From NCBI GenBank assembly GCA_039030075.1, contig JBCCEW010000003.1, positions 186,001 through 250,000 of the forward strand: DNA of 64,000 bases, given 5' to 3'. A program made the translations under genes and the position numbers. This stretch comes from Myxococcota bacterium. Lineage in GTDB: Bacteria > Myxococcota_A > UBA9160 > SMWR01. Below, piece after piece: positions 1 through 64,000 of this stretch (position 1 is the stretch's first letter; every line of letters starts with the position of its first letter). The notes beneath the pieces are model-generated. The model saw nothing but the letters and a program-made list of their open reading frames with translations, was not told the DNA's origin and made no database searches.

Positions 1-757
1 GCATCAGCGCCGGGTTGCCGATCAGGTTGCGTTCGTGGCGCAGGGTGGCCCGCGAGATCGTCCAGCCTTCGCCGCGCTTGCCGAGGATGTGGTCCGCGGG
101 CGTGTGCACGTCGTTGAAGAAGACCTCGTTGAACTCCTCGCTCCCGGTCATCTGCTTCAGCGGGCGCACGTCGATGCCTTCGGCGTCCATGGGCACGAGC
201 AGGTACGAGATGCCCGCGTGCTTGCCGGCGTCGGGCTCCGTGCGGAAGAGACCGAACATGTAGTGGGCTTCGCGCGCGTTGCTCGTCCAGATCTTCTGAC
301 CGTTGATCACCCAGTGATCCCCATCGAGACGCGCGCTGGTCTGCAGCGAGGCGAGATCGCTCCCGGAGCCCGGTTCGCTGTAGCCCTGGCACCACTGCAT
401 CTCTCCCGCCAGCGTCGGCGGAATGAAGCGGCGCTTCTGCTCCTCGGTGCCGAAGTCGAGCAGGGTCGGCACGAGCAGGCCCGGACCCTGGTTCAGGCGG
501 TTGCCGGGCGCGCCGGTGCGCGCGTACTCCTCTTGGATGATGCGGTCGTAGAGCGGGTCGCTCTGGCGTCCGGCGCCGCCGTACTCGGCGGGAATGCTGC
601 GGTAGACGTAGCCCGCCTCGATGCCGCGCTTGCGGAACAGACGCTCCTGTTCGTTGCGGGGCAGCTTCGCTTCGTCGCCTTGGAGCGGCCAGCCACGCAG
701 GAACTCCTGCAGCTCGGCACGGAACGCTTCGTACTCGGGTCCGTAGGTGAGGTTCAT
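1..757 (-). CDS. Acyl-CoA dehydrogenase, N-terminal part (runs off the window)
   Basis: The reverse strand from the ATG at 757 encodes about 252 residues of a FAD-dependent acyl-CoA dehydrogenase; the C-terminal part lies beyond base 1. A GYSEPGSGSDLA segment, the family's FAD/substrate-loop signature, is visible, followed by WVINGQKIWTS. The start directly abuts the TAG stop of the upstream ACAD (758-760), so the two are almost certainly co-transcribed and translationally coupled. The arrangement resembles the paired FadE/ChsE genes whose products form alpha2-beta2 enzymes acting on steroid side-chain CoA thioesters. Substrate is not deducible. The catalytic base region is outside the window. 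Confidence 0.9.
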   Translation of the reverse strand, partial: MNLTYGPEYEAFRAELQEFLRGWPLQGDEAKLPRNEQERLFRKRGIEAGYVYRSIPAEYGGAGRQSDPLYDRIIQEEYARTGAPGNRLNQGPGLLVPTLLDFGTEEQKRRFIPPTLAGEMQWCQGYSEPGSGSDLASLQTSARLDGDHWVINGQKIWTSNAREAHYMFGLFRTEPDAGKHAGISYLLVPMDAEGIDVRPLKQMTGSEEFNEVFFNDVHTPADHILGKRGEGWTISRATLRHERNLIGNPALM

Positions 758-1837
758 CTACCAGGCTCCCAGCTCGGCGATCCGCCGACGGTGTTGTTCG
801 GGCGTCCCCCCCCAGGCCCGATCGAAGAGAACGCGCTTGAACCAGAGCTGGACGTCGCACTCCCAGGTGAAGCCCAGGCCGCCGTGCAGCTCGACCGACG
901 CGCGCGCGACTTCGATGGCGCGGTCGGTGATGTGGCTCTTCGCGAGCGCCGCCGCATGGGCGGACTCCGCGGGCAACTCGTCCCAGGCGTGGGCGGCGTA
1001 CCAGTAGAGCGCGCGGGACGCCTCGACCTGGGTCGCCATGTCGGCGAGCTGGTGCTTCACCCCCTGAAACTGGGCGATCGGCGTCCCGAACTGTTCGCGG
1101 GTCTTCGCGTACTCGGTGGTCATCGTGACCAGGCGCCAGGCCGCGCCGAAGGCCTCGGCGGCCAACAGCACCGCGGCTGCATCACGCACGCGTGCGGCCG
1201 CTCCCGCATCGCCCTCGAGAATTTCGGCGGCCGCGCCGTCGAAGTGGAGCGTGGCGAGGGGGCGTCCTCGATCGATGCCGTTCTCGTCCTCGCAGCGCAC
1301 GCCGTCGGCCTGGGTCTCGACGACCGCGAAGCCACCGCCCGCCACGCCGACCACGCAGAACTCGGCGTGCCCACCGTGGGGGACGTGTTGCTTCTGGCCG
1401 CGCAGAGACCCGCCGTCGAGCCCAAGGCTCCACTGCTCCGGGTCCCAGCCATCCGCCCCGTCGGCGAAGGCCACGGTCGCAAGGGTCTCGCCCGACGCGA
1501 TGCCTGGAAGCCAGCGCTCGCGCTGGGCGTCGCTGCCCGCGAGCTGGATCGCCAGGCCAGCGAGGGCGTGGCCGAAGAGCGGCCCCGGCAGACAGCCCGC
1601 GCCCAGCTCCTCGAAGACGATCGCCAGCTCGAGCAGCTGCATGCCGGCGCCGCCGTGGGCCTCGTCGATCGCCAGGCCGGGAATGCCCATCTCGGCCAGG
1701 CCCTTCCAGAGGCCCGGGTCGTGGCCGGTGCCCGCGTCGAAGAGCTCCCGGAGCCGGGGCGGGGGACACTCGCCAGCGACGAAGCCCTGGACCGTTTCCT
1801 GGAGGAGCTGTTGCTCCTCGTTCAATCCAAAATGCAT
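758..1837 (-). CDS. Acyl-CoA dehydrogenase, partner subunit
   Basis: A 359-residue protein starting MHFGLNEEQQ, with AGGAGA six bases before the ATG at 1837. The N-terminal helical domain, middle beta domain and C-terminal helical domain of the ACAD fold are all recognisable, including KTREQFGTPIAQFQGVKHQ near residue 265. The usual SEP-GSGSD flavin-loop motif is degenerate in the middle domain, as is common in one subunit of heteromeric ACAD pairs. It is the first gene of the leftward pair and stops one base before its partner starts. It diverges from a MarR regulator that may control it. An in-frame reading continues upstream, but the RBS and homology fix the start here. Confidence 0.9.
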   Translation of the reverse strand: MHFGLNEEQQLLQETVQGFVAGECPPPRLRELFDAGTGHDPGLWKGLAEMGIPGLAIDEAHGGAGMQLLELAIVFEELGAGCLPGPLFGHALAGLAIQLAGSDAQRERWLPGIASGETLATVAFADGADGWDPEQWSLGLDGGSLRGQKQHVPHGGHAEFCVVGVAGGGFAVVETQADGVRCEDENGIDRGRPLATLHFDGAAAEILEGDAGAAARVRDAAAVLLAAEAFGAAWRLVTMTTEYAKTREQFGTPIAQFQGVKHQLADMATQVEASRALYWYAAHAWDELPAESAHAAALAKSHITDRAIEVARASVELHGGLGFTWECDVQLWFKRVLFDRAWGGTPEQHRRRIAELGAW

Positions 1838-1871
1838 GGGGGTTCTCCTGCGCCCCATTTGGTAAACTATC

Positions 1872-1887
1872 TTGACTAAGCGGTCAA
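1872..1887. promoter_or_regulatory. Inverted repeat TTGAC-N6-GTCAA, candidate MarR operator
   Basis: A perfect 5-bp inverted repeat with a 6-bp spacer lies in the 72-bp gap between the divergent ACAD and marR-type genes. It overlaps the candidate -35 box of the regulator. MarR proteins usually bind such short palindromes over their own promoter; the assignment is inference. Confidence 0.4.
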
Positions 1888-1900
1888 CCCACCATAGACT
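1872..1900 (+). promoter_or_regulatory. Candidate sigma70 promoter TTGACT-N17-TAGACT for the MarR gene
   Basis: The -35 hexamer is at 1872-1877 and the -10 at 1895-1900 with ideal 17-bp spacing. Transcription would begin about three bases before the ATG at 1910, so the message would be essentially leaderless. Confidence 0.45.
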
Positions 1901-1909
1901 GGAAGCCTC

Positions 1910-2398
1910 ATGAGTGAAGCCACGATCCAAGACGCGGCGCAGTCGATCGCCGACATGAAGGAACGCAACTTCCCGCTGCTGGTTCAGTTGCTCACGCGGG
2001 ACTTCACGCGCCGCTGCACGGCGAAGCTCGAGGAGCGGGGCCACCCCCAGCTCCAGGCCTCGCACAACGCGGTGTTCCAGGGGCTCGGCGCCCAGGGCAC
2101 GCGCCTCACCGACCTCGCACGTCGCGCCGCGATGACGAAGCAGGCGATGGGTCAGATCGTCGACGACCTCGAACGACTCGGCTACGTCGAACGTGTGCCG
2201 GATCCGGCCGATGGGCGCGCGAAGATCGTCCGCTTCACCGTCAAGGGTCGCGCCTTCATGGCCGACGCCGCGGCCGTGATCCACGAGATCTGGGACGACT
2301 ACGCGAACCTGGTCGGCCAGAAGGAACTCGCGCAGGCCCAGCAGGCCCTGCGTTCGCTTTGGCAGGGCATTCTGAAGACAGCTAAAGCCGAGGGATGA
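1910..2398 (+). CDS. MarR-family transcriptional regulator
   Basis: A 162-residue protein with a winged helix-turn-helix at about residues 55-125 (LTDLARRAAMTKQAMGQIVDDLERLGYVERV) followed by the beta wing (PDPADGRAKIVRFTVKG). N- and C-terminal helices suit dimerisation. MarR proteins are dimeric repressors relieved by small ligands such as aromatic acids or CoA thioesters. It diverges from the ACAD pair, with a TTGAC/GTCAA palindrome in between, so it probably controls both directions. Its TGA overlaps the ATG of the glutathione transferase (ATGA), giving translational coupling. The ligand is unknown. Confidence 0.9.
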   Translation: MSEATIQDAAQSIADMKERNFPLLVQLLTRDFTRRCTAKLEERGHPQLQASHNAVFQGLGAQGTRLTDLARRAAMTKQAMGQIVDDLERLGYVERVPDPADGRAKIVRFTVKGRAFMADAAAVIHEIWDDYANLVGQKELAQAQQALRSLWQGILKTAKAEG

Positions 2399-2997
2399 AG
2401 CTCTACTTCTTCCCGATTGCTCCCAACCCGACCAAGGTCCGCACCTACCTCGCGGAAAAGGGCATCGAGATCGAACTCGAGTTGGTGAGCTTCTTCGAGG
2501 GAGCCCAGAACACCCCCGAGTTCCGTGCGAAGAACCCGCTCGGCAAGCTCCCCGTCCTCGAGCTCGACGACGGAAGCATCCTCACCGAATCGCTCGCGAT
2601 CATGCGCTACCTCGAGGAGCTCCACCCCGAGCCCAACATGGTCGGCACCACGCCCCTCGAGCGGGCGCGAATCAGCGAGCTCGAGCGCATCTGCGAGAAC
2701 GGCGTGCTGTCGGCGGTGGCGCGCTACATCCACGCCACCAAATCCCCGCTCGACCTGCCGCCGAAGCCGCAGGTCGCGGAGGTCGCCTGGGAGAACCTGC
2801 AGGCCAACCTCGAGGTGCTGGACGCCCGCGTGGGCGCCGGGCCCTTCGTCGCCGGCGATCGCGTCACGATCGCCGACTGCACGCTGTGGGCCGGGTTCAA
2901 CTTCGCGAAGTTCCGCGATGTCGAGATCGATGCGAAGTACGCGAACCTGCTCGCCTGGCGCGAGCGTTTCGCCGATCGCCCCAGCACCCAGATCTGA
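2395..2997 (+). CDS. Glutathione S-transferase family protein
   Basis: A 200-residue protein with an N-terminal thioredoxin-like domain (MKLYFFPIAPNPTKVRTYL; KNPLGKLPVLELDDG with the cis-proline; LTESLAIMRYLEE, which holds the glutathione gamma-glutamyl site) and an all-helical C-terminal domain containing the VTIADCTLWAG N-capping box. Length is normal for the family. Such enzymes conjugate glutathione to electrophiles or act as isomerases. It is coupled by a 4-bp overlap to the MarR gene, suggesting induction by a toxic or electrophilic compound; this is inference. Confidence 0.9.
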   Translation: MKLYFFPIAPNPTKVRTYLAEKGIEIELELVSFFEGAQNTPEFRAKNPLGKLPVLELDDGSILTESLAIMRYLEELHPEPNMVGTTPLERARISELERICENGVLSAVARYIHATKSPLDLPPKPQVAEVAWENLQANLEVLDARVGAGPFVAGDRVTIADCTLWAGFNFAKFRDVEIDAKYANLLAWRERFADRPSTQI

Positions 2998-3031
2998 GCG
3001 CGCGAGTCGCTGCCCTTCGTCCCTGGGTGCG

Positions 3032-3051
3032 CAGCGCTAGCGGACGCGCTG
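3032..3051. terminator. Weak convergent hairpin between GST and metG
   Basis: CAGCGC (3032-3037), an 8-nt loop and GCGCTG (3046-3051) form a 6-bp stem between two converging genes, overlapping the metG stop codon. No T-run follows. Confidence 0.25.
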
Positions 3052-5076
3052 GCCGGGCACCGCGCCACTGTCCGGTGACAGGACGAAGAGGTCCGACCCG
3101 CCCGGTCCGGCGGCCAGCACCATCGCCTCGCTGGTCCCGAACTTCATCTTGCGCGGAGCGAGGTTGGCGACGACCACGACCAGGCGGCCCACCAGCGACT
3201 CGGGCTCGTAGGCCTTCTTGATGCCGGCAAACACGGTGCGGCGTTCGTCGCCGCCCAGGCTCACCTCCAGCTCGAGGAGCTTGCTCGCCCCCTTCACCGC
3301 CTGGGCCGACTCGATGCGCGCGACGCGCAGATCGAGCTTCGCGAAGTCGTCGATGGCGATCTCGGGCTCGAGGGGCTCGCCCGCGAGGGCCTCCCCGTCG
3401 TCGACCGGCACCGTCGCTGCTTCGGCCACGGCAGCCGCCGCGGCGCCCGCCGCGATGAAGGCCTCGACCTTCTCGGCTTCGAGCCGGGCCATCAGATGCT
3501 GGAACTTGCCGACCGCGGTGCCCGTCAACGGAGTCGCCGCCTCGTCCCAGTTGGGTTCCGCCGACAGACCGAGAAGACTGCGCGCGTCGGCGGCCAGCCG
3601 CGGCTGCACCGGCGCCAGGTACACGATGATCTGGTGGAAGAGGTTGAGGGCCACGCTGCACACGTCGCGCAACTCGGCCTCGGCCCCTTCCTGCTTCTTG
3701 AGCTTCCAGGGAGCACGCGCCTCGACGAACTCGTTCGCCTGATCCGCCAGCCCCATCACGAGCCGGGTCGCGCGCGCGTGATCGCAGGCTTCGTAGGCTC
3801 CCGCGATCTCGTCGCCCTTCGCCACCGCCGCAGCGAACAGGCCGCCGTCGTCGGGATACGCGTCCGAGAGCGCCTTTCCTTGGACGAAGCGAGCCGTGCG
3901 GCTCGCGAGGTTCACGACCTTCCCCACCAGGTCTGCGTTCACCTTGGCGTGGAACTCTTCGAGGTTCAGATCCATGTCCGACGCGCCGCCGGAGATCTTC
4001 GTCGCGAAGTAGTAGCGGAGGTAGTCGGAAGGAAGATGATCGAGGTAGGTCCGTGCGAGCACGAAGGTGCCCTTGCGCTTGCTCATCTTCTCGCCATTCA
4101 CGGTCAGGAAGCCGTGCACGTGCACGCGCGTGGGCAGCGGCCGCCCCCAGGCCTTCAGCATCGCCGGCCAGAAGAGCGTGTGGAAGTACGCGATGTCCTT
4201 GCCGATGAAGTGGTGGATCTCGCACTCCGGGTTCCCCCACCAGCGCTCGAAGTCGTCGCCGGTGCGCTCACACCAGTCCCAGGTGGCGCTCATGTAGCCG
4301 ACGGGTGCGTCGAGCCAGACGTAGAAGAAGTGACCCGGCTCGTCGGGGATCTCGAAGCCGAAGTAGGGCGCGGGACGCGACACGTCCCAGTCGCGCAGGG
4401 GCTCGGCGAGGAAGGCTCCCTTCAGCCAGTTCGCGGTCTCGCGCGGCATCCGGCCCTCGGCCTGGGTCCACTCGGTGAGGAATTCCTGGAACGGAGCGAG
4501 GGCGACGAAATGGTGCGTCGCGCTGCGCACCTCGGGGACGGTGCCGGTGATCGTGCTCACCGGGTCCTTGAGCTCGTGCGGCTGATACACGCATCCGCAC
4601 ACGTCGCAGTTGTCGCCGTACTGGTCGGGTGCCCCGCAGCGCGGACACTCGCCCTTCACGAACCGATCGGCCAGGAAGATTCCCGCCTCGGCGTCGTAGA
4701 GCTGGGTGACGTCACGGCTGACGACGTGCCCGCCCGCGCGCAGAGCCGCCCAGACTTCGCCGACCAGGCGCTCGTTCGAGGGACTGTGGGTGCTGCCGTA
4801 GTGATCGAACACGACGCCGAAATCGGCGAGGTCACGCTCGTGGGCGCTGCGCACCTCTTCGAGCAGTGACTCGGGTTCGCGGTTCTCCTGCTGGGCGCGC
4901 AGCATCGTCGCGGTGCCGTGAGTGTCGTCGGCGCAGACGTAGGCCACCTCGTGGCCGCGCATCCGTTGGAAGCGCACCCAGATGTTGGTCTGGATGTGCT
5001 CGACCAGATGCCCGAGGTGAATGTCGGCATTCACGTAGGGCAGGGCGGTCGTGACGAGAATCTGTCGCCGCGTCAT
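3037..5076 (-). CDS. metG: Methionyl-tRNA synthetase
   Basis: A 679-residue class I aminoacyl-tRNA synthetase charging tRNA-Met. The HIGH-type motif is HLGH (20-23). The zinc knuckle has Cys144, Cys147, Cys157 and Cys160, and the KMSKS loop reads KMSKR (330-334). The anticodon-binding helical domain follows. The last 105 or so residues (from about 572) are an EMAPII-like tRNA-binding and dimerisation domain, after an Ala-rich linker. Length and layout match the long bacterial MetG type. It starts 10 bases after the stop of the enoyl-CoA hydratase gene, so the two are probably one transcript, an unusual partner for an essential synthetase. Confidence 0.97.
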
Positions 5077-5086
5077 GGGTCGCCGC

Positions 5087-5869
5087 CTAGCGGAACTGTT
5101 TGAAGTCGGGCTTGCGCTTCTCGATGAAGGCCTGGACGGCCTCCAGGTTCTCGGGCGAGCCCGCCATTTCCTTCATGCCGTGGTCTTCGGCGTCCAGCGC
5201 CGCCTGGATGCCGTCGCGATGCGCGCGGAGCAGGGTGCGCTTCGTCGCCTGCAGGGACGAAACCGGGTGGGCCGCGATCTCGCGCGCCACCGCGAGGGTC
5301 GCCTCGAGCAGCTGGGCGTCGGGGAAGACGCCGGCCGCGATCCCCAGTTCGACCGCCTGGCCGGCGTCGATCCACTCGGCGGTGTAGAAGAGCTCGGCGG
5401 CCTTCTGGGAACCGATCACCTGCTGGAGCATGTAGCTGGAGGCGCCTTCGGGCACGAGCCCGAGCGATACGAAGGGCAGACGCAGGCGGACGCTCTCGCC
5501 CACGTAGACGACGTCGCAGTGGAACAGGAAGGTGGCACCGATCCCCACTCCGACGCCCTTCGCCGCCGCGAGGAGCGGCTTGTCGAAGGCCACCAGGGCC
5601 TCCATGCACGCGTGGTAGCCGCTGGGGTGGCCGTCGTCTCTTGGTTCGGCTGGCCTGCCGAACGCGGTCAGGTCCTGACCCGCCGAGAAGTCGTCGCCGG
5701 CACCCGTCACCACGACGACGGCGACCCGGGGGTCTTCGCGTGCGTCACGCAGGGCGTCGCGCAGCCCGTCCCACTGTGGATCGTGGAAGGCGTTCTTCTT
5801 CTCGGGTCGATTGAGGGTGACGAGGAGGACTCCATCCTCGTCGAGCTCGCGCAGCACCGGATCGGCCAT
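5087..5869 (-). CDS. Enoyl-CoA hydratase/isomerase family protein
   Basis: A 260-residue crotonase-fold protein starting MADPVLREL, preceded by GGAGGAG. The oxyanion-hole segments FSAGQDL and the Gly-rich [10 protein letters not shown] are present, and the catalytic-region Glu lies in GLVPEGASS. Crotonases hydrate or isomerise enoyl-CoA thioesters; the exact reaction cannot be read from the sequence. It diverges from the first P450 and lies upstream of metG. A GGTAG-AG-CTACC inverted repeat (5916-5927) sits in the divergent gap and could be an operator. Confidence 0.88.
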
Positions 5870-5915
5870 GTCTCCTCCTCCGACGGGAGCGGATGATAGC
5901 GGGGACGTGGGCGTC

Positions 5916-5927
5916 GGTAGAGCTACC
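5916..5927. promoter_or_regulatory. Inverted repeat GGTAG-AG-CTACC in the hydratase/P450 divergent gap
   Basis: A 12-bp inverted repeat with a 2-bp centre lies between the two divergent start codons (5869 and 5966). No regulator gene is adjacent, so the role is speculative. Confidence 0.25.
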
Positions 5928-5965
5928 TTCGCCGGCGGCGTCGCGGATCGACGAGGAGGCAGCCG

Positions 5966-7147
5966 ATGGTCGAGTACAACCCGTTTTCCGAAGAGATCAT
6001 GGCGGATCCCTACCCGATCTATCGCCAGCTCCGGGCCGAGGCCCCGGTCTACCGGCTCGCCGACTACCCGTGCTGGGCGCTGTCGCGTTTCGAGGACGTC
6101 TGGAACGCGAGCATGGACGCGAAGTCCTACTCCGTGGCGCAGGGCACCACGCCGGCCCAGCAGCTCACGAAGGTCCAGCCGGTCACGCCGATGATCAACA
6201 ACCTGGACCCGCCGGATCACACCCGCCTGCGCTCCCAGTTCCGGCCCTTCTTCGGGCCGGCGCGGGTACGCGCCCTCGACCCGACGATTCGCGAGCTGTT
6301 CAGCAAGGCCCTCGATGAGCTGGTCGAGCGCGGCGGCGGCGACCTGGTCGGCGAGTTCGGCACCCGGGTGGCGACGAAGGTGGCGTCGATCGTGGCTGGG
6401 ATCCCGCTCGAGGACGGCGAGATGCTCTACGAGCTCGTGAAGCGCTTCTTCGGCCGGGAAGAGGGCGTCGACGGCATGACCGAGGACGGGATCGCCGCGA
6501 TGATGGAGATGTTCGCGTACTTCGGCGAGCTCACCCGCAAGCGACGCGCCCAGGGCACGAACGGCGCCGACCCCCTCGACGTCCTGATCGAGTTCGAACA
6601 GGACGGCCGACCGCTCGTCGACGACGAGATCGCCTCCCATATGTCGATGCTCCTGATCGGGGGCTCGGAGACCTTCCCGAAGGTGTTCGCCAACCTGGCC
6701 CGGCGGCTCGCCGAGTTTCCGGAGCAGCGCGCGAAGGTGGCGGCCGACCCGAGCCTGGCACCCGACGCGTTCACCGAGGGGCTGCGGTACGACATGCCGA
6801 CCCAGTTCCTGGGCCGCACCCTGCTGCGCGACGTCGAGATCCGCGATCAGAAGCTGCGCGAGGGCGAGTCCGTGATCTTCCTCTACGCCTCCGCGAACCG
6901 CGACGAGGCCGAGTTCGACGACCCGGACCGCTTCGACATCGAGCGGCGCCCACCGCGCATTCTCTCCTTCGGCCACGGCACCCACGCTTGCCTGGGCATC
7001 CACGTGGCAAAGGCCGAGGGGCGAATCGCCCTCGAGGAGCTGCTCGAGCGCGATCCGGAGTACGGCATCGACCTCGACGGCGCCGAGCGCCTGCGCACCG
7101 AGTTCGTGCAGGGCTTCGCCTCGCTGCCGATCCAGCTCTTGCGCTAG
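5966..7147 (+). CDS. Cytochrome P450 (first of two paralogues)
   Basis: A 393-residue soluble bacterial P450 with GAGGAGG before the ATG. The I-helix oxygen-activation motif is IGGSET (231-236), the ExxR pair is Glu271/Arg274, and the haem-binding loop FGHGTHACLG places the thiolate ligand at Cys342. Bacterial P450s hydroxylate lipids, steroids, terpenes or xenobiotics using ferredoxin electrons. The I-helix has Gly in place of the usual Ala of AGxxT and is followed by FPK, which is also seen in the paralogue at 10770. No ferredoxin reductase is adjacent, but an LLM flavin oxidoreductase follows. Substrate unknown. Confidence 0.95.
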   Translation: MVEYNPFSEEIMADPYPIYRQLRAEAPVYRLADYPCWALSRFEDVWNASMDAKSYSVAQGTTPAQQLTKVQPVTPMINNLDPPDHTRLRSQFRPFFGPARVRALDPTIRELFSKALDELVERGGGDLVGEFGTRVATKVASIVAGIPLEDGEMLYELVKRFFGREEGVDGMTEDGIAAMMEMFAYFGELTRKRRAQGTNGADPLDVLIEFEQDGRPLVDDEIASHMSMLLIGGSETFPKVFANLARRLAEFPEQRAKVAADPSLAPDAFTEGLRYDMPTQFLGRTLLRDVEIRDQKLREGESVIFLYASANRDEAEFDDPDRFDIERRPPRILSFGHGTHACLGIHVAKAEGRIALEELLERDPEYGIDLDGAERLRTEFVQGFASLPIQLLR

Positions 7148-7173
7148 TCCCTGCGCTCTACGACCGCTGCGAC

Positions 7174-7189
7174 GGGCCCCGCTGGGCCC
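7174..7189 (+). terminator. GC-rich hairpin downstream of the P450
   Basis: GGGCCC-CGCT-GGGCCC can fold into a 6-bp all-GC stem with a 4-nt loop, 27 bases after the P450 stop. It lacks a T-run, so it may only slow or attenuate read-through into the LLM gene. Confidence 0.3.
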
Positions 7190-7221
7190 TGTGCGTCCAC
7201 CCCCGAGCCAACGGAGCCCCC

Positions 7222-8085
7222 GTGAAGTTCGTCGTTTCCGCTGCCTTCAACGACCCCGACCATCTGACCGAGCTGGCGATCTGTGCCGACGAGCACGGCT
7301 ACGAGGCGATGGCCTTTCCCGACCACGTCGTCCACCCGGAGCAGCTCGATACGCCCTATCCCTACACCGAGGACGGTTCGCGGCGTTGGGAGGCCTTCAC
7401 GCCGTGGGTCGATCCCTGGGTGGCGATCGGGGCCTGCGCCGCGGTCACGCGTCGGCTGCGCTTCACCAACAACGTATTCGTGCTGGCGATGCGCAACCCG
7501 TATCTCGCGGCGAAGTCGATCGCGACGGCCGCCGCGATGTCCGGGGGGCGCGTCACGCTCACCCTCGGCGTCGGCTGGTCGAACGTCGAGTACACGCTGA
7601 TGGGCCAGGACTTCCGCACCCGCGGCAAGCGCACCGACGAGATGATCGAGCTGATCCGCAAGCTCTGGACCGGCGAGATGGTCTCCCACGAGGGCCGCTT
7701 CTATCAGTGCGAACCCCTCGAGATGAACCCGAAGCCGCCGGAGCGCATCCCGATCTGGGTGGGCGGCATCTCGGACCCGGCGCTGCGACGCGCGGCGCGC
7801 AACGACGGCTGGCTCTCCGACCTGCAGAGCTCGGCCGAGATCGCCGAGTGCATTGCGCGCGTGCGTCAGTACCGCGAGGAGCTCGGGCGCGGTGACGCGC
7901 CCCTCGACGTGATGGCCAGCGCGAGCGACGCCTTCGATGTCGACGGTTACCGCCGCCTGGCCGACGCCGGCGTGACCCACGTGTTGACGCTCCCGTGGAT
8001 CTTCACCCAGGGCGACACGAAGGTGCTCTCGGAGAAGAAGGACGGCCTGCGCCGCTTCGCCGATGACGTGATCGCGAAGTTCTGA
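7222..8085 (+). CDS. LLM-class flavin-dependent oxidoreductase
   Basis: A 287-residue luciferase-like monooxygenase-fold (TIM barrel) protein, likely FMN- or F420-dependent. GTG at 7222 is preferred because GGAG precedes it by six bases and the reading MKFVVSAAF matches the family's first strand. Typical segments are RLRFTNNVFVLAMRNP, GGRVTLTLGVGW, EMIELIRKLWTGE with VSHEGRFYQ, and PIWVGG. It lies downstream of the P450 in the same direction and may act in the same oxidative pathway; that link is inference. A strong terminator follows. Confidence 0.88.
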   Translation: MKFVVSAAFNDPDHLTELAICADEHGYEAMAFPDHVVHPEQLDTPYPYTEDGSRRWEAFTPWVDPWVAIGACAAVTRRLRFTNNVFVLAMRNPYLAAKSIATAAAMSGGRVTLTLGVGWSNVEYTLMGQDFRTRGKRTDEMIELIRKLWTGEMVSHEGRFYQCEPLEMNPKPPERIPIWVGGISDPALRRAARNDGWLSDLQSSAEIAECIARVRQYREELGRGDAPLDVMASASDAFDVDGYRRLADAGVTHVLTLPWIFTQGDTKVLSEKKDGLRRFADDVIAKF

Positions 8086-8127
8086 GCGCGCGGCGGGTTT
8101 CGGTCGGCGAGCACCGCCACCAAAGCG

Positions 8128-8159
8128 AAGGGCCCCGCTCCCGGAGGAGCGAGGCCCTT
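8128..8159. terminator. Strong bidirectional terminator
   Basis: AAGGGCCCCGCTCC (8128-8141), loop CGGA, and GGAGCGAGGCCCTT (8146-8159) pair at 13 of 14 positions. It separates the convergent LLM and PEP-CTERM genes and can serve both. Confidence 0.75.
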
Positions 8160-8185
8160 GCTTCGTTTCGAACGGTGGCCGGGTA

Positions 8186-8800
8186 CTAGCGGCGGCGGCG
8201 CGAGGCCTGGCTCGCCACCAGGAGGCCGATTCCGAACACGAGCGCAGCGCTCGGCTCCGGAACGGGCTTCTCCCACTTCTTGACCCAGATCTTCTTGATC
8301 TTGAAGTCGTCGTTCTTGTGGTCGGCGTAGAAGTCCATGATGGTGCCGGGCTTGTCGAAGACAGCCTTGTTGGCCCACCAGATGCCGCTACCGGAAGCCT
8401 TGTCGTCGACGATCGTCTTGCCGTCGATGTCGAGCGACCAGTCGTCACCGCTGCCGTTGGCCTCGGTGAACTCGACCTTCACGATGTGCACCATCTCGGA
8501 GAAGTGCATGCGCAGGCGCTCGTCCGGGCCCCAGCCATCGATCTGAGTGGAGTCACCCTTGTACGAGTAGACGCCCGTGCCCCACTTGCCCATGTGCACC
8601 CACTCGCGACCATCGGTGCTGTGAGCCGTGAGCTTCAGCTCGATGCCGTGGACCTCGGTCGACCACGACTTTCCGTACCAGTTCTTCTTGCTGGTCAGGT
8701 CGAACATGGCGACCGCGTTCGCGGCGCCAGCGACCAGCAAAGTGAGCGTCGCAAGGGAAGCAATAAACAGTCCCTTGGAGCTCCAGTTCTTCTTGAGCAT
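8186..8800 (-). CDS. PEP-CTERM sorting-domain protein
   Basis: A 204-residue exported protein. An N-terminal signal peptide (LFIASLATLTLLVAGAANA) ends near residue 31. The C-terminus has the PEP-CTERM tripartite signal: VPEPSAA, a hydrophobic stretch (ALVFGIGLLVAS) and a terminal Arg cluster. Such tails are recognised by exosortase EpsH and processed at the inner membrane, usually with exopolysaccharide export. The mature domain is rich in Trp, Asp and Lys and resembles a small beta-sandwich; I do not recognise its family. GGAGGA precedes the start. No exosortase gene is in the window. Confidence 0.88.
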   Translation of the reverse strand: MLKKNWSSKGLFIASLATLTLLVAGAANAVAMFDLTSKKNWYGKSWSTEVHGIELKLTAHSTDGREWVHMGKWGTGVYSYKGDSTQIDGWGPDERLRMHFSEMVHIVKVEFTEANGSGDDWSLDIDGKTIVDDKASGSGIWWANKAVFDKPGTIMDFYADHKNDDFKIKKIWVKKWEKPVPEPSAALVFGIGLLVASQASRRRR

Positions 8801-9100
8801 TGTTTCCGTCCTCCAAGGAGTGCGAGGGCACTCCGCAGCGCAGCCCGACTCGGTGTGTAGAAGCAGCGACCCGGCCCGCCGAAAACAGCGTGGGTCGAGG
8901 CGAAGACTATCAGAGTTCGGAGCCTCAGCTCAAGCCTGAAGTGCACCTAAACCGCTGAAAATCTTCGCTTTCTTTCCTGTGCCCCTTCAGGCCAAAAAGG
9001 GTACAAGGAAAATGAACGGCCTCGAAAAAAGGTCGAGAGGTGTGTCGGCGGGGCCCCGAATTCGCCGCTCCGAACCGCCTCCGACCCCCGGAGGGAAAGC
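8801..9100. other. 300-bp divergent intergenic region
   Basis: Lies between the PEP-CTERM gene (left) and the PhyH dioxygenase (right). It holds the Shine-Dalgarno sites of both genes, one plausible leftward sigma70 promoter, and an A-rich patch around 8985-9030. No ORF, tRNA or recognised riboswitch was seen. Confidence 0.6.
8906..8933 (-). promoter_or_regulatory. Candidate sigma70 promoter of the PEP-CTERM gene
   Basis: On the reverse strand TTGAGC (8933-8928), a 16-bp spacer and GATAGT (8911-8906) give 4/6 matches at each box. Transcription would start about 100 bases upstream of the ATG at 8800. Confidence 0.3.
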
Positions 9101-9937
9101 ATGTCGACCGGCCCCGATCCGCAAGAGACCGTCGAAGCCCTGGCCGATCAAGGCTTCGTGATCCTGGAAGGCGCGATCGAGCCGGCGCTCGTCCGGCGGC
9201 TCCGCGACGCGATCCGGGAGGTCACTGCCGAGGCCGCGGCGGCCCCACGGGGCAACTCCACCGAGGGATACGCCACCCTCCGCACCTACAACCTGCTGGC
9301 GAAGGGCGCAGCCTTTCAGGAGATGCCCACCCACGAGGCCGTTCTCCCGGTGGTCGAGGGGGTGCTCGACGAGGGCTGCCTGCTCTCCGGAATGACCGCC
9401 ATCGACATGGGCCCGGGCGAGGTCCCCCAGCCCATCCATCCGGACGACCTGGTGGTCACGGCACCGCGGCCCCACCCGCCCGTCATGTGCACGTCGATCT
9501 GGGCGCTCACCGACTTCACCGAAGCCAACGGAGCCACCCGTGTGATCCCGGGCAGCCACCGCTTTCCCGGTCTCCCGGATCCAAAGGGCGAGCACGATTG
9601 GATCCCGGCCGAAATGCCGGCGGGCAGCGTCCTCTTGTTGGACGGCAGCACCTGGCACGGCGGTGGCGCGAACCAGACCTCGGACGAATGGCGCCTCGGC
9701 GTGAACGTCCAGTACTGCGCGGGTTGGTGCCGGCCGCAGCAGAACCAGTACCTCGGCGTACCGCCCGAGATCGCGCGCGGCTTCTCGGACCGGCTGCTCG
9801 AGCTCTGCGGCTACAGCCTCTACAAGGGCATCATGGGCCACATCGACGGACAGAGTCCGGCGAGCGTGTTGGGCGAAGAGCGCCTCGCGGAACGAGCCTA
9901 CGCATCCCCCCGCATGGCGGCCCTGAAGCGTCGCTAG
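9101..9937 (+). CDS. Phytanoyl-CoA dioxygenase family protein
   Basis: A 278-residue Fe(II)/2-oxoglutarate-dependent oxygenase of the PhyH family. The metal triad is His113-x-Asp115 (IHPDD) with distal His186 (STWHGGG); an Arg in EWRLGVNVQY is the likely 2-oxoglutarate anchor. VMCTSIWALTDFTEANGATRVIPGSH is characteristic of the family. GGAGGG precedes the ATG at 9101. These enzymes hydroxylate acyl-CoAs, terpenoids or small metabolites; substrate is unknown. Its stop codon overlaps that of the convergent SDR by 4 bp. A second PhyH protein lies at 18456. Confidence 0.9.
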   Translation: MSTGPDPQETVEALADQGFVILEGAIEPALVRRLRDAIREVTAEAAAAPRGNSTEGYATLRTYNLLAKGAAFQEMPTHEAVLPVVEGVLDEGCLLSGMTAIDMGPGEVPQPIHPDDLVVTAPRPHPPVMCTSIWALTDFTEANGATRVIPGSHRFPGLPDPKGEHDWIPAEMPAGSVLLLDGSTWHGGGANQTSDEWRLGVNVQYCAGWCRPQQNQYLGVPPEIARGFSDRLLELCGYSLYKGIMGHIDGQSPASVLGEERLAERAYASPRMAALKRR

Positions 9938-10686
9938 CTCGAGCTGACGCCCGCGTCGATCGACAGCACCGTGCCGTGCACGAAGCGCGCCTCGTCCGAG
10001 GCGAGGTAGGCGACCGATGCGGCGATCTCGCTCGCCTGGGCGAAGCCCCGATGCCCCGAGTACTGCTGGACCAGTTTGAAGTCCATGCCGTCGGGGAAGT
10101 CGATGTTCTGGTTGAGCGGCGTGTCGACGCCACCCGGGGCGACCGCGTTCACGCGGAGATCCGTCTTCACGTACTCCGCCGCCAGCGCACGCGTCAGCTG
10201 GACGACTCCGCCCTTCGCCGCGCAGTACCCGACGGTGTAGGCCTGACCGATCATGCCCGCGACCGACGCCACGTTCACGATCGAGCCCTTCGACTCGAGC
10301 AGGCGCGGGATCGCGGCCATGCACATGAAGGCCACGGAATCGAGGTTCAGCGCCATCAGGAAGCGCCATTGACCCTCTTCCATCTCGTGGAAGTGATGGA
10401 AGCGGCTCGCACCGGCGACGTTGGCCAGCGTGTCGAGCTGACCGTAGGCCGAGGCCGCGGCTTCGACGGCGGCGCCGCACTCGTCGAACTTCGTCAGATC
10501 GAAGCGACCACTCTCCATCTGTCCGCCTGCTTCGGCGACCGCCTTCGCCGTCTCGGCGAGTCCCTCGGCGTTGATGTCGGCGCCGAAGATGCGTCCGCCT
10601 TCCTCGGCGAAGCGCAGTGCCGTCGCGCGACCAATGCCCGAGGCGGCACCGGTAATCAGGGCAACCTTTCCTTCGAAGCGCTTCAT
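9934..10686 (-). CDS. Short-chain dehydrogenase/reductase (SDR)
   Basis: A 250-residue classical SDR. The nucleotide-binding motif is TGAASGIG (12-19), the NNAG-type motif reads NVAGA, and the catalytic residues are Ser141, Tyr154 and Lys158 (YCAAK). The C-terminal strand VHGTVLSIDAGVSSS matches the usual DGG region. It oxidises or reduces alcohols/ketones with NAD(P). AGGAGG precedes the start. It is divergent from the second P450, with only 83 bases between starts, so shared regulation is plausible. Confidence 0.92.
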   Translation of the reverse strand: MKRFEGKVALITGAASGIGRATALRFAEEGGRIFGADINAEGLAETAKAVAEAGGQMESGRFDLTKFDECGAAVEAAASAYGQLDTLANVAGASRFHHFHEMEEGQWRFLMALNLDSVAFMCMAAIPRLLESKGSIVNVASVAGMIGQAYTVGYCAAKGGVVQLTRALAAEYVKTDLRVNAVAPGGVDTPLNQNIDFPDGMDFKLVQQYSGHRGFAQASEIAASVAYLASDEARFVHGTVLSIDAGVSSS

Positions 10687-10769
10687 GGCGGTCCTCCTGG
10701 GACGTTTCGATGGCGCGGCGCACGCTAGCGCAGGGCCGTCACCGACGGTGGAGTGGTACCGTTCTCGGC

Positions 10770-11945
10770 GTGAAGGTCGACTACAACCCGTTCAGCGAAG
10801 CCATCTACGACGATCCCTTCCCCACCTACCGCGCGCTGCGCGATCACTCGCCGGTGCACTACGTGGAGGAGTTCGACTGTTGGTTCCTCTCGCGCTTCGC
10901 CGACGTCTGGGCGCTGGAACAGGACCAACGCAATCTCACGACGAAGTACGGCACGACGTCGACCCACCTGGTGATCCAGCAGACGCCGACCTCCCCCAAC
11001 CTGGCCGGACTCGATCCGCCGGAACACAACCGGGTGCGCAGCTTCTTCAATCCGGCTTTCAAGCCCGGCGCCGTTGCGACGCTCGAGCCCCAGATCCGCG
11101 GCTTCGCGCGTGACGCGATCGCCGAGCTGCAGAAAGCCGGCGGTGGATGCGGTGTCGAACTCGGCGGCAAGGTCTCGTCGCGGGTGGTCTGCACGCTGAT
11201 CGGGCTGCCCCTCGAAGACGCCGACCGGATCCAGGAGTGGGTGAACCTCTACTTCGATCGCGAACCCGGCCAACGCGGCAGCACGAAGCGCGGGATCCAG
11301 GCCGCGAAGGAACTCGCGATCTACCTGTTCCAGACCTCGAAGCGCATGCGCAGCGAGGGCGCGCCCGAAGGCAGCGTGATGCAGAAACTCCACCAGGAGG
11401 AGCTGAACGGCGAGAAGCTCGACGACATGGGCATCGCGATCCAGCTCAACATGCTGGTGATCGGCGGCACCGAGACCTTCCCCAAAGTGTTCTCGGCGAC
11501 CCTCGACCGCCTGGCCCAGAACCCGGATCAGCGCGCTGCCTGCGTCGCCGACCCGGGCCTCGCGGCCGATGCCTTCTACGAAGCCCTGCGCATCGACATG
11601 CCCACCCAGATGCTGGGTCGCACGATCGTGAACGACTTCGAGTTCCAGGGGCACACGCTGCGCGGCGGCAGCCGCTTGCTCTTCTTGTGGGGATCGGCGA
11701 ACCGGGACGAGCGCGAGTTCGAGGAGCCGGACCGCTACGACGTCACGCGGCGCGCCCCCCGCATCCTCTCCTTCGGACACGGGCAACACATGTGCCTGGG
11801 CGCGCACGTGGCGAAGCTCGAGGGCCGCATCCTCGTCGAGGAAGTGCTGTCCGCGTTCCCCGAGTACCGCGTCGACGCCGCGAACACGAAGCGCATGCGC
11901 TCCGAGTTCTTCCGCGCCTACACCGAGCTGCCGATCCGCGTCTGA
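10770..11945 (+). CDS. Cytochrome P450 (second paralogue)
   Basis: A 391-residue P450 closely related to the one at 5966. From the GTG at 10770 the proteins align without offset: DYNPFSE at the N-terminus, I-helix IGGTET (231-236), ExxR Glu271/Arg274, and haem loop FGHGQHMCLG with Cys342, all at identical residue numbers. That is the main reason for choosing this GTG over an in-frame ATG at 10710, since no convincing RBS precedes either. It likely hydroxylates a hydrophobic substrate. The paralogue pair flanks PhyH and SDR genes, hinting at a local oxidative pathway. Confidence 0.93.
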   Translation: MKVDYNPFSEAIYDDPFPTYRALRDHSPVHYVEEFDCWFLSRFADVWALEQDQRNLTTKYGTTSTHLVIQQTPTSPNLAGLDPPEHNRVRSFFNPAFKPGAVATLEPQIRGFARDAIAELQKAGGGCGVELGGKVSSRVVCTLIGLPLEDADRIQEWVNLYFDREPGQRGSTKRGIQAAKELAIYLFQTSKRMRSEGAPEGSVMQKLHQEELNGEKLDDMGIAIQLNMLVIGGTETFPKVFSATLDRLAQNPDQRAACVADPGLAADAFYEALRIDMPTQMLGRTIVNDFEFQGHTLRGGSRLLFLWGSANRDEREFEEPDRYDVTRRAPRILSFGHGQHMCLGAHVAKLEGRILVEEVLSAFPEYRVDAANTKRMRSEFFRAYTELPIRV

Positions 11946-11969
11946 GCGCGGGCGGCTTCACCCGTCGCG

Positions 11970-12332
11970 TCAGGTGGGGTCGGGCTCGAGCCCGCCCAGC
12001 AGGTTCACGAGCACCACGCCGGCCTCGACGCGCGCCTCGAAGGGCTCGAGGCGATCCCCCGTGCAGGGACCGGCGATGCAATGCCCGTCGTCCTTGCGGA
12101 AGAGGGCGCCGTGGGTCGCGCAGACCAGGTGTTCGCCCTCGCGGTCGAGGAAGTCGTCGGGGCGCAGATCGAGGGGCGTCCCGCGGTGCGGGCAGCGGTT
12201 CTCGAAGACCCGCACGACGTCGCCCTCGCGCAGCACGATCACCCGCTGCGCGCCGTCGCCCCCGTCCACCACGAAACCCCGCGCCCCCGGATCCGGCAGG
12301 TCGTCGAGGCGGCACACCGCGGTCTCGAGCAT
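11970..12332 (-). CDS. Rieske [2Fe-2S] ferredoxin-like protein
   Basis: A 120-residue single-domain Rieske protein. Cluster ligands are Cys47-x-His49 (CPHRG) and Cys71-x2-His74 (CATHG). The GHCIAGPCTGDRLEPFEARVEAG segment is the usual proline-loop/basal-domain end. Small soluble Rieske proteins act as electron carriers for oxygenases, or as accessory subunits. It lies eight bases downstream of the enoyl-CoA isomerase gene in the same direction, and next to a P450 and SDR. Which oxygenase it serves cannot be told. Confidence 0.9.
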   Translation of the reverse strand: MLETAVCRLDDLPDPGARGFVVDGGDGAQRVIVLREGDVVRVFENRCPHRGTPLDLRPDDFLDREGEHLVCATHGALFRKDDGHCIAGPCTGDRLEPFEARVEAGVVLVNLLGGLEPDPT

Positions 12333-12340
12333 CGGGCGCG

Positions 12341-13003
12341 CTACTCGCCGAAGGTCTTCGACAGCGCCGCGAGCGCCTGCGGGTACATGCCTTCCTTCAG
12401 CACCGTCATGACCGGATCGGCCTTCGGTGCGTACTCGGCGGCCACGGCGGTCGCCGCGGCGACCAGTTCGGGCTCGGGCACGACGCGATCGACGATGCGC
12501 GCCTCGAGGGCACGCTCGGCCGGGTAGCGGGTGCCGGTGACGATGACCTCGTGTGCCGTCTGGCGCGGCAGACGCGCCTGGATGATCGCGGTCATGCCCG
12601 GATGCAGCGGCGCCTTCATGTCGATCTCGGGCATGCAGAAGAAGCCGCGCTCGGAGCGCATCAGCCGGGCATCGTGGGCGAGAGCGATCTGGGCACCGGC
12701 GCCGAACGCATGGCCGTTCAGCGCGGCCACGGTGAAGGCCGGGAACACCAGGATGCGCCTCATCACCGCGAGCACCGTGTTCAGGTAGGCGGGGACGTCG
12801 GGGCAGCCCGTCATGTACTCCACGTCCAGGCCGTTCGAGTAGAACTTCCCGCTGCCGGTGGTGACGAGGGCCTTGGGCCCGGACGCCTTCTCCACCTCGT
12901 CGAGGGCCGTGTTCCAGGCCGCCACGAAGTCCGGGTGGAAGCGATTCTCTCCAGAGTCCATCTGCAGGACGAAGACATCGCCCTCGCGGCGCAGGTCGAT
13001 CAT
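12341..13003 (-). CDS. Enoyl-CoA isomerase-like crotonase
   Basis: A 220-residue crotonase-fold protein, shorter than most hydratases. Features such as ENRFHPDF near the N-terminus, GSGKFYSNGLDVEYM for the oxyanion hole, and GHAFGAGAQIALAHDARLMRSERGFFCMPEIDM resemble plant and peroxisomal delta3-delta2-enoyl-CoA isomerases. Those enzymes shift double bonds during beta-oxidation of unsaturated acyl chains. The assignment to isomerase rather than hydratase rests on these similarities and on the short length. It is probably co-transcribed with the Rieske protein downstream. Confidence 0.82.
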   Translation of the reverse strand: MIDLRREGDVFVLQMDSGENRFHPDFVAAWNTALDEVEKASGPKALVTTGSGKFYSNGLDVEYMTGCPDVPAYLNTVLAVMRRILVFPAFTVAALNGHAFGAGAQIALAHDARLMRSERGFFCMPEIDMKAPLHPGMTAIIQARLPRQTAHEVIVTGTRYPAERALEARIVDRVVPEPELVAAATAVAAEYAPKADPVMTVLKEGMYPQALAALSKTFGE

Positions 13004-13167
13004 GGGGGCTCCTTCGCGGACGCGAAACGCGCGGATGCTATCGCGTCTCGTGCGCCCCCCGCGGCTGCGCGTCTCCGCTTCGCAGGGGTCGACGCGGGGA
13101 CCCGACGGAGTTCGGTAGACTGCGCCGTCCCCACTCCTGGGGCCGAACGCCCGTCGGCACCCGCACC

Positions 13168-14523
13168 ATGGTCGATACCCACGTCGAAGAGAGCCTCGGG
13201 GCCAACCCCGGGGACGCCGCCCTCAATCCCGCCGATCAGGTGGCGATGGGCGTGCCCGCCTCCAAAGCCCCGGGCTTCCTGGGCTCGTCGCGCGGTCGTG
13301 CGTTTCGCGCGCTGGCCCACCGCCCGTATCGGCTGCTGTTCTCCGCGTTCCTGGTGAACCAGACCGGCTTCTGGCTGTCCCACCTCGGCATGCAGGGCCT
13401 GATGGCCGCAAAGAGCGGCAACGACCCGCTGTGGCTCGGCTGGCTCTTCTTCGCGCTCTTCATCCCAGCCTTCGCCCTCGCCCCACTGGCGGGCGTGACC
13501 GCCGACCGGTACGACCGCAAGCGGATCATGCTGGTGAGCTACGCGGGTATCGCCGCGCTCTCGGCGGTGCTGGCTGCGCTCACCGCCACCGACGCGATCA
13601 CCCCGCTCTCCCTGCTCTCGATCGGGTTCGGAATGGGCCTGTGCTTCTGCTTCTCGGGTCCGGCGAGCTACGCGCTCGCCGCCAACACGGTCCCGCCCGA
13701 GGACATGCCGAGCGCCGTCTCGCTCCAGTCGGCGGCGAACAACCTGACGCGCGTGGTCGGGCCGATGGCGGTAGCACCGATCATCGCGACCGGGCGTTTC
13801 GAGTGGGCTTTCATGGCGTTCGTCGTGGCGGCCACGATTGCTGGCGGACTCACCGCGGCGATGCGCGTGCGGCCCTACACACCAGAACCCAGCGAAGGCG
13901 GCATCCTCGCCCGGCTGGCCGGCGGCTTCCGTCACGCGAGCGAGCGCAAACCCGCGGTTCCGGCCCTCAGCGTGGTCGCAGTGCTGTCGCTCTTCGGCGT
14001 CTCCCACGCGGTGGTGCTGCCCGTTTTCGCCGAGGAGGTGCTCGGCAACCTCGACGCCTTCGCCTGGATCGTCGTCTCGACCGGGGCCGGCGCGGTCCTC
14101 GGCGCACTCACGATCGGCTACCGGCGCAGTGATCCCACGCTGGCGAGCTCGGTGTGGGTGATGCTCGCCTATTCCGGTGCCCTCGCCGCCTTCGCCGTTT
14201 CCACGTCTCTCTGGGCCGCGCTCCTCACCCAGTTCGTCCTGGGATGGTGCTACTTCGCGATCATGACGAGCCTGCAGACGCTGGTGCAGCAGCTCGTCGA
14301 CGAGTCGAAGCGCGGCCGGGTGATGAGCCTCTTCCAGGTGGCCTGGGCCGGCCTGGTGCCGTGGGGCGGGCTGGCGCTCGGCGCCGCCGCGGGCTCCTTC
14401 GGCGTCGTCCCCACGCTGCTGGCGGGTGCCGCCGTTTGCGCGGTCTACGCCATCGGCATCGGACTGTGGTCGCGCCAATCCGCCTGGGCCGGCCTGCCGG
14501 CGTCCCAGGAAGGGGTGTACTAG
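13168..14523 (+). CDS. MFS transporter (DHA3/EntS-like)
   Basis: A 451-residue integral membrane protein with about 12 predicted membrane spans after a 45-residue cytoplasmic head. The MFS motif A region reads GVTADRYDRKRIML between spans 2 and 3. The overall layout, with NLTRVVGPMAVAPI and SKRGRVMSLFQVAW, matches the DHA3 drug/siderophore exporter group. It likely exports a small hydrophobic compound by proton antiport. The gene ends 10 bases before gpmI, so the two may share a transcript. No SD is obvious at ATG 13168; a later ATG at 13246 is an alternative start. Confidence 0.85.
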   Translation: MVDTHVEESLGANPGDAALNPADQVAMGVPASKAPGFLGSSRGRAFRALAHRPYRLLFSAFLVNQTGFWLSHLGMQGLMAAKSGNDPLWLGWLFFALFIPAFALAPLAGVTADRYDRKRIMLVSYAGIAALSAVLAALTATDAITPLSLLSIGFGMGLCFCFSGPASYALAANTVPPEDMPSAVSLQSAANNLTRVVGPMAVAPIIATGRFEWAFMAFVVAATIAGGLTAAMRVRPYTPEPSEGGILARLAGGFRHASERKPAVPALSVVAVLSLFGVSHAVVLPVFAEEVLGNLDAFAWIVVSTGAGAVLGALTIGYRRSDPTLASSVWVMLAYSGALAAFAVSTSLWAALLTQFVLGWCYFAIMTSLQTLVQQLVDESKRGRVMSLFQVAWAGLVPWGGLALGAAAGSFGVVPTLLAGAAVCAVYAIGIGLWSRQSAWAGLPASQEGVY

Positions 14524-14533
14524 AAACCCGTCG

Positions 14534-16180
<1,647 letters not shown>

Positions 16181-16211
16181 CCGAGCCGACGCGCCGCGCA
16201 GGTGGGATGTC

Positions 16212-16228
16212 CAGCGCGTGACGCGCTG
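16212..16228. terminator. Palindrome CAGCGCGT-G-ACGCGCTG after gpmI
   Basis: A 17-bp palindrome can fold into a 7-bp stem with a 3-nt loop 32 bases beyond the gpmI stop. There is no T-run, so it may be a weak terminator or a protein-binding site. Confidence 0.3.
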
Positions 16229-16262
16229 CGTCCGTGGCGTTCGCGCCCGGCTGTACCGTTTG

Positions 16263-16292
16263 TTGACAGCCGGTCGACTCCCCGTCTAGCGT
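16263..16292 (+). promoter_or_regulatory. Candidate promoter TTGACA-N18-TAGCGT
   Basis: A perfect -35 consensus at 16263-16268 and a weak -10 at 16287-16292 lie about 35 bases before the ATG of the outer-membrane protein gene. The -35 is partly within a GGCTGT/ACAGCC inverted repeat (16249-16271). Confidence 0.45.
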
Positions 16293-16326
16293 CGTTCGCA
16301 CTGTCCCCCCACCCGAGGTGCCCTCT

Positions 16327-17712
16327 ATGCGATTTCCGCGATTCCTCGCGGTTTGCGCCTTGCTCGTTCCTTGTTCGGTCGCCGCCGGCGACCTCGAGGA
16401 TCTGTTTCCCGGCGTCATCCAGCAGGCGCAGCTCAGCTCGCAGCAAGTGGGCTTCGCGCCCACGGTGACCTTCACGGGAGGCACCGACTCCGGCACCTTC
16501 ACGGCGGACGGCGGCCAGTTCGTCGTGGGGACCGTCGACCCGGTGGCCAGTGTCGCGAGCCTGTCCAGTCAGATCTCGGGGCAGTTCCAGCGCTTCCCGC
16601 TCGGATCCACGGTGGCGGCCTTCACCTTCGAGTTCGACCCGGAGCTGAACGTCTTCAATCGCTCGACGCAGGGCCTCGGGCCGCTGCTCTCCGAGCGCGC
16701 TCAGACCACCGGCCAGGGCAAGATCAACATGGCCTTCTCGTACTCGCGGGTGGCGTTCAGCGTGTTCGAGGGCAACGACCTCGACCGCATCCCGATCGAC
16801 CTGTCGGGACTGAACTTCACCATCCTCGGTGGCTCCTCGCCGGGAGCCAGTCAGCTGAACTTCCAGGGCGGCGGCACCCTCCTCGACTTCAACCAGGACG
16901 TGAACCTCGGGCCCGGCTCCCAGATCGTCTTCGGCGACACCGGCGGCGGCACGATCGGAACGCCCGGTGGCGAGCTCGTCGGTTTCCACACCTCGGGATT
17001 CGGGGGCGGCAGCGTGGGCGTGCCGAACGTCCAGGCCTTCCTCGACGCCGAGCTCGACGTCGACGTGTTCGCCTTCTTCCTCAACTACGGCGTGACCGAC
17101 TGGCTCGACGTCGGAGCGGTGGTCCCGCTGCTCAACATCGATGCCTCGGGTCAGGGCACGATCTATGGCCTGACGGACACGGCGGGCAACCCGATCATCG
17201 TCCGGACCTTCCGGGAGCGGGACAACACCTTCGGCTTCGGCGACGTCACGGTTCGCGGTAAGGCGCGCCTGCTCACCAGCGAGTTCATCGACGCCGCCCT
17301 GCGGGCCGACGTCACGATCCCGACCGGCGACGAGGACGACCTGCGCGGCTTCGGCAGCCCGGCCTTCGGCCCGACCCTGATCTTCTCGAAGAACTTCGGC
17401 CTGATCTCGCCCCACGCGAACGCGGGCCTCCAGTTCCGCACCGATGACACGGACCTCCACCAGTTCCGCTGGGCGGGCGGCGTCGACATCCAGCCCCACG
17501 AGCTGATCACCCTCACCGGAGACGTCATCGGCGAGCACCTGATCAACCGGGGCGAGGACATCGGCAAGGACATCTTCGCCGTCTCGGCGGGCCTGAAGAT
17601 CAACCCCTGGAGCCGGCTCGTGATCGCCGCCAACGTCGTTTTCCGCTTGAACGACCAGGGGTTGCGGGCCGACTACATCCCCTCGGGAACGATCGAGTAC
17701 ACCTTCCGCTGA
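16327..17712 (+). CDS. Outer-membrane beta-barrel protein (transporter-like, MetA-pathway-type)
   Basis: A 461-residue protein with a cleavable signal peptide (FLAVCALLVPCSVAAG). The C-terminal half alternates amphipathic strands typical of outer-membrane barrels, including GFGDVTVRGKARLL, ALRADVTIPTGDEDDLRGFG and FGPTLIFSKNFG, and ends in GTIEYTFR. These blocks recall the PF13557 'transporter' family, once linked to phenol-degradation loci; function is unproven. An unusual Gly/Ser/Thr-rich region (about residues 40-230) precedes the barrel. The ATG at 16327 has GAGG eight bases upstream. A hydrophobic-compound uptake role would fit the neighbourhood. Confidence 0.75.
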   Translation: MRFPRFLAVCALLVPCSVAAGDLEDLFPGVIQQAQLSSQQVGFAPTVTFTGGTDSGTFTADGGQFVVGTVDPVASVASLSSQISGQFQRFPLGSTVAAFTFEFDPELNVFNRSTQGLGPLLSERAQTTGQGKINMAFSYSRVAFSVFEGNDLDRIPIDLSGLNFTILGGSSPGASQLNFQGGGTLLDFNQDVNLGPGSQIVFGDTGGGTIGTPGGELVGFHTSGFGGGSVGVPNVQAFLDAELDVDVFAFFLNYGVTDWLDVGAVVPLLNIDASGQGTIYGLTDTAGNPIIVRTFRERDNTFGFGDVTVRGKARLLTSEFIDAALRADVTIPTGDEDDLRGFGSPAFGPTLIFSKNFGLISPHANAGLQFRTDDTDLHQFRWAGGVDIQPHELITLTGDVIGEHLINRGEDIGKDIFAVSAGLKINPWSRLVIAANVVFRLNDQGLRADYIPSGTIEYTFR

Positions 17713-17745
17713 GACTCTGCTGACACAACTGGGGCTTCCCGACCA

Positions 17746-17763
17746 CTCCTGCCAGCGCAGGAG
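17746..17763 (+). promoter_or_regulatory. Hairpin CTCCTGC-CAGC-GCAGGAG covering the Shine-Dalgarno
   Basis: A perfect 7-bp stem with a 4-nt loop contains most of the GGAGGG ribosome-binding site (17760-17765) of the following PEP-CTERM gene. Outer arms GAGAC (17711-17715) and GTCTC (17765-17769) can also pair. The SD is thus probably occluded unless the hairpin is opened. Confidence 0.45.
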
Positions 17764-17769
17764 GGTCTC

Positions 17770-18459
17770 ATGCGGAAGCAGCAGTGGTGCAAGCAGGGTG
17801 CAGCGGTTCTCGCCCTCGGATTTCTTTCGGTGGCGCTGGCCGCCCCGGCCGGGGCGCTCTCGTCCTTCGGCTTCAGCCAAGCCAGTAGCGACTCGACGCC
17901 GGCCGAATGGCTGGGGGCGACGCTCTCCTACGAGGTCGTGGATCTCCAGACCTTCACGCTGTCCGTCCGCAACGACACGGCCGGCGCGACCGCCTTCGAC
18001 ATCTCCCACGTCTTCTTCAACGTGGGCGATCAGGTTGGCTACCTGAACCTGGTGGAAGCGGTCAGCTCGGTGAACGGCACGAACACCGGCGCCTGGTCCG
18101 TGGGCGACTACGGCTACGACCGCACCACCGCCTTCTTCGGCAACTTCGACCAGTCGCTGCGGACCGCGCCCGGTGCCAGCGCGACCGAGCGCATCGCCCC
18201 CGGCGAGACCCAGAGCTTCACGTTGCAGATGAACTGCGACTACAGCGCCTGCGATTTCGACGCCCTGCTCGGCGATCTGAGCGCAGGCGGCTACGGCCAG
18301 GCCCATGCGGCTCTGCGCTTCACCTACGGGCCGAACCTCGACGCCGCCTTCGGCGCGATCACGAACCTCGGCACCACCGTGGTTCCGGAGCCTTCGACGG
18401 GCCTGTTGATGGCGACCGGGCTGGCCGCCTGGGGCCTGCGCCGACGCACCCGCGCCTAG
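17770..18459 (+). CDS. PEP-CTERM sorting-domain protein
   Basis: A 229-residue exported protein. Its signal peptide (VLALGFLSVALAAPAGA) ends near residue 30. The C-terminus has VPEPSTG, a hydrophobic helix (LLMATGLAAWGL) and RRRTRA, a canonical PEP-CTERM exosortase signal. The mature domain is a Ser/Thr- and aromatic-rich beta domain (LSYEVVDLQTFTLSVRNDT) with two Cys (DYSACDF and MNCDY) that could form a disulphide; the family is unrecognised. GGAGGG lies five bases before the ATG and within a hairpin. It is probably surface-attached. Confidence 0.88.
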   Translation: MRKQQWCKQGAAVLALGFLSVALAAPAGALSSFGFSQASSDSTPAEWLGATLSYEVVDLQTFTLSVRNDTAGATAFDISHVFFNVGDQVGYLNLVEAVSSVNGTNTGAWSVGDYGYDRTTAFFGNFDQSLRTAPGASATERIAPGETQSFTLQMNCDYSACDFDALLGDLSAGGYGQAHAALRFTYGPNLDAAFGAITNLGTTVVPEPSTGLLMATGLAAWGLRRRTRA

Positions 18460-19298
18460 GCCCTCGCCAGCGCGGCCCGCGGCGCAGCTTCGCCGCCGAG
18501 CGGGTCGCCTTCGCGGAGCTCGGCATGATGCGGCTTCGTCGGCGCCCCAGGGCGCAGAGCGAAGCGCGCGTCGTCGCCGCAGTAGCGCACCGAGATCGCG
18601 CGCCGGCGGTCCGTCGAGAGGTTCGGGAAGGCGCCGTGCACCGTGCGCGCGTGGTGCACCGCCACGTCGCCGGGCTCGAGATCGAAGCTCACGACTTCGA
18701 AGTCGCCCGCCGCGATGTCGGGGACGCTCTCGCCCTCGGTGCCCGGCACCTCCTCGTTCGAGACGAAGAAGTTCGGCTTATAGAGCCGTCCGTCGCGGTG
18801 GGAACCGACGACGTAGCGCAGCGCGCCGCTCTCCGGTGTCACGCGATCGAGGGGACACCAGGTCGTGCAGACCTGCTCCCCCTGCACGTGGAAGTAGCCC
18901 ATGTCCTGGTGGAAGGCGGTGTGTTCCGCGGTGCCCGGCTCCTTCACGAGCAGGCTGTCCTCGTAGAGGAAGACCGCGCGCGAACGCAGAAGCGCGCTGG
19001 CGGCCGCGGCCAGGGGCGACTCGAGCGCGAAGGCGCGGAAGTCGGCGTCGTGCCGCCAGTGGTCGGTCCCGGCGACGAAGCCGCCCTGGGCCGGTGCGTC
19101 GCCCTCGACGAGGGTGTCGCCTCCGCGCGCCTCGATCGCACGCGCCATCTCCGAGAGATCCGCGCTGCGCACGGCCCGCAGCTCGGCTTCGAGGGGCGCG
19201 GCCATCCGCTCGAGCCAGTCCGGCGGAATCACCTGGCGGAGCACGACGACCCCATCGCGCTCGAACTGAGCGATCTCGTCGTCGCGGAGCGTGCGCAC
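18456..19298 (-). CDS. Phytanoyl-CoA dioxygenase family protein (second copy)
   Basis: A 280-residue Fe(II)/2-oxoglutarate oxygenase. The metal ligands are His130-x-Asp132 (FHQDMG) and His221 (ARTVHGAF), with the 2-oxoglutarate Arg in RRRAISVRY. It is closer to ectoine-hydroxylase-like PhyH members than to the copy at 9101. The start is nine bases from the stop of the thiolase-like gene, so it is the last gene of a leftward cluster (acyl-CoA synthetase, methyltransferase, thiolase-like, PhyH). Its stop overlaps that of the convergent PEP-CTERM gene by 4 bp. It may hydroxylate a CoA-bound or methylated product of that cluster; this is inference. Confidence 0.88.
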   Translation of the reverse strand: MRTLRDDEIAQFERDGVVVLRQVIPPDWLERMAAPLEAELRAVRSADLSEMARAIEARGGDTLVEGDAPAQGGFVAGTDHWRHDADFRAFALESPLAAAASALLRSRAVFLYEDSLLVKEPGTAEHTAFHQDMGYFHVQGEQVCTTWCPLDRVTPESGALRYVVGSHRDGRLYKPNFFVSNEEVPGTEGESVPDIAAGDFEVVSFDLEPGDVAVHHARTVHGAFPNLSTDRRRAISVRYCGDDARFALRPGAPTKPHHAELREGDPLGGEAAPRAALARA

Positions 19299-19306
19299 GG
19301 GGCCTC

Positions 19307-20779
19307 CTAGAGCAGCTCGAAGGTACCGCCGGTTCGGACGCGGGCCGTCCGCCCGCAGAACTCTTCGCGGGGCAGGCTCGCCAACAGATCCGGATCGTCG
19401 CTGGTCGCCCAGACCCGGGCCGGCGGGCTCGCTTCGGTGCGGCCTGCGACGAGGATGCGCGGATGGCTGCCATCCCGGTCGGTCAGCTGGGTCACCGTCT
19501 CGATCTGAACGCGGCCCGTGTAGGACTCGTCCCAGTCGAGGGTCGGGCTCTGGGCCTCCGCGGTGACGTCTTCGTAGCGGTAGCCCTGCTCGGGGGGCTC
19601 ACTCGAATAGACCGCAGCGGCGTGCTTCATCATGTAGCTGCCGATGCCGCTCGAGTAGCCGAGCTGGCCGCGGTCGGGCCCGCGCAGGCGGTTCATCAGG
19701 GTCGCGAGGGCGTGCATCACGTAGCTGTTGAAGGGACCGCCCGAGAAAGTGAGCCCGCCGGTGACGGTGAGCGGCCGATCCGTGCCGAGGCCCAGCTCGT
19801 CCGCCGCGATCTGCACCGCCGAGGGAAAGCAGCTGTAGAGATCGACGGGGCCCAGCTGATCCGCCTCGACGCCGGCGAGGGCGAGGGCCCGGCGTCCCGC
19901 GGTGCCAAGGGCCGCCTGGTCGTGGAAGCTCGCGCGCACGCCCATCGGCGTCGTGGTGTGTACGTCCGTCGCGGCCCAGGGGAAGACCCAGCGGTCTTCG
20001 GGGATGCCGTGGCGGCGCGCCGCTTCGACGGAACACACGATCACCGCGGCGCCCAGGTCGACGACCATGTTCGCCACCAGGAACTTCGTGTACGGGAAGG
20101 CGATCCAGCGATTCGCGTCGCTCGGCGTGGCGATCGCCTCGGCGCTCATGGGTTCGCGGATCCAGGCGTAGGGGTTGTCGGCGGCCACTCGGGAGAAGCC
20201 GGCCCAGAGCCGACCCACGCGTGCGCGGTGATCCGCGAGTGACTCACCGCGCGCGGCGCGCAGGGCGTTCTCGTAGAGGGCGAAGACCGCCGGCGGCATG
20301 CCCCGATAGCGCTCTTCCCAGGGCGTCCAGCCCGCGTCCGAGTCGAAGGTCTCGTCGGGCCAGGCGTCGGGCTGCTCGGTCCACGCGAGCTCGAGGCCCG
20401 CTTGCTTCGATCGCCGCTTCGTGTGCTCGGCCTCGGCGGCGACGAGCAGGACGCAATCGCGCTTCCCCGCCTGAATCTCGACCGCCGCGTGGGACAGCAT
20501 GCGCTGGACCGTCGAGCCGGCGATCGGGCCGGACGCCGTCTGCGCACCGGTGCAGCCGAAGCGGTCGCGCAGCAGCGCCGCTGCGTTCGTGTAGGGCCAC
20601 AGGCCCTTCGGGACCCGGATCGAATCGAGCTGGCCGAGCAGGTCGCGAGAGCCGGCATCGTCGGCGGCGCGCTCCGCCGCCTCCACCATCAGGGCCAGGG
20701 GCTCGCGGGCATCGGCGGGATCATCACAGCGCTGCTTCGTCTGGCCGCAGCCGACGAGCACGGGGGTGCGGGGGTCCAA
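19307..20779 (-). CDS. Thiolase-like protein, type 1 (catalytic Cys apparently absent)
   Basis: A 490-residue thiolase-fold protein resembling mycobacterial 'acetyl-CoA acetyltransferase' annotations (TLP1-like). The position of the nucleophilic Cys reads SGPIAGSTVQ, with no Cys. The His/Asn loop is YSCFPSAVQ, and the C-terminal GHPxGxSG and CxGGG motifs are replaced by GGPFNSYVMHA and YSSGIGSYMM. The last ~90 residues form an extra domain of the kind described for TLP1 (DESYTGRVQIETVTQLTDRDG onward). True thiolase chemistry is therefore doubtful; acyl-CoA binding or another condensation or hydrolysis role is possible. It lies between the TylF methyltransferase and PhyH genes. Confidence 0.8.
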   Translation of the reverse strand: MDPRTPVLVGCGQTKQRCDDPADAREPLALMVEAAERAADDAGSRDLLGQLDSIRVPKGLWPYTNAAALLRDRFGCTGAQTASGPIAGSTVQRMLSHAAVEIQAGKRDCVLLVAAEAEHTKRRSKQAGLELAWTEQPDAWPDETFDSDAGWTPWEERYRGMPPAVFALYENALRAARGESLADHRARVGRLWAGFSRVAADNPYAWIREPMSAEAIATPSDANRWIAFPYTKFLVANMVVDLGAAVIVCSVEAARRHGIPEDRWVFPWAATDVHTTTPMGVRASFHDQAALGTAGRRALALAGVEADQLGPVDLYSCFPSAVQIAADELGLGTDRPLTVTGGLTFSGGPFNSYVMHALATLMNRLRGPDRGQLGYSSGIGSYMMKHAAAVYSSEPPEQGYRYEDVTAEAQSPTLDWDESYTGRVQIETVTQLTDRDGSHPRILVAGRTEASPPARVWATSDDPDLLASLPREEFCGRTARVRTGGTFELL

Positions 20780-20825
20780 GAGGCGTCCTCGGTCAGTCGG
20801 GAAGGAGAGGGGGAGCGGGAGGGAA

Positions 20826-20839
20826 CGGCCCGAGGGCCG
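20826..20839 (-). terminator. Hairpin after the TylF-type gene
   Basis: Reverse-strand CGGCC-CTCG-GGCCG forms a short GC stem about 19 bases after the stop at 20858, followed by a pyrimidine-rich run. It could attenuate transcription between the methyltransferase and thiolase-like genes. Confidence 0.3.
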
Positions 20840-20857
20840 ACGGCCTGCCAGAATGAG

Positions 20858-21712
20858 TCAGCCCAGGGCCCTTCGCCAGGCCACCCCGGTCCAGTCGATC
20901 TTCTCGAGCGGCTCTTCGATCCCGTGCTCCCGGCGGTAGTCGTCGACGGCCCGCGCGCAGGGCGCCAGCCCGTAGTCGTCGACGATGCACCAGCCCCCCA
21001 CCGAGAGGCGCGGATAGAGGTGCTCCAGGGCCTCGCGGGTCGACTGGTAGAGATCGCCATCGAGGCGCAACACGGCGATGCGTTCACTCGGGAAGCGCGG
21101 CAGGGTGTCGGCGAACCAGCCCGGGACGAGGACGACCTGGTCGTCCCAGAGATCGAAGGCGCGGAAGTTCGCCTCGACCTCCGCTTCGGTCACGGCGAGG
21201 AAGCGCTTCTGGTGGTGGCGATCGCCGGCGTCGGCGGGGTAACGCTCCGGGTCGGGCGGCGGCAGGCCGGCGAAGGAATCCGCCAGCATCACGCGTCGAT
21301 CCGAGACGCCGTGGGCGGCGAGCACGCCCCGCATGAAGACGCACGCGCCGCCGCGCCAGACCCCCGTCTCGACGAGGTCACCCGGGACGTCCTCGGCCAA
21401 CACCTGCTCGACACATCGCCGCAGGTGTTCCATCCGGTCGACCCCGATCATGCTGTGGGCCTGAAGCGCCCATTTGCGCCCGCTGCGGCCAGCGTCGGGT
21501 TCGAGCCGCTCGAAGACGCGCCAACCCAGGCGCGCGAACGCGCGTTCGACACCGCGTACGGCAAGGCGGCGCAGCAGCCCGCGTTTGTAGTCGCGCGTCG
21601 CGAGCGGCAGGCCGGGCTCGTCCCAGAGGGCGTGGCACAGGGCGAGCTTCAAGAGCTCGAGGTAGCGGTCCCGGTTCTCGGCAGCGAGTCGCGGATCCGG
21701 CGCGTCGCTCAC
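20858..21712 (-). CDS. TylF/MycF-type O-methyltransferase
   Basis: A 284-residue SAM-dependent methyltransferase of the macrocin-O-methyltransferase family. The SAM-binding loop is VETGVWRGGACVFMRG (from about 113). Adjacent motifs are LADSFAGLPPPD, the metal-binding LDGDLYQST, and GGWCIVDDYG. Family members methylate sugar hydroxyls of macrolides and related compounds in a Mg-dependent reaction. The GTG start overlaps the TGA of the acyl-CoA synthetase gene (GTGA), so translation is coupled. No glycosyltransferase or polyketide synthase is present, so the acceptor is unknown. Confidence 0.88.
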   Translation of the reverse strand: MSDAPDPRLAAENRDRYLELLKLALCHALWDEPGLPLATRDYKRGLLRRLAVRGVERAFARLGWRVFERLEPDAGRSGRKWALQAHSMIGVDRMEHLRRCVEQVLAEDVPGDLVETGVWRGGACVFMRGVLAAHGVSDRRVMLADSFAGLPPPDPERYPADAGDRHHQKRFLAVTEAEVEANFRAFDLWDDQVVLVPGWFADTLPRFPSERIAVLRLDGDLYQSTREALEHLYPRLSVGGWCIVDDYGLAPCARAVDDYRREHGIEEPLEKIDWTGVAWRRALG

Positions 21713-23163
21713 GAGGCGGGCAGGCGCGCGTCGCGCAGGGCCGAGCGGCGCACCTTCCCCGCTTCGTCGCGCAGGGGCGTGGTGACGTACTCGAAGCTGC
21801 GCGGGATCTTGTAGCGGACGAGATGGTCGGCCAGGTGGGTACGCAGGGTCTCGTCGCCCACCACAGCGGGGTCGGCTTCGACGATCGCGTGGACGCGTTG
21901 TCCCAGGTCCTCGTCGGGGAGGCCGATCACGGCGCACGAGTGAATCGCCGGGTGGGCGTCGAGGGCGGCCTCGATCTCGGCCGGGTACACGTTGGCGCCG
22001 CCGGTCACGATCATGTCGGTGCGGCGATCGACCAGGTAGAGGTAGCCGTCGGCGTCGAGGTAGCCGAGGTCGCCCAGGGTTTCCCAGCCGTCGTCGGTGC
22101 CGCGGGCCTCGGCCCCGATGTAGCGATAGGTCGAACCGCGCCCACCCGGCGGCATCATGAACACTTCGCCGATCTCGCCCGGCGGGAGTTCGCGGCCGTC
22201 GTCGGCGAGGATCCGCAGCTTGCGACCACCGGTCGGTTTGCCGACGGAGCCCGGGTGATCCAGCCACTCGCGACCCGAGATCAGCGTGCCCCCGATGCGC
22301 TCGGTGCCGCCGTAGGCGTTGAAGACCCGTTCGGGGCCGATCCAATGCACCAGCTCGGTCATCAACCAGGCCGGGCAGGGTCCGCCACTCGACACCAGGC
22401 GTTCGAGACTGCCGAGGTCGTGGGCCGTGCGCTCGGCTTCGGGCAGGCGCCAGATCCGCAGCAGCATCGTCGGCACGAAGGACACCCACTGCACGCCGTG
22501 GGTCTCGATCGCGGCGAGCGCTTCTTGGGGATCGAAGCGTTCGAGCAGTACGACCGTGCCGCCGAGCAACAGGGTCACACTCGTGTTCACGAAGCCCGCT
22601 GCGTGGTACTGGGGCCCGGGAACCAACACCGTGTTGCCGGGCTGGTTGCCATAGAAGGGCTGGGTCGGATCGCATTCCGCGGCCAGCGCGTCGACGATCA
22701 GCTTCGGTCGACCCGTGCTCCCGCCCGACGCGAGGGCCTGACGCGAAGGGGAGGTGCGGTCGGGCAGCGGCGGTGCGTCGACGACCGGCGGTTCGAAATC
22801 GGCGGGCAGGGCCGGGAACCCGGCGGCGTCCGAGGCGTCGACGCCGACGACCAGGCGCGGCTTCGCCTGGGCGAGGATCGCCTCGCGCTCCTTCGCGGGC
22901 AGCCGCCACGAGATCGGTTGGGGCACCGCGCCGAGCTTCCAGGCCCCGAAGCACGCCAGCACGAAGGGCACGCCGTTGGGCAAGGCGATCGTGACGAAGT
23001 CTCCCGCACCCACGTCGCGCGCGGCGAAGGCATGGGCCCAGCGCTCGGACAGGGCGTCGAGTTCGTCGTAGCGGAGACGGCGATCGCCACAGACGAGCGC
23101 GACCCGCTCGGGGGTGCGTGCTGCGTGGGATCGCAGGGCGGCGGGGTAGGACATCTGGGGCAC
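21709..23163 (-). CDS. AMP-dependent acyl-CoA synthetase/ligase
   Basis: A 484-residue member of the ANL adenylating superfamily. The P-loop-like A3 motif is ASGGSTGRPK (145-154). Later motifs include NAYGGTERIGG (A5), WETLGDLGYLDADGYLYLVDRRTD (A7/A8) and VYPAEIEAALDAHP. In the A10 region the conserved Lys appears as DEAGKVRRSAL near the end. It activates a carboxylate to acyl-AMP, then to acyl-CoA. Start at 23163, or at an ATG nine bases downstream. It is the first gene of a leftward cluster with TylF, the thiolase-like protein and PhyH, and probably supplies its CoA substrate. Confidence 0.92.
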   Translation of the reverse strand: MPQMSYPAALRSHAARTPERVALVCGDRRLRYDELDALSERWAHAFAARDVGAGDFVTIALPNGVPFVLACFGAWKLGAVPQPISWRLPAKEREAILAQAKPRLVVGVDASDAAGFPALPADFEPPVVDAPPLPDRTSPSRQALASGGSTGRPKLIVDALAAECDPTQPFYGNQPGNTVLVPGPQYHAAGFVNTSVTLLLGGTVVLLERFDPQEALAAIETHGVQWVSFVPTMLLRIWRLPEAERTAHDLGSLERLVSSGGPCPAWLMTELVHWIGPERVFNAYGGTERIGGTLISGREWLDHPGSVGKPTGGRKLRILADDGRELPPGEIGEVFMMPPGGRGSTYRYIGAEARGTDDGWETLGDLGYLDADGYLYLVDRRTDMIVTGGANVYPAEIEAALDAHPAIHSCAVIGLPDEDLGQRVHAIVEADPAVVGDETLRTHLADHLVRYKIPRSFEYVTTPLRDEAGKVRRSALRDARLPAS

Positions 23164-23217
23164 GGGGAACCAGTATGCGAAACTGGCGCCGGCGCATCAT
23201 CCGGGGAGCGTACGCCG

Positions 23218-23664
23218 ATGGAAGCCGGCGAGGCGATCGCGCGCGAGTCGATCCGCGACCTCATCAGCCGCTACAACCACGCGGGCGACCGCGGCGACCT
23301 GGTCGGGCTGTGCGCGTGCTTCCACGAGGACGGCGTGCTCGACCTCCCCGACGAGCCGCCCTGCGAGGGACGCGCGGCGATTCGGGAGCGCCTGCAGAAC
23401 GTGGTCGACGAGAGCGCGGAGACGCCGCGTCCGGCACGCATGCGCCACCACGTCTCCAGCGTGGGGATCACGCTCGGCGGCGAGGGCGAGGCCGAGGCGC
23501 GCAGCTACTTCGCCGTCTACACCGAGGTGGGTCTCGACCACTGGGGCGTCTATGCGGACCGGCTCGAACGCCGCGACGGCGTCTGGGGCTTCGCCGTCCG
23601 CAAGGTGCGCGTCGACGGCGCCACCGCGGAATCGCGCATGGCGCAGAAGTACCGCGTCGCCTAG
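23218..23664 (+). CDS. SnoaL-like/NTF2-fold protein
   Basis: A 148-residue protein with the cone-shaped NTF2-like fold: an N-terminal helix (AIARESIRDLISRYNHAGDRGDLVGLCACF), then HEDGVLDL, and a strand-rich C-terminal half ending VWGFAVRKVRVDG. Proteins like this act as small dehydratases, cyclases or isomerases, or simply bind ligands. His/Asp residues in MRHHVSSVGIT could line the pocket. GGGGAG lies nine bases before the ATG. It diverges from the acyl-CoA synthetase cluster, so a related role is possible. Specific function is not deducible. Confidence 0.8.
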   Translation: MEAGEAIARESIRDLISRYNHAGDRGDLVGLCACFHEDGVLDLPDEPPCEGRAAIRERLQNVVDESAETPRPARMRHHVSSVGITLGGEGEAEARSYFAVYTEVGLDHWGVYADRLERRDGVWGFAVRKVRVDGATAESRMAQKYRVA

Positions 23665-24803
23665 CGGTCGGCGTCCGCTTCGGGCTTTCTCACGCCGCGG
23701 TAGATCGCACGGTTCACCACCCAAGGGGTGATCACACGGTCCACGATCCAGGCCGGGATGCGATACCGCCCGCCGTTCGGTTGGAACACCTCGAGACCGT
23801 CGTGCTGGGGTCCGAGGATCGAGCCCCAGCGATGCGCCGGCGGTCGGTAGCGCTTCATCCCTTCGGGCTGGCCGTCGAGGAAGGCGCCCACGTTGTGCGT
23901 GAGCACGCGGTGCCCCCAGTTGCGGGCGGAGCTGCGCTGGGGGTCGGTGGCAGCGACGTCACCGAGCGCGAACACCCCCTCGGCGCTCGCGACGCGCAGA
24001 CTCGCGTCGACCCGGACGAAGCCGGCGTCGTCGCGCCACGCATCGGGCAGGAAGTCGGCGTTCGGACGTGCGCGGCCAACGCACCAGAGGACCAGATCTG
24101 AAGCAAACGCCGGCTGACCCGTTTCGAAGAGCACCGGCTCGCTGCTGAACGGCGCTTCGATCCCATCCGGGAGCAAGGCGCGGTGGTGCGGGTGTCGTTC
24201 CACGCCCAGCGCGGCCAAACGCGCGACGAGGCGGCCGCGGATCTTCGGGTGATACTCCCGCAGCGGCTCCTCATGCGGGTGAAAGAGATGCACCTCCTTC
24301 TCGGGGAAGCGGCGCTTGACGTTCGCCGCCACGCTCACTCCCGAGGCACCGCCTCCTACCACGGCGAATGACTTCGCAGCGGCGACGCGCGCAGCCTGAT
24401 CCGAGAGCTCCGCCTCGATCTCGCGCTCGCTCTGGAGCGTCGCGTTGCGCCAGAACCCCTGGGTGACCCCGGTGGCGACGACGAGCACGTCGTAGGGCTC
24501 GCGGGTCGTGCGCCCGTCGGCGTCAACGATGACCACCGAGCGCGTCACCGGATCGACCTGGCTGATCGCACCGTGCACCGTGCGGACCGCGTCGAGCTTC
24601 CGGTAGCGCGCGAAACGCAGGAGATAGTCGCGCTTCCAACGTTCGGGACGCGTCAACCGCAGACCCAGCTCCTGGCCGCTCACCAGGCAGGACTTCGCCC
24701 CGATGCCGACGACCTCGACATCCGATCGCTGGGCCAGATGGATGGCGCTGAGCACGCCGGTGTCGCCGAGGCCCGCGATGACGATGCGGCGGGTCGCGGA
24801 CAC
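23661..24803 (-). CDS. FAD-dependent pyridine nucleotide-disulphide oxidoreductase (NDH-2/AIF-like)
   Basis: A 380-residue flavoprotein with two Rossmann domains: FAD-binding IAGLGDTG at residue 9, and NAD(P)-binding VVGGGASGVSVA near 150. The C-terminal FAD motif is SAEGVFALGDVA. It lacks a redox-active CxxxxC, so it is nearer to type II NADH dehydrogenases or FSP1/AIF-like quinone reductases than to thiol reductases. GTG start. It follows the DUF934 gene by 17 bases in the sulfite-reductase direction and might supply electrons there, although NAD(P)H:quinone reduction is equally possible. Its stop overlaps the SnoaL-like gene's stop. Confidence 0.85.
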   Translation of the reverse strand: MSATRRIVIAGLGDTGVLSAIHLAQRSDVEVVGIGAKSCLVSGQELGLRLTRPERWKRDYLLRFARYRKLDAVRTVHGAISQVDPVTRSVVIVDADGRTTREPYDVLVVATGVTQGFWRNATLQSEREIEAELSDQAARVAAAKSFAVVGGGASGVSVAANVKRRFPEKEVHLFHPHEEPLREYHPKIRGRLVARLAALGVERHPHHRALLPDGIEAPFSSEPVLFETGQPAFASDLVLWCVGRARPNADFLPDAWRDDAGFVRVDASLRVASAEGVFALGDVAATDPQRSSARNWGHRVLTHNVGAFLDGQPEGMKRYRPPAHRWGSILGPQHDGLEVFQPNGGRYRIPAWIVDRVITPWVVNRAIYRGVRKPEADADR

Positions 24804-24820
24804 CGTTTCTGCGGGACGCC

Positions 24821-25312
24821 CTAACGTCCCCAGCGACGCTGGAGGGCGGTCTTGCGCCCGTCACCCGTCGGCTGATACCAGACGTCGATGTCGGCGGACG
24901 CGGTCTTCCACGCCTGCACCGCATCTTCCGAGCGCACCTCGAACACGTCGAAGCCGACCCGGTCCATGAAGTGGAGCTGCTCGAGCAGCACGTCGCCCAC
25001 CGCGCGCAGCTCACCCTGGTAGGAGAGCTGCTCGCGCAGAATGCGCGCATTCGAGTAGGCCCGCCCGTCGGTGAACGCGGGAAACTCGAGCGCCACGACG
25101 GCCAGCTTCGACAGATCGTCCGCGAGGGCGCGCGGATCGTCGTCGGGCCGCAGCCAGACGCCCACCGGTGCGCCGCGCGACAGCAGCGCGTCGCGCTGGG
25201 CCTGCCACTGCGCGAGATCGACGATCACGGCGCCGTCGGCCGGCAGGCTCTCTTCGCCCACGGCCGATGCGAACGCGTCTTCGATGACTTCCCCGCGTCT
25301 AAGCAGCGTCAT
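24821..25312 (-). CDS. DUF934 protein of the sulfite-reductase operon
   Basis: A 163-residue protein matching DUF934, a family repeatedly found beside sulfite/nitrite reductase hemoprotein genes. Recognisable blocks are GVWLRPDDDPRALADDLSKLAVVALEFPAFTDGRAYSNARILREQLSYQGELRAVGDVLLEQL, read as separate motifs, and FDVFEVRSEDAVQAW. The biochemical role is not established; an accessory or electron-transfer-coupling role in sulfite reduction is usually proposed. It overlaps the cysI 3' end by 14 bp, so translation is coupled. Confidence 0.88.
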   Translation of the reverse strand: MTLLRRGEVIEDAFASAVGEESLPADGAVIVDLAQWQAQRDALLSRGAPVGVWLRPDDDPRALADDLSKLAVVALEFPAFTDGRAYSNARILREQLSYQGELRAVGDVLLEQLHFMDRVGFDVFEVRSEDAVQAWKTASADIDVWYQPTGDGRKTALQRRWGR

Positions 25313-26954
25313 AGAGTTTCTGCTTGAACGGATCCATGCCGACGCGCCGGTAGGTATCGAGGAAGGTCTCGCCGTCGTTGCGCAGCTCGAGATAGGTGTC
25401 GATCACGGTCTCGACCGCGTCGGTGATCTTGTCGGCCGCGAAGCCGCGTCCGGTGATGTCGGCCAGCGCCGCGTCTTCGCGCGAGCAGCCGCCGAGCTGG
25501 AGCTGATAGAGCTCCTCGCCCGCACGGTCGACACCGAGGATGCCGATATTGCCGACGTGGTGGTGACCGCACGCGTTGATGCAGCCCGAGATGTTGAGCT
25601 CGAGCGGGCCGACGTCCTTCTGGCGTTTGATGTCTTCGAAGCGCGTCGCGATTTCCTGGGCCACCGGGATCGAACGCGCATTCGCGAGGGCGCAGTAGTC
25701 GAGGCCCGGGCAGGCGATGATGTCGCCGATCAGCGCGTGGTTCGCGGTCGCGAGATCGAGCTCGACCAGACGCTCCCAGAGTTCGAAGAGCCGGTCCTGC
25801 TCGACATCGGTGAGCGTCAGGTTCTGACGATGCGTGACGCGCAGCTCGCCGAAGCTGAAGGTGTCGGAGAGATCCGCGACGGCCTCCATCTGATCCGAGG
25901 ACATGTCGCCCGGGGCGCGTCCCGGCGTCTTCACCGTGATGTTCGCGATGATGTAGCCGGGCTGCTTGTGCGCGTGGGTGTTCTGCTCGACCCACGCATC
26001 GAAGGCCGGGTTCTCGGCGCGCTTCTCGCGCAGGGTCTCGGACGCCGCCGGTAGCGCGCGGTAGTCGGGCGGCGCGAAGTAGGCGTCGATGCGATCGATC
26101 TCTTCCTGCGGCACCTCGAGAGCACCGCCGGCGAGACGCGTGTACTCCTCCTCGACCATCCGAGTGAATTCTTCCGTGCCCGTCTCGTGCACGAGGATCT
26201 TGATACGCGCCTTGTACTTGTTGTCGCGACGCCCGAGCCGGTTGTAGACGCGCAGGATCGCCTCGAGGTAGCTCAGCAGCTCGCGCGTCTCGATGAACTT
26301 GCGGATCGTCTTGCCGACGAAGGGCGTCCGCCCGAGACCGCCGCCGACGATCACCTCGAAGCCGGGCTTGCCCGCATCGTTGCGGTGCATGATCAAGCCG
26401 ATGTCGTGCACCTTCACCGCCGCGCGGTCGTTCGGCGAGCCGGTGAGCGCGATCTTGAACTTCCGCGGCAGGAACGAGAACTCGGGGTGGAGCGTCGACC
26501 ACTGGCGAATCAGCTCGGCGTAGACGCGCGGATCCTCGATCTCGTCTGCCGCGACACCCGCGTACTCGTCGGCGGTCGTGTTGCGAATGCAGTTGCCACT
26601 GCTCTGGATGCAATGCATCTCGACGCTGGCCAGCTCCTTCAGGATGTCCGGCGTTTCTTGCAGCTGAATCCAGTTGAGCTGGAGATTCTGACGGGTCGTC
26701 CAGTGTCCGTAGCCCTTGTCGTAGTCGCGCGCGATCTGGGCCAGCTTGCGCAGCTGCCGCGAAGACATCACGCCGTAGGGCACGTTGATGCGGAGCATGT
26801 AGGCGTGGAGCTGGAGATAGAGCCCGTTCATCAGGCGCAGCGGGCGGAACTGCTCTTCGGTGAGCTCGCCGGCGATGCGCCGCGCCGTCTGACGTCGGAA
26901 CTGCTCCGCGCGGTCGTTGACCAGCTCGGCGTCGAATTCGTCGTAGCGATACAT
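25299..26954 (-). CDS. cysI: Sulfite reductase hemoprotein (nitrite/sulfite reductase family)
   Basis: A 551-residue siroheme/[4Fe-4S] reductase. The cluster ligands are Cys415-x5-Cys421 (CPGLDYC) and Cys458-x3-Cys462 (CINAC). The siroheme-binding Arg/Lys region is in HWTTRQNLQLNW and FGELRVTHRQNLTL. Two ferredoxin-like half-domains are duplicated as usual. It reduces sulfite to sulfide by six electrons in cysteine synthesis. Its neighbours DUF2849 and DUF934 are the standard partners in alpha- and other proteobacterial-type operons that lack a CysJ flavoprotein. The ATG at 26954 is chosen over an upstream in-frame reading. Confidence 0.93.
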   Translation of the reverse strand: MYRYDEFDAELVNDRAEQFRRQTARRIAGELTEEQFRPLRLMNGLYLQLHAYMLRINVPYGVMSSRQLRKLAQIARDYDKGYGHWTTRQNLQLNWIQLQETPDILKELASVEMHCIQSSGNCIRNTTADEYAGVAADEIEDPRVYAELIRQWSTLHPEFSFLPRKFKIALTGSPNDRAAVKVHDIGLIMHRNDAGKPGFEVIVGGGLGRTPFVGKTIRKFIETRELLSYLEAILRVYNRLGRRDNKYKARIKILVHETGTEEFTRMVEEEYTRLAGGALEVPQEEIDRIDAYFAPPDYRALPAASETLREKRAENPAFDAWVEQNTHAHKQPGYIIANITVKTPGRAPGDMSSDQMEAVADLSDTFSFGELRVTHRQNLTLTDVEQDRLFELWERLVELDLATANHALIGDIIACPGLDYCALANARSIPVAQEIATRFEDIKRQKDVGPLELNISGCINACGHHHVGNIGILGVDRAGEELYQLQLGGCSREDAALADITGRGFAADKITDAVETVIDTYLELRNDGETFLDTYRRVGMDPFKQKLYDAA

Positions 26955-26983
26955 GGGGGTTCCTTCGCGGGCGCGGGGGCGGC

Positions 26984-27301
26984 CTAGTTGCCCGCTTGCT
27001 TGCCGAGATCGGTCCGGACGGTGGGGCCGGCCGCGCGAATCACCTCGCGGAAGCGGACCGGCACGACCACGCCGTCGCGGCGCTCGACCCCGATCAGCTC
27101 GGCGCCGACGACCTCCTGGCGGGCCTCGGCGGCGAAGCCGTCCTTCTCGAGCACGGCGGCGTCGGCCTCGTTGTCGGCGACCCGGACGACCGGATCCTCG
27201 ATGCGCTCGGCCCACGTATTGCCCTCGCCCAGGTAGACGACTCGGCCGTCTCCCAGCCGATTCGCGATCACGACGTGGCTCGAAGCCTTCTTGCGGGCCA
27301 T
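26984..27301 (-). CDS. DUF2849 protein
   Basis: A 105-residue protein of the DUF2849 family (start MARKKASSHVVIANRLGDGRVVYL). The family is found almost only beside sulfite reductase genes. Small mixed alpha/beta protein with no Cys, so it is not itself an iron-sulphur carrier. It is the first gene of the leftward operon, 29 bases upstream of cysI. Its role in siroheme enzyme maturation or regulation is unknown. Confidence 0.85.
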   Translation of the reverse strand: MARKKASSHVVIANRLGDGRVVYLGEGNTWAERIEDPVVRVADNEADAAVLEKDGFAAEARQEVVGAELIGVERRDGVVVPVRFREVIRAAGPTVRTDLGKQAGN

Positions 27302-27765
27302 GGGACTCTCTTGGGTACGCGCTGGGGGGTGCCGTCGCCGAGTCTCGGGAACGGATCTTCCCGGAGTTCCAGACACCAGAACACGGGAATTCGGGTGCGA
27401 GAAAATACCGCAACGCGGTTCCAGATCGCAACGGATGGCCCGGGCCTTCCAGAAGCGGCGCGAACACGAGAACCTCGGGCGATCTCGATGCTCGCCCTTT
27501 TCCCAAATTCCTGACTATTAAAATCGAGAAATGCGCCGCGCGATCCCATCCGCGGGAGCATGCAAGAACCTGCGGAGCCGCGCCCGTCGAGGCACCCGCG
27601 TTTCCCATCCGGGAGGAACGGATCCCTTTCCGCGGCTCACGGCGGCAGCGGGCGCGGTCTGGTGCGCCCTCGCGCTCGTCCTGGTTGGTACGCCGATTGC
27701 TCTAGAGGGGGAGCAACCTGCACCCCCGGCCGGTGTTCCGGCTCCAGCGAGAGGACTGACTCGCC
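27302..27765. other. 464-bp divergent intergenic region
   Basis: Lies between the sulfite-reductase operon (left) and the pilin-like gene (right). It contains a leftward promoter candidate (27402-27431), a lower-GC patch at 27500-27530 with TATTAAAAT, and a small GCCGG/CCGGC hairpin near 27735-27755. Open frames crossing it do not show protein-like composition. No known riboswitch or RNA was recognised. Confidence 0.55.
27402..27431 (-). promoter_or_regulatory. Candidate promoter of the sulfite-reductase operon
   Basis: On the reverse strand TTGCGA (27431-27426), an 18-bp spacer and TATTTT (27407-27402) give a plausible sigma70 promoter about 100 bases upstream of the DUF2849 start. Confidence 0.35.
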
Positions 27766-28224
27766 ATGTTCGCGCACCCCCACGACCGCAGACGCAGAGG
27801 TGGCTACTCCAGCACCGAGCTGCTGTTTGCGCTGGCGTTCCTCGGCGCCGATGGGATGGGCGCGGACGCGATGGGCTTCCGCACGGACGACGAGGTCTCC
27901 CACCCGCCTCGACGCACCCAGGCAGAGGAGATCGCGGCGAATCAGATGGAGTTCGTGAACACCCTGCCCCTCGAAACCCTGGCACCCACGCAGGGTTTCG
28001 AGGCGGCGGCCTGGGAGTGTCATCCCGGCCTGCCGACGGGATCCCTCCCGGTCGTGGTCCGCGCAGCCGACGGCACGATCCGTGGAGAAGACCTGTATCA
28101 GGTCTCGGTGCGCGTCGAGATGCCCGACGCGAACCCGTCGGTGCGCAAGCTCGCCGTGCGCGTCACGTGGGAAGACGCGGGCGCCCCCCACGCCACCGAG
28201 CTCGAGACGATCCGGGCGCGATAG
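27766..28224 (+). CDS. Type IV pilin/PilV-like pseudopilin
   Basis: A 152-residue protein whose N-terminus carries a class III prepilin signal: basic leader ending RRRGG, then YSSTELLFALAFLGA. Cleavage after Gly13 would leave Tyr at +1 and Glu at +5, as in type IV pilins. The hydrophobic helix is shorter than usual. The segment AEEIAANQMEFVNTLPLETLAPTQGF resembles the helix of PilV-like minor pilins, followed by a beta-rich C-terminal domain. It may be a minor pilin or secretion pseudopilin, or a degenerate one. No other pilus gene is nearby. Confidence 0.65.
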   Translation: MFAHPHDRRRRGGYSSTELLFALAFLGADGMGADAMGFRTDDEVSHPPRRTQAEEIAANQMEFVNTLPLETLAPTQGFEAAAWECHPGLPTGSLPVVVRAADGTIRGEDLYQVSVRVEMPDANPSVRKLAVRVTWEDAGAPHATELETIRAR

Positions 28225-28297
28225 CCGCCGGGCTGCGCTCTCCCTCCCCGCCCCGCTGCCCGTGGGTGTAGGGTGGCTCCTCCACGGGAGGAGAGCC

Positions 28298-29164
28298 GTG
28301 CAGGAACTTGCCGAGCGCGTTGCCGTCATCACCGGCGCCGCCAGCGGAATCGGACGGGGCATCGCCGAAGCTGCCGCCGCGAAACAGATGCGACTGGTCC
28401 TCGCCGACATCGAGCCGAAGACCCTCGATGCCGCCGCCGATGCGCTGCGCGCAGCGGGAGCGGAGGTCGCGGCAGTCCCCACCGACGTGTCCGACGCGGG
28501 CGCGGTCACACGGCTGGGAGAGGCGGCCCTAGACCACTTCGGCGCCGTTCACCTGGTTTGCAACAACGCCGGGGTGCTCGTCGCCGGCTCGCTCTGGGAG
28601 AACTCTCTCGACGAGCTGCGCTGGTCCGTCGACGTGAACCTCTGGGGCGTGATCCACGGCATTCGCACCTTCGTGCCGATCCTGCTCGAGCAGGGCGGCG
28701 AGGGACACATCGTGAACACCGCGTCGATGGCGGGGCTGACCGCGGCCCCCTACCTCGACATCTACAACGCCACGAAGCACGCGGTGGTGGCCCTCAGCGA
28801 GACCCTGCACAAGGAGCTCGCGATGCTCGAGAGCGGCGTCGGCGTCTCGGTCGTCTGCCCCGGCCTGATCCAGACGCGCATCATGGAGAGCGCCCGCAAC
28901 CAACCCGGTACGGGCGACCGCGACCCGGACGCGCGCACGCTCAGTGAGGGCGGGAACTTCATCACCGGCTTCCTGTCGGCGGGCATCGACGACGGTTGGC
29001 CGCCCTCGCGGGTCGCCGACGCGATCTTCGATGCAGTCGCCGCCCAGCGCTTCTACGTGATCCCCGCGCAGGAACCGGTGAAGGCGGGCCTGTACCAGCG
29101 CCTCGACGAGTTGCGGGAGGAACGCAACCCGGCGCTTCCGGGCATCTTCTCCGAGCCCAGCTGA
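28298..29164 (+). CDS. Short-chain dehydrogenase/reductase
   Basis: A 288-residue classical SDR with GTG start preceded by GGAGGAG. TGAASGIG (12-19) binds the cofactor; CNNAG lies near 90; catalytic Ser143, Tyr156 and Lys160 (YNATK) are present. The C-terminal region is longer than in the SDR at 9934 and carries a flexible insert (NQPGTGDRDPDARTLSEGG) after the substrate loop, as in mycobacterial 'SDR family NAD(P)-dependent' oxidoreductases. Substrate unknown; probably a lipid or alcohol. It stands alone between the pilin-like and OsmC genes. Confidence 0.9.
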   Translation: MQELAERVAVITGAASGIGRGIAEAAAAKQMRLVLADIEPKTLDAAADALRAAGAEVAAVPTDVSDAGAVTRLGEAALDHFGAVHLVCNNAGVLVAGSLWENSLDELRWSVDVNLWGVIHGIRTFVPILLEQGGEGHIVNTASMAGLTAAPYLDIYNATKHAVVALSETLHKELAMLESGVGVSVVCPGLIQTRIMESARNQPGTGDRDPDARTLSEGGNFITGFLSAGIDDGWPPSRVADAIFDAVAAQRFYVIPAQEPVKAGLYQRLDELREERNPALPGIFSEPS

Positions 29165-29192
29165 AGCCCCCGCGACGCCGCGCGCCCGGCGC

Positions 29193-29636
29193 TCAGATCG
29201 GTTCGACCCGGATCGCGGTCACGACCGAGTTGGCGAGGAAGCAGTTCTCGTGGGCCTGGTGGTGCATCTTCGCCACCGCGTCCGCAGCGGGCGCCTCACG
29301 AAAGCGCACGTCGGGGCGCAGGATCACCTCGGTGACTGCGAGCTTCCCGTCCGCGTTCTTCGCCAGGGTGCCCACGGCACGGTCCTCATACGCCTCCACG
29401 ACCAGGCGGCGGCGCGCTGCGATCGCCAGGAAGGTCAGCATGTGACACGAGGCGAGTGAGGCGACGAAGGCTTCCTCGGGATCGACACGATCCTCGCTGC
29501 CGAGGAAGTCGGGCGCCGCCGACGCCTCGACGATCGCCCCGTTCGGGAAGCGCCATTCGTGGTTCCGTGAATAGTCCGGGTAGGCGAACGATTCGGTGGT
29601 GTGGGTCCACTTCACGTGAGCGTGGTGTTCGGACAC
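29193..29636 (-). CDS. OsmC/Ohr-family peroxiredoxin-like protein
   Basis: A 147-residue protein with the paired redox cysteines of the OsmC family: Cys64 in LASCHMLTFL and Cys132 in HENCFLANSV, plus VDPEEAFVAS ahead of the first Cys. Family members reduce organic or lipid hydroperoxides using lipoylated or thiol donors. GTG at 29636 is chosen because GAGGAGG lies six bases upstream; an in-frame reading further upstream has no RBS. It diverges from the 4-TM gene at 29705. Probably protects against lipid peroxides produced by the oxidative metabolism coded nearby. Confidence 0.9.
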   Translation of the reverse strand: MSEHHAHVKWTHTTESFAYPDYSRNHEWRFPNGAIVEASAAPDFLGSEDRVDPEEAFVASLASCHMLTFLAIAARRRLVVEAYEDRAVGTLAKNADGKLAVTEVILRPDVRFREAPAADAVAKMHHQAHENCFLANSVVTAIRVEPI

Positions 29637-29669
29637 GGGCGCCTCCTCGCTTCGGTACAAGATCCGTGA

Positions 29670-29698
29670 CTGACCGCCTGCGGGCAATCCCGTAGACT
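29670..29698 (+). promoter_or_regulatory. Candidate promoter CTGACC-N17-TAGACT
   Basis: -35 at 29670-29675 and -10 at 29693-29698 with 17-bp spacing. The predicted start of transcription coincides with the GTG at 29705 and there is no SD, so a leaderless message is likely. Confidence 0.45.
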
Positions 29699-29704
29699 GC
29701 GCGC

Positions 29705-30097
29705 GTGCCCTCCAAGATTGCTCGACGCTGGCTCCTCATCGCCGTACTCGCCACGATGCCGGTGCCCTTCTTCCTGGGTGAACTCGAATGGGCGCCGGTG
29801 GTTCGCCTCGCCTTCTTCACGGGCATGCTGACCGCGTTGATGGTCGCGGACGGCGGCGGCTTCACCACGATTTTCGGAGTGCTGGGGCTCGTCCAGACGG
29901 CGCTCTACGTCGCGCTCTTCTACCTCGCCGTGAGCTTTGCGGTGAAGGGAATCCAGCGGGTGGGCTCGCCCCCCATGCAAGTCGCCGCGGTCGGGACCGT
30001 GATCTTCCTACTGGGGGTGTCGTCGCTCCTGCCCCTCTACGAGACGCCTCTGTCGAGCACCCGCGCGCGCTCCGCGATCTGGCACATCTTCGAATGA
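29705..30097 (+). CDS. Small four-helix membrane protein, family not recognised
   Basis: A 130-residue protein with four predicted membrane helices (about residues 8-24, 33-50, 54-76 and 86-108) and short loops. No catalytic motif is visible. The GTG start lies six bases after a TAGACT -10 element with no SD. The stop overlaps the ATG of the DUF3604 gene (ATGA), so the two are coupled and probably act together at the membrane. Confidence 0.7.
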
Positions 30098-31977
30098 AGC
30101 GCGCGCTGCTCTTCGGGCTGACGATCGCCTTCGCGCTGCCGTCCCTCGCCGTGGAACGCACCGAGGACCGTGCGCGCTGCCAGCTCCACGATCCGCTGAA
30201 ACGCGCGTGGTTCGGCGACCTGCACGTCCACACCCGGTATTCGCTCGACGCCAACACCCAGGGCACGCGCACGACCCCCGCCCAGGCCTACGCCTTCGCC
30301 CAGGGCGAGGAGCTCGGGCTTCACCCGTTCACGACGCGTGGCGAACCGATGCGCCGGGCGAAGCTGGCGCGCCCCATCGACTTCGCCGCGGTTACGGACC
30401 ACGCCGAGCTCTTCGGTGAGCTCTCGATCTGCAACAACCCGGACGCGCCGGGCTACGACGCGCTGGTCTGCGGCATCTACCGCAACTGGCCGCGGATGGC
30501 GTTCTTCGTGATGAACGCGCGTGGCGCTCCGCGCTTCGAGTACTGCGGTGAGGGCGGCGCCGATTGTCTGCAGGCGGCGCGCGGTCCCTGGAACGTGATG
30601 CAGGAGGCCGCCGAGGCGGCCTACGACCGTTCGTCCCAGTGTCGCTTCACGAGCTTCGTCGGCTACGAGTGGACGAAGGTCGCGGGCACGTCGGACAACC
30701 TCCACCGCAACGTGATCTTCCGCAACGAGAAGGTCCCGGACCTGCCGCCGAGCGCCACGGACGTGCGCACGGCCCGCGCCCTCTGGGATGCCCTCGACGC
30801 CGAGTGTCGCGAGGAGAAGCCGGGTTGCGATGCGATCGTGATCCCGCACAACTCGAACCTCTCGGGCGGTCGCATGTTCGCGAACCACAAGATGCAGAGC
30901 GAGGAGCCCCTCGACACCGACTACGCGCGGCGCCGTCTCGCCAACGAACCGATCGTCGAGATCATGCAGCACAAGGGCGACTCCGAGTGCCGCGTGGGCG
31001 TCGGGACCAGCGACGAGCTCTGCAACTCGGAGCTGCTCCCCTACACGACCTTTCTGGGTCGCTATCTGACGTTCATGGCCCCGGAACCGGAACCGATCAA
31101 CTTCACGCGCGGTGCTCAGGCGAAGGGATTGCTGCTGGGGCAGCAGCTCGGTGTGAACCCCTTCGAGTTCGGGGTGATCGGCAGCACCGATACCCATCTC
31201 GGGACGCCGGGCCTGATCGAGGAGCGCGAGTTTCCCGGTCACGGCGGCGCCGGCATTCAGCTCGGGGTGACGGTCCCCGACGCGCTCCTCGATCGCGTCG
31301 AGTACAACCCGGGCGGCCTCGCGGGCGTCTGGGCGGAAGAGAACTCGCGGGACGCGCTCTTCGAGGCCATGCGTCGACGCGAGACCTTCGGCACGAGCGG
31401 ACCCCGCATCGAAGTTCGCCTCTTCGGCGGGTGGGACTACCCGGACGATCTCTGCGGTCCGCGCTTCGCGCGCGAGGGCTACCAGGGCGGCGTGCCGATG
31501 GGCGGCGTCCTCGCCCCGGCCGCGTCGGCCGAAGCGGCTCCGCGCATCGCCGTCTGGGCGCTTCAGGACGTCGGCACCGTCGACGCGCCGGGAGTCCCGC
31601 TGCAGCGCGTGCAGATCATCAAGCTGTGGGTGGAGGACGGAAAGACCCGCGAGAAGGTGGTCGATGTCGCCGGCGATGGCAGGAACGGCGCGAGCGTCGA
31701 CCCCGACACCTGCGAGCCGGAAGGCGAAGGCTTCCCCCAGCTCTGCGAGGTCTGGGAGGACCCGGACTTCGACGCCGACGAACCAGCGCTCTACTACGCG
31801 CGCGTCCTGCAGAATCCGAGCTGCCGCTGGCAAGCGTTCGCGTGCAACGAGGCGGGGATCCGCTGCGACGCGACGGTGCCGCCCGGCTACGAGGGCTGTT
31901 GCGACGAGCGCTTCCCGAAGACGGTGCAGGAGCGCGCCTGGACGTCGCCCATCTGGTACACGCCGCCTGGGAGCTGA
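30094..31977 (+). CDS. DUF3604 (PHP-like metallohydrolase) exported protein
   Basis: A 627-residue protein with a signal peptide ([15 protein letters not shown]) and a DUF3604 domain over most of its length. Metal-binding motifs of the PHP/amidohydrolase type are evident: [13 protein letters not shown] near residue 41, [20 protein letters not shown] and [11 protein letters not shown]. Many Cys in the C-terminal third ([22 protein letters not shown]) suggest periplasmic disulphides. The family is assumed to be a metal-dependent hydrolase, possibly phosphoesterase; no substrate is established. It is translationally coupled to a small membrane protein. Confidence 0.88.
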
Positions 31978-32061
31978 GGCGTTGGGCGCCGTCCCTGTTA
32001 GGATCGACCGTCTCGGTCCGCCGACCCACGTCCCGGACCCGCGACACGCGAGGAGAACACG

Positions 32062-32844
32062 GTGGCGAGTGATCTGATCACCCTCGAGATCCAGGACGGC
32101 GTCGCGGTGCTCTCGAACAACCGACCCGAGAAGCACAACGCCGCCAACGATGAGATGGACGCCCAGCTCTGGCAGGCCCTCGGGGAGCTGCACGGTCGCG
32201 AGGACGTGCGCGCAATCGTCTGGCGCGGCAACGGCAAGTCGTTCTCGTCGGGCCGCGACACCACCCAGCTCGGCGTGCGGACCGAGGACATCAGCAACCT
32301 CGACTTCATCGAGCGCGGCCACGCGGGCACCCAGAACTTCTTCAGCGTCCCCGCGCCGATCATCGTCGCGCTCAAGGGGTGGGTGATCGGCGGGTCCTTC
32401 GAACGCGCGCTGCTCTGTGACATGCGCGTCGCGGGGGAGAGCGCGCGCATGATGCTGCCCGAGGTGAAGCACGGGGTGGTCCCCGACTCGGGAGGCACGG
32501 CGCGGCTCTTCCAGATGGCCGGCCACGGGCTCGCCGCGGATCTCGCCCTTACCGGACGCGCCCTCGACGCCGAGGAGGCCCTGCGACACGGGATCGTGTC
32601 TCGGGTGGTGCCGGACGAAGCCCTCGACGACACCTGCCTCGAGATGGCCCACGAGATCGCCCGCATGCCGGCGTTCACCGTGAAGATGTTTCGGCGGACC
32701 CTGTCGCGCCTGGCCGATCCCGCCGTGAAAGCCTCGATCCAGGAAGAGGCGGTCACTCAGGTTCTGACCCAGGCTTCGGACGACTACGCCGAGTTCAAGG
32801 CGGCGCGCAGCGAAGAGCGCGAACCGCGCTATCGCCGCCGCTAG
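32062..32844 (+). CDS. Enoyl-CoA hydratase/isomerase family protein
   Basis: A 260-residue crotonase with GTG start preceded by GAGGAG. Oxyanion-hole elements are FSSGRDTTQL and IGGSFERALLCDMRVA; the acidic residue region is LPEVKHGVVPDSGG. The helix after it carries the family's usual hydrophobic core. The ARMPAFTVKMFRRTLSRLAD segment matches C-terminal helices that close the active site. Exact reaction is not clear. It converges on the acyl-CoA carboxylase gene and is close to a CaiB-type transferase, forming a CoA-metabolism patch. Confidence 0.88.
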   Translation: MASDLITLEIQDGVAVLSNNRPEKHNAANDEMDAQLWQALGELHGREDVRAIVWRGNGKSFSSGRDTTQLGVRTEDISNLDFIERGHAGTQNFFSVPAPIIVALKGWVIGGSFERALLCDMRVAGESARMMLPEVKHGVVPDSGGTARLFQMAGHGLAADLALTGRALDAEEALRHGIVSRVVPDEALDDTCLEMAHEIARMPAFTVKMFRRTLSRLADPAVKASIQEEAVTQVLTQASDDYAEFKAARSEEREPRYRRR

Positions 32845-32865
32845 CGCGACTGCACGTTCGCTGCC

Positions 32866-34422
32866 TCAGGGCCGGGGCGCGTAGCGGCGCGGCCCACGCT
32901 GCTGCACGAGCACCGGTTGGATCTGATCGATCCAGTCGCAGAGCAGTGCGCGCGTTTCGCGCGGATCGATCAGATCGTGCACGCCAAACTCCTCGGCGCG
33001 CGGCAGCATCGACTGGGCGTCGGCATACTCGGCCTCGAGCCGGCTGCGTAGGGCTTCGGGATCGTCCGAGGCCGCAATCTCGCGTCCATGGGCCAGCGCG
33101 ACGCCGCTCTCGACGGGCATCGAACCGCTCTGGGCCGACGGCCAGGCCACGACGGTTCCGCCCGGCCCGAGGTGCAGCCCGGCGGCTACGCCAAAGCTCT
33201 TGCGCACGACGATCGTCAGCCAGGGCACGATCGTCTGGTTCACGGCGAACATCGTCTCCATGCCGTAGCGAATCGTGGCGGCGCGTTCGGCTTCGGTGCC
33301 GATCATGAAGCCCGGCTCATCCATGAAGGACACGATCGGCAGGTGGAAGGAGTCGCAGAGCTCGACGAAGCGCCGCAGCTTCTGCGCGCCCTCGGCCGTC
33401 ATGCTGCCGCCGTGCACCACGGGGTCGTTCGCCATGACGCCCACCGGATGGCCGGCCACCCGCGCGAGGCCCGTGATCTGGGAGCGCCCGTAGCCGGGAG
33501 ACAACTCGAAGAAGGAGTCGCGGTCGACGACCGCCTGGAAGACGCGCCGCATCTTGTAGGCGCGCCGGCTCTCGCGGGGCACCCAGGTCAGCAGCTTCTC
33601 TTCGGCGCGATCGCGGGGGTCGTCGCAGGGGCGCACCGGCGGACCTTCCCAGACGTTCGACGGCAGATAGGAGAGGAAGGCCCGGATCTGGCGCCAAACG
33701 TCGGCTTCGTCGACGGCGACGTTGTCGACGACACCGTTGCGCCCCTGGACCTTCGCGCTGCCCAGGTCTTCCTTGGTGGCGTCCTCCCCGATCGCCTGGG
33801 CCACCAGCGCCGGACCGCCGACGAGCACCTGCGAGGTGTCCTTCGTCATCACCGAGAAGTGCGACGCGACCAGGCGCCCGGCGGGATAGCCGGCAACCGG
33901 GCCCAGCGCCGCGGCGACGAGCGGAACGCTGGCGCGCGCTTCCAGGAGCGCGAGATTCGAGGTGGCGCCGGCGACGAAGTCGTAACCCGAGCGGCCCTTC
34001 GTGCCGGTCACGCCGGACACCGAAGCCCCTCCCGCCTCGAGCAGGCGCACGCTCGGGATCCGCAGCTTCGTGGCGAGCCGGTCGGCGTACTCGGCCTTCT
34101 GCATGCCGGCGGGCGAGTACGCGCCCCCGCGCAGGGTGAAGTCGTCGCCGCAGACGACCACGGGGCGGTCCTCGATGCGCGCGTGTCCCATCACGGCGTT
34201 GGTGGGTGTGAAGCGGACCAGCCGGCCGTCGTCGTCGGTTTCCGAGATCCCCGCGATCCCGCCCTGTTCGCGAAAGCTGTCGGCGTCGACCAGCGCGTCG
34301 ATCCGCTCGCGGACGGTCAATCGCCCGCGTGCGTGCTGCTTCTCGGTCGCTTCGGCGCCGCCCCCTTCCAGGGCGGCCGCTCGGCGCCGTTCCAGTTCCT
34401 CGACTTCGGGCTCCCAACTCAT
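32866..34422 (-). CDS. Acyl-CoA carboxylase carboxyltransferase (beta) subunit
   Basis: A 518-residue carboxyltransferase of the propionyl/methylcrotonyl-CoA carboxylase beta family. The N-terminal half has HARGRLTVRERIDALVD and GGAYSPAGMQKAEYADRLA. The oxyanion-hole Gly pair appears in LEAGGASVSG, and the second half in SFMDEPGFMIGTEAERAA and SFGVAAGLHLGPGG. It transfers CO2 from carboxybiotin to an acyl-CoA. The biotin carboxylase/BCCP alpha subunit is not adjacent. Start MSWEPEV at 34422; an earlier in-frame GTG/ATG is possible but unsupported. It diverges from the CaiB-type gene at 34479. Confidence 0.92.
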   Translation of the reverse strand: MSWEPEVEELERRRAAALEGGGAEATEKQHARGRLTVRERIDALVDADSFREQGGIAGISETDDDGRLVRFTPTNAVMGHARIEDRPVVVCGDDFTLRGGAYSPAGMQKAEYADRLATKLRIPSVRLLEAGGASVSGVTGTKGRSGYDFVAGATSNLALLEARASVPLVAAALGPVAGYPAGRLVASHFSVMTKDTSQVLVGGPALVAQAIGEDATKEDLGSAKVQGRNGVVDNVAVDEADVWRQIRAFLSYLPSNVWEGPPVRPCDDPRDRAEEKLLTWVPRESRRAYKMRRVFQAVVDRDSFFELSPGYGRSQITGLARVAGHPVGVMANDPVVHGGSMTAEGAQKLRRFVELCDSFHLPIVSFMDEPGFMIGTEAERAATIRYGMETMFAVNQTIVPWLTIVVRKSFGVAAGLHLGPGGTVVAWPSAQSGSMPVESGVALAHGREIAASDDPEALRSRLEAEYADAQSMLPRAEEFGVHDLIDPRETRALLCDWIDQIQPVLVQQRGPRRYAPRP

Positions 34423-34478
34423 GGCCGCGCATGGTAACGCCTTGCCCGGGACGGGGGCGGCGGGCACCCTCCCGCGCC

Positions 34479-35705
34479 ATGAAGCCCCTCGACGGCATTC
34501 GGGTGCTCGACGTGAGTCGGGTCGTGTCGGGTCCCCTCTGCGCGTGGCTGCTGGGCGCCCTCGGCGCCGAGGTGGTCCGTGTCGAAGCGCCGGGGGGCGA
34601 CGTCACCTGGCTCTCGCCTCCCTTCGTCGGGCCCGACGGGGTCCACGACGGCCGCCGCGGCGAACGCGACCTCGCGCTCTCCCCGCTGCGACGCGGACGC
34701 GGCAAGCGCAGCATCGTGCTCGATCTCAAGCACCCGGAAGGGAAGCGCGTCTTTACCGCATTGCTCGCGAAGAGCGACGTGTTGGTCGAGAACTTCGTGC
34801 CGGGAGCACTCGCGAACCTGGGCTTCGACGACGCGATGCTTCGCGAGCGCTTTCCGCGCCTCGTCCACTGCAGCATCACCGGCTACGGGCCCGACGGACC
34901 CCTCGCAGGGCGCTCGAGCCTCGACCTGATCGTGCAAGCCGTTTCGGGTCTGATGGCGAAGACCGGTTTCGCCGACGGAGAGCCCACGAAGGTCGGCGCC
35001 ACTGTCGGCGATCAGCTGCCCGCGATCTACGCCGCCCTCGGCGTGGTGGCCGCCTTGCGTCAGCGCGATCGGGACGGCCAGGGGCAGAAGGTCGACATCG
35101 CGATGCTCGACACGCTGGTCAGCCTGCTCTGGGACGAGCCCCTCGACCACTACGCGGCGCGAGGCGTGCCCGAGCGCTACGGCAACAGCGATCCGCGCGG
35201 TGCGCCCTTCGGACTGTTCGCCACCCGGGATGGCTGGGTTGCGCTGGTGGTCACGTCCCAGGCGCAGTGGGAACAGATGGCGACGCTCTTCGGACGACCC
35301 GAACTCGGGCCGCGCTATCCGGACCTCCGCGCGCGGGTGGCCGCGCGCGACGCGGTCCACGCCGTGGTGTCGGACTGGTGCGCGACCCAGACCACCGACG
35401 CGGCCGTCACCGCCCTGCACGCCGCCGGCGTGCCGGTGGGCCCCTTGCAGAGCGCCTACGCGGCGACCGCGGATCCGCAGGTCGCGCATCGGGGCGCACT
35501 GGTGCCCCTGCATCACCCCGACGCCGAAGCGGATGCCGCGAGTGGGTTCCACGGTCCCGCCTTCCCGGTGCGCCTGTCACGCACCGATACCGACACGACA
35601 CCGGCTGAACCGCTCGGCGCCAGCACCGACGACGTGCTGCGCGACCTGTTGGAGCTGGACGCCGACGCGATCGCGGCGCTGCGCGACGCGGGCGTACTCG
35701 GCTAG
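34479..35705 (+). CDS. CaiB/BaiF-family CoA transferase (type III)
   Basis: A 408-residue class III CoA-transferase. The N-terminal motif is MKPLDGIRVLDVSRVVSGPL; the catalytic Asp is Asp149 (SSLDLIVQAVSG). The interlocked-dimer linker and the C-terminal IAALRDAGVLG tail are present. It moves CoA between organic acids via an aspartyl-CoA thioester, or acts as a racemase-like variant. It diverges from the carboxyltransferase (57 bases apart). A role in activating or racemising a substrate of the same pathway is inference. Confidence 0.92.
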   Translation: MKPLDGIRVLDVSRVVSGPLCAWLLGALGAEVVRVEAPGGDVTWLSPPFVGPDGVHDGRRGERDLALSPLRRGRGKRSIVLDLKHPEGKRVFTALLAKSDVLVENFVPGALANLGFDDAMLRERFPRLVHCSITGYGPDGPLAGRSSLDLIVQAVSGLMAKTGFADGEPTKVGATVGDQLPAIYAALGVVAALRQRDRDGQGQKVDIAMLDTLVSLLWDEPLDHYAARGVPERYGNSDPRGAPFGLFATRDGWVALVVTSQAQWEQMATLFGRPELGPRYPDLRARVAARDAVHAVVSDWCATQTTDAAVTALHAAGVPVGPLQSAYAATADPQVAHRGALVPLHHPDAEADAASGFHGPAFPVRLSRTDTDTTPAEPLGASTDDVLRDLLELDADAIAALRDAGVLG

Positions 35706-35706
35706 G

Positions 35707-36435
35707 TCAGCGACCGGGCAGCAGCGGCGCCCAGCCCACCCACTGTTGGCGACCGTTCCCGAACGGCGGGCTGCCCCCGTTCCGCGGCTGGCGCACGTGG
35801 TAGTTGGTGACCGCCGCAGGTCGGCCCACGCGCCGACCGTGGAAGATCGCGTAGCTCTGCACACCCTCGGGGCCGCGCACGACGCTCGTCACGATGCCCA
35901 CGTGGGAGACGACCGCCGCCGCTTCCTGCGGCGAGAGCCCGGTGTAGCGCTGGTGCCGCGATCCGTAGAAGACGATGGATCCCGGCCGCAGCGCCTCGGC
36001 GTTTCGCAGCTCGGCTCCGCTGTCGACCACCGTGAAGAGACCGCGTGATGCGTAGAACGCCGCGATCCCGTCGGACGAACGCCAGCGCGACGGGTCGGGG
36101 AAGGCGCCCGCGGCTTCGGGGCAGTACTCGGCCTCGAAGCGGCGCAACACCTGGTGGAGCATTCCCGAGCAGTCCTGCATGCGCGAGCGGTCGTAGGCGA
36201 GACGCTGGGCCTCGAAGTCGGCGCTGATCGCGTTCACGGGCGCGGTCACATCGATCCAACGACCGCCACAGAACGCGGCGTGCCCCGACCCAGCGGGTGT
36301 GAGCGCTGCCAGCGAAGAACCGCCGGGCGCCACCGTCGTCGGCGCGGGGGTGCTGCGGGTGCTCGGCGCCGGACTCGCGCAGGCCAGCCCCAGGAGCCCG
36401 GCGGCGGATGCGATGGCGAGTGTGCTTCGCGGCAT
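35707..36435 (-). CDS. NlpC/P60-like exported cysteine peptidase/amidase
   Basis: A 242-residue exported protein with AGGAGG before the ATG at 36435 and an N-terminal signal (LAIASAAGLLGLACASP), possibly a lipoprotein at Cys19 although the lipobox is imperfect. The catalytic core matches NlpC/P60: DCSG (Cys89) and VVSHVGIV (His178), with His199 as a possible third residue. These enzymes hydrolyse peptidoglycan stem-peptide bonds or related amides. A long insertion separates Cys and His. It is the second gene of a leftward pair, 22 bases after the Lnb-like gene. Confidence 0.75.
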   Translation of the reverse strand: MPRSTLAIASAAGLLGLACASPAPSTRSTPAPTTVAPGGSSLAALTPAGSGHAAFCGGRWIDVTAPVNAISADFEAQRLAYDRSRMQDCSGMLHQVLRRFEAEYCPEAAGAFPDPSRWRSSDGIAAFYASRGLFTVVDSGAELRNAEALRPGSIVFYGSRHQRYTGLSPQEAAAVVSHVGIVTSVVRGPEGVQSYAIFHGRRVGRPAAVTNYHVRQPRNGGSPPFGNGRQQWVGWAPLLPGR

Positions 36436-36457
36436 GCAGGTCCTCCTCGTGCGCTGG

Positions 36458-37501
36458 CTAGGGCGGCGTCGGCGGGATGGGGTCGGGAGCTTCACCGGGC
36501 AAGCCTTCCCGGATTGCCCGCGAGAAGTCGGCGTCGTCGGGCAGCGCCTGGGCCCTGGCGGTGATGGCGCTCCGCTCTCGGAGCGTTTCGAAGGGCAACC
36601 CGGTGTGGATCAAGCCGCGCTCGTAACCGAGTTCGTCGAGGTGCCCGTTCAACAGGATCCGCCAGTTCCACGGATCCCCAGGCGTGACGGCACGTACGTG
36701 GTCCCAACTCGCCGTGGTGCAGTTGCGCGTGGCCGCATTGTACCAGCGCGGCGCGTCGGCGAGCTCGTTCAACTCGGTCAGGTACTCGAGCAGGAGCCCC
36801 TTCGCGGTTTCGTGTTCGATCTTCAGCGGGTAGAGGTACACGTCCTCGCCGCGACCGTGGGTGCGCAGACGCACGAGATCGCGTTCGTCGGCAGCGACGT
36901 AGTGCAGTTCGAAGCGGCGGAAGAAGCTCTCGATCGCCGAGTACTCCTCGTGCGCCTGTTTGCGCACCTCGATCGAGATGGCGAGGGGCGGCGCGTTCTC
37001 GAAACGCCAGCTCGCGATCATGTGCGCGATCCAACGCGGACCCCAGTAGGAGAGGAAGAGGTCCATGCCCTGGAGCTGGGACCAGCGGTAGTGGCGGGTC
37101 TCCCAACGCTCGTCGAAGTCCTCGGGCGTGCGGTACTCGAAACAGCGCACGTTCTCGACGGTGATCTCGTCGCCCTGCAGGCGCGCGCGGGGTGTGCGCG
37201 AGAGAGGCGCCTCCCAGTTGCGGTCGCTGCGCGGACGCAGAGTCGTCCACCAGAAATAGACGCCGCCGCTGAGCAGCGCGGCGCCGGCCACGCCGTAGAT
37301 CAGCGGCCGCACCCAGAGGAGCAGCGCGAGGGCGGTCGCCGCGTAGACGAGGGCCATCAAGCGCCCGGGGAGGCGAGAGGAAGGGCCGTCGATCCACAAG
37401 GCGGCGCTCGCCCAGGCGATCAAACCGAGCAGCAAGGGCACGGCGACGAGGAACCCGATTCCCACGCCGAGGACACCAGCACATCCGATCGCCGGGCGCA
37501 C
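36458..37501 (-). CDS. Membrane protein with Lnb-like/DUF4105 periplasmic domain
   Basis: A 347-residue protein. Three hydrophobic stretches near the N-terminus (about residues 8-38, 48-65 and 68-86) anchor it. The rest is a DUF4105-like domain with the family's NCTT motif (ATRNCTTASWDHV near residue 270), a conserved Cys often compared with a papain-like/NlpC active site, and RWYNA before it. Function is not established; such proteins occur beside envelope lipid or peptidoglycan genes. GTG start. It is co-directional with the NlpC/P60-like gene and diverges from TraB/GumN. Confidence 0.78.
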   Translation of the reverse strand: MRPAIGCAGVLGVGIGFLVAVPLLLGLIAWASAALWIDGPSSRLPGRLMALVYAATALALLLWVRPLIYGVAGAALLSGGVYFWWTTLRPRSDRNWEAPLSRTPRARLQGDEITVENVRCFEYRTPEDFDERWETRHYRWSQLQGMDLFLSYWGPRWIAHMIASWRFENAPPLAISIEVRKQAHEEYSAIESFFRRFELHYVAADERDLVRLRTHGRGEDVYLYPLKIEHETAKGLLLEYLTELNELADAPRWYNAATRNCTTASWDHVRAVTPGDPWNWRILLNGHLDELGYERGLIHTGLPFETLRERSAITARAQALPDDADFSRAIREGLPGEAPDPIPPTPP

Positions 37502-37550
37502 CCGAGGCCAGCCCCGCAGCTTCCGAGAATCGGTCTATGCTCGGGGGGAA

Positions 37551-38555
37551 GTGCGGCGCTTTCCCCTCCTGCTCGCGGCCCTGCTCGGTCTGGTCCTCCC
37601 CGTGGCGTGCGCCACGGAGAGCGCGCCGGCGCCGCCCATCGAGACGCCGATCCTCGACGTCGAGCTGCCCGAGCCGTGGATCGACTTCCCGGCCGCCCCG
37701 GGTGGCACCTACGCGCCCGGGACGCCCGCGCGGCCAGGTCTCTGGCGCGCCGAAGGAGACCGCGGCTCCTTCTTCCTGTTCGGATCGATCCACTTCGGCA
37801 ACGAGGACCTCGCCTTCGGCCCGCTCGTCGAAGAGGCCTATGCGCGTTCGGACGAGGTCGTGATGGAGATCGATCTCTCGAAGGTGGATCCGGAGCAGAC
37901 CCTGCTGTTGGCGGAGCAGTACGGAACCCTCGAACCGCCGGCGACGCTGGAGAGCGTGCTCACGCCCGAGACCTGGGCGCTCGTCGAGGCGCGCTTCGCC
38001 GAGGCGGGCCAGCCCGTCGAAGCGGTCCAGGGCATGCAGCCCTGGTGGCTCGGCTTCGCGTTGGTCCAGGGTGCCTACCTTTCAGCCGGCCTGATCCCGG
38101 AGCAGGGCATCGACCGCCAGATCGACGACCGGGCTCGGGGGGGCGCGGGCCCCGACGCGGCCTCGGATCCGAAGCCGGTAATCGGGCTCGAGACCCTCGA
38201 ATCCCAGCTGCAGACCCTCGCCGACCTGCCGATCCCGGTCCAGGATCGACTGCTGCGCGATGCGCTCGACCCGGACCCGGATCGTGCGGCGGACCCGGCC
38301 CAGCTGGTGCGTTCCTGGCAGAGCGGGGACACCGACGCACTGACCGATCTGCTCGACCCGCAAGATCCGGAACTCGCCACCTTCTACGAGCACGTCATCT
38401 ACAAGCGCAACGAACAGATGGCGCGTCGACTCGAAGACCTGGCCCAGGACGGCAAGCTGCGGTTCGTCGTGGTCGGGCTGCTCCACCTGGTTGGGGAGCG
38501 CGGGATCCCGGCGCTGCTCTCGGGCCGAGGCTACGCGGTCTCGCGGATCGAGTAG
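37551..38555 (+). CDS. TraB/GumN-family protein
   Basis: A 334-residue exported protein with a signal peptide ending near Cys20 (LVLPVACATE), likely a lipoprotein. TraB-family motifs are visible: FLFGSIHFGN near residue 75, DEVVMEID, PVIGLETLESQL and FVVVGLLHLVGERGIPALL, the last holding the conserved His. The fold is related to Tiki-type metalloproteases; activity in bacteria is not settled. GTG start with GGGGGGAA just upstream. It diverges from the DUF4105 gene and may share its envelope-stress or modification context. Confidence 0.88.
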   Translation: MRRFPLLLAALLGLVLPVACATESAPAPPIETPILDVELPEPWIDFPAAPGGTYAPGTPARPGLWRAEGDRGSFFLFGSIHFGNEDLAFGPLVEEAYARSDEVVMEIDLSKVDPEQTLLLAEQYGTLEPPATLESVLTPETWALVEARFAEAGQPVEAVQGMQPWWLGFALVQGAYLSAGLIPEQGIDRQIDDRARGGAGPDAASDPKPVIGLETLESQLQTLADLPIPVQDRLLRDALDPDPDRAADPAQLVRSWQSGDTDALTDLLDPQDPELATFYEHVIYKRNEQMARRLEDLAQDGKLRFVVVGLLHLVGERGIPALLSGRGYAVSRIE

Positions 38556-38562
38556 CGCGGGG

Positions 38563-38582
38563 CACCGAGTGCGCCCGGTGCA
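38563..38582 (+). terminator. Hairpin after the TraB/GumN gene
   Basis: GCACCG, an 8-nt loop and CGGTGC form a 6-bp stem ending before ATT, eight bases after the stop codon. Weak, since there is only a short T-run. Confidence 0.3.
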
Positions 38583-38620
38583 TTGAGTCCGCCCGCCGAG
38601 CCTCCTAGGCTTCGGGTTCG

Positions 38621-39742
38621 ATGTCGAAGCACGTGGGCATTCTCACCAGCGGCGGCGATTGCCCGGGTCTCAACGCCGCGATCCGTGGCTTCGGCAAAGC
38701 GGCGATCCAACAGCACGGGATGGAAGTGTTGGGCTTCCTCGACGGCTTCCGCGGCCTCGTGCGCGATCGCACCCTGAAGCTCGACCTCACCTCGCTGTCG
38801 GGCATCCTGACCGACGGCGGCACGATCCTCGGCACCAGCCGCGACAAGCCCCACAAGATGGCCGTGGGCGAACGCGTGCTCGACATGACCGATGCGGTCG
38901 TCGAGACCTACCGCCGCCACCGCCTCGACTGCCTGGTCTGCCTCGGCGGCGGTGGCACCCAGAAGAACGCCCTGCGCCTGGCAAAGGCCGGACTCAACGT
39001 CGTGACGTTGCCGAAGACGATCGACAACGACGTGTCGGGCACCGACATCACCTTCGGCTTCGACACCGCGCGCCAGATCGCCACCGAGGCCATCGATCGC
39101 CTCCACTCCACGGCGACCAGCCACAACCGCATCATCGTCGTCGAGATCATGGGACACCGCGCGGGCTGGCTGACCCTCGGCGCCGGCGTCGCGGGCGGCG
39201 CCGACGTAATCCTGATCCCCGAGATTCCCTACGACATCGACGCCGTCGCCGACGCCATCAGCGCGCGCAGCCGCACGGGGAAACACTTCAGCATCGTGGC
39301 GGTGGCCGAGGGAGCGATGAGCCGGGTGCAGCAGGAACAGGTGCAGTCCCTGCTCGAGCAGCGTGAGTCTGCGCGCACGAAGGAAGAACGGCGCGCCTTC
39401 TCGGCCCAGCTCGACGAGTTCCACGACCGCCACACCGACCATACCCTCGAACTCACCGAGGCCCTGGAGGCGCGCACCGGCCAGGAGTCGCGCTTGACGA
39501 TCCTCGGCCACCTGGTGCGCGGCGGAACCCCGTCGGCCTACGACCGGCTGCTGTCGACCCGGCTCGGCACCGCCGCCGCAGACCTCGTCGCGCGTGGAGA
39601 GGCCGGCGTGATGACCGCCGTGCGCGGCGAGGAGACCGTCGCGGTACCCCTGTCCGAAGTAGCCGGCAAGAAGAAGCTGGTGCCGGTCGACCACCCGTGG
39701 CTCGAAGCCGCGCGGCGCGTCGACACGTGCTTCGGGGAATGA
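38621..39742 (+). CDS. 6-phosphofructokinase (ATP- or PPi-dependent)
   Basis: A 373-residue phosphofructokinase converting fructose 6-phosphate to the 1,6-bisphosphate. The N-terminal phosphate loop is [11 protein letters not shown] (9-19). The donor-specificity motif reads GGGGT (109-113), where ATP enzymes usually have GGDGS/T, and the catalytic loop is PKTIDND (131-137), with the Lys typical of PPi-type enzymes rather than [16 protein letters not shown] and the fructose-6-phosphate site [14 protein letters not shown] are intact. Donor use is therefore ambiguous. It precedes the sulfotransferase gene by 21 bases. No clear SD is seen. Confidence 0.93.
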
Positions 39743-39763
39743 GCGTGCAGAGGGAGGTCACCC

Positions 39764-41038
39764 GTGTCGGCTCCTGACGTCACGTTCCGCGATGCCGGGC
39801 TGCAGCCGCGCGTCCTGCGCGCCTGGAACCGCGTCGGCGCTCGGCTGCGTCGCATGGGTTGGGATCTGCCCCGGCTCACGCCCGAGTCGATCGTGGGCGC
39901 GGCGCGCAGCCAGGCCCGCCTCGACGACTTCGGCGACGACGGCTGGCGCGAGCCCCTCGACGTCCTCTGCGACTCGATCGAGCGCGAAGCCCAGCTCAGC
40001 AGCTTCGGACGCATCGCGCTTCGGGGACTCCTCGTCGGCAGCCTGGCCTCGCGGCTGCGCCTGATCGACTGGGCGAAGCATCACCCCGAAGTGCGCGAGG
40101 AGCGCATCGAACGTCCCTGGGTCGTCGTCGGGCTCCCGCGAACGGGGACGACCCTGCTCTCGCTCCTGCTCGGACTGGACCCGGAGATGCGTCCGCTCCT
40201 GCAGTGGGAAGCGTCGGAGCCGGTGCCGCCGCCGGACCTGGCCACCCACGCGGAAGACCCGCGGATCGCAGAATCCGCGAAGCGCTTCGGCCAGCTCGAG
40301 AACCTCAACCCGGCCGTGCGCGCCATGCATCCCTTCGGTGCCACGCTCGCCACCGAGTGCGTGACGCTCTTCAATTTCGAGCTGCGCTCCCTCGCGCTCG
40401 AAACCCAGGCCCACATGCCGTCCTACGGGCGTTGGTTGGAAGGGGCGTCGATGGCGGGCGCCTACGACCTCCACAAGCTGGCGCTCCAGGTGTTGCAGTC
40501 GCGCTATCCGACGGGGGCCTGGTCGCTGAAGACGCCCCAGCACCTCTGGCATCTCGAAGACCTGCGACGCACCTACCCCGACGCCCGTATCGTCTGGACC
40601 CACCGCGACCCGTTGAAGGTCGTCCCGTCGGTCGCGAGCTTGAACACCGCGCTGCAACGCGCGAACTCGGACCACACGGATCCGCTCGCCGTCGGTCGCG
40701 AGTGGGATCGCAAGCTCCACCTCGCGGTCTCGCGCGGGATGGCCTTCGATGCCGCCCAGACCGAACGCGACTGGTGTCAGCACCTCCAGTACGCCGACTT
40801 CGTCGCGAACCCGGTGGAGTCGGTCGACCGGCTCTACACCGCCTTCGGCACGCAGGTGAGCCCGCTCCACCGAAGACGCATGGAGGCGTGGATGCGCGAG
40901 CGACCGCAGGACGTGCACGGACGCCACCGCTACGACGGCCGCGACTTCGGTCTCGACCGCGACGGGCTGCGCGAACGCTACGCCGCCTACCAGGAGCGCT
41001 TCGCGATCCCCGAGGAGCGCGAGAGCCGCGTGCGCTAG
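39764..41038 (+). CDS. Sulfotransferase family protein
   Basis: A 424-residue protein of the Sulfotransfer_3-like group. The 5'-phosphosulfate loop of PAPS binding is VGLPRTGTT (122-130). The 3'-phosphate region is RIVWTHRDPLKVVPSVASL near residue 290. LKTPQHLWHLEDLRRTYPDA is typical of the family. It would transfer sulfate from PAPS to an alcohol or lipid. GTG start with AGGGAGG upstream. It follows the phosphofructokinase in the same direction. The chromosomal sulfite-reductase operon shows active sulfur assimilation, but no PAPS synthesis gene is in the window. Confidence 0.85.
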   Translation: MSAPDVTFRDAGLQPRVLRAWNRVGARLRRMGWDLPRLTPESIVGAARSQARLDDFGDDGWREPLDVLCDSIEREAQLSSFGRIALRGLLVGSLASRLRLIDWAKHHPEVREERIERPWVVVGLPRTGTTLLSLLLGLDPEMRPLLQWEASEPVPPPDLATHAEDPRIAESAKRFGQLENLNPAVRAMHPFGATLATECVTLFNFELRSLALETQAHMPSYGRWLEGASMAGAYDLHKLALQVLQSRYPTGAWSLKTPQHLWHLEDLRRTYPDARIVWTHRDPLKVVPSVASLNTALQRANSDHTDPLAVGREWDRKLHLAVSRGMAFDAAQTERDWCQHLQYADFVANPVESVDRLYTAFGTQVSPLHRRRMEAWMRERPQDVHGRHRYDGRDFGLDRDGLRERYAAYQERFAIPEERESRVR

Positions 41039-41688
41039 CGCGCCGGGTGACGCGCGCGTCGCCAGCCGAACGCCAGCAACCCCAGACCCACGAGCGCCGC
41101 GGTGCCCGGCTCGGGAATCACCTCGACCGACACCGACTGGGGCGAGTGCTTCCCCGGGATCGGGAACGCGAAGACCCCACCGTCCTCGAACCAGAACACA
41201 CGCGGGTCCGCGTTTCCGAGGAGCAGGGTCAGCGCCACGCAGCTCGCGACCGGCGGTCCGGTCCAATAGGTGCAGTCGGTCTCGACCGAAGAGCCCGGAT
41301 CGCTCGGGCCGCGGTCGAAGGCTTCGAAGAGGATCGAGGCGTTCGGCCCCGCGTTCGGGTCGACCCCGATGCGTCCGGCCCCAGTGGCTGCGTCGTAGAG
41401 CAGGAAGAGGGCGTCGGCGCTGGCGGTGACGTAGTCGATGTGGGGTCCGGTGGGGCTCGTGCCGACCTGCAGGGTCGGGCTGGGAATCGCATAGGCCTGC
41501 TCGCCGGCCGCCGCGAGATCGACGTCGACGTCGAAACTCGTCCAGGCGCCGAGGGCCTGCCCCGACGCGGCGTCGATCAGGGCGTCGCTGGTCGACCACT
41601 GGACCCGCACGGGCGTCGCGGCTGCGGGCAGGGCGAGCAGCGCTCCGGCGAGCGCCCACGGGAACGCGAATCGGAAAATGCGCGGCAT
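41035..41688 (-). CDS. PEP-CTERM sorting-domain protein
   Basis: A 217-residue exported protein. Signal peptide FAFPWALAGALLALPAAA; C-terminal VIPEPGTAALVGLGLLAFGWRRARHPAR is a canonical PEP-CTERM signal of PEP motif, hydrophobic helix and basic tail. The mature part is a beta-rich domain with SFDVDVDLAAAGEQAYAIPSP and two Cys (ETDCTYWTG and ASCVAL). It is probably processed by an exosortase and displayed outside. GGAGGT lies before the ATG at 41688. Stop overlaps the sulfotransferase stop by 4 bp. Confidence 0.87.
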   Translation of the reverse strand: MPRIFRFAFPWALAGALLALPAAATPVRVQWSTSDALIDAASGQALGAWTSFDVDVDLAAAGEQAYAIPSPTLQVGTSPTGPHIDYVTASADALFLLYDAATGAGRIGVDPNAGPNASILFEAFDRGPSDPGSSVETDCTYWTGPPVASCVALTLLLGNADPRVFWFEDGGVFAFPIPGKHSPQSVSVEVIPEPGTAALVGLGLLAFGWRRARHPAR

Positions 41689-41815
41689 CGGACCTCCGGC
41701 CCTTCCCAGCCGGGCCATCCTACACCGCGCCGGACCCTGCGCGCAGAGCCGCAGTCAGTTCCCCGACTCCCTGATCCCGGACTCCCCGATTCCCCGCTGC
41801 CCCGGCGGAGGCTGG

Positions 41816-42919
41816 CTAGGCGACCTCGGCCGCGAGCAGCCGCCCGAGCTTGCGGAGCTGGGGCGTCCCGCCGCCGAGGGTGAGCTCGATCTGACGGGCC
41901 CACAGGAAATAGCGGTGCAGCGGGTACTCGCGGTCGACCCCGACTCCACCGTGGAGGTGGGCCGCCGCGTGGACGACCCGCTTCGCCCCCTCGGCGCACC
42001 AGAACTTCGCCACCGCCACCTGCTTCGCGGCGTCGAGACCCGCCGAGATCCGCCAGGCCGCCTGCCAGGTGGTCAGCCGGATCCCCTCGGTGTCGATGTA
42101 GGCGTCGGCGGCACGGTGTCCCACCGCTTGGAACATCGCGATGGGCTGGTCGAACTGCTTGCGGGTCTTCACGTAGTCCGAGGTGAGTTCGAGCGAGGCC
42201 TGACAGAGTCCGAGCGACTGGAGACAGAGCGCCGCCGTGGCCCGCTCTTCGAGCCAGGCGATCACGTCGTCGCCGGCACCGATGCCGCCGAGCACGGCGT
42301 CCTCACCAACGCGCACGCCCGCGAGGGTGAGCACCGACTCGGGCGAACCGGTGGTGGTGTCGAGCGGGTCGAGCGAAACGCCCGCGGCCTGGGTCTCCAC
42401 CAGGAACACGGTCGTACGACCGTCGACCTCGGCGGGAACCAGCACGAGGTCGGCGATCGCGGCCGCCGGGACGCACAGCTTCTTCCCGTTCAGCGTGAAT
42501 CCGTCGCCCTGACGCGCCGCCGTGGTCGGCGCATCGGCCACGAGCGCCGCGGTCAGCTTCACCTGGCCCTGGGCCAGCTTCGGCAGCCAGGCCTGGCACT
42601 GGGTGTCGGTGCCGAACTGGGCCAGCGGCAGGGCGCCGAGCACCACCGTCTCGTAGAACGGAATGGGCGCGGTGAAGCGCCCCATCTGCTCGAGGATCGC
42701 GGACAGCTCCAGGAAGCCGAGCCCCGCGCCGCCATGGGCCTCGGGAACGGCAATGCCCAGCAGCCCGGCCTCGGCGACGGCGTCCCAGAGCTTCGCGTCG
42801 AAGCGCGGGCCATCGCTGTGCTCGACTTCGCGCTGCCGCTCGTTCGTCGACTGGTCCTGCAGGATCTGACGGGCGAGTTCGCCGATCGCCTGCTGTTCTT
42901 CGGAAAGAGAGAAGTCCAT
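41816..42919 (-). CDS. Acyl-CoA dehydrogenase, partner subunit (second pair)
   Basis: A 367-residue ACAD starting MDFSLSEEQQ. It resembles the subunit at 758-1837: both lack the SEPGxGSD flavin loop in the middle domain, and both carry KTRKQFDQPIAMFQAV / KTREQFGTPIAQFQGV and HLHGGVGVDREYPLHRYFLWAR-type C-terminal blocks. It likely forms a heteromer with the product of the gene upstream. It starts 19 bases after that gene's stop. Such pairs are known from steroid side-chain degradation; the substrate here is unknown. Confidence 0.9.
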   Translation of the reverse strand: MDFSLSEEQQAIGELARQILQDQSTNERQREVEHSDGPRFDAKLWDAVAEAGLLGIAVPEAHGGAGLGFLELSAILEQMGRFTAPIPFYETVVLGALPLAQFGTDTQCQAWLPKLAQGQVKLTAALVADAPTTAARQGDGFTLNGKKLCVPAAAIADLVLVPAEVDGRTTVFLVETQAAGVSLDPLDTTTGSPESVLTLAGVRVGEDAVLGGIGAGDDVIAWLEERATAALCLQSLGLCQASLELTSDYVKTRKQFDQPIAMFQAVGHRAADAYIDTEGIRLTTWQAAWRISAGLDAAKQVAVAKFWCAEGAKRVVHAAAHLHGGVGVDREYPLHRYFLWARQIELTLGGGTPQLRKLGRLLAAEVA

Positions 42920-42938
42920 GGGGATCTCCGGCCGCGCG

Positions 42939-44120
<1,182 letters not shown>

Positions 44121-44149
44121 GGGCACCTCGGGCCGTAGCGGCCGGCGAT

Positions 44150-44163
44150 TGAAACGTGTTCTA
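44150..44163. promoter_or_regulatory. KstR-box-like palindrome TGAAACGTGTTCTA
   Basis: The sequence fits TnnAACnnGTTnnA exactly. This is the consensus recognised by KstR, the TetR repressor of mycobacterial sterol-catabolism genes. It lies in the 100-bp gap between the divergent ACAD pair and thioesterase. No kstR homologue is in the window, so the binding protein is unknown. Confidence 0.5.
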
Positions 44164-44220
44164 TTCTGGCCCGTCCGCCGGGATTCGTCGAGAAAAAGCC
44201 GCGCCCCGCGGTATCGGGCC

Positions 44221-45036
44221 ATGTCGGAAACCTATCCGCCGAAGCACCACCTGCTGCGCGATCTCGACCTGCGATTCGTTCGCAGCGACGCGACCTTTCG
44301 CGTCTTCGCTGCGGGCGACGCGGCACTCCACAACCGGGCCGGCTCGCTCAGCGCGAGTGCCCTGGGGACCGTCGTGGACATCCTCGGCGGCAACCTGTCG
44401 CTGCGCACGGTGGCCCCGGACTGGTGCCTGACCTCTTCGCTCGGGGTGCATCTGTTGCGCCCGCTGACCGGCGACTATCAGGTGGAGGGCGTTGCGCTGC
44501 GCGCCGGCAAGACCAGTGTCGTCGCCGAGATCCGCGCCAACGAGAGCGCCGATCCGGATGCGTCGCCGGCGCTGCTCGCCCACACGGGCTTCTCGCGCAT
44601 CCCGCGCCGACACGACACGCCCCACTTCTCCGAGAACGACGATGCCGAGTTCCGTTTCGAGGGAAACAGCGCGGTCTCCGACGAACCCTTCTTCACAAGA
44701 CTCGGCATTCGGACCGTCGAACCCGGCACGGTCGAGATGCCGGTCGTCCCCTATGTCCGCAACAGCGTCGGCGCGGTGCAGGGGGGTGCGTCGATCGCGA
44801 TGGTGGATGCCGCTGCCGAGTCGATCGCCGCGGATCGCATGGAAGCCGACGTCGTCACCACCGATCTGCAGATTCACTACCTCGCCACCGGCCGCGATGG
44901 TCCGATGCGCAGCCGGACCGAGTGGCTCGGCGGAAACGCAACCGATGCGCGACTCCGCGTCGAACTCCTCGATGTGGGTCGAGAAGACCGTCTCGTCTCG
45001 GTGTCGAACGTGCGGCTGGGTCGCCTGGCGGGCTGA
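44221..45036 (+). CDS. Double-hotdog acyl-CoA thioesterase-like protein
   Basis: A 271-residue protein with two tandem hotdog-like halves: roughly residues 1-125 (LGTVVDILGGNLSLRTVAPDWCLTSSLGVHLLRP) and 140-271 (SVGAVQGGASIAMVDAAAESIAADRMEADVVTTDLQIHYLATGRDGP). The second half has the PaaI/thioesterase-superfamily signature GAVQGGASIAMVDAA. These enzymes hydrolyse acyl-CoA or act as dehydratases. It diverges from the ACAD pair and may share the palindrome at 44150-44163. The first half lacks an obvious catalytic motif. Confidence 0.8.
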   Translation: MSETYPPKHHLLRDLDLRFVRSDATFRVFAAGDAALHNRAGSLSASALGTVVDILGGNLSLRTVAPDWCLTSSLGVHLLRPLTGDYQVEGVALRAGKTSVVAEIRANESADPDASPALLAHTGFSRIPRRHDTPHFSENDDAEFRFEGNSAVSDEPFFTRLGIRTVEPGTVEMPVVPYVRNSVGAVQGGASIAMVDAAAESIAADRMEADVVTTDLQIHYLATGRDGPMRSRTEWLGGNATDARLRVELLDVGREDRLVSVSNVRLGRLAG

Positions 45037-45043
45037 AGCCCGT

Positions 45044-45062
45044 TCGCCGTTTTTGGCGGCGA
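45044..45062 (+). terminator. Hairpin after the thioesterase gene
   Basis: TCGCCG, loop TTTTTGG and CGGCGA form a 6-bp stem just downstream of the stop at 45036. A second palindrome, CGCGA-GT-TCGCG (45082-45093), lies further on and might be an operator for the next gene. Confidence 0.25.
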
Positions 45063-45126
45063 TCGGCACGCGGGAGTTGTACGCGAGTTCGCGGTCTGGG
45101 AGACTGCGCGCGTCCGGAGAGTTGTC

Positions 45127-46092
45127 CTGAGTCGAATCTACGATGCGCTGAACCGGGCCGAAGAAAAACGCGGCCAGAAGCAGCAAGAAACCCCTCGCGA
45201 GAGCCCCGCCCCGCCCGTCGCACAGAGCGATCGGTTTCGGGTGGTTTCGCTGGTGAGCCCGAAAGGCGGCGTCGGCAAGAGCACCCTCGCCGCGAACCTC
45301 GCGGTCTATCTCCGCGCCGCAGAGCGCGAGCTGCCGATCCTGACCTTCTCCCTCGACGACGATCCCTTCCTGGAGGAGATGCTCGCCGAGGAGCCCGCGT
45401 CCACCGAAGCCGACGACGTCGGAGCGGCCCTCGCCGCCGAGTCCTTCGCGAAGGCCGTTCGTCCGGGGCGTTTCGGGGTGCACTTCGTGCGGAGCGCCCC
45501 GCAGCTCGGCGATGACGAGGGTCCCCCTCAGGCCGGCCGCTTGCGACGGATCCTGCGCGCCTCGGGTGTGCGGGGGCTGGTTGTGATCGACACGAAGAGC
45601 GACCTGGACGGCTGGACCCAGCACGCGTTGGCCGCCGCCGACCTGACCGTGGTGCCCGTGAAGGACCAAGCGTCCCTGCGCGGCGCGGTTCGGGTGTTCG
45701 AAACACTCGAAGGCTGGGGCCGACCCCGCACACGCGCGCGTGTCGTGATCTCTCTCGTCGACGGACGCATCCAGTTCCCGAACGGCGGGGAGGCCTCGAT
45801 GCAACACGTCCTGCGCTCGGGGCTCGCGCGGGCGGGGCTCCCCGTGTTCGACAGCTTCGTGTCGCGCTCGCCGAAGGTCGAGGCGCTCGCGACCAACCCC
45901 GACGGCGCCACGACCTCGATCCTCGAAGGCGCCGCGGGCTCGGTGGTCGATGGTCAGCTCCGCGCGCTCGCCCGAGAGCTGCGCCAGCGACTCGACGCCC
46001 TCGATCCCGAGCCGGTCCCGACGCCCGAGGTCCGACCTCCCGGCGCCGGCGCACCGCGCCGACCGAGCGGCTGGCGCAGTACGACTCCCTGA
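45127..46092 (+). CDS. ParA/MinD-like P-loop ATPase with probable CTG start
   Basis: A 321-residue ATPase. The deviant Walker A motif is KGGVGKST (46-53), followed by AANLAVYL; a second acidic segment is LVVIDTKSDLDGW. Upstream of the first ATG/GTG-type codon (45241) the frame stays open and encodes SRIYDALNRAEEKRGQ, the N-terminal signature of polysaccharide-export ATPases/BY-kinases. A GGAGAG sits six bases before the in-frame CTG at 45127, which is taken as the start. No C-terminal Tyr cluster is seen. It may position a membrane or envelope complex, or serve polysaccharide export. Confidence 0.75.
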   Translation: MSRIYDALNRAEEKRGQKQQETPRESPAPPVAQSDRFRVVSLVSPKGGVGKSTLAANLAVYLRAAERELPILTFSLDDDPFLEEMLAEEPASTEADDVGAALAAESFAKAVRPGRFGVHFVRSAPQLGDDEGPPQAGRLRRILRASGVRGLVVIDTKSDLDGWTQHALAAADLTVVPVKDQASLRGAVRVFETLEGWGRPRTRARVVISLVDGRIQFPNGGEASMQHVLRSGLARAGLPVFDSFVSRSPKVEALATNPDGATTSILEGAAGSVVDGQLRALARELRQRLDALDPEPVPTPEVRPPGAGAPRRPSGWRSTTP

Positions 46093-46126
46093 ACGCCCGA
46101 GCTGTCTTCCGGTCGCGATGAGAAGC

Positions 46127-46151
46127 CCCCTGCGGCGTGGCTGCCGCGGGG
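46127..46151 (+). terminator. GC-rich hairpin between the ParA-like gene and serS
   Basis: CCCC and GCGGC (46127-46136) pair with GCCGC and GGGG (46143-46151) around a 6-nt loop, with one bulged T. There is no T-run; it is probably a weak terminator, 34 bases after the stop. Confidence 0.35.
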
Positions 46152-46175
46152 TGCGTGTGCTTCCCTTGGCGCCCC

Positions 46176-47453
46176 ATGCTGGACCCCCGAAGCCTCGCCG
46201 AACGGCGCGACGAGATCCTCGAGAGTTGTCGTCGCCGCGGTGTCGATGCCGACATCGATGCGGCCGTCGCCGCACAGGCGCAGGTCGTGTCGCTCCAGAC
46301 CGAGCTGAACGACGCCAACCGGCAGCGCAACGAGCACCAGGCGGCCGGGAAGAAGAAACTCTCTCCCGAGGAGCGCGAAACCCATACCCAGGAGGGGCGG
46401 CGCCTGAAGGAGAGCGTGGCGGCGATCGAGGTGCGGCTCACCGAAGCGGGCGCGACCCGCGACGAAGCACTGCGCGGCCTGCCGAACTTCGTCCACCCCG
46501 ATTCTCCGGTGGGCGGAGAAGAAGACTTCACCACGCTGCGGACGGTGGGCCAGCCCACACGCTTCGACTTCGAGGCGCGCGATCACCTCGCGCTGGGCCA
46601 GGCGCTCGACCTCTTCGACTTCGAGTCGGGGGCGAAGGTCACCGGGCAGAAGTTCTACTTCTTGAAGAACGAGGCCGTACTCCTCGAGCTCGCCCTGCAA
46701 CGGCTGGCGCTCGAGGTCGCCATGCGCGCCGGCTTCCGCATCTTCACGACGCCCGACCTCGCCAGGCGCCGCATCGTCGATGCCATGGCGTTCAGCCCGC
46801 GCGGCCCCGAGACCCAGATCTATTCGGTCGAGGGCACGGATCTCGACCTGATCGGAACCGCCGAGATCACCCTGGGCGGGCTCTACGAAGACACGGTCCT
46901 CGACGAGGACGAGCTCCCGTTGAAGCTGGCCGGCATCTCTCACTGCTACCGCACCGAGGCGGGCTCGGCGGGGCGCGAGAGCAAGGGCCTCTACCGCGTT
47001 CACCAGTTCACGAAGGTCGAGATGTTCGCCTTCACCCGGCCGGAAGACTCGCCGGCGATGCACGACGAGCTGCTCGCGATCGAAGAGGAGGTCTTCCAGG
47101 CCCTCGAGGTCCCCTACCGGGTCATCGACATCGCCACCGGCGACCTCGGCGCACCGGCGTACCGAAAGTTCGACATCGAAGCCTGGCTCCCCGGCCGCGG
47201 CGAAGGCGGCGACTACGGCGAGGTCACGAGCACCTCGAACTGCACCGACTTCCAGGCGCGACGCCTGAAGACCCGCTTCCGCCGCAAGGACACGAAGAAG
47301 AACGAGCTCGTCCACACGCTGAACGGAACGGCGGTGGCGATCTCGCGAGCACTGATCGCCGTCCTCGAGAACCACCAACAGGGCGACGGATCGGTCGTCG
47401 TTCCGAAGGCGCTGCGCCCGCACACGGGCTTCGACCGCATTGGGCCCCGCTGA
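46176..47453 (+). CDS. serS: Seryl-tRNA synthetase
   Basis: A 425-residue class II synthetase charging tRNA-Ser, and also tRNA-Sec. The N-terminal long coiled-coil arm (about residues 30-100) recognises the tRNA. Motif 2 lies in SHCYRTEAGSAGRESKGLYRVHQFTKVEMF and motif 3 in LNGTAVAISRALIAVLEN. TAEITLGGLY lies in the active site. The start MLDPRSLAERRDEI is standard for SerRS. The reading frame of selB begins 14 bp before its stop, so the two are translationally coupled. Confidence 0.97.
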   Translation: MLDPRSLAERRDEILESCRRRGVDADIDAAVAAQAQVVSLQTELNDANRQRNEHQAAGKKKLSPEERETHTQEGRRLKESVAAIEVRLTEAGATRDEALRGLPNFVHPDSPVGGEEDFTTLRTVGQPTRFDFEARDHLALGQALDLFDFESGAKVTGQKFYFLKNEAVLLELALQRLALEVAMRAGFRIFTTPDLARRRIVDAMAFSPRGPETQIYSVEGTDLDLIGTAEITLGGLYEDTVLDEDELPLKLAGISHCYRTEAGSAGRESKGLYRVHQFTKVEMFAFTRPEDSPAMHDELLAIEEEVFQALEVPYRVIDIATGDLGAPAYRKFDIEAWLPGRGEGGDYGEVTSTSNCTDFQARRLKTRFRRKDTKKNELVHTLNGTAVAISRALIAVLENHQQGDGSVVVPKALRPHTGFDRIGPR

Positions 47454-49383
47454 ACGTCGACTGATCCTCGGCACCGCCGGTCACATCGACCACGGCAAGA
47501 CGGCGCTCTGCCGCGCGCTGACCGGTGTCGAGACCGATCGACTCCCGGAAGAGAAGAAGCGCGGCATCACCATCGAGCTGGGCTTCGCGCCCCTCGACCT
47601 GCCCGACGGCACCCGTCTGGGCGTCGTCGACGTGCCCGGACACGAAGCGCTGGTGCGCACGATGGTGGCCGGGGCCGCCGGCATCGACCTCTTGTTGCTC
47701 GTGGTCGCCGCGGACGAAGGGGTGATGCCCCAGACGCGAGAACACCTCGCGATCTGCTCCCTGCTCGGCATCCGCGAGGGCGTGGTCGCGCTGACGAAGA
47801 TCGACCTCGTCGACGAGGAGATGTTGGAACTCGCGAGCGAGGAGGTGCGCGATCTGCTCGCGCCCACCCTGCTGCGTGATGCGCCGCTGCTCGGCGTCTC
47901 TTCGGAGACGGGAGCGGGTCTCGACGCACTGCGCGAGGCACTCTCGGCGGCGGCGCAGGCCGCCGACGCGCGCACGCCCCGGCAGGGCCCCCCGCGGCTG
48001 CCGATCGATCGCAGCTTCGAGATGCGCGGCTTCGGGCCGGTCGTCACGGGAACGCTTCTCGGCAGTGCGTTCGCCGTCGGCGATTCGGTCGCTCTGCTGC
48101 CTGGCGAGGAACGCGCGCGCATTCGCGGCCTGCAGAGCCACGGTGAGAGCGTCGAGCGGGTCGAGCCGGGAGCGCGCTGCGCGGTGAATCTACAAGGCGT
48201 GGCGCTCGAGGACCTTTCGCGCGGCCAGGTGGTGAGCCCGGTCGGCGCGCTGCCCACCACCACGACCCTCGACGTGCGTCTGCACTGGCTTCCGGAAGCC
48301 CCCGACCTCGAGGAGCCCACCTCGATCGCGTTCCTCTCGGGTACCACCGAGCGACTCGGCCGCGTGGCTCCGATCGGCGCAGCACGTCTCGACGCCGGCG
48401 GCAGCGGCTTTGCGCGGATCCACCTGGAGGGCGAACCCGTCGCGGTGCTCCCCGGCGATCACTTCGTGTTGCGCGGCTTCGCGCGGACGGCGGTGGGAGC
48501 GACCCTCGGCGGGGGCACGCTCTTGGACATCGCACCGCCGCACCGGCGTCGCAGCGATCCGGCCCTCGTTTCGGATCTCGAGATCCTCGAACGGCGGGAG
48601 CCTTCCTCCAAGGTCTCGGTGCGGGTGCAGCGCAGCGGTTTGGCCGGTGTGGAGCGCGAAACACTCGCGCGCGAGACAGGGCAGCTCGCGCGGACGCTCG
48701 ACGCGATTCTGGCGGAAGGCGAGCGCGACGGCTGGGTCCGTGTGGCGCGGGAGCGCTGCATCTCGGGCGACGCCCTGGACGAACTCGAGAGCCGGCTCCG
48801 CTCCGCCCTCGACGACTACCACCGGGCCGAGCCCCTGCGCCCGGGCATGCCCGCCGGTGCGCTGCGCGGCGTGCTCCCCGACAACGTCCACCCGGCCAGC
48901 GTCGAGTGTGCGCTCGAGCGGCTCGCGGCCTCGGGCGAGGTGGTGCGCGAGAGCGACCACGTCCGGCTCGCGAGCCACCGGCCCTCGCTCGATGCCGAGA
49001 GCGAGAAGCACTGCGCGACGCTCGTCGAGCGGCTCGGCACGGCGGGGCTCGAAGCCCCTTCCCTGCGCGACCTCGGCGAAGCGACGGGTCTCGACGAAGG
49101 GCCGCTGCGCGACCTGCTCGCTCACCTCGCCCGCGAAGGACGGATCGTGCCTGCACCGGGTGATCTGTGGTTCGACGCCGCTGCCGTCGAGTCTCTGCGC
49201 GACCGCGTGCGCGCCCACTTCGAATCGAACGACGCTCTCGACACCAAAGCGTTCAAGGCCCTGATCGGCACTACCCGACGCACCGCCGTGCCGCTGATGG
49301 AACTCCTCGACGCCGAGCGCTTCACCGTGCGGCGCGGCGACGTGCGACTGCTACGCGACGCCGCTCAGCCGCGGCAGTCGTAG
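47440..49383 (+). CDS. selB: Selenocysteine-specific elongation factor SelB
   Basis: A 647-residue GTPase delivering Sec-tRNA(Sec) to UGA codons flagged by a SECIS element. G1 is GHIDHGKT (14-21), G2/G3 are KRGITIELGF and DVPGHE, and G4 is TKID. EF-Tu-like domains 2 and 3 follow, then a C-terminal winged-helix domain 4 (from about 390) for SECIS binding. The TTG start at 47440 overlaps serS by 14 bp, so it relies on coupling. The selA, selC and selD genes are not in the window. Its presence implies selenoproteins elsewhere in the genome. Stop overlaps lepB's 3' end by 19 bp. Confidence 0.95.
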   Translation: MGPAERRLILGTAGHIDHGKTALCRALTGVETDRLPEEKKRGITIELGFAPLDLPDGTRLGVVDVPGHEALVRTMVAGAAGIDLLLLVVAADEGVMPQTREHLAICSLLGIREGVVALTKIDLVDEEMLELASEEVRDLLAPTLLRDAPLLGVSSETGAGLDALREALSAAAQAADARTPRQGPPRLPIDRSFEMRGFGPVVTGTLLGSAFAVGDSVALLPGEERARIRGLQSHGESVERVEPGARCAVNLQGVALEDLSRGQVVSPVGALPTTTTLDVRLHWLPEAPDLEEPTSIAFLSGTTERLGRVAPIGAARLDAGGSGFARIHLEGEPVAVLPGDHFVLRGFARTAVGATLGGGTLLDIAPPHRRRSDPALVSDLEILERREPSSKVSVRVQRSGLAGVERETLARETGQLARTLDAILAEGERDGWVRVARERCISGDALDELESRLRSALDDYHRAEPLRPGMPAGALRGVLPDNVHPASVECALERLAASGEVVRESDHVRLASHRPSLDAESEKHCATLVERLGTAGLEAPSLRDLGEATGLDEGPLRDLLAHLAREGRIVPAPGDLWFDAAAVESLRDRVRAHFESNDALDTKAFKALIGTTRRTAVPLMELLDAERFTVRRGDVRLLRDAAQPRQS

Positions 49384-50246
49384 GTCATCCCGATCCGGTC
49401 CCAGTACATCTCGCCCCAGAGGAGCTTGATCCAGGTCCAGGGGTTCAGCATCGCGAGCCACGAGTACGTGTTGTTCCACGCCCAGTAGTTGATGAGCACG
49501 GGCCCCTTCAGGTGCATGCGATGCACCGTGCCCCAGCCGCGGCTGTCGTTCGAGTTGTCGCGGTTGTCGCCCAGCACGAAGTAGCGGTCTTCGGGGATCG
49601 TCAACGGAGCCTGGGTGAGCCCGGGTCGGCGCGGGTGGTCGAGAATCTCGTGGACGCAGCCGTCGAGGTCCTCGGTCAGCAGTCGATGGGCCTCGCCGCG
49701 ATCGTCGCTGAAGGTCTTCGGCTGAAGCACCTGCTCGGCCGGGCTTCCATTCAAGAAGAGCTTCCCGGACCGGTATTCGACCGTGTCTCCGGGCAGCCCG
49801 ACGATCCGCTTGACGAAGCCCTCGGCGCTGAAATCGGGGCACTCGTCGAGGGGGCAGATCCGACCGCGCTCCTTCTCGCCGCCGCGGCCGAGGTGGAACA
49901 CGACGATCTCACCGCGTTCGGGCTCGCGCACCGCCGGGAGCGGGATGTCGAGGATCGGGATGCGCGCGCCGTAGGCGAACTTCGACACGAAGACGTGATC
50001 GCCGATGTACATGGTCGGCAGCATCGAGCCCGACGGCACGTAGTAGGACTCGATGATGACCGCGCGAATACCGAGTGCGATCAGGATCGCGAAGAAGATC
50101 GGACCGACCTGCTCCCAGAACTTCGCGAGCGGCGAGAGTTCTTCGCCGTCGAGTTCGGTCGCGGCGGCGTCGTCGGTCTCGCGCTTGCGGCGCTTCTTCG
50201 ACTCGGCGCGATCCGCACCGGACTGCTTCTTGCGACTCACGGACAC
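49365..50246 (-). CDS. lepB: Signal peptidase I
   Basis: A 293-residue inner-membrane serine protease removing Sec/Tat signal peptides. One membrane helix (about residues 46-66) precedes the catalytic Ser74 in PSGSM; the general-base Lys is Lys146 in GFVKRIVGLPGD. The conserved box LGDNRDNSNDSRGWG is intact. A 40-residue charged N-terminal tail is longer than usual. GTG at 50246 is chosen with GGAG nine bases upstream; a GTG at 50240 is close behind. Its 3' end overlaps that of selB. It is downstream of the FecR operon in the same direction, 138 bases apart. Confidence 0.93.
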   Translation of the reverse strand: MSVSRKKQSGADRAESKKRRKRETDDAAATELDGEELSPLAKFWEQVGPIFFAILIALGIRAVIIESYYVPSGSMLPTMYIGDHVFVSKFAYGARIPILDIPLPAVREPERGEIVVFHLGRGGEKERGRICPLDECPDFSAEGFVKRIVGLPGDTVEYRSGKLFLNGSPAEQVLQPKTFSDDRGEAHRLLTEDLDGCVHEILDHPRRPGLTQAPLTIPEDRYFVLGDNRDNSNDSRGWGTVHRMHLKGPVLINYWAWNNTYSWLAMLNPWTWIKLLWGEMYWDRIGMTYDCRG

Positions 50247-50383
50247 CCCGCCTGGCTCCAAGGGGCGCCATGGTAGGGGCACTCTCGCGGGGGCGCCGCC
50301 TTTTCAGGGCCCTCCGCGCAGTCCCGCTTCGCTGCGGATGCGGGGCAGTTGGGCGCCGCCTGCGTGGCGGCGCCCGACTGCCG

Positions 50384-51616
50384 CTACTGACTCGCGAGCA
50401 CCACCAGGAGCATCTGCGCGAACTGGGACTCGCTGGTCACGCCCGCCATGGTGAGATAGTTCTGGAGCGGCGTCGGGAACCCGGTCTGCCCCATCGCCAC
50501 GTACGTGAGCTGGCTCTGGTTGAAGGACCACTGCTCCATCGCCTGTTGTTGGGTGATCACCACCTTCTGCATGCCGCTCGGCAGCTGGACCACCGAGATC
50601 TCGAAGCCACCACCCGAGGCACCACCCCCCGCGCTGCCGCTACTGCTCGAGTAGCCGTTCACCCAGGCTTCGACGAACTCCTCTTGCATCGCGTCGCGAA
50701 CCTCCTCGAGACCCTGGTCCATGATCGCGTCCTTCATCGCGCTCTTCTTCATGCGGTTCATTCGATCACCGCGGCTTCGCTCGCCCATCTTCGCCGGCTT
50801 CTGTTCGCCGACCTCCTGCATGCTCGCCACCTTCGCGTCCCCGACCTTTGCGAGGCGGCGTGCCAACTCCGGATCGGCCTGAGTCGCGCGACGCAGCACC
50901 TCTCCGCGGTAGGTGATGCGGGCCGCCTCCCGCACGCGTTCGACGGCGCCCCCGCGAGCGAGGTTGTGCTCCCGGAGCGCGACGCGCGGCGGAGCCGCGG
51001 CGCCCGACCAGCTGTTCCAGGGGTCGTCCTCCCGCAGCAGGAAGAGTTCGATACCTCCGCCGCCGGTTCCCAGCGCTCGAAATCCCTCGCGGACCATCAC
51101 CTCGCGCGCGGCTTCGAGCGCAAGCGTTTTCACGCCAACGGCCCCGTGATACACGGCGACGCCCGGCCCCTTCCCGGAGAGATCCACGGCGAAGCGCGTG
51201 CCCTTCACGCTGACGACGATCTCGGGCGTGCGCACTTCGTAGCGCTTCCCCGGGCGACGCTTCACGTCGAAGAGTCCGGCGCCCGACTCCATGTCGAGGG
51301 TTTCCACGCTGCCCGTTGCCCCGGGCAGTCGCAGTACCGAATCACCGTAGAGGCGGACGGTAGAGCCCTGCCACACCAGCTCGACCTTGCCGTCGGAGCC
51401 GGTGCGCACGATGTCACCGGACTGCAGCGCCTCGCCCGCGCGCAGCGGCATCCAGACAGGAGGCTCGCCGCGTCCGCGCTCGACGGCGCCGCTGGCCGTC
51501 TCGACGGTCGCGAGATCTTCGGCCGCCACCCCGGCGGCTCCGAGAACACCGGCCAGAACCCAGAGGGCGGACCAGCGCACGGCCGCGCGCCCTTTCGTTC
51601 GATGCATGCTCGTCAT
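50384..51616 (-). CDS. FecR-domain exported protein
   Basis: A 410-residue exported protein: signal peptide (WVLAGVLGAAGVAA) then a FecR domain (about residues 45-155), including GDIVRTGSDGKVELVWQGSTVRLYGDSVLRL and VVSVKGTRFAVDLSGKGPGVAVYHGAVGVKT. The rest is unrecognised: a Lys/Met-rich helical region (about 225-310), a Ser/Gly linker (SSSSGSAGGGASGGG) and a Gln-rich C-terminal domain. FecR domains often relay surface signals. AAGGAGA precedes the ATG at 51616. It is the last of a leftward trio with the TPR-barrel and CHASE2 genes. Confidence 0.85.
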   Translation of the reverse strand: MTSMHRTKGRAAVRWSALWVLAGVLGAAGVAAEDLATVETASGAVERGRGEPPVWMPLRAGEALQSGDIVRTGSDGKVELVWQGSTVRLYGDSVLRLPGATGSVETLDMESGAGLFDVKRRPGKRYEVRTPEIVVSVKGTRFAVDLSGKGPGVAVYHGAVGVKTLALEAAREVMVREGFRALGTGGGGIELFLLREDDPWNSWSGAAAPPRVALREHNLARGGAVERVREAARITYRGEVLRRATQADPELARRLAKVGDAKVASMQEVGEQKPAKMGERSRGDRMNRMKKSAMKDAIMDQGLEEVRDAMQEEFVEAWVNGYSSSSGSAGGGASGGGFEISVVQLPSGMQKVVITQQQAMEQWSFNQSQLTYVAMGQTGFPTPLQNYLTMAGVTSESQFAQMLLVVLASQ

Positions 51617-51676
51617 TGGGTCTCCTTTCGTCGCCCCGCCGAGTGGATGGCCACGGCCCCGCGTGAGCCGCGGACG

Positions 51677-53209
51677 TCAAAGCGTCGAAATCCGGAATGC
51701 CACTCCGTAGATGGAGCGGTCGTAGTCGTAGAGGTCTGCGTTCGAGAAGCGCTGGAGGTAGGACCAGCGCAACTCGAGCTCGATCGGTTCGAAGATCGGT
51801 CGGCTGAGGACCACACTGCTGTCGAGCACCCAGTCCTCGCGCGGTTCGGCGCGCGCGAGGTCGCCCACCTGCAGTCGGTTCAGGAACTCGAGCAGGTTGT
51901 CGTTCGCGTAGCGCTCGGCCGCGAGGCTCGCGTTCGTCTGCAGCGCGAACGCGAAGGGCAAGGCGAAGCGGGTGCGGACACCGCCGCGATAGCGGTCGTG
52001 GTCGAAGTCTCCCTCGAACCCGAGCAGGTCGTCCTCGGACTCGGTCTCGCTGCGTTGCCAGTCGGCGTACCAACCCGCCCAGGCTTCGGAGAGCCCGGGG
52101 ACCTGGAAGAAGTGCTCGAACCCGCCGCCGAAGCTGTTGCCGTCGCGCTCGAGCGACGTGAAGAGCGGACGGTCGTCGTAGCGCACCCAGGCGTAGTTGC
52201 CCCAGAGACGAAGCACACCCGCCTTCTCTCCGAAGCCGAACAGGAAGTTCGGTCGTAGATCCGTGCGCTGGAAGTAGGAACGATCGTCGAGGAAGCTGTG
52301 GCCGTATAGGCCGTCGAAGCGCAGCGAAGCACGCGGAGACAGGTTCCAGCGCAGCGAACCGGATCCCCCGACGTCGTGGCCGTCGAAGAGATCCTCTTCG
52401 CGGTAGTCGGTCCCTTCGTAGAAGGCACTGGTCACGAAACCGAAGCGTCGACTCGAGCCTTCGCCCGAGAGCGCCGGCAGCGGAACGTCCCAGGTCACCG
52501 CCGATCCCCAGGTCGCCGCGAAGTCCCCGTCGATGTCGACTCCCGGCACCGCGCCGCTCTCGAGCCGCACGTTGTCCTCGTACTGGACGCCCGCGTGGGC
52601 ATCGATCTCGAGACCGTAGTAGCGGCGCTCGCGAAGCTGCTGGCGCAGGAGCAGGCGCGCCCCGTGCGCGGCATCGCCGTCCGGGTCGACGGCGATCGTC
52701 TCCTCGAGCAGGGCGTGGGCGGTTTCGAGGTCGTCGCGCTCGAGCCGACCCAGCGCGCGGAGCAGCAGCGCCTCGGAGGCCAGTTCGGGTGCGTAGTGGG
52801 CCGCGAAGCGGAACTGGGCATCCGCGTCCTCGAGGCGTCCCACGGCGCGCAGCGCCAGCCCGAGATGGAAGCGTGCCGGACCCGACGTGGGCTGCTGCGC
52901 CACCGCTCCTTCCAGGTGCGGGATCGCCTCGGCGTCCTGGCCCTGGGACGAGAGCAGGCGTCCGAGCAGCAGGCGAACGCCGGGACGCCGCTCGGGCCAG
53001 CGCCGGACCAGCGCGCGCAGTTGATCGATCGCGGCCTCGGTCTCGCCGGCGTCGGCCAGCTCGCGGGCCAGCAACCAGGCGAGGTCCGGATCTTCCGGGT
53101 GCGCGGCGGCGGCCTCGGCCAGACGGTCGGTCGACTCCGAGCTCGCCGCGATCGAAGGAGCGACGGCGAGCCACGCCAGCAGTACGGCGAGTCCGACGCG
53201 CCGCTTCAC
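51677..53209 (-). CDS. TPR plus outer-membrane beta-barrel protein (Slam-like architecture)
   Basis: A 510-residue protein: signal peptide (VGLAVLLAWLAVAPSIAA), a periplasmic tetratricopeptide region of about four to five repeats (residues ~25-190, e.g. AIDQLRALVRRWPERRPGVRLLLGRLL), then a C-terminal beta-barrel (~195-510) ending in DYDRSIYGVAFRISTL with a terminal aromatic-type strand. This order of TPR then barrel is that of Slam-type (DUF560) surface lipoprotein translocators and of some polysaccharide secretins; the match is structural, not proven. The GTG at 53209 overlaps the TGA of the CHASE2 gene (GTGA). Confidence 0.75.
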   Translation of the reverse strand: MKRRVGLAVLLAWLAVAPSIAASSESTDRLAEAAAAHPEDPDLAWLLARELADAGETEAAIDQLRALVRRWPERRPGVRLLLGRLLSSQGQDAEAIPHLEGAVAQQPTSGPARFHLGLALRAVGRLEDADAQFRFAAHYAPELASEALLLRALGRLERDDLETAHALLEETIAVDPDGDAAHGARLLLRQQLRERRYYGLEIDAHAGVQYEDNVRLESGAVPGVDIDGDFAATWGSAVTWDVPLPALSGEGSSRRFGFVTSAFYEGTDYREEDLFDGHDVGGSGSLRWNLSPRASLRFDGLYGHSFLDDRSYFQRTDLRPNFLFGFGEKAGVLRLWGNYAWVRYDDRPLFTSLERDGNSFGGGFEHFFQVPGLSEAWAGWYADWQRSETESEDDLLGFEGDFDHDRYRGGVRTRFALPFAFALQTNASLAAERYANDNLLEFLNRLQVGDLARAEPREDWVLDSSVVLSRPIFEPIELELRWSYLQRFSNADLYDYDRSIYGVAFRISTL

Positions 53210-55482
53210 GAGCCCACCGCCCCGACCTTGGCGACCACGGCCAGCATCTCTTCGCCTTCCTCGTCGAGCACCTGCAGGAACGTGTCCACCACCTGGGGGT
53301 CGAACTGGACGCCGCGGCCCTTGGCGAGGATGTCCAGGACGCGGTCTTGCTCGAAGGCGGGCTTGTAGGGACGCGCCGTCGACAGCGCGTCCCAGACGTC
53401 GACCACCGAGACGATGCGCGCGCCCATCGGAATCGCGTCGCCGACCAGGCCGTCGGGATAGCCGCCGCCGTCCCAGCGCTCGTGGTGGTGACGGACACAG
53501 GCGCGGGTCAGCGGCCCGAGACCGTGGATGCCGCCGACGATGCCGTCGCCGACGACCGTGTGGCTCTCCATGATCGCCCGCTCCTCGGGCGTGAACCGGT
53601 CGGGCTTCAGCAGCACTTCGTCGCGGATCCCGATCTTTCCGACATCGTGGAGCAGAGCGCCGAGTCGGATCTCCTCGATCTCTTCGTCCGACAACCCGAA
53701 ACGGTCGGCCACCAGGGTCGAGAACAGCGCCAGGCGCCGGCAGTGAGACTCGGTGTAGCCGTCGCGTGCTTCGATCGCGCACGCGATCGCCTCGATCGAC
53801 GAATCGAAGGTGGCGCGCAGCCCGTCGATCAAGCGGAGGTTCTCGGCGGACAGCGTCACCTGGGTGCCCACCGTGGCGATCGTACGCAGGGCCGTATCGT
53901 CGAGAGCTTCCTCGCGGTCGCGCTCGACCACCAGCACTCCAACCGGTCGGCCGCCGGCGAAGAGCGGCGCGTAGTGCGCGATCCCGCGCCGGCCGCTGCT
54001 CGCGAGTTCGCTCTCGACGGACTCGCGGCGCCGTTGCTGGAGTGCGCGATCGACCCAGACTTCCTCGCCGATCGCCCCGTCCCCACGACGCCTCCATTCG
54101 ATGCGGCGTCCATCCAGCCCGCTCTCGCCGGCGCGCCAGAGGGCGACACCGCTGGCATCGACCACATCTCCGAGGAGCGCCAATGCCGTCCCGATCCCGC
54201 CCTGATCGTGCTGGGCCGACGTCGCCTCGCCGACGCGCTGCAACGCGGTCAGCGACTGTTCGCGTTCGGCCAGGCTCTTGCCGAAGCGACTGCGGACGCG
54301 TTCGAGCCCCACGACGTACTGGGCGCCGAGCATGCCGAGCGGCACGACCGGGGAGAGCAGCCCACCCGTGAACACCGCACTCGTCGTGGTGCCCGCGGCC
54401 ACCGCGACGGCGAGACTCCCCAGCACTGCGGAGCGCCGCGCGTGGCTCTGATTGCGCAGGGCGAAGGCGAAGACGGTGAGCGCGAACAGCAGACCGACGG
54501 CGACCGGCGTCGAGGCTTCGCGGAGGGTCGGTTGCCCTTCGCGTTCGGCCGCCAACGTGCGGAGCAGGATCGCCTGGATCCACACGCCGGCGCGGGCGGG
54601 GCCCACCGGGGTGGGCCAGAGGTCCTGGAACTCGACCGCCGTCGCACCGATGAAGACGACGCGCCCCGCGACGTCGCGCGAGTCGAAGCGTCCGTCGAGC
54701 ACGTCCGCCACCGACAGGGTGCGGACCTCGGGCGCGACGCGGCGGTAGTCGACGCGGATGGGAGTCTGATCAGTCGAGATGGGAGTCTGATCAGTCGGGA
54801 TGGGGTTTTGCTCGACCGGGACCGGAGGACGGTCGGCCGCGATCGTTGCGCCTTCCGCCGACGCATTCGCGGCTTCGCGGTTCGCGACTCCCAGCGCCGC
54901 CTCCGCGAGCGTCGGGACGTCGACACCGCGGATGTCGACACTGCGGCGGCCACGGCGGACCACGCCATCTTCGTCGACGATCATGTGGACACTGCCGATC
55001 GCCGCGCTCGCTTCGGCCAGGATCGGCGCGGGCCGATTCGCGATCTCGAGCTCGGCGCCGCCGGGAAGCGTCTGCACCTGCTTGAACGACGCGAGCACGA
55101 CGTTGCCGGCGGCGCGCATCGCGCGGGCGAAGGCCGCATCGCCCGCGGCATCGCGGGGCGTCGAGAAGTCGATATCGAAGGCGATCGAGGACGCGCCCGC
55201 GTCCGCGAGGTGCTCGACCAGCCGTGCGTGCACGTCGCGCGACCAGGGCCAGTCGGGGAGCGCACGAAGGCTCTGGGGATCGATCGCGATCACGACCGCA
55301 TCGGGCTGACCTCCCGCGAGCGGCGGCGGCGACACCCGGGCCGCGCGCAGCTGCGCGTCGATCGCGAGCCGATCCAAGGACGCGGTTCCGCCCTGTACGA
55401 GCAACGCCGTCGCCAGGCCGAACAGGGCCAGGGCCACGACGCCTTCGAACGGGCGTCGCAGGGCGCGCGTGAGACTTCCCAT
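53206..55482 (-). CDS. CHASE2-GAF-HD-GYP cyclic-di-GMP phosphodiesterase receptor
   Basis: A 758-residue membrane protein: one N-terminal helix (14-32), a large CHASE2 extracytoplasmic sensor (~35-310), three membrane helices (~325-390), a GAF-like domain (~420-545) and an HD-GYP domain (~555-745). Metal and signature residues are His612-Asp613 (HDVGKIGI), HHHERW near 665, and GYP 674-676, so it should be active in degrading c-di-GMP. An unusual 7-residue repeat of TDQTPIS type lies at 226-243 within the CHASE2 part. No SD is seen before the ATG at 55482. It heads a leftward operon with TPR-barrel and FecR genes. Confidence 0.92.
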   Translation of the reverse strand: MGSLTRALRRPFEGVVALALFGLATALLVQGGTASLDRLAIDAQLRAARVSPPPLAGGQPDAVVIAIDPQSLRALPDWPWSRDVHARLVEHLADAGASSIAFDIDFSTPRDAAGDAAFARAMRAAGNVVLASFKQVQTLPGGAELEIANRPAPILAEASAAIGSVHMIVDEDGVVRRGRRSVDIRGVDVPTLAEAALGVANREAANASAEGATIAADRPPVPVEQNPIPTDQTPISTDQTPIRVDYRRVAPEVRTLSVADVLDGRFDSRDVAGRVVFIGATAVEFQDLWPTPVGPARAGVWIQAILLRTLAAEREGQPTLREASTPVAVGLLFALTVFAFALRNQSHARRSAVLGSLAVAVAAGTTTSAVFTGGLLSPVVPLGMLGAQYVVGLERVRSRFGKSLAEREQSLTALQRVGEATSAQHDQGGIGTALALLGDVVDASGVALWRAGESGLDGRRIEWRRRGDGAIGEEVWVDRALQQRRRESVESELASSGRRGIAHYAPLFAGGRPVGVLVVERDREEALDDTALRTIATVGTQVTLSAENLRLIDGLRATFDSSIEAIACAIEARDGYTESHCRRLALFSTLVADRFGLSDEEIEEIRLGALLHDVGKIGIRDEVLLKPDRFTPEERAIMESHTVVGDGIVGGIHGLGPLTRACVRHHHERWDGGGYPDGLVGDAIPMGARIVSVVDVWDALSTARPYKPAFEQDRVLDILAKGRGVQFDPQVVDTFLQVLDEEGEEMLAVVAKVGAVGS
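54757..54805. repeat. 21-bp tandem repeat inside the CHASE2 coding region
   Basis: Unit GATGGGAGTCTGATCAGTCG plus A/G occurs twice in full (54757-54777, 54778-54798) with a third partial copy. It encodes a 7-residue repeat in frame and could vary in copy number. Confidence 0.8.
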
Positions 55483-55494
55483 ACACAGTTGTGT
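55483..55494. promoter_or_regulatory. Palindrome ACACA-GT-TGTGT abutting the CHASE2 start codon
   Basis: A 12-bp palindrome occupies the place where a Shine-Dalgarno would be, directly before the ATG at 55482. It might be an operator, or a leaderless-start feature. Confidence 0.3.
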
Positions 55495-55594
55495 CGACCG
55501 ACCCAGCGCCCGTCTTGAGGCCCGAGCCGCGCGCGAACCCGTGTGAATTCAGGTGCTTAGCGCCTGTTCTGTGCGCTCGCGGGGCGCCCGGCGA

Positions 55595-57118
55595 CTAGGG
55601 CTGGGCGACGCCCGCCAGGGCGGCAGCCGAGGCACGCGCCCAGTCGAGGACCGGCAGGTCGGCGCCGACGGGCGCTCCGTTCGGAAACACCCCGAGATAG
55701 ACGACGGCGACGGAGCAGACCGTGAGCACGAGCGCTTCGCCGCTGCCCAACGCGACCCGCGGCGGCGCCTCTCCGGGCTCGTGCATGTACATGCGCACCG
55801 CAATCCTCAAGTAGTAGTAGACGGACACGACGCTCATCAGTACGCCGATCAGGGCCAGCACGAGATGGCCGGTCGAGACCGCCGCCGTGAAGAGCTGCCA
55901 CTTCGCCATGAAGCCCGCGGTGCCCGGAATGCCCGCCAGCGACAGCAAGAAGAGCGCCATCAGCGCCGCCAAGCCCGGCCGGGTGTGGGCGAGTCCCGTG
56001 AAGTCGTCGAGGTGTTCGCACTCGCGACCGCGGTGTGCCAACGCGACCACGACGCCGAAGGCCCCCAGGTTCATGAACACGTAACTCACCAGGTAGAAGA
56101 CGATCGCAGCCTGGGCCTGCGCCGTCCCCGCCACGAACCCGATCAGCAGATAGCCGGCGTGCGCGATGCTCGAGTAGGCGAGCATCCGCTTCACGTTCTC
56201 CTGGATCACCGCCATCAGGTTGCCCACCAGCATGGTGAGCGCGGCCATCACCCAGAGCACCGGGCCGAGGACCTCGCCGGCTCCGCCGATCCCCACGACC
56301 AGGATGCGCAGCAGCGCGGCAAAGGCCGCGAGCTTCACGGTCACGCTCATGAACGCGGTGACGGCCGAGGGTGCGCCCTCGTAGACGTCGGGCGTCCACT
56401 GGTGAAAAGGCACCGACGACACCTTGAACGCGAACCCGACCACCAGCAGGGCGAGCCCGAGCGTGGCCAGCGTCCCGCCGCCCTCCATGGCCGACCGGAT
56501 CTCGACGAAACCGGTGCCGCCCGCGGCACCGTAGAGCAGGGCCATTCCGTAGAGCATCACGGCGGTCGCGAAGGATCCGAGCAGGAAGTACTTGAGCGCC
56601 GATTCGTTGCTGCGCAGCCGGCCGCGGTCGAACCCCGCGAGCACGTAGATCGGGATGCTCATGAGCTCCAGCCCGAGGAACACAGGGAGCAGGTCGACCG
56701 CCGCCACGAGCAGCATCATCCCCGCCGTCGAGAACAGGACGAGCGCATAGAACTCGCCGTGGTGGATGCGCAGCTCGTCGAGGTAGTGCATCGAGAGCGC
56801 GCAAGACAGCAGCGCCGCCAGGCCCAGTACCCCCGTGAACAGCGCCGAGTAACGGTCCAGCTGGAGCATCGGGTTGTCGGGATTGAAGGCCAGGGTCTCA
56901 CCCGACACGGCGAGGCTCCCGGCCATGTAGGTCGCGGCCGAGAGTGTGAGCATCGCGACGACGGCGAGCAGGCTTCCGATGTAGGAATCGCTGACGCTCC
57001 GGCCCATGAAGGTCTTCGTCCGCGAGAGCAGGACTTCCCCGAGCAGGACCAGCAGAGCCCCGATCGACGCCCAGACGATCGGGCCGATCACCGCGAAGTT
57101 CAGGTCGGGAGGCGTCAT
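55595..57118 (-). CDS. nuoN: NADH-quinone oxidoreductase subunit N
   Basis: A 507-residue multi-pass membrane protein, one of the three antiporter-like proton pumps of complex I, with about 14 membrane helices. Pump motifs are visible: the conserved Glu helix VFLGLELMSIPIYVL, the broken-helix Lys region GFAFKVSSVPFHQWTPDVYEGAP, and MLAYSSIAHAGYLLIGF. The ATG overlaps the TGA of nuoM (ATGA). It is the last gene of the leftward operon and is followed by 112 bases before the CHASE2 gene. Length is normal. Confidence 0.96.
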   Translation of the reverse strand: MTPPDLNFAVIGPIVWASIGALLVLLGEVLLSRTKTFMGRSVSDSYIGSLLAVVAMLTLSAATYMAGSLAVSGETLAFNPDNPMLQLDRYSALFTGVLGLAALLSCALSMHYLDELRIHHGEFYALVLFSTAGMMLLVAAVDLLPVFLGLELMSIPIYVLAGFDRGRLRSNESALKYFLLGSFATAVMLYGMALLYGAAGGTGFVEIRSAMEGGGTLATLGLALLVVGFAFKVSSVPFHQWTPDVYEGAPSAVTAFMSVTVKLAAFAALLRILVVGIGGAGEVLGPVLWVMAALTMLVGNLMAVIQENVKRMLAYSSIAHAGYLLIGFVAGTAQAQAAIVFYLVSYVFMNLGAFGVVVALAHRGRECEHLDDFTGLAHTRPGLAALMALFLLSLAGIPGTAGFMAKWQLFTAAVSTGHLVLALIGVLMSVVSVYYYLRIAVRMYMHEPGEAPPRVALGSGEALVLTVCSVAVVYLGVFPNGAPVGADLPVLDWARASAAALAGVAQP

Positions 57119-58728
57119 GGGCGCTCCTCGAGCGACGCCTGCCACGCGAGGGGCTGCGCCGCATCCTCCGACGGGGCTCCCCCGCGCGCGCGAACGTCTT
57201 GCAGGAGCGCACTCACGCTCGGCTCGATGCGACGCAGGAACGGCTCTGGGTAGAGGCCGATCCACAGGATCTGCACGACCAGCGCCACCAACACGCTCTT
57301 CTCCCGAAGCGAGAGATCGATGAGTCGGCGGTTCTCTTCGTGGGCGACGGGGCCGAACATCACGCGCCGGTACATCCAGAGCATGTACGCAGCTGCGAGG
57401 ACCACGCCGCTCGTCGCGATCGTCCCGTAGAGCGGACCGGCCTGAAAGGCCCCCACCAGGATCAGGAACTCACCGACGAAGCCGTTGAGCATCGGCAGAC
57501 CGATGCTCGACATCGTGACCAGCCCGAAGAAGAACGCGAACACCGGCATCGGCTTCGCGACGCCTCCGAAGTCCGCGATCTCCCGAGTGTGGCGACGCTC
57601 GTAGAGCATGCCCACGAGGATGAAGAGCGCGCCGGTCGAGAGCCCGTGGTTCACCATCTGCAGGACGCTTCCCGTCGTTCCCTGGATGTTCAACGCGAAC
57701 ATGCCGAGCACCACGAACCCGAGGTGAGCCACCGACGAGTAGGCAACCAGCTTCTTGATGTCCTGCTGCACCATCGCCACGAGCGACCCGTAGACGATGC
57801 CCACCAGCGCCAGCCCCAGGAAGACCGGTGCCCACGCCGCAGCGGCCGCGGGGAAGAGCGGCCAGGCGAAACGCAGGAAGCCGTAGGTGCCCATCTTTAG
57901 CAGGACGCCGGCGAGCACCACGGAGCCCGGGGTCGGCGCCTCGACGTGGGCGTCGGGCAGCCAGGTGTGAAAGGGCACCACCGGCACCTTGATCGCGAAC
58001 GCCAGCGCGAATGCGCCGAAGAGCCAGAACTGGGTCCGCCACCAGGGCCCTTCGGTGGGGATCTCGGTTTCGATGAGACCCGGGCCACCCGCCGCCGCAA
58101 CGAGATCGAAGCTGAGGGCGCCGGTCTGGTCGTACCCCATCTGCACCACGATCAACAGTGCGAGCAGCATCAGGAGCGAACCGACCATCGTGAACAAGAA
58201 GAACTTCACGGCGGCGTAAACGCGGCGCGGCCCACCCCAGATCCCGATGATGAAGTACATCGGAACCAGCATCAGCTCCCAGAACAAGTAGAACTGGAAG
58301 AGATTCAGCGAGACGAAGGCACCGAGCATGCCGGTCTCGAGGAACAGCATGAAGAAGACGTAGCTGCGGACCGAATCCTCGATGTCCTTCCAGGAAGCGA
58401 GAAAGGTGAGCGGCAACAGGAAGGTGGTCAGCACCACCAGGAACAGGCTGATCCCGTCGATGCCGACGTGGTAGTGGATGCCGTAGGACGGGATCCAGGG
58501 CGCGACCTCGACGAACTGGAAGTCGGTGACCGTGGCGTCGAAGCCCGCGAAGAGCCGCAGCGAGACGAGGAAGGTCAGGAGTGATCCACCGAACCCGACC
58601 GCGCGCCACACCGCGACCGGCAGCCGCGGGGTCCCGAGCGCGCCGGCGAGCAGACTCGTCGCCGCGAGCACGAGACCGGTGGCCAGGGGCAGGAACGTCA
58701 CGACGCTGAGCAAGGAACTCTCGGCCAT
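57115..58728 (-). CDS. nuoM: NADH-quinone oxidoreductase subunit M
   Basis: A 537-residue antiporter-like proton-pumping subunit with about 14 membrane helices. Typical segments are FYLFWELMLVPMYFIIGIWGG with the pump Glu, AFAIKVPVVPFHTWLPDAHVEAPTPGSVVLAGVLLKMGTYGFLRFAWPLFP with the pump Lys, and KLVAYSSVAHLGFVVLGMFALN. It starts three bases after the nuoL stop and overlaps nuoN by ATGA. It carries out proton translocation with L and N. No irregularity is seen. Confidence 0.97.
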   Translation of the reverse strand: MAESSLLSVVTFLPLATGLVLAATSLLAGALGTPRLPVAVWRAVGFGGSLLTFLVSLRLFAGFDATVTDFQFVEVAPWIPSYGIHYHVGIDGISLFLVVLTTFLLPLTFLASWKDIEDSVRSYVFFMLFLETGMLGAFVSLNLFQFYLFWELMLVPMYFIIGIWGGPRRVYAAVKFFLFTMVGSLLMLLALLIVVQMGYDQTGALSFDLVAAAGGPGLIETEIPTEGPWWRTQFWLFGAFALAFAIKVPVVPFHTWLPDAHVEAPTPGSVVLAGVLLKMGTYGFLRFAWPLFPAAAAAWAPVFLGLALVGIVYGSLVAMVQQDIKKLVAYSSVAHLGFVVLGMFALNIQGTTGSVLQMVNHGLSTGALFILVGMLYERRHTREIADFGGVAKPMPVFAFFFGLVTMSSIGLPMLNGFVGEFLILVGAFQAGPLYGTIATSGVVLAAAYMLWMYRRVMFGPVAHEENRRLIDLSLREKSVLVALVVQILWIGLYPEPFLRRIEPSVSALLQDVRARGGAPSEDAAQPLAWQASLEERP

Positions 58729-58731
58729 GGC

Positions 58732-60774
58732 CTACCTCGACACCCACCACAGGATCGCCGCCGCTCCGATCAGCATCGACGCCAGGTAGCTCTGCGAGAG
58801 GCCCGACTGGAAGCGGCGTAGCGCGGTGTGCGCGAAGCCACGCACCGCGCGCGCGCTGCCGTCGACGAGGCCCGCGTCGATCCAGCGCGCGTCGACCTGA
58901 CGGAACAGGAAGCGATCCGACAGCCAGACGAGGGGCCGGACGAGCGCCACGTCGTAGAGCTCGTCGACGAAGTACTTCCGTTCGAGGAGACGGTGCGGCC
59001 ACGCGAACCAACGCGCGACGCGCTCCCCGTTGGCGAGGCCCCGGCGATACGTCATCCGCGCCAGCAGAAAGCCCAGCAGGGTGGCCGTGATCGCGGCGCC
59101 CGCCAGCAGGTACTCGGTGGCGTGATCGAGCCCGTGTCCTTCGCCGACCAGCACGGGCGAGAGGAAATTGTAGAGGCTGTGGGAGTCCTCGACGGCAAAG
59201 GGCAGCAGGTCGGCGTAGGCCTGGGGAATGCCCAGCAATCCCCCGACCAGCGCCAGGCCCGCCAATACCCAAAGCGGGTTCACGATCCCCGACGGCTGCT
59301 CGCGCACCTTGTCGCGCAGGTTGTCGGCCAGGCGCGAGTCGCCGCGGAACACCAGGTAGTAGAGCCGGAACATGTAGAGCGACGTGAGCACCGCAGTCAC
59401 GATCCCGAGGCCGTAGAGCCAGAGATGACCCGGGACGGCGGTCGCCGCGAACGCCGACACCAGGATCTCGTCCTTCGAGAAGAAGCCGGAGGTCAGCGGA
59501 ACCCCGGTGATCGCCAGGACGCCGATCAGGAACACCGCGTGGGTGAACGGCATGCGCCCGCGGAGCGCGCCCATCTGACGGACGTCCTGTTCGTGGTGCA
59601 TCGCGAGGATCACCGAACCCGCCGCCAGGAAGAGCAGGGCCTTGAAGAAGGCGTGGGTCACGAGGTGGAAGATGGCTCCCACGTAGGCTCCACAGCCCGC
59701 GGCCAGGAACATGTACCCGAGCTGGCTCACGGTGGAGTAGGCGAGGACCTTCTTGATGTCGGTCTGGGCGACCGCGATCGTCGCGGCGAAGAGCGCGGTC
59801 GCGCCGCCGACCCAGGCGATGGTCGCACTGGCGACCGGCGCCGCTGCGTACAGGAACGAGAGGCGGCAGACGAGATAGATGCCCGCCGTCACCATCGTCG
59901 CGGCGTGAATCAGCGCCGACACCGGCGTCGGGCCCGCCATCGCGTCGGGCAGCCAGACGTAGAGCGGCAGCTGGGCCGACTTGCCGACCGCGCCCAGCAG
60001 GAAACACAGCCCGACCACGTCGACCAGCCGCCAGCTCTCGCCGAAGAGCCCCAGCGGCGCCGCGAGGGTCACATCCTGGATGCGTTCGAAGTGCAGTGCG
60101 ATCTCGGCAAAGCTCACGCCCGCCGGTGCGCCCGCTTCGACGAAAGCGGTCCACAGGAGGAAGATCCCGATCAGGAACCCGAAGTCGCCGATGCGATTCA
60201 CGAGGAACGCCTTGCTCCCGGCGTAGGCGTTCTCGCGATCGCCGTACCAGAACCCGATCAACAGGTAGGAGCAGAGCCCGACGCCTTCCCAGCCGACGAA
60301 GAGCAGCACCAGGTTGTCGGCGAGCACCAGCACCAGCATCGAAAAGGTGAAGAGGGAGAGGTAACAGAAGAAGCGCTGGAAGCCGCGATCGTCCCGGTGA
60401 TCGTCCTCCATGTAGGCGATCGAGTAGAGGTGGATCAGTGAGCCCACCCCGGTCACCACCAGGCACAGGACCGCCGACAGCGCGTCGAACTGGAACGCCA
60501 GGTCCGCCGTCAGGCGCCGTGCGCCGATGCCCACTCCGATCCAGGTGTAGAGCCGGTCGTGAAGCAGCCGCAGCTCGCCGTCCAACGAGACCAGCGTGTA
60601 GAACGCGGTGCAAGAGAGCACGAACGAGAGGAGCACCGCGCCGCAGGAGAGCCCGATCACGCCCCAGCGCGGGGTCGGGCGCCGCACCACACCGATCATC
60701 GTGCCGTTCACCACCGCCGAGAGCAGCGGCAAGAACACGATCCAGCGCAGCAGCGTGGTCTCCTCGATCACCAT
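58732..60774 (-). CDS. nuoL: NADH-quinone oxidoreductase subunit L
   Basis: A 680-residue antiporter-like subunit with about 16 membrane helices and the long lateral helix at the C-terminus that clamps M and N. Motifs include [81 protein letters not shown] with the pump Lys region, and [22 protein letters not shown]. It overlaps nuoK by 7 bp and is followed immediately by nuoM. All essential residues are present. Confidence 0.97.
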
Positions 60775-61088
60775 TTGAGGAGGCTCACTTCGTCGAGATC
60801 GATCGAGTCGCGGTTGCGGAACATCGAGATCACGATCGCGAGGCCGACGGCCACCTCCGCTGCAGCGACGGTGATCACCATCAACACGAACACCTGCCCA
60901 TCGAGGTTCGCGCCCTCGGCTCCCGCCGGCGCGAGCCGGTTGAAGCCCACGAAGGCGAGGTTCACCGCATTGAGCATCAGCTCGATCGACATCAGCACGA
61001 CGACCACGTTGCGCCGGGTGAGCGCACCGACGACGCCGATCGCGAAGAGGATCGCGGAAAGCCCGACGACGTGTTCGATCGGCACCAT
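60768..61088 (-). CDS. nuoK: NADH-quinone oxidoreductase subunit K
   Basis: A 106-residue membrane subunit with three helices, matching NuoK length. The conserved Glu residues in the proton path are in [19 protein letters not shown] and [21 protein letters not shown]. The start at 61088 is two bases from the nuoJ stop; an in-frame reading further upstream is a shadow of nuoJ. It ends overlapping nuoL. Works in the membrane arm, linking H/J to the antiporter subunits. Confidence 0.96.
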
Positions 61089-61090
61089 GG

Positions 61091-61591
61091 TCAGTCGATC
61101 TTCCGCTTCGCGAGAATGAGGGCTCCGACGATCGCCGCCGTCAGCAGGAGCGAGGCCATCTCCACCAGCAGCACGTAGTCGGTGTAGAGCGCGATTCCGA
61201 GCATGCGGTAGCCACCGAAGCCGTCGGGAGGTGCGGGCGCTTCCGGAAACGCCTCGAGGCCGCGCAGGAAGCGCACCAGCACGAAGAGGCCGAGGCCACC
61301 CGCCGCCCACTTCAAGAGGGGCTGGCGCGCCGGGCCGAACTCGTCGCTGCGCAGGTTCAGCAGCATCACGACGAACAGGAAGAGCACCACGATGGCCCCG
61401 GCGTAGACCATGATCTGGATCGCCGCGACGAGGTGCGCCTCGAGCAGCACGTAGATCACCGCGAGCGACACCATCGTGACCACCAGGCTCATCGCCGACG
61501 CCACCGTGTTGCGGACGTTCGACACCATGCCGAGGGCGGCCAGCACGGCGAGCGCCCCGAAGCCGTAGAAGAGCGCGGCGACCGGCGTCAT
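61091..61591 (-). CDS. nuoJ: NADH-quinone oxidoreductase subunit J
   Basis: A 166-residue membrane subunit with five predicted helices; [34 protein letters not shown] is the characteristic third-helix block with its pi-bulge Gly/Tyr. The ATG overlaps the nuoH TGA (ATGA), leaving no room for nuoI, which normally sits between H and J. It is co-transcribed with nuoK. Confidence 0.95.
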
Positions 61592-62739
61592 GCGCTGCCT
61601 CGCAGGAGCAGGATGAAGAAGCCGGTGACGAAGATGTTCGCGATCGAGAGCGGCAGCAGCACCTTCCAACACAGGTTCATCACCTGGTCGTAGCGGAAGC
61701 GCGGCAGCGTCCAGCGCAGGAGCATCTGCAGCCAGATCATCACCACGACCTTCGCCATGAAGCACACGAAGTGAAGGAGCACACAAACGCCGGTGGCGAA
61801 GCCGACGCCCAGGACCGGCGCGACCCAGCCGATCAGCGCGTCGGTCGAGACCCAGGGAATCGTCCAACCGCCCAGGAAGAGAGTCGTCATCAACCCCGCG
61901 ATCACCACGACCTCGATGAACTCGGCCATGAAGAACAGGCCAAAGCGCATCCCCGAGTACTCGGTGTGGTAACCAGCCACGAGCTCCGACTCGGCCTCGG
62001 GCAGGTCGAAGGGCGGGCGCTTGTTCTCGGCCATCAACGTGGTCAGGAACATCAGGAAGCCGAGGGGCTGATAGAAGATCCCCCAGGCGGGCAGCCGCCA
62101 GAACTCGAGCCAGCCCGGCAGAGCGAAGCCGAAGAGCGTCTCGAGGAAGCCGAAGACCCGGAAGGTCGTGTCCTGGGCGACCGCCATGTCCTGCAGTTTC
62201 AGCGTCTCGAAGACCATGAAGACGCCGACGACGGACAGGCCCATCGTGACCTCGAAGGAGATCATCTGCGCAGACGCCCGCAGCCCGCCGAGCAGGGACC
62301 AGTTGTTGTTGCTCGCCCAGCCCGCCATCACCGTGCCGTAGGTGGCGAGGGAGCCGATCGCAAAGATGTAGAGCAGGCCCCAGTCCGGGTTCGCTGCCAC
62401 CAGCGAGAGCGTGTGGTCACCGAAGCTGTAGATGCCGCCGAAGGGGATCACCGCGAATGCGACGAGCGCCGGCAGCGCGGCCACCATCGGCGCCAACAGG
62501 TGCATCCAGCGATGCGCGCCGGAGGGAACGACGTCTTCTTTCGAGAGCAGCTTCAAGACGTCGGCCAGGGGGTGGAAGAGCCCGAGGAGCGTCACGCCCC
62601 CGATGTCGGCCCGGTTCGCGCCGATCCGGTCCTGCATGACGGCGCTCTGTTTGCGCTCGATCCAGGTGATGACGGGTGCCAGCCCCACGATCACCACGGC
62701 CAGGATGAAGGCGGCCTTGAGGAAGCTCTCGAGGAACAC
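61588..62739 (-). CDS. nuoH: NADH-quinone oxidoreductase subunit H
   Basis: A 383-residue membrane subunit lining the quinone chamber, with eight predicted helices. Signature segments are [62 protein letters not shown] with the essential Glu/Asp residues, and [23 protein letters not shown]. The GTG start at 62739 directly abuts the nuoG TAG stop. The 3' end overlaps nuoJ by ATGA. Length and conserved quinone-site residues are normal. Confidence 0.97.
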
Positions 62740-64000
62740 CTAGGCCTCCTCCTCGAGGGGGAGGCCCGCGTCTCCGACCGCGTCGAAGGAGCGCCCGCGG
62801 AAGAGCGGCACGCCTTCGGACAGCGCGCGCGAGGTCTCGCGCGCGTCGAAGCCAACCTCGAAGCCATCGAGGTGCAGCGCCTGCCCCAGAGCCGCGATCA
62901 CCGCCCCTTCCGCCCGCGCGTCGAAGGCCGGCTCGACGGCGGGTGTCACCCGCTGCACGTGGCCCGTCGCGTTCGTGTAGGTGCCGGTGCGTTCCGCCGC
63001 GACCCGCGTCGGGAGCACGACGTCGGCGACACGCTGCAGATCCGAGACGTGGGTGTCGAGCCAGACGACGGTGTCCAGGTCGCCCAGGCCGTCGACGCCG
63101 CCGAGGTAGGCCGCGTCGAGGAGGTCGTGACCCGCGACCAGCAGCGCATCGAGCGCCCCGCGGCGCAGCTTCTCGCAGACCGCGGCCGCGTCCTCGAAGC
63201 CCATCGCGCGGGCACCGGCGGCGTTGGCGGCCTTCTCGGCGTGGAGCAGCAGGTCGTCGGCGTCGCCGCGCACCACGGCCACACCCGCCGTCTCGACGCC
63301 GAGGGCGTCGCAGAAGCGCCGCAGGACGAAGAGGTCTTCGTTGGTGGCGTGGGGCGAAGCGACCACTCCGATGCGACTGGCGCCTCGCGCCTGGCGCACG
63401 CGCGTCAGGCGATCCGCCGCCGCCTGCAGCGCGTCGCGGAACCCCACCACTTCCAGCACGCCGAGGTCGCCGCGCAGCATCGCGGTGGAAAGGCGATCGG
63501 CCGCGCCGATCTCCTTGTAGGAGAGGCGTCCCGCGTCGCAGATCCAGGTGTCGTTCACGGCGTCGTTGCGGCGCGGCTGATAGCGCTGAACCTTGTTGTC
63601 GGCGACACCGAGATACACGTTGCAACCGCGCGCGCAGCCGGTGCAGATGCCAGGCACGTCTTCCAGGAACCAGACGCGGATCTTGAAACGGAAGTCCTTC
63701 GTCGTGAGTGCGCCCACCGGACACAGATCGGCGACGTTCATCGAGTAGGGGTTGTCGAGGGGCTCATCGGGGAACGTGTCGATCACCGAACGGTCCCCGC
63801 GGCCACGGACGACCAGCTCGCCGGTTCCGGGAACCTCGCGGCAGAAGCGCACGCAGCGGCGGCAAAGGATGCAACGCTCCTGGTCGAGCACGATGGTGGG
63901 GCCGACGTCCACGTTCTTCGCGAGCGCGCGCCGAGGTTCGCGCGTGCGCGACTGGAGCGCGCCGTACTCGAAGGCGTAGTCCTGGAGCTTGCACTCACCG
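62740..64000 (-). CDS. nuoG: NADH-quinone oxidoreductase subunit G, C-terminal part (5' end outside window)
   Basis: About 420 residues from the right edge; the reading begins GECKLQDYAFEYG, the usual N-terminal cluster region of NuoG, so only the first [2Fe-2S] portion is missing. ERCILCRRCVRFCRE and CTGCARGCN carry [4Fe-4S] ligands, and the molybdopterin-like domain has NDAVNDTWICDAGR and VVLPTRVAAERTGTYTNATGHVQ. Only about 390 residues follow the His/Cys clusters, so the whole protein is a short NuoG of roughly 520 residues. It transfers electrons within the peripheral arm and directly abuts nuoH. Confidence 0.93.
   Translation of the reverse strand, partial: GECKLQDYAFEYGALQSRTREPRRALAKNVDVGPTIVLDQERCILCRRCVRFCREVPGTGELVVRGRGDRSVIDTFPDEPLDNPYSMNVADLCPVGALTTKDFRFKIRVWFLEDVPGICTGCARGCNVYLGVADNKVQRYQPRRNDAVNDTWICDAGRLSYKEIGAADRLSTAMLRGDLGVLEVVGFRDALQAAADRLTRVRQARGASRIGVVASPHATNEDLFVLRRFCDALGVETAGVAVVRGDADDLLLHAEKAANAAGARAMGFEDAAAVCEKLRRGALDALLVAGHDLLDAAYLGGVDGLGDLDTVVWLDTHVSDLQRVADVVLPTRVAAERTGTYTNATGHVQRVTPAVEPAFDARAEGAVIAALGQALHLDGFEVGFDARETSRALSEGVPLFRGRSFDAVGDAGLPLEEEA

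Follow-up and report, generated by a model that had tools for sequence, protein, structure and literature searches.

The window, a 64,000-nucleotide stretch of DNA from an uncultured Myxococcota bacterium, contains three consecutive leftward genes that encode a membrane receptor, an outer-membrane protein and an exported protein, with the positions, order and strand given in the first-pass annotation. The features of the locus, all on the minus strand, are as follows.

53206..55482, minus strand: CHASE2-GAF-HD-GYP receptor, 758 aa, ATG start; first transcribed of the trio
54475..55416, minus strand: CHASE2 domain, aa 23-336, predicted periplasmic (Pfam)
53839..54189, minus strand: GAF domain, aa 432-548, weak match (Pfam)
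53290..53775, minus strand: HD-GYP domain, aa 570-731 (Pfam HD_5, alignments)
53206..53209, minus strand: 4-bp overlap, GTGA, of the CHASE2-HD-GYP stop and the barrel start
51677..53209, minus strand: TPR and beta-barrel outer-membrane protein, 510 aa, signal peptide, GTG start; second of the trio
52619..53155, minus strand: TPR helical domain, aa 19-197 (Pfam, AlphaFold2, structure alignment)
51686..52615, minus strand: predicted 14-strand beta-barrel, aa 199-508 (AlphaFold2, Foldseek, structure alignment)
50384..51616, minus strand: exported FecR-domain protein, 410 aa, ATG start; third of the trio
51137..51412, minus strand: FecR domain, aa 69-160 (Pfam)
50384..50626, minus strand: C-terminal 80 residues of the FecR protein, a segment of short strands followed by helices
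50344..50382, minus strand: very stable GC-rich hairpin just 3' of the FecR stop

All three frames have the GC bias of coding sequence (GC3 0.85-0.87, GC2 0.47-0.51), and the 4-bp GTGA overlap of the first two genes, which had been noted previously, is confirmed. The trio lies 112 bp downstream of nuoN and is followed after 101 bp by a signal peptidase I gene. The hairpin behind the FecR stop codon (-49 kcal/mol over a 77-nt stretch, z -3.9) has no T run and possibly marks the end of the transcript. Neither a sigma-70-type promoter nor a T-tailed terminator was found near the trio genes, a result that is little informative for this organism.

Domains of the three proteins

The CHASE2 domain of the receptor is far above the Pfam cut-off (E 3.7e-46, 158 bits versus 26.3) and is flanked on either side by hydrophobic segments, identified by hydropathy at residues 11-29, 324-342 and 353-371; a domain above the cut-off and set between membrane segments is the arrangement of a CHASE2 receptor. 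The weakly matched GAF domain is placed between the membrane segments and the C-terminal HD-GYP domain, which is recognized by the HD_5 profile (E 2.4e-29, 103 bits). The HD and HHExxDGxGYP motifs of HD-GYP phosphodiesterases are both present with their metal ligands: residues H580, H612-D613, K616, H641, H666-H667-E668, GYP 674-676 and D695 are invariant in eight relatives, and the HHERWDGGGYP motif is intact. The receptor, which is 48-56% identical to its relatives, aligns with PmGH over 215 residues (E 5e-41). In this alignment Tyr576 is at the position of the Glu that binds the third metal in PmGH, and a two-metal site is therefore likelier. The substrate is predicted to be c-di-GMP, with 3'3'-cGAMP as the alternative; there is also sequence similarity to the cGAMP-specific enzyme V-cGAP3 (5z7c). 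The genome contains 15 GGDEF and 25 PilZ matches, so that a c-di-GMP network is present on which the receptor could act.

The second protein matches several TPR families in Pfam. An AlphaFold2 model computed with 11 sequences (mean pLDDT 83.7) has a confident TPR domain followed by 14 strands. In structure alignments, the strands match two 14-strand porins, CymA (Z 22.1, 280 residues, 3.7 A) and OmpG (Z 21), and the helices match TPR proteins such as MamA; in a Foldseek search with the whole chain, BcsC (9b8a) was the first match. The model thus supports a closed 14-strand barrel joined to a TPR domain, the structure that had been anticipated from the sequence. It had further been described as Slam-like. 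Slam proteins consist of N-terminal TPR-like repeats and a 14-strand barrel, and the modeled protein shares this layout, including the predicted periplasmic position of the TPR domain. However, the Slam barrel profile PF04575 reaches only 12.0 bits against a cut-off of 22 (E 0.29), and TPR_Slam (PF24575) 22.7 bits against 35.2; one ortholog scores 17 bits with PF04575, also under the cut-off of 22 (E 0.008). With both profiles below threshold, and with no linked surface lipoprotein seen, membership in the Slam family was rejected and the label was not retained; the faint matches leave a distant kinship open. Identity as a polysaccharide porin was likewise rejected. The BcsC and PgaA family models score 18.6 bits (cut-off 858) and 14.8 bits (cut-off 367), respectively, and these matches are confined to the TPR part, a generic TPR similarity.

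The third protein comprises a signal peptide, judged likely from the sequence, a FecR domain (E 1.6e-13, 51 bits in Pfam), a variable linker and a C-terminal segment, and it has no strong transmembrane segment. Its C terminus had been described as unrecognized and Gln-rich. Glutamine is indeed frequent there, at 13 of the final 80 positions, but these residues form the end of a segment that, although variable, can be aligned in most relatives and is shared by them in outline. The model of this protein is poor overall (mean pLDDT 50.9) and is better at approximately residues 31-80 and in the last 50 residues, with a local pLDDT of ~70-82 in the C-terminal segment. The DUF4880 N-terminal domain that characterizes canonical FecR anti-sigma proteins is absent according to Pfam, and no ECF sigma factor or TonB receptor gene adjoins the trio, the neighbors being NuoN and signal peptidase I. 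The second FecR gene of the genome is part of a canonical set (locus L178) in which an ECF sigma factor, an anti-sigma domain of the DUF4880 type and an STN-bearing TonB receptor are encoded, and it therefore provides a good internal control. A canonical Fec system was rejected for the trio because it lacks the anti-sigma domain and the sigma factor gene, both of which the genome has at another locus.

Conservation of the gene set

CHASE2 is encoded once and FecR twice in the 5.76-Mb genome, and the order of the trio recurs in many genomes; the grouping is therefore not due to chance. When the barrel protein was compared with 98 relatives, long matches were found in 11 further genomes. Of 14 genomes in the class that were found to have a CHASE2-HD-GYP gene, 11 show the same order, the conservation of which had been proposed earlier as a check. 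Eight of these sets are complete on one contig (that of the window and those of G045, G075, G051, G066, G056, G050 and G042, the last with its receptor divided over two frames). For G007 and G073, the set is divided between two contigs that meet within the barrel gene, and the contig of G059 starts inside the HD-GYP domain; because contig ends interrupt the set, linkage in these three genomes is partly inferred. A search of the phylum yielded three extra CHASE2-HD-GYP genes. One, in G018, has a FecR gene directly behind it and no barrel; neither partner is present beside the other two, in G084, where the contig is short, and in G085, where barrel and FecR genes are paired on a different contig.

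In all eight complete sets the overlap of the CHASE2 and barrel genes is exactly 4 bp, with varying start codons. The genes flanking the trio differ between genomes, which defines these three genes as the unit. Pairwise distances of the three proteins in ten genomes are correlated (r 0.91, 0.89 and 0.83; Mantel p 0.0002 each), in part owing to the shared descent of the genomes. No full-length match to the CHASE2-HD-GYP protein was found outside the class among 379 genomes of the phylum, the remaining matches being other HD-GYP proteins. Relatives in GenBank are labeled as Myxococcota or Deltaproteobacteria MAGs, one scan of genome contigs gave 11 loci, and a search of plasmids for CHASE2 relatives returned weak matches only. 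Within the family of the source organism the trio is present in 2 of 17 genomes and is absent from the other genome of the genus; this patchy distribution indicates that loss or transfer of the trio is common.

Related cassettes and known systems

Gene order was also read at 60 further CHASE2 loci. In 12 of them a FecR gene and a recognized barrel gene are beside the gene for the CHASE2 protein, and in six others FecR is present with no barrel recognized by the profiles; at one of these six, the intervening gene that was scanned encodes a TPR protein. All scanned representatives of both groups have a guanylate/adenylate cyclase domain, and the cyclase cassettes occur in two orders, barrel-FecR-CHASE2 cyclase and CHASE2 cyclase-barrel-FecR. 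The other 42 loci, many of them interrupted by contig ends, have no FecR by profiles; a barrel is present at one of these, and another is the locus of the G073 receptor, the partners of which are on a separate contig. Barrel homologues are also found beside FecR without CHASE2 at four loci (L032, L034, L038 and L050, the last from Sulfurisoma), and, at two (L047 and L049), near ECF sigma factor and zf-HC2 anti-sigma genes. Because the outer-membrane, periplasmic and CHASE2 parts are constant and the cytoplasmic output varies, the set has the character of an input module with an exchangeable output.

Several described systems share parts of this organization. In Campylobacterota, genes for a CHASE2 adenylate cyclase, a cAMP phosphodiesterase and proteins of the FecR and TPR types are clustered and are proposed to form a single pathway (PMC9239204). 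As described there, the likeness to the trio is the clustering of a CHASE2 receptor with FecR-domain and TPR proteins, the latter compared on TPR content; the trio is one conserved cluster of the same kind, but the output there is cAMP synthesis, and in place of the adenylate cyclase the window has an HD-GYP domain. In Sinorhizobium meliloti, the outer-membrane barrel NsrA acts upstream of the CHASE2 cyclases CyaD1, CyaD2 and CyaK (cited in PMC13001267). By its description, NsrA resembles the window protein as an outer-membrane beta-barrel required for signaling through CHASE2 enzymes; the output is again cAMP, and PMC13001267 mentions no FecR partner. Conversely, one FecR-domain protein and one TPR protein of the S. 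meliloti Clr regulon were reported to be unneeded for perception of the signal (PMC5498481), a result that counts against a relay although the proteins are different. The BiofilmReg biofilm operon of Burkholderia contaminans pairs a FecR/LysM protein with a CHASE2 histidine kinase (PMC5192318). Here too an exported FecR-domain protein adjoins a CHASE2 receptor, but the protein is of LysM-FecR type, the output is a histidine kinase and there is no TPR barrel. Fec-type cell-surface signaling (FecA-FecR-FecI) likewise combines an outer-membrane barrel, a periplasmic FecR domain and a cytoplasmic output. The trio differs from it in having no DUF4880, sigma factor gene, TonB receptor or STN domain, and its output is a second-messenger phosphodiesterase rather than a sigma factor.

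A proposed signaling line

From the sequences and the barrel model, the three proteins probably constitute one envelope signaling line that runs from the barrel through FecR and CHASE2 to HD-GYP, with hydrolysis of c-di-GMP as the output. The TPR-barrel protein would sense an event at the surface or in the outer membrane; within the periplasm, its TPR domain would act on the FecR protein and this in turn on the CHASE2 domain; in the cytoplasm, the HD-GYP domain of the same inner-membrane receptor would then alter its hydrolysis of c-di-GMP, and the change would be read by the GGDEF/PilZ network of the cell. The observations on which this is built are the order and conservation of the genes, the domains, the intact catalytic motifs and the predicted barrel. 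From these we infer contacts between the three proteins and the direction of signal flow, and likewise a ligand and either activation or inhibition of hydrolysis by the signal. The relay is preferred because of the exchangeable-output pattern, the role of NsrA and the Campylobacterota clusters. The incomplete sets of G018, G084 and G085 and the low quality of the FecR model count against it.

The barrel could instead be an exporter, involved in Slam-like lipoprotein assembly or acting as a polysaccharide porin of the PgaA/BcsC/PelB type, that is tuned by CHASE2-HD-GYP via c-di-GMP. The TPR and barrel layout of BcsC, PelB and Slam, the Foldseek match to BcsC and the faint PF04575 matches are consistent with this, but those matches are below the cut-off, the 14 predicted strands differ from the 16 of PgaA and BcsC barrels, and beside the trio no conserved gene for a synthase, a lipoprotein substrate or another export component was seen. 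Moreover, members of the barrel family are also encoded with cAMP-type cyclases and with ECF sigma factors, and this argues for a role in signal input rather than in c-di-GMP-controlled export, and we regard an exporter as unlikely. Of the joint function put forward in the first-pass annotation, one conserved signaling unit with a predicted c-di-GMP output is thus upheld, and control of surface protein export via c-di-GMP is not; for Slam-type export in particular, the profile is below threshold and the neighborhood has no conserved gene for a surface lipoprotein.

It is rather improbable that the genes are co-inherited and co-expressed for separate work, with a stand-alone c-di-GMP phosphodiesterase and a barrel/FecR pair that has its own envelope role. 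Barrel/FecR pairs without CHASE2, and the CHASE2-HD-GYP genes of G084 and G085 without barrel and FecR, would fit such a division, but linkage of 11 of the 14 CHASE2-HD-GYP genes to both partners, the constancy of the overlap and the union of the same families in differently ordered cassettes do not. Reversed flow, with GAF as the sensor and HD-GYP activity or the shape of the receptor gating an outer-membrane pore via CHASE2 and FecR, accords with the position of the GAF domain and has a precedent in LapD/LapG, where an envelope protein is under inside-out control by c-di-GMP, but is similarly improbable given that the GAF match is weak, that the enzyme domain is exchanged (HD-GYP or cyclase) while CHASE2, FecR and the barrel persist, as expected of periplasmic input, and that the NsrA genetics indicate outside-in signaling.

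The relay from barrel to HD-GYP may be one case of a broader pattern. Tentatively, and with somewhat less than an even chance, the barrel and FecR would be a general outer-membrane sensing module with exchanged outputs: cAMP-type cyclases, perhaps ECF sigma factors, which were seen with the barrel only, and here a c-di-GMP phosphodiesterase. The grouping of CHASE2, FecR and TPR proteins with a cyclase output is already known, as is that of FecR with a CHASE2 kinase in Burkholderia. No description of the CHASE2-HD-GYP form was found in the accessible literature on CHASE2 and HD-GYP, a scope that excludes most subscription papers. If the barrel and FecR are such a module, the set in the window would be the first described line from the outer membrane to c-di-GMP that uses the barrel/FecR module. 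The stimulus of CHASE2 domains has been largely unknown so far. The FecR and TPR-barrel neighbors that are fixed beside CHASE2 in this compact set, while the enzymatic output differs between relatives, suggest an answer that can be tested: rather than a small molecule, CHASE2 may recognize a protein in the periplasm that conveys information about the outer membrane. Signaling by c-di-GMP would thereby gain a direct line to the cell surface.

CHASE2 loci outside the three-gene arrangement

In related genome G085, which has a CHASE2-HD-GYP gene with no adjoining barrel or FecR gene and carries a barrel and FecR pair on another contig, the position held by the barrel gene in the cassettes of other genomes is occupied by a gene for an apparently exported protein of 157 residues (locus L175, 5276–5749). 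This gene overlaps the CHASE2-HD-GYP gene by 4 bp, and its product has no match in Pfam. Many CHASE2 proteins of about 647 residues in the order have no FecR detectable by profile search at their loci. The one neighborhood annotated among these shorter proteins, L117 (3908–13078), encodes a 647-residue CHASE2 cyclase, and the genes around it code for a protein with a CHAT domain, a pair of DUF928 proteins, and one TPS-domain exoprotein.

Elsewhere in the genome of the window

A canonical Fec-type set is present on contig C2 (locus L178, 1814–6252), comprising an ECF sigma factor, a DUF4880-bearing FecR, and a divergent TonB receptor with an STN domain. The window itself includes selB (47440–49383), a gene of selenocysteine incorporation; the genome may encode selenoproteins.

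Barrel homologues in other settings

In the betaproteobacterium Sulfurisoma sediminicola (L050, 6317–10145), a TPR barrel gene precedes a pair of genes for FecR-domain proteins, and no CHASE2 gene lies between these genes or immediately after them. At two other loci, L047 (445–4981) and L049 (1–4346), a barrel homologue lies upstream of a gene whose short product is exported and of genes for an ECF sigma factor and a zf-HC2 anti-sigma factor; in L047 a subtilase gene comes next. The L047 and L049 sets possibly represent surface signaling with a transcription output.
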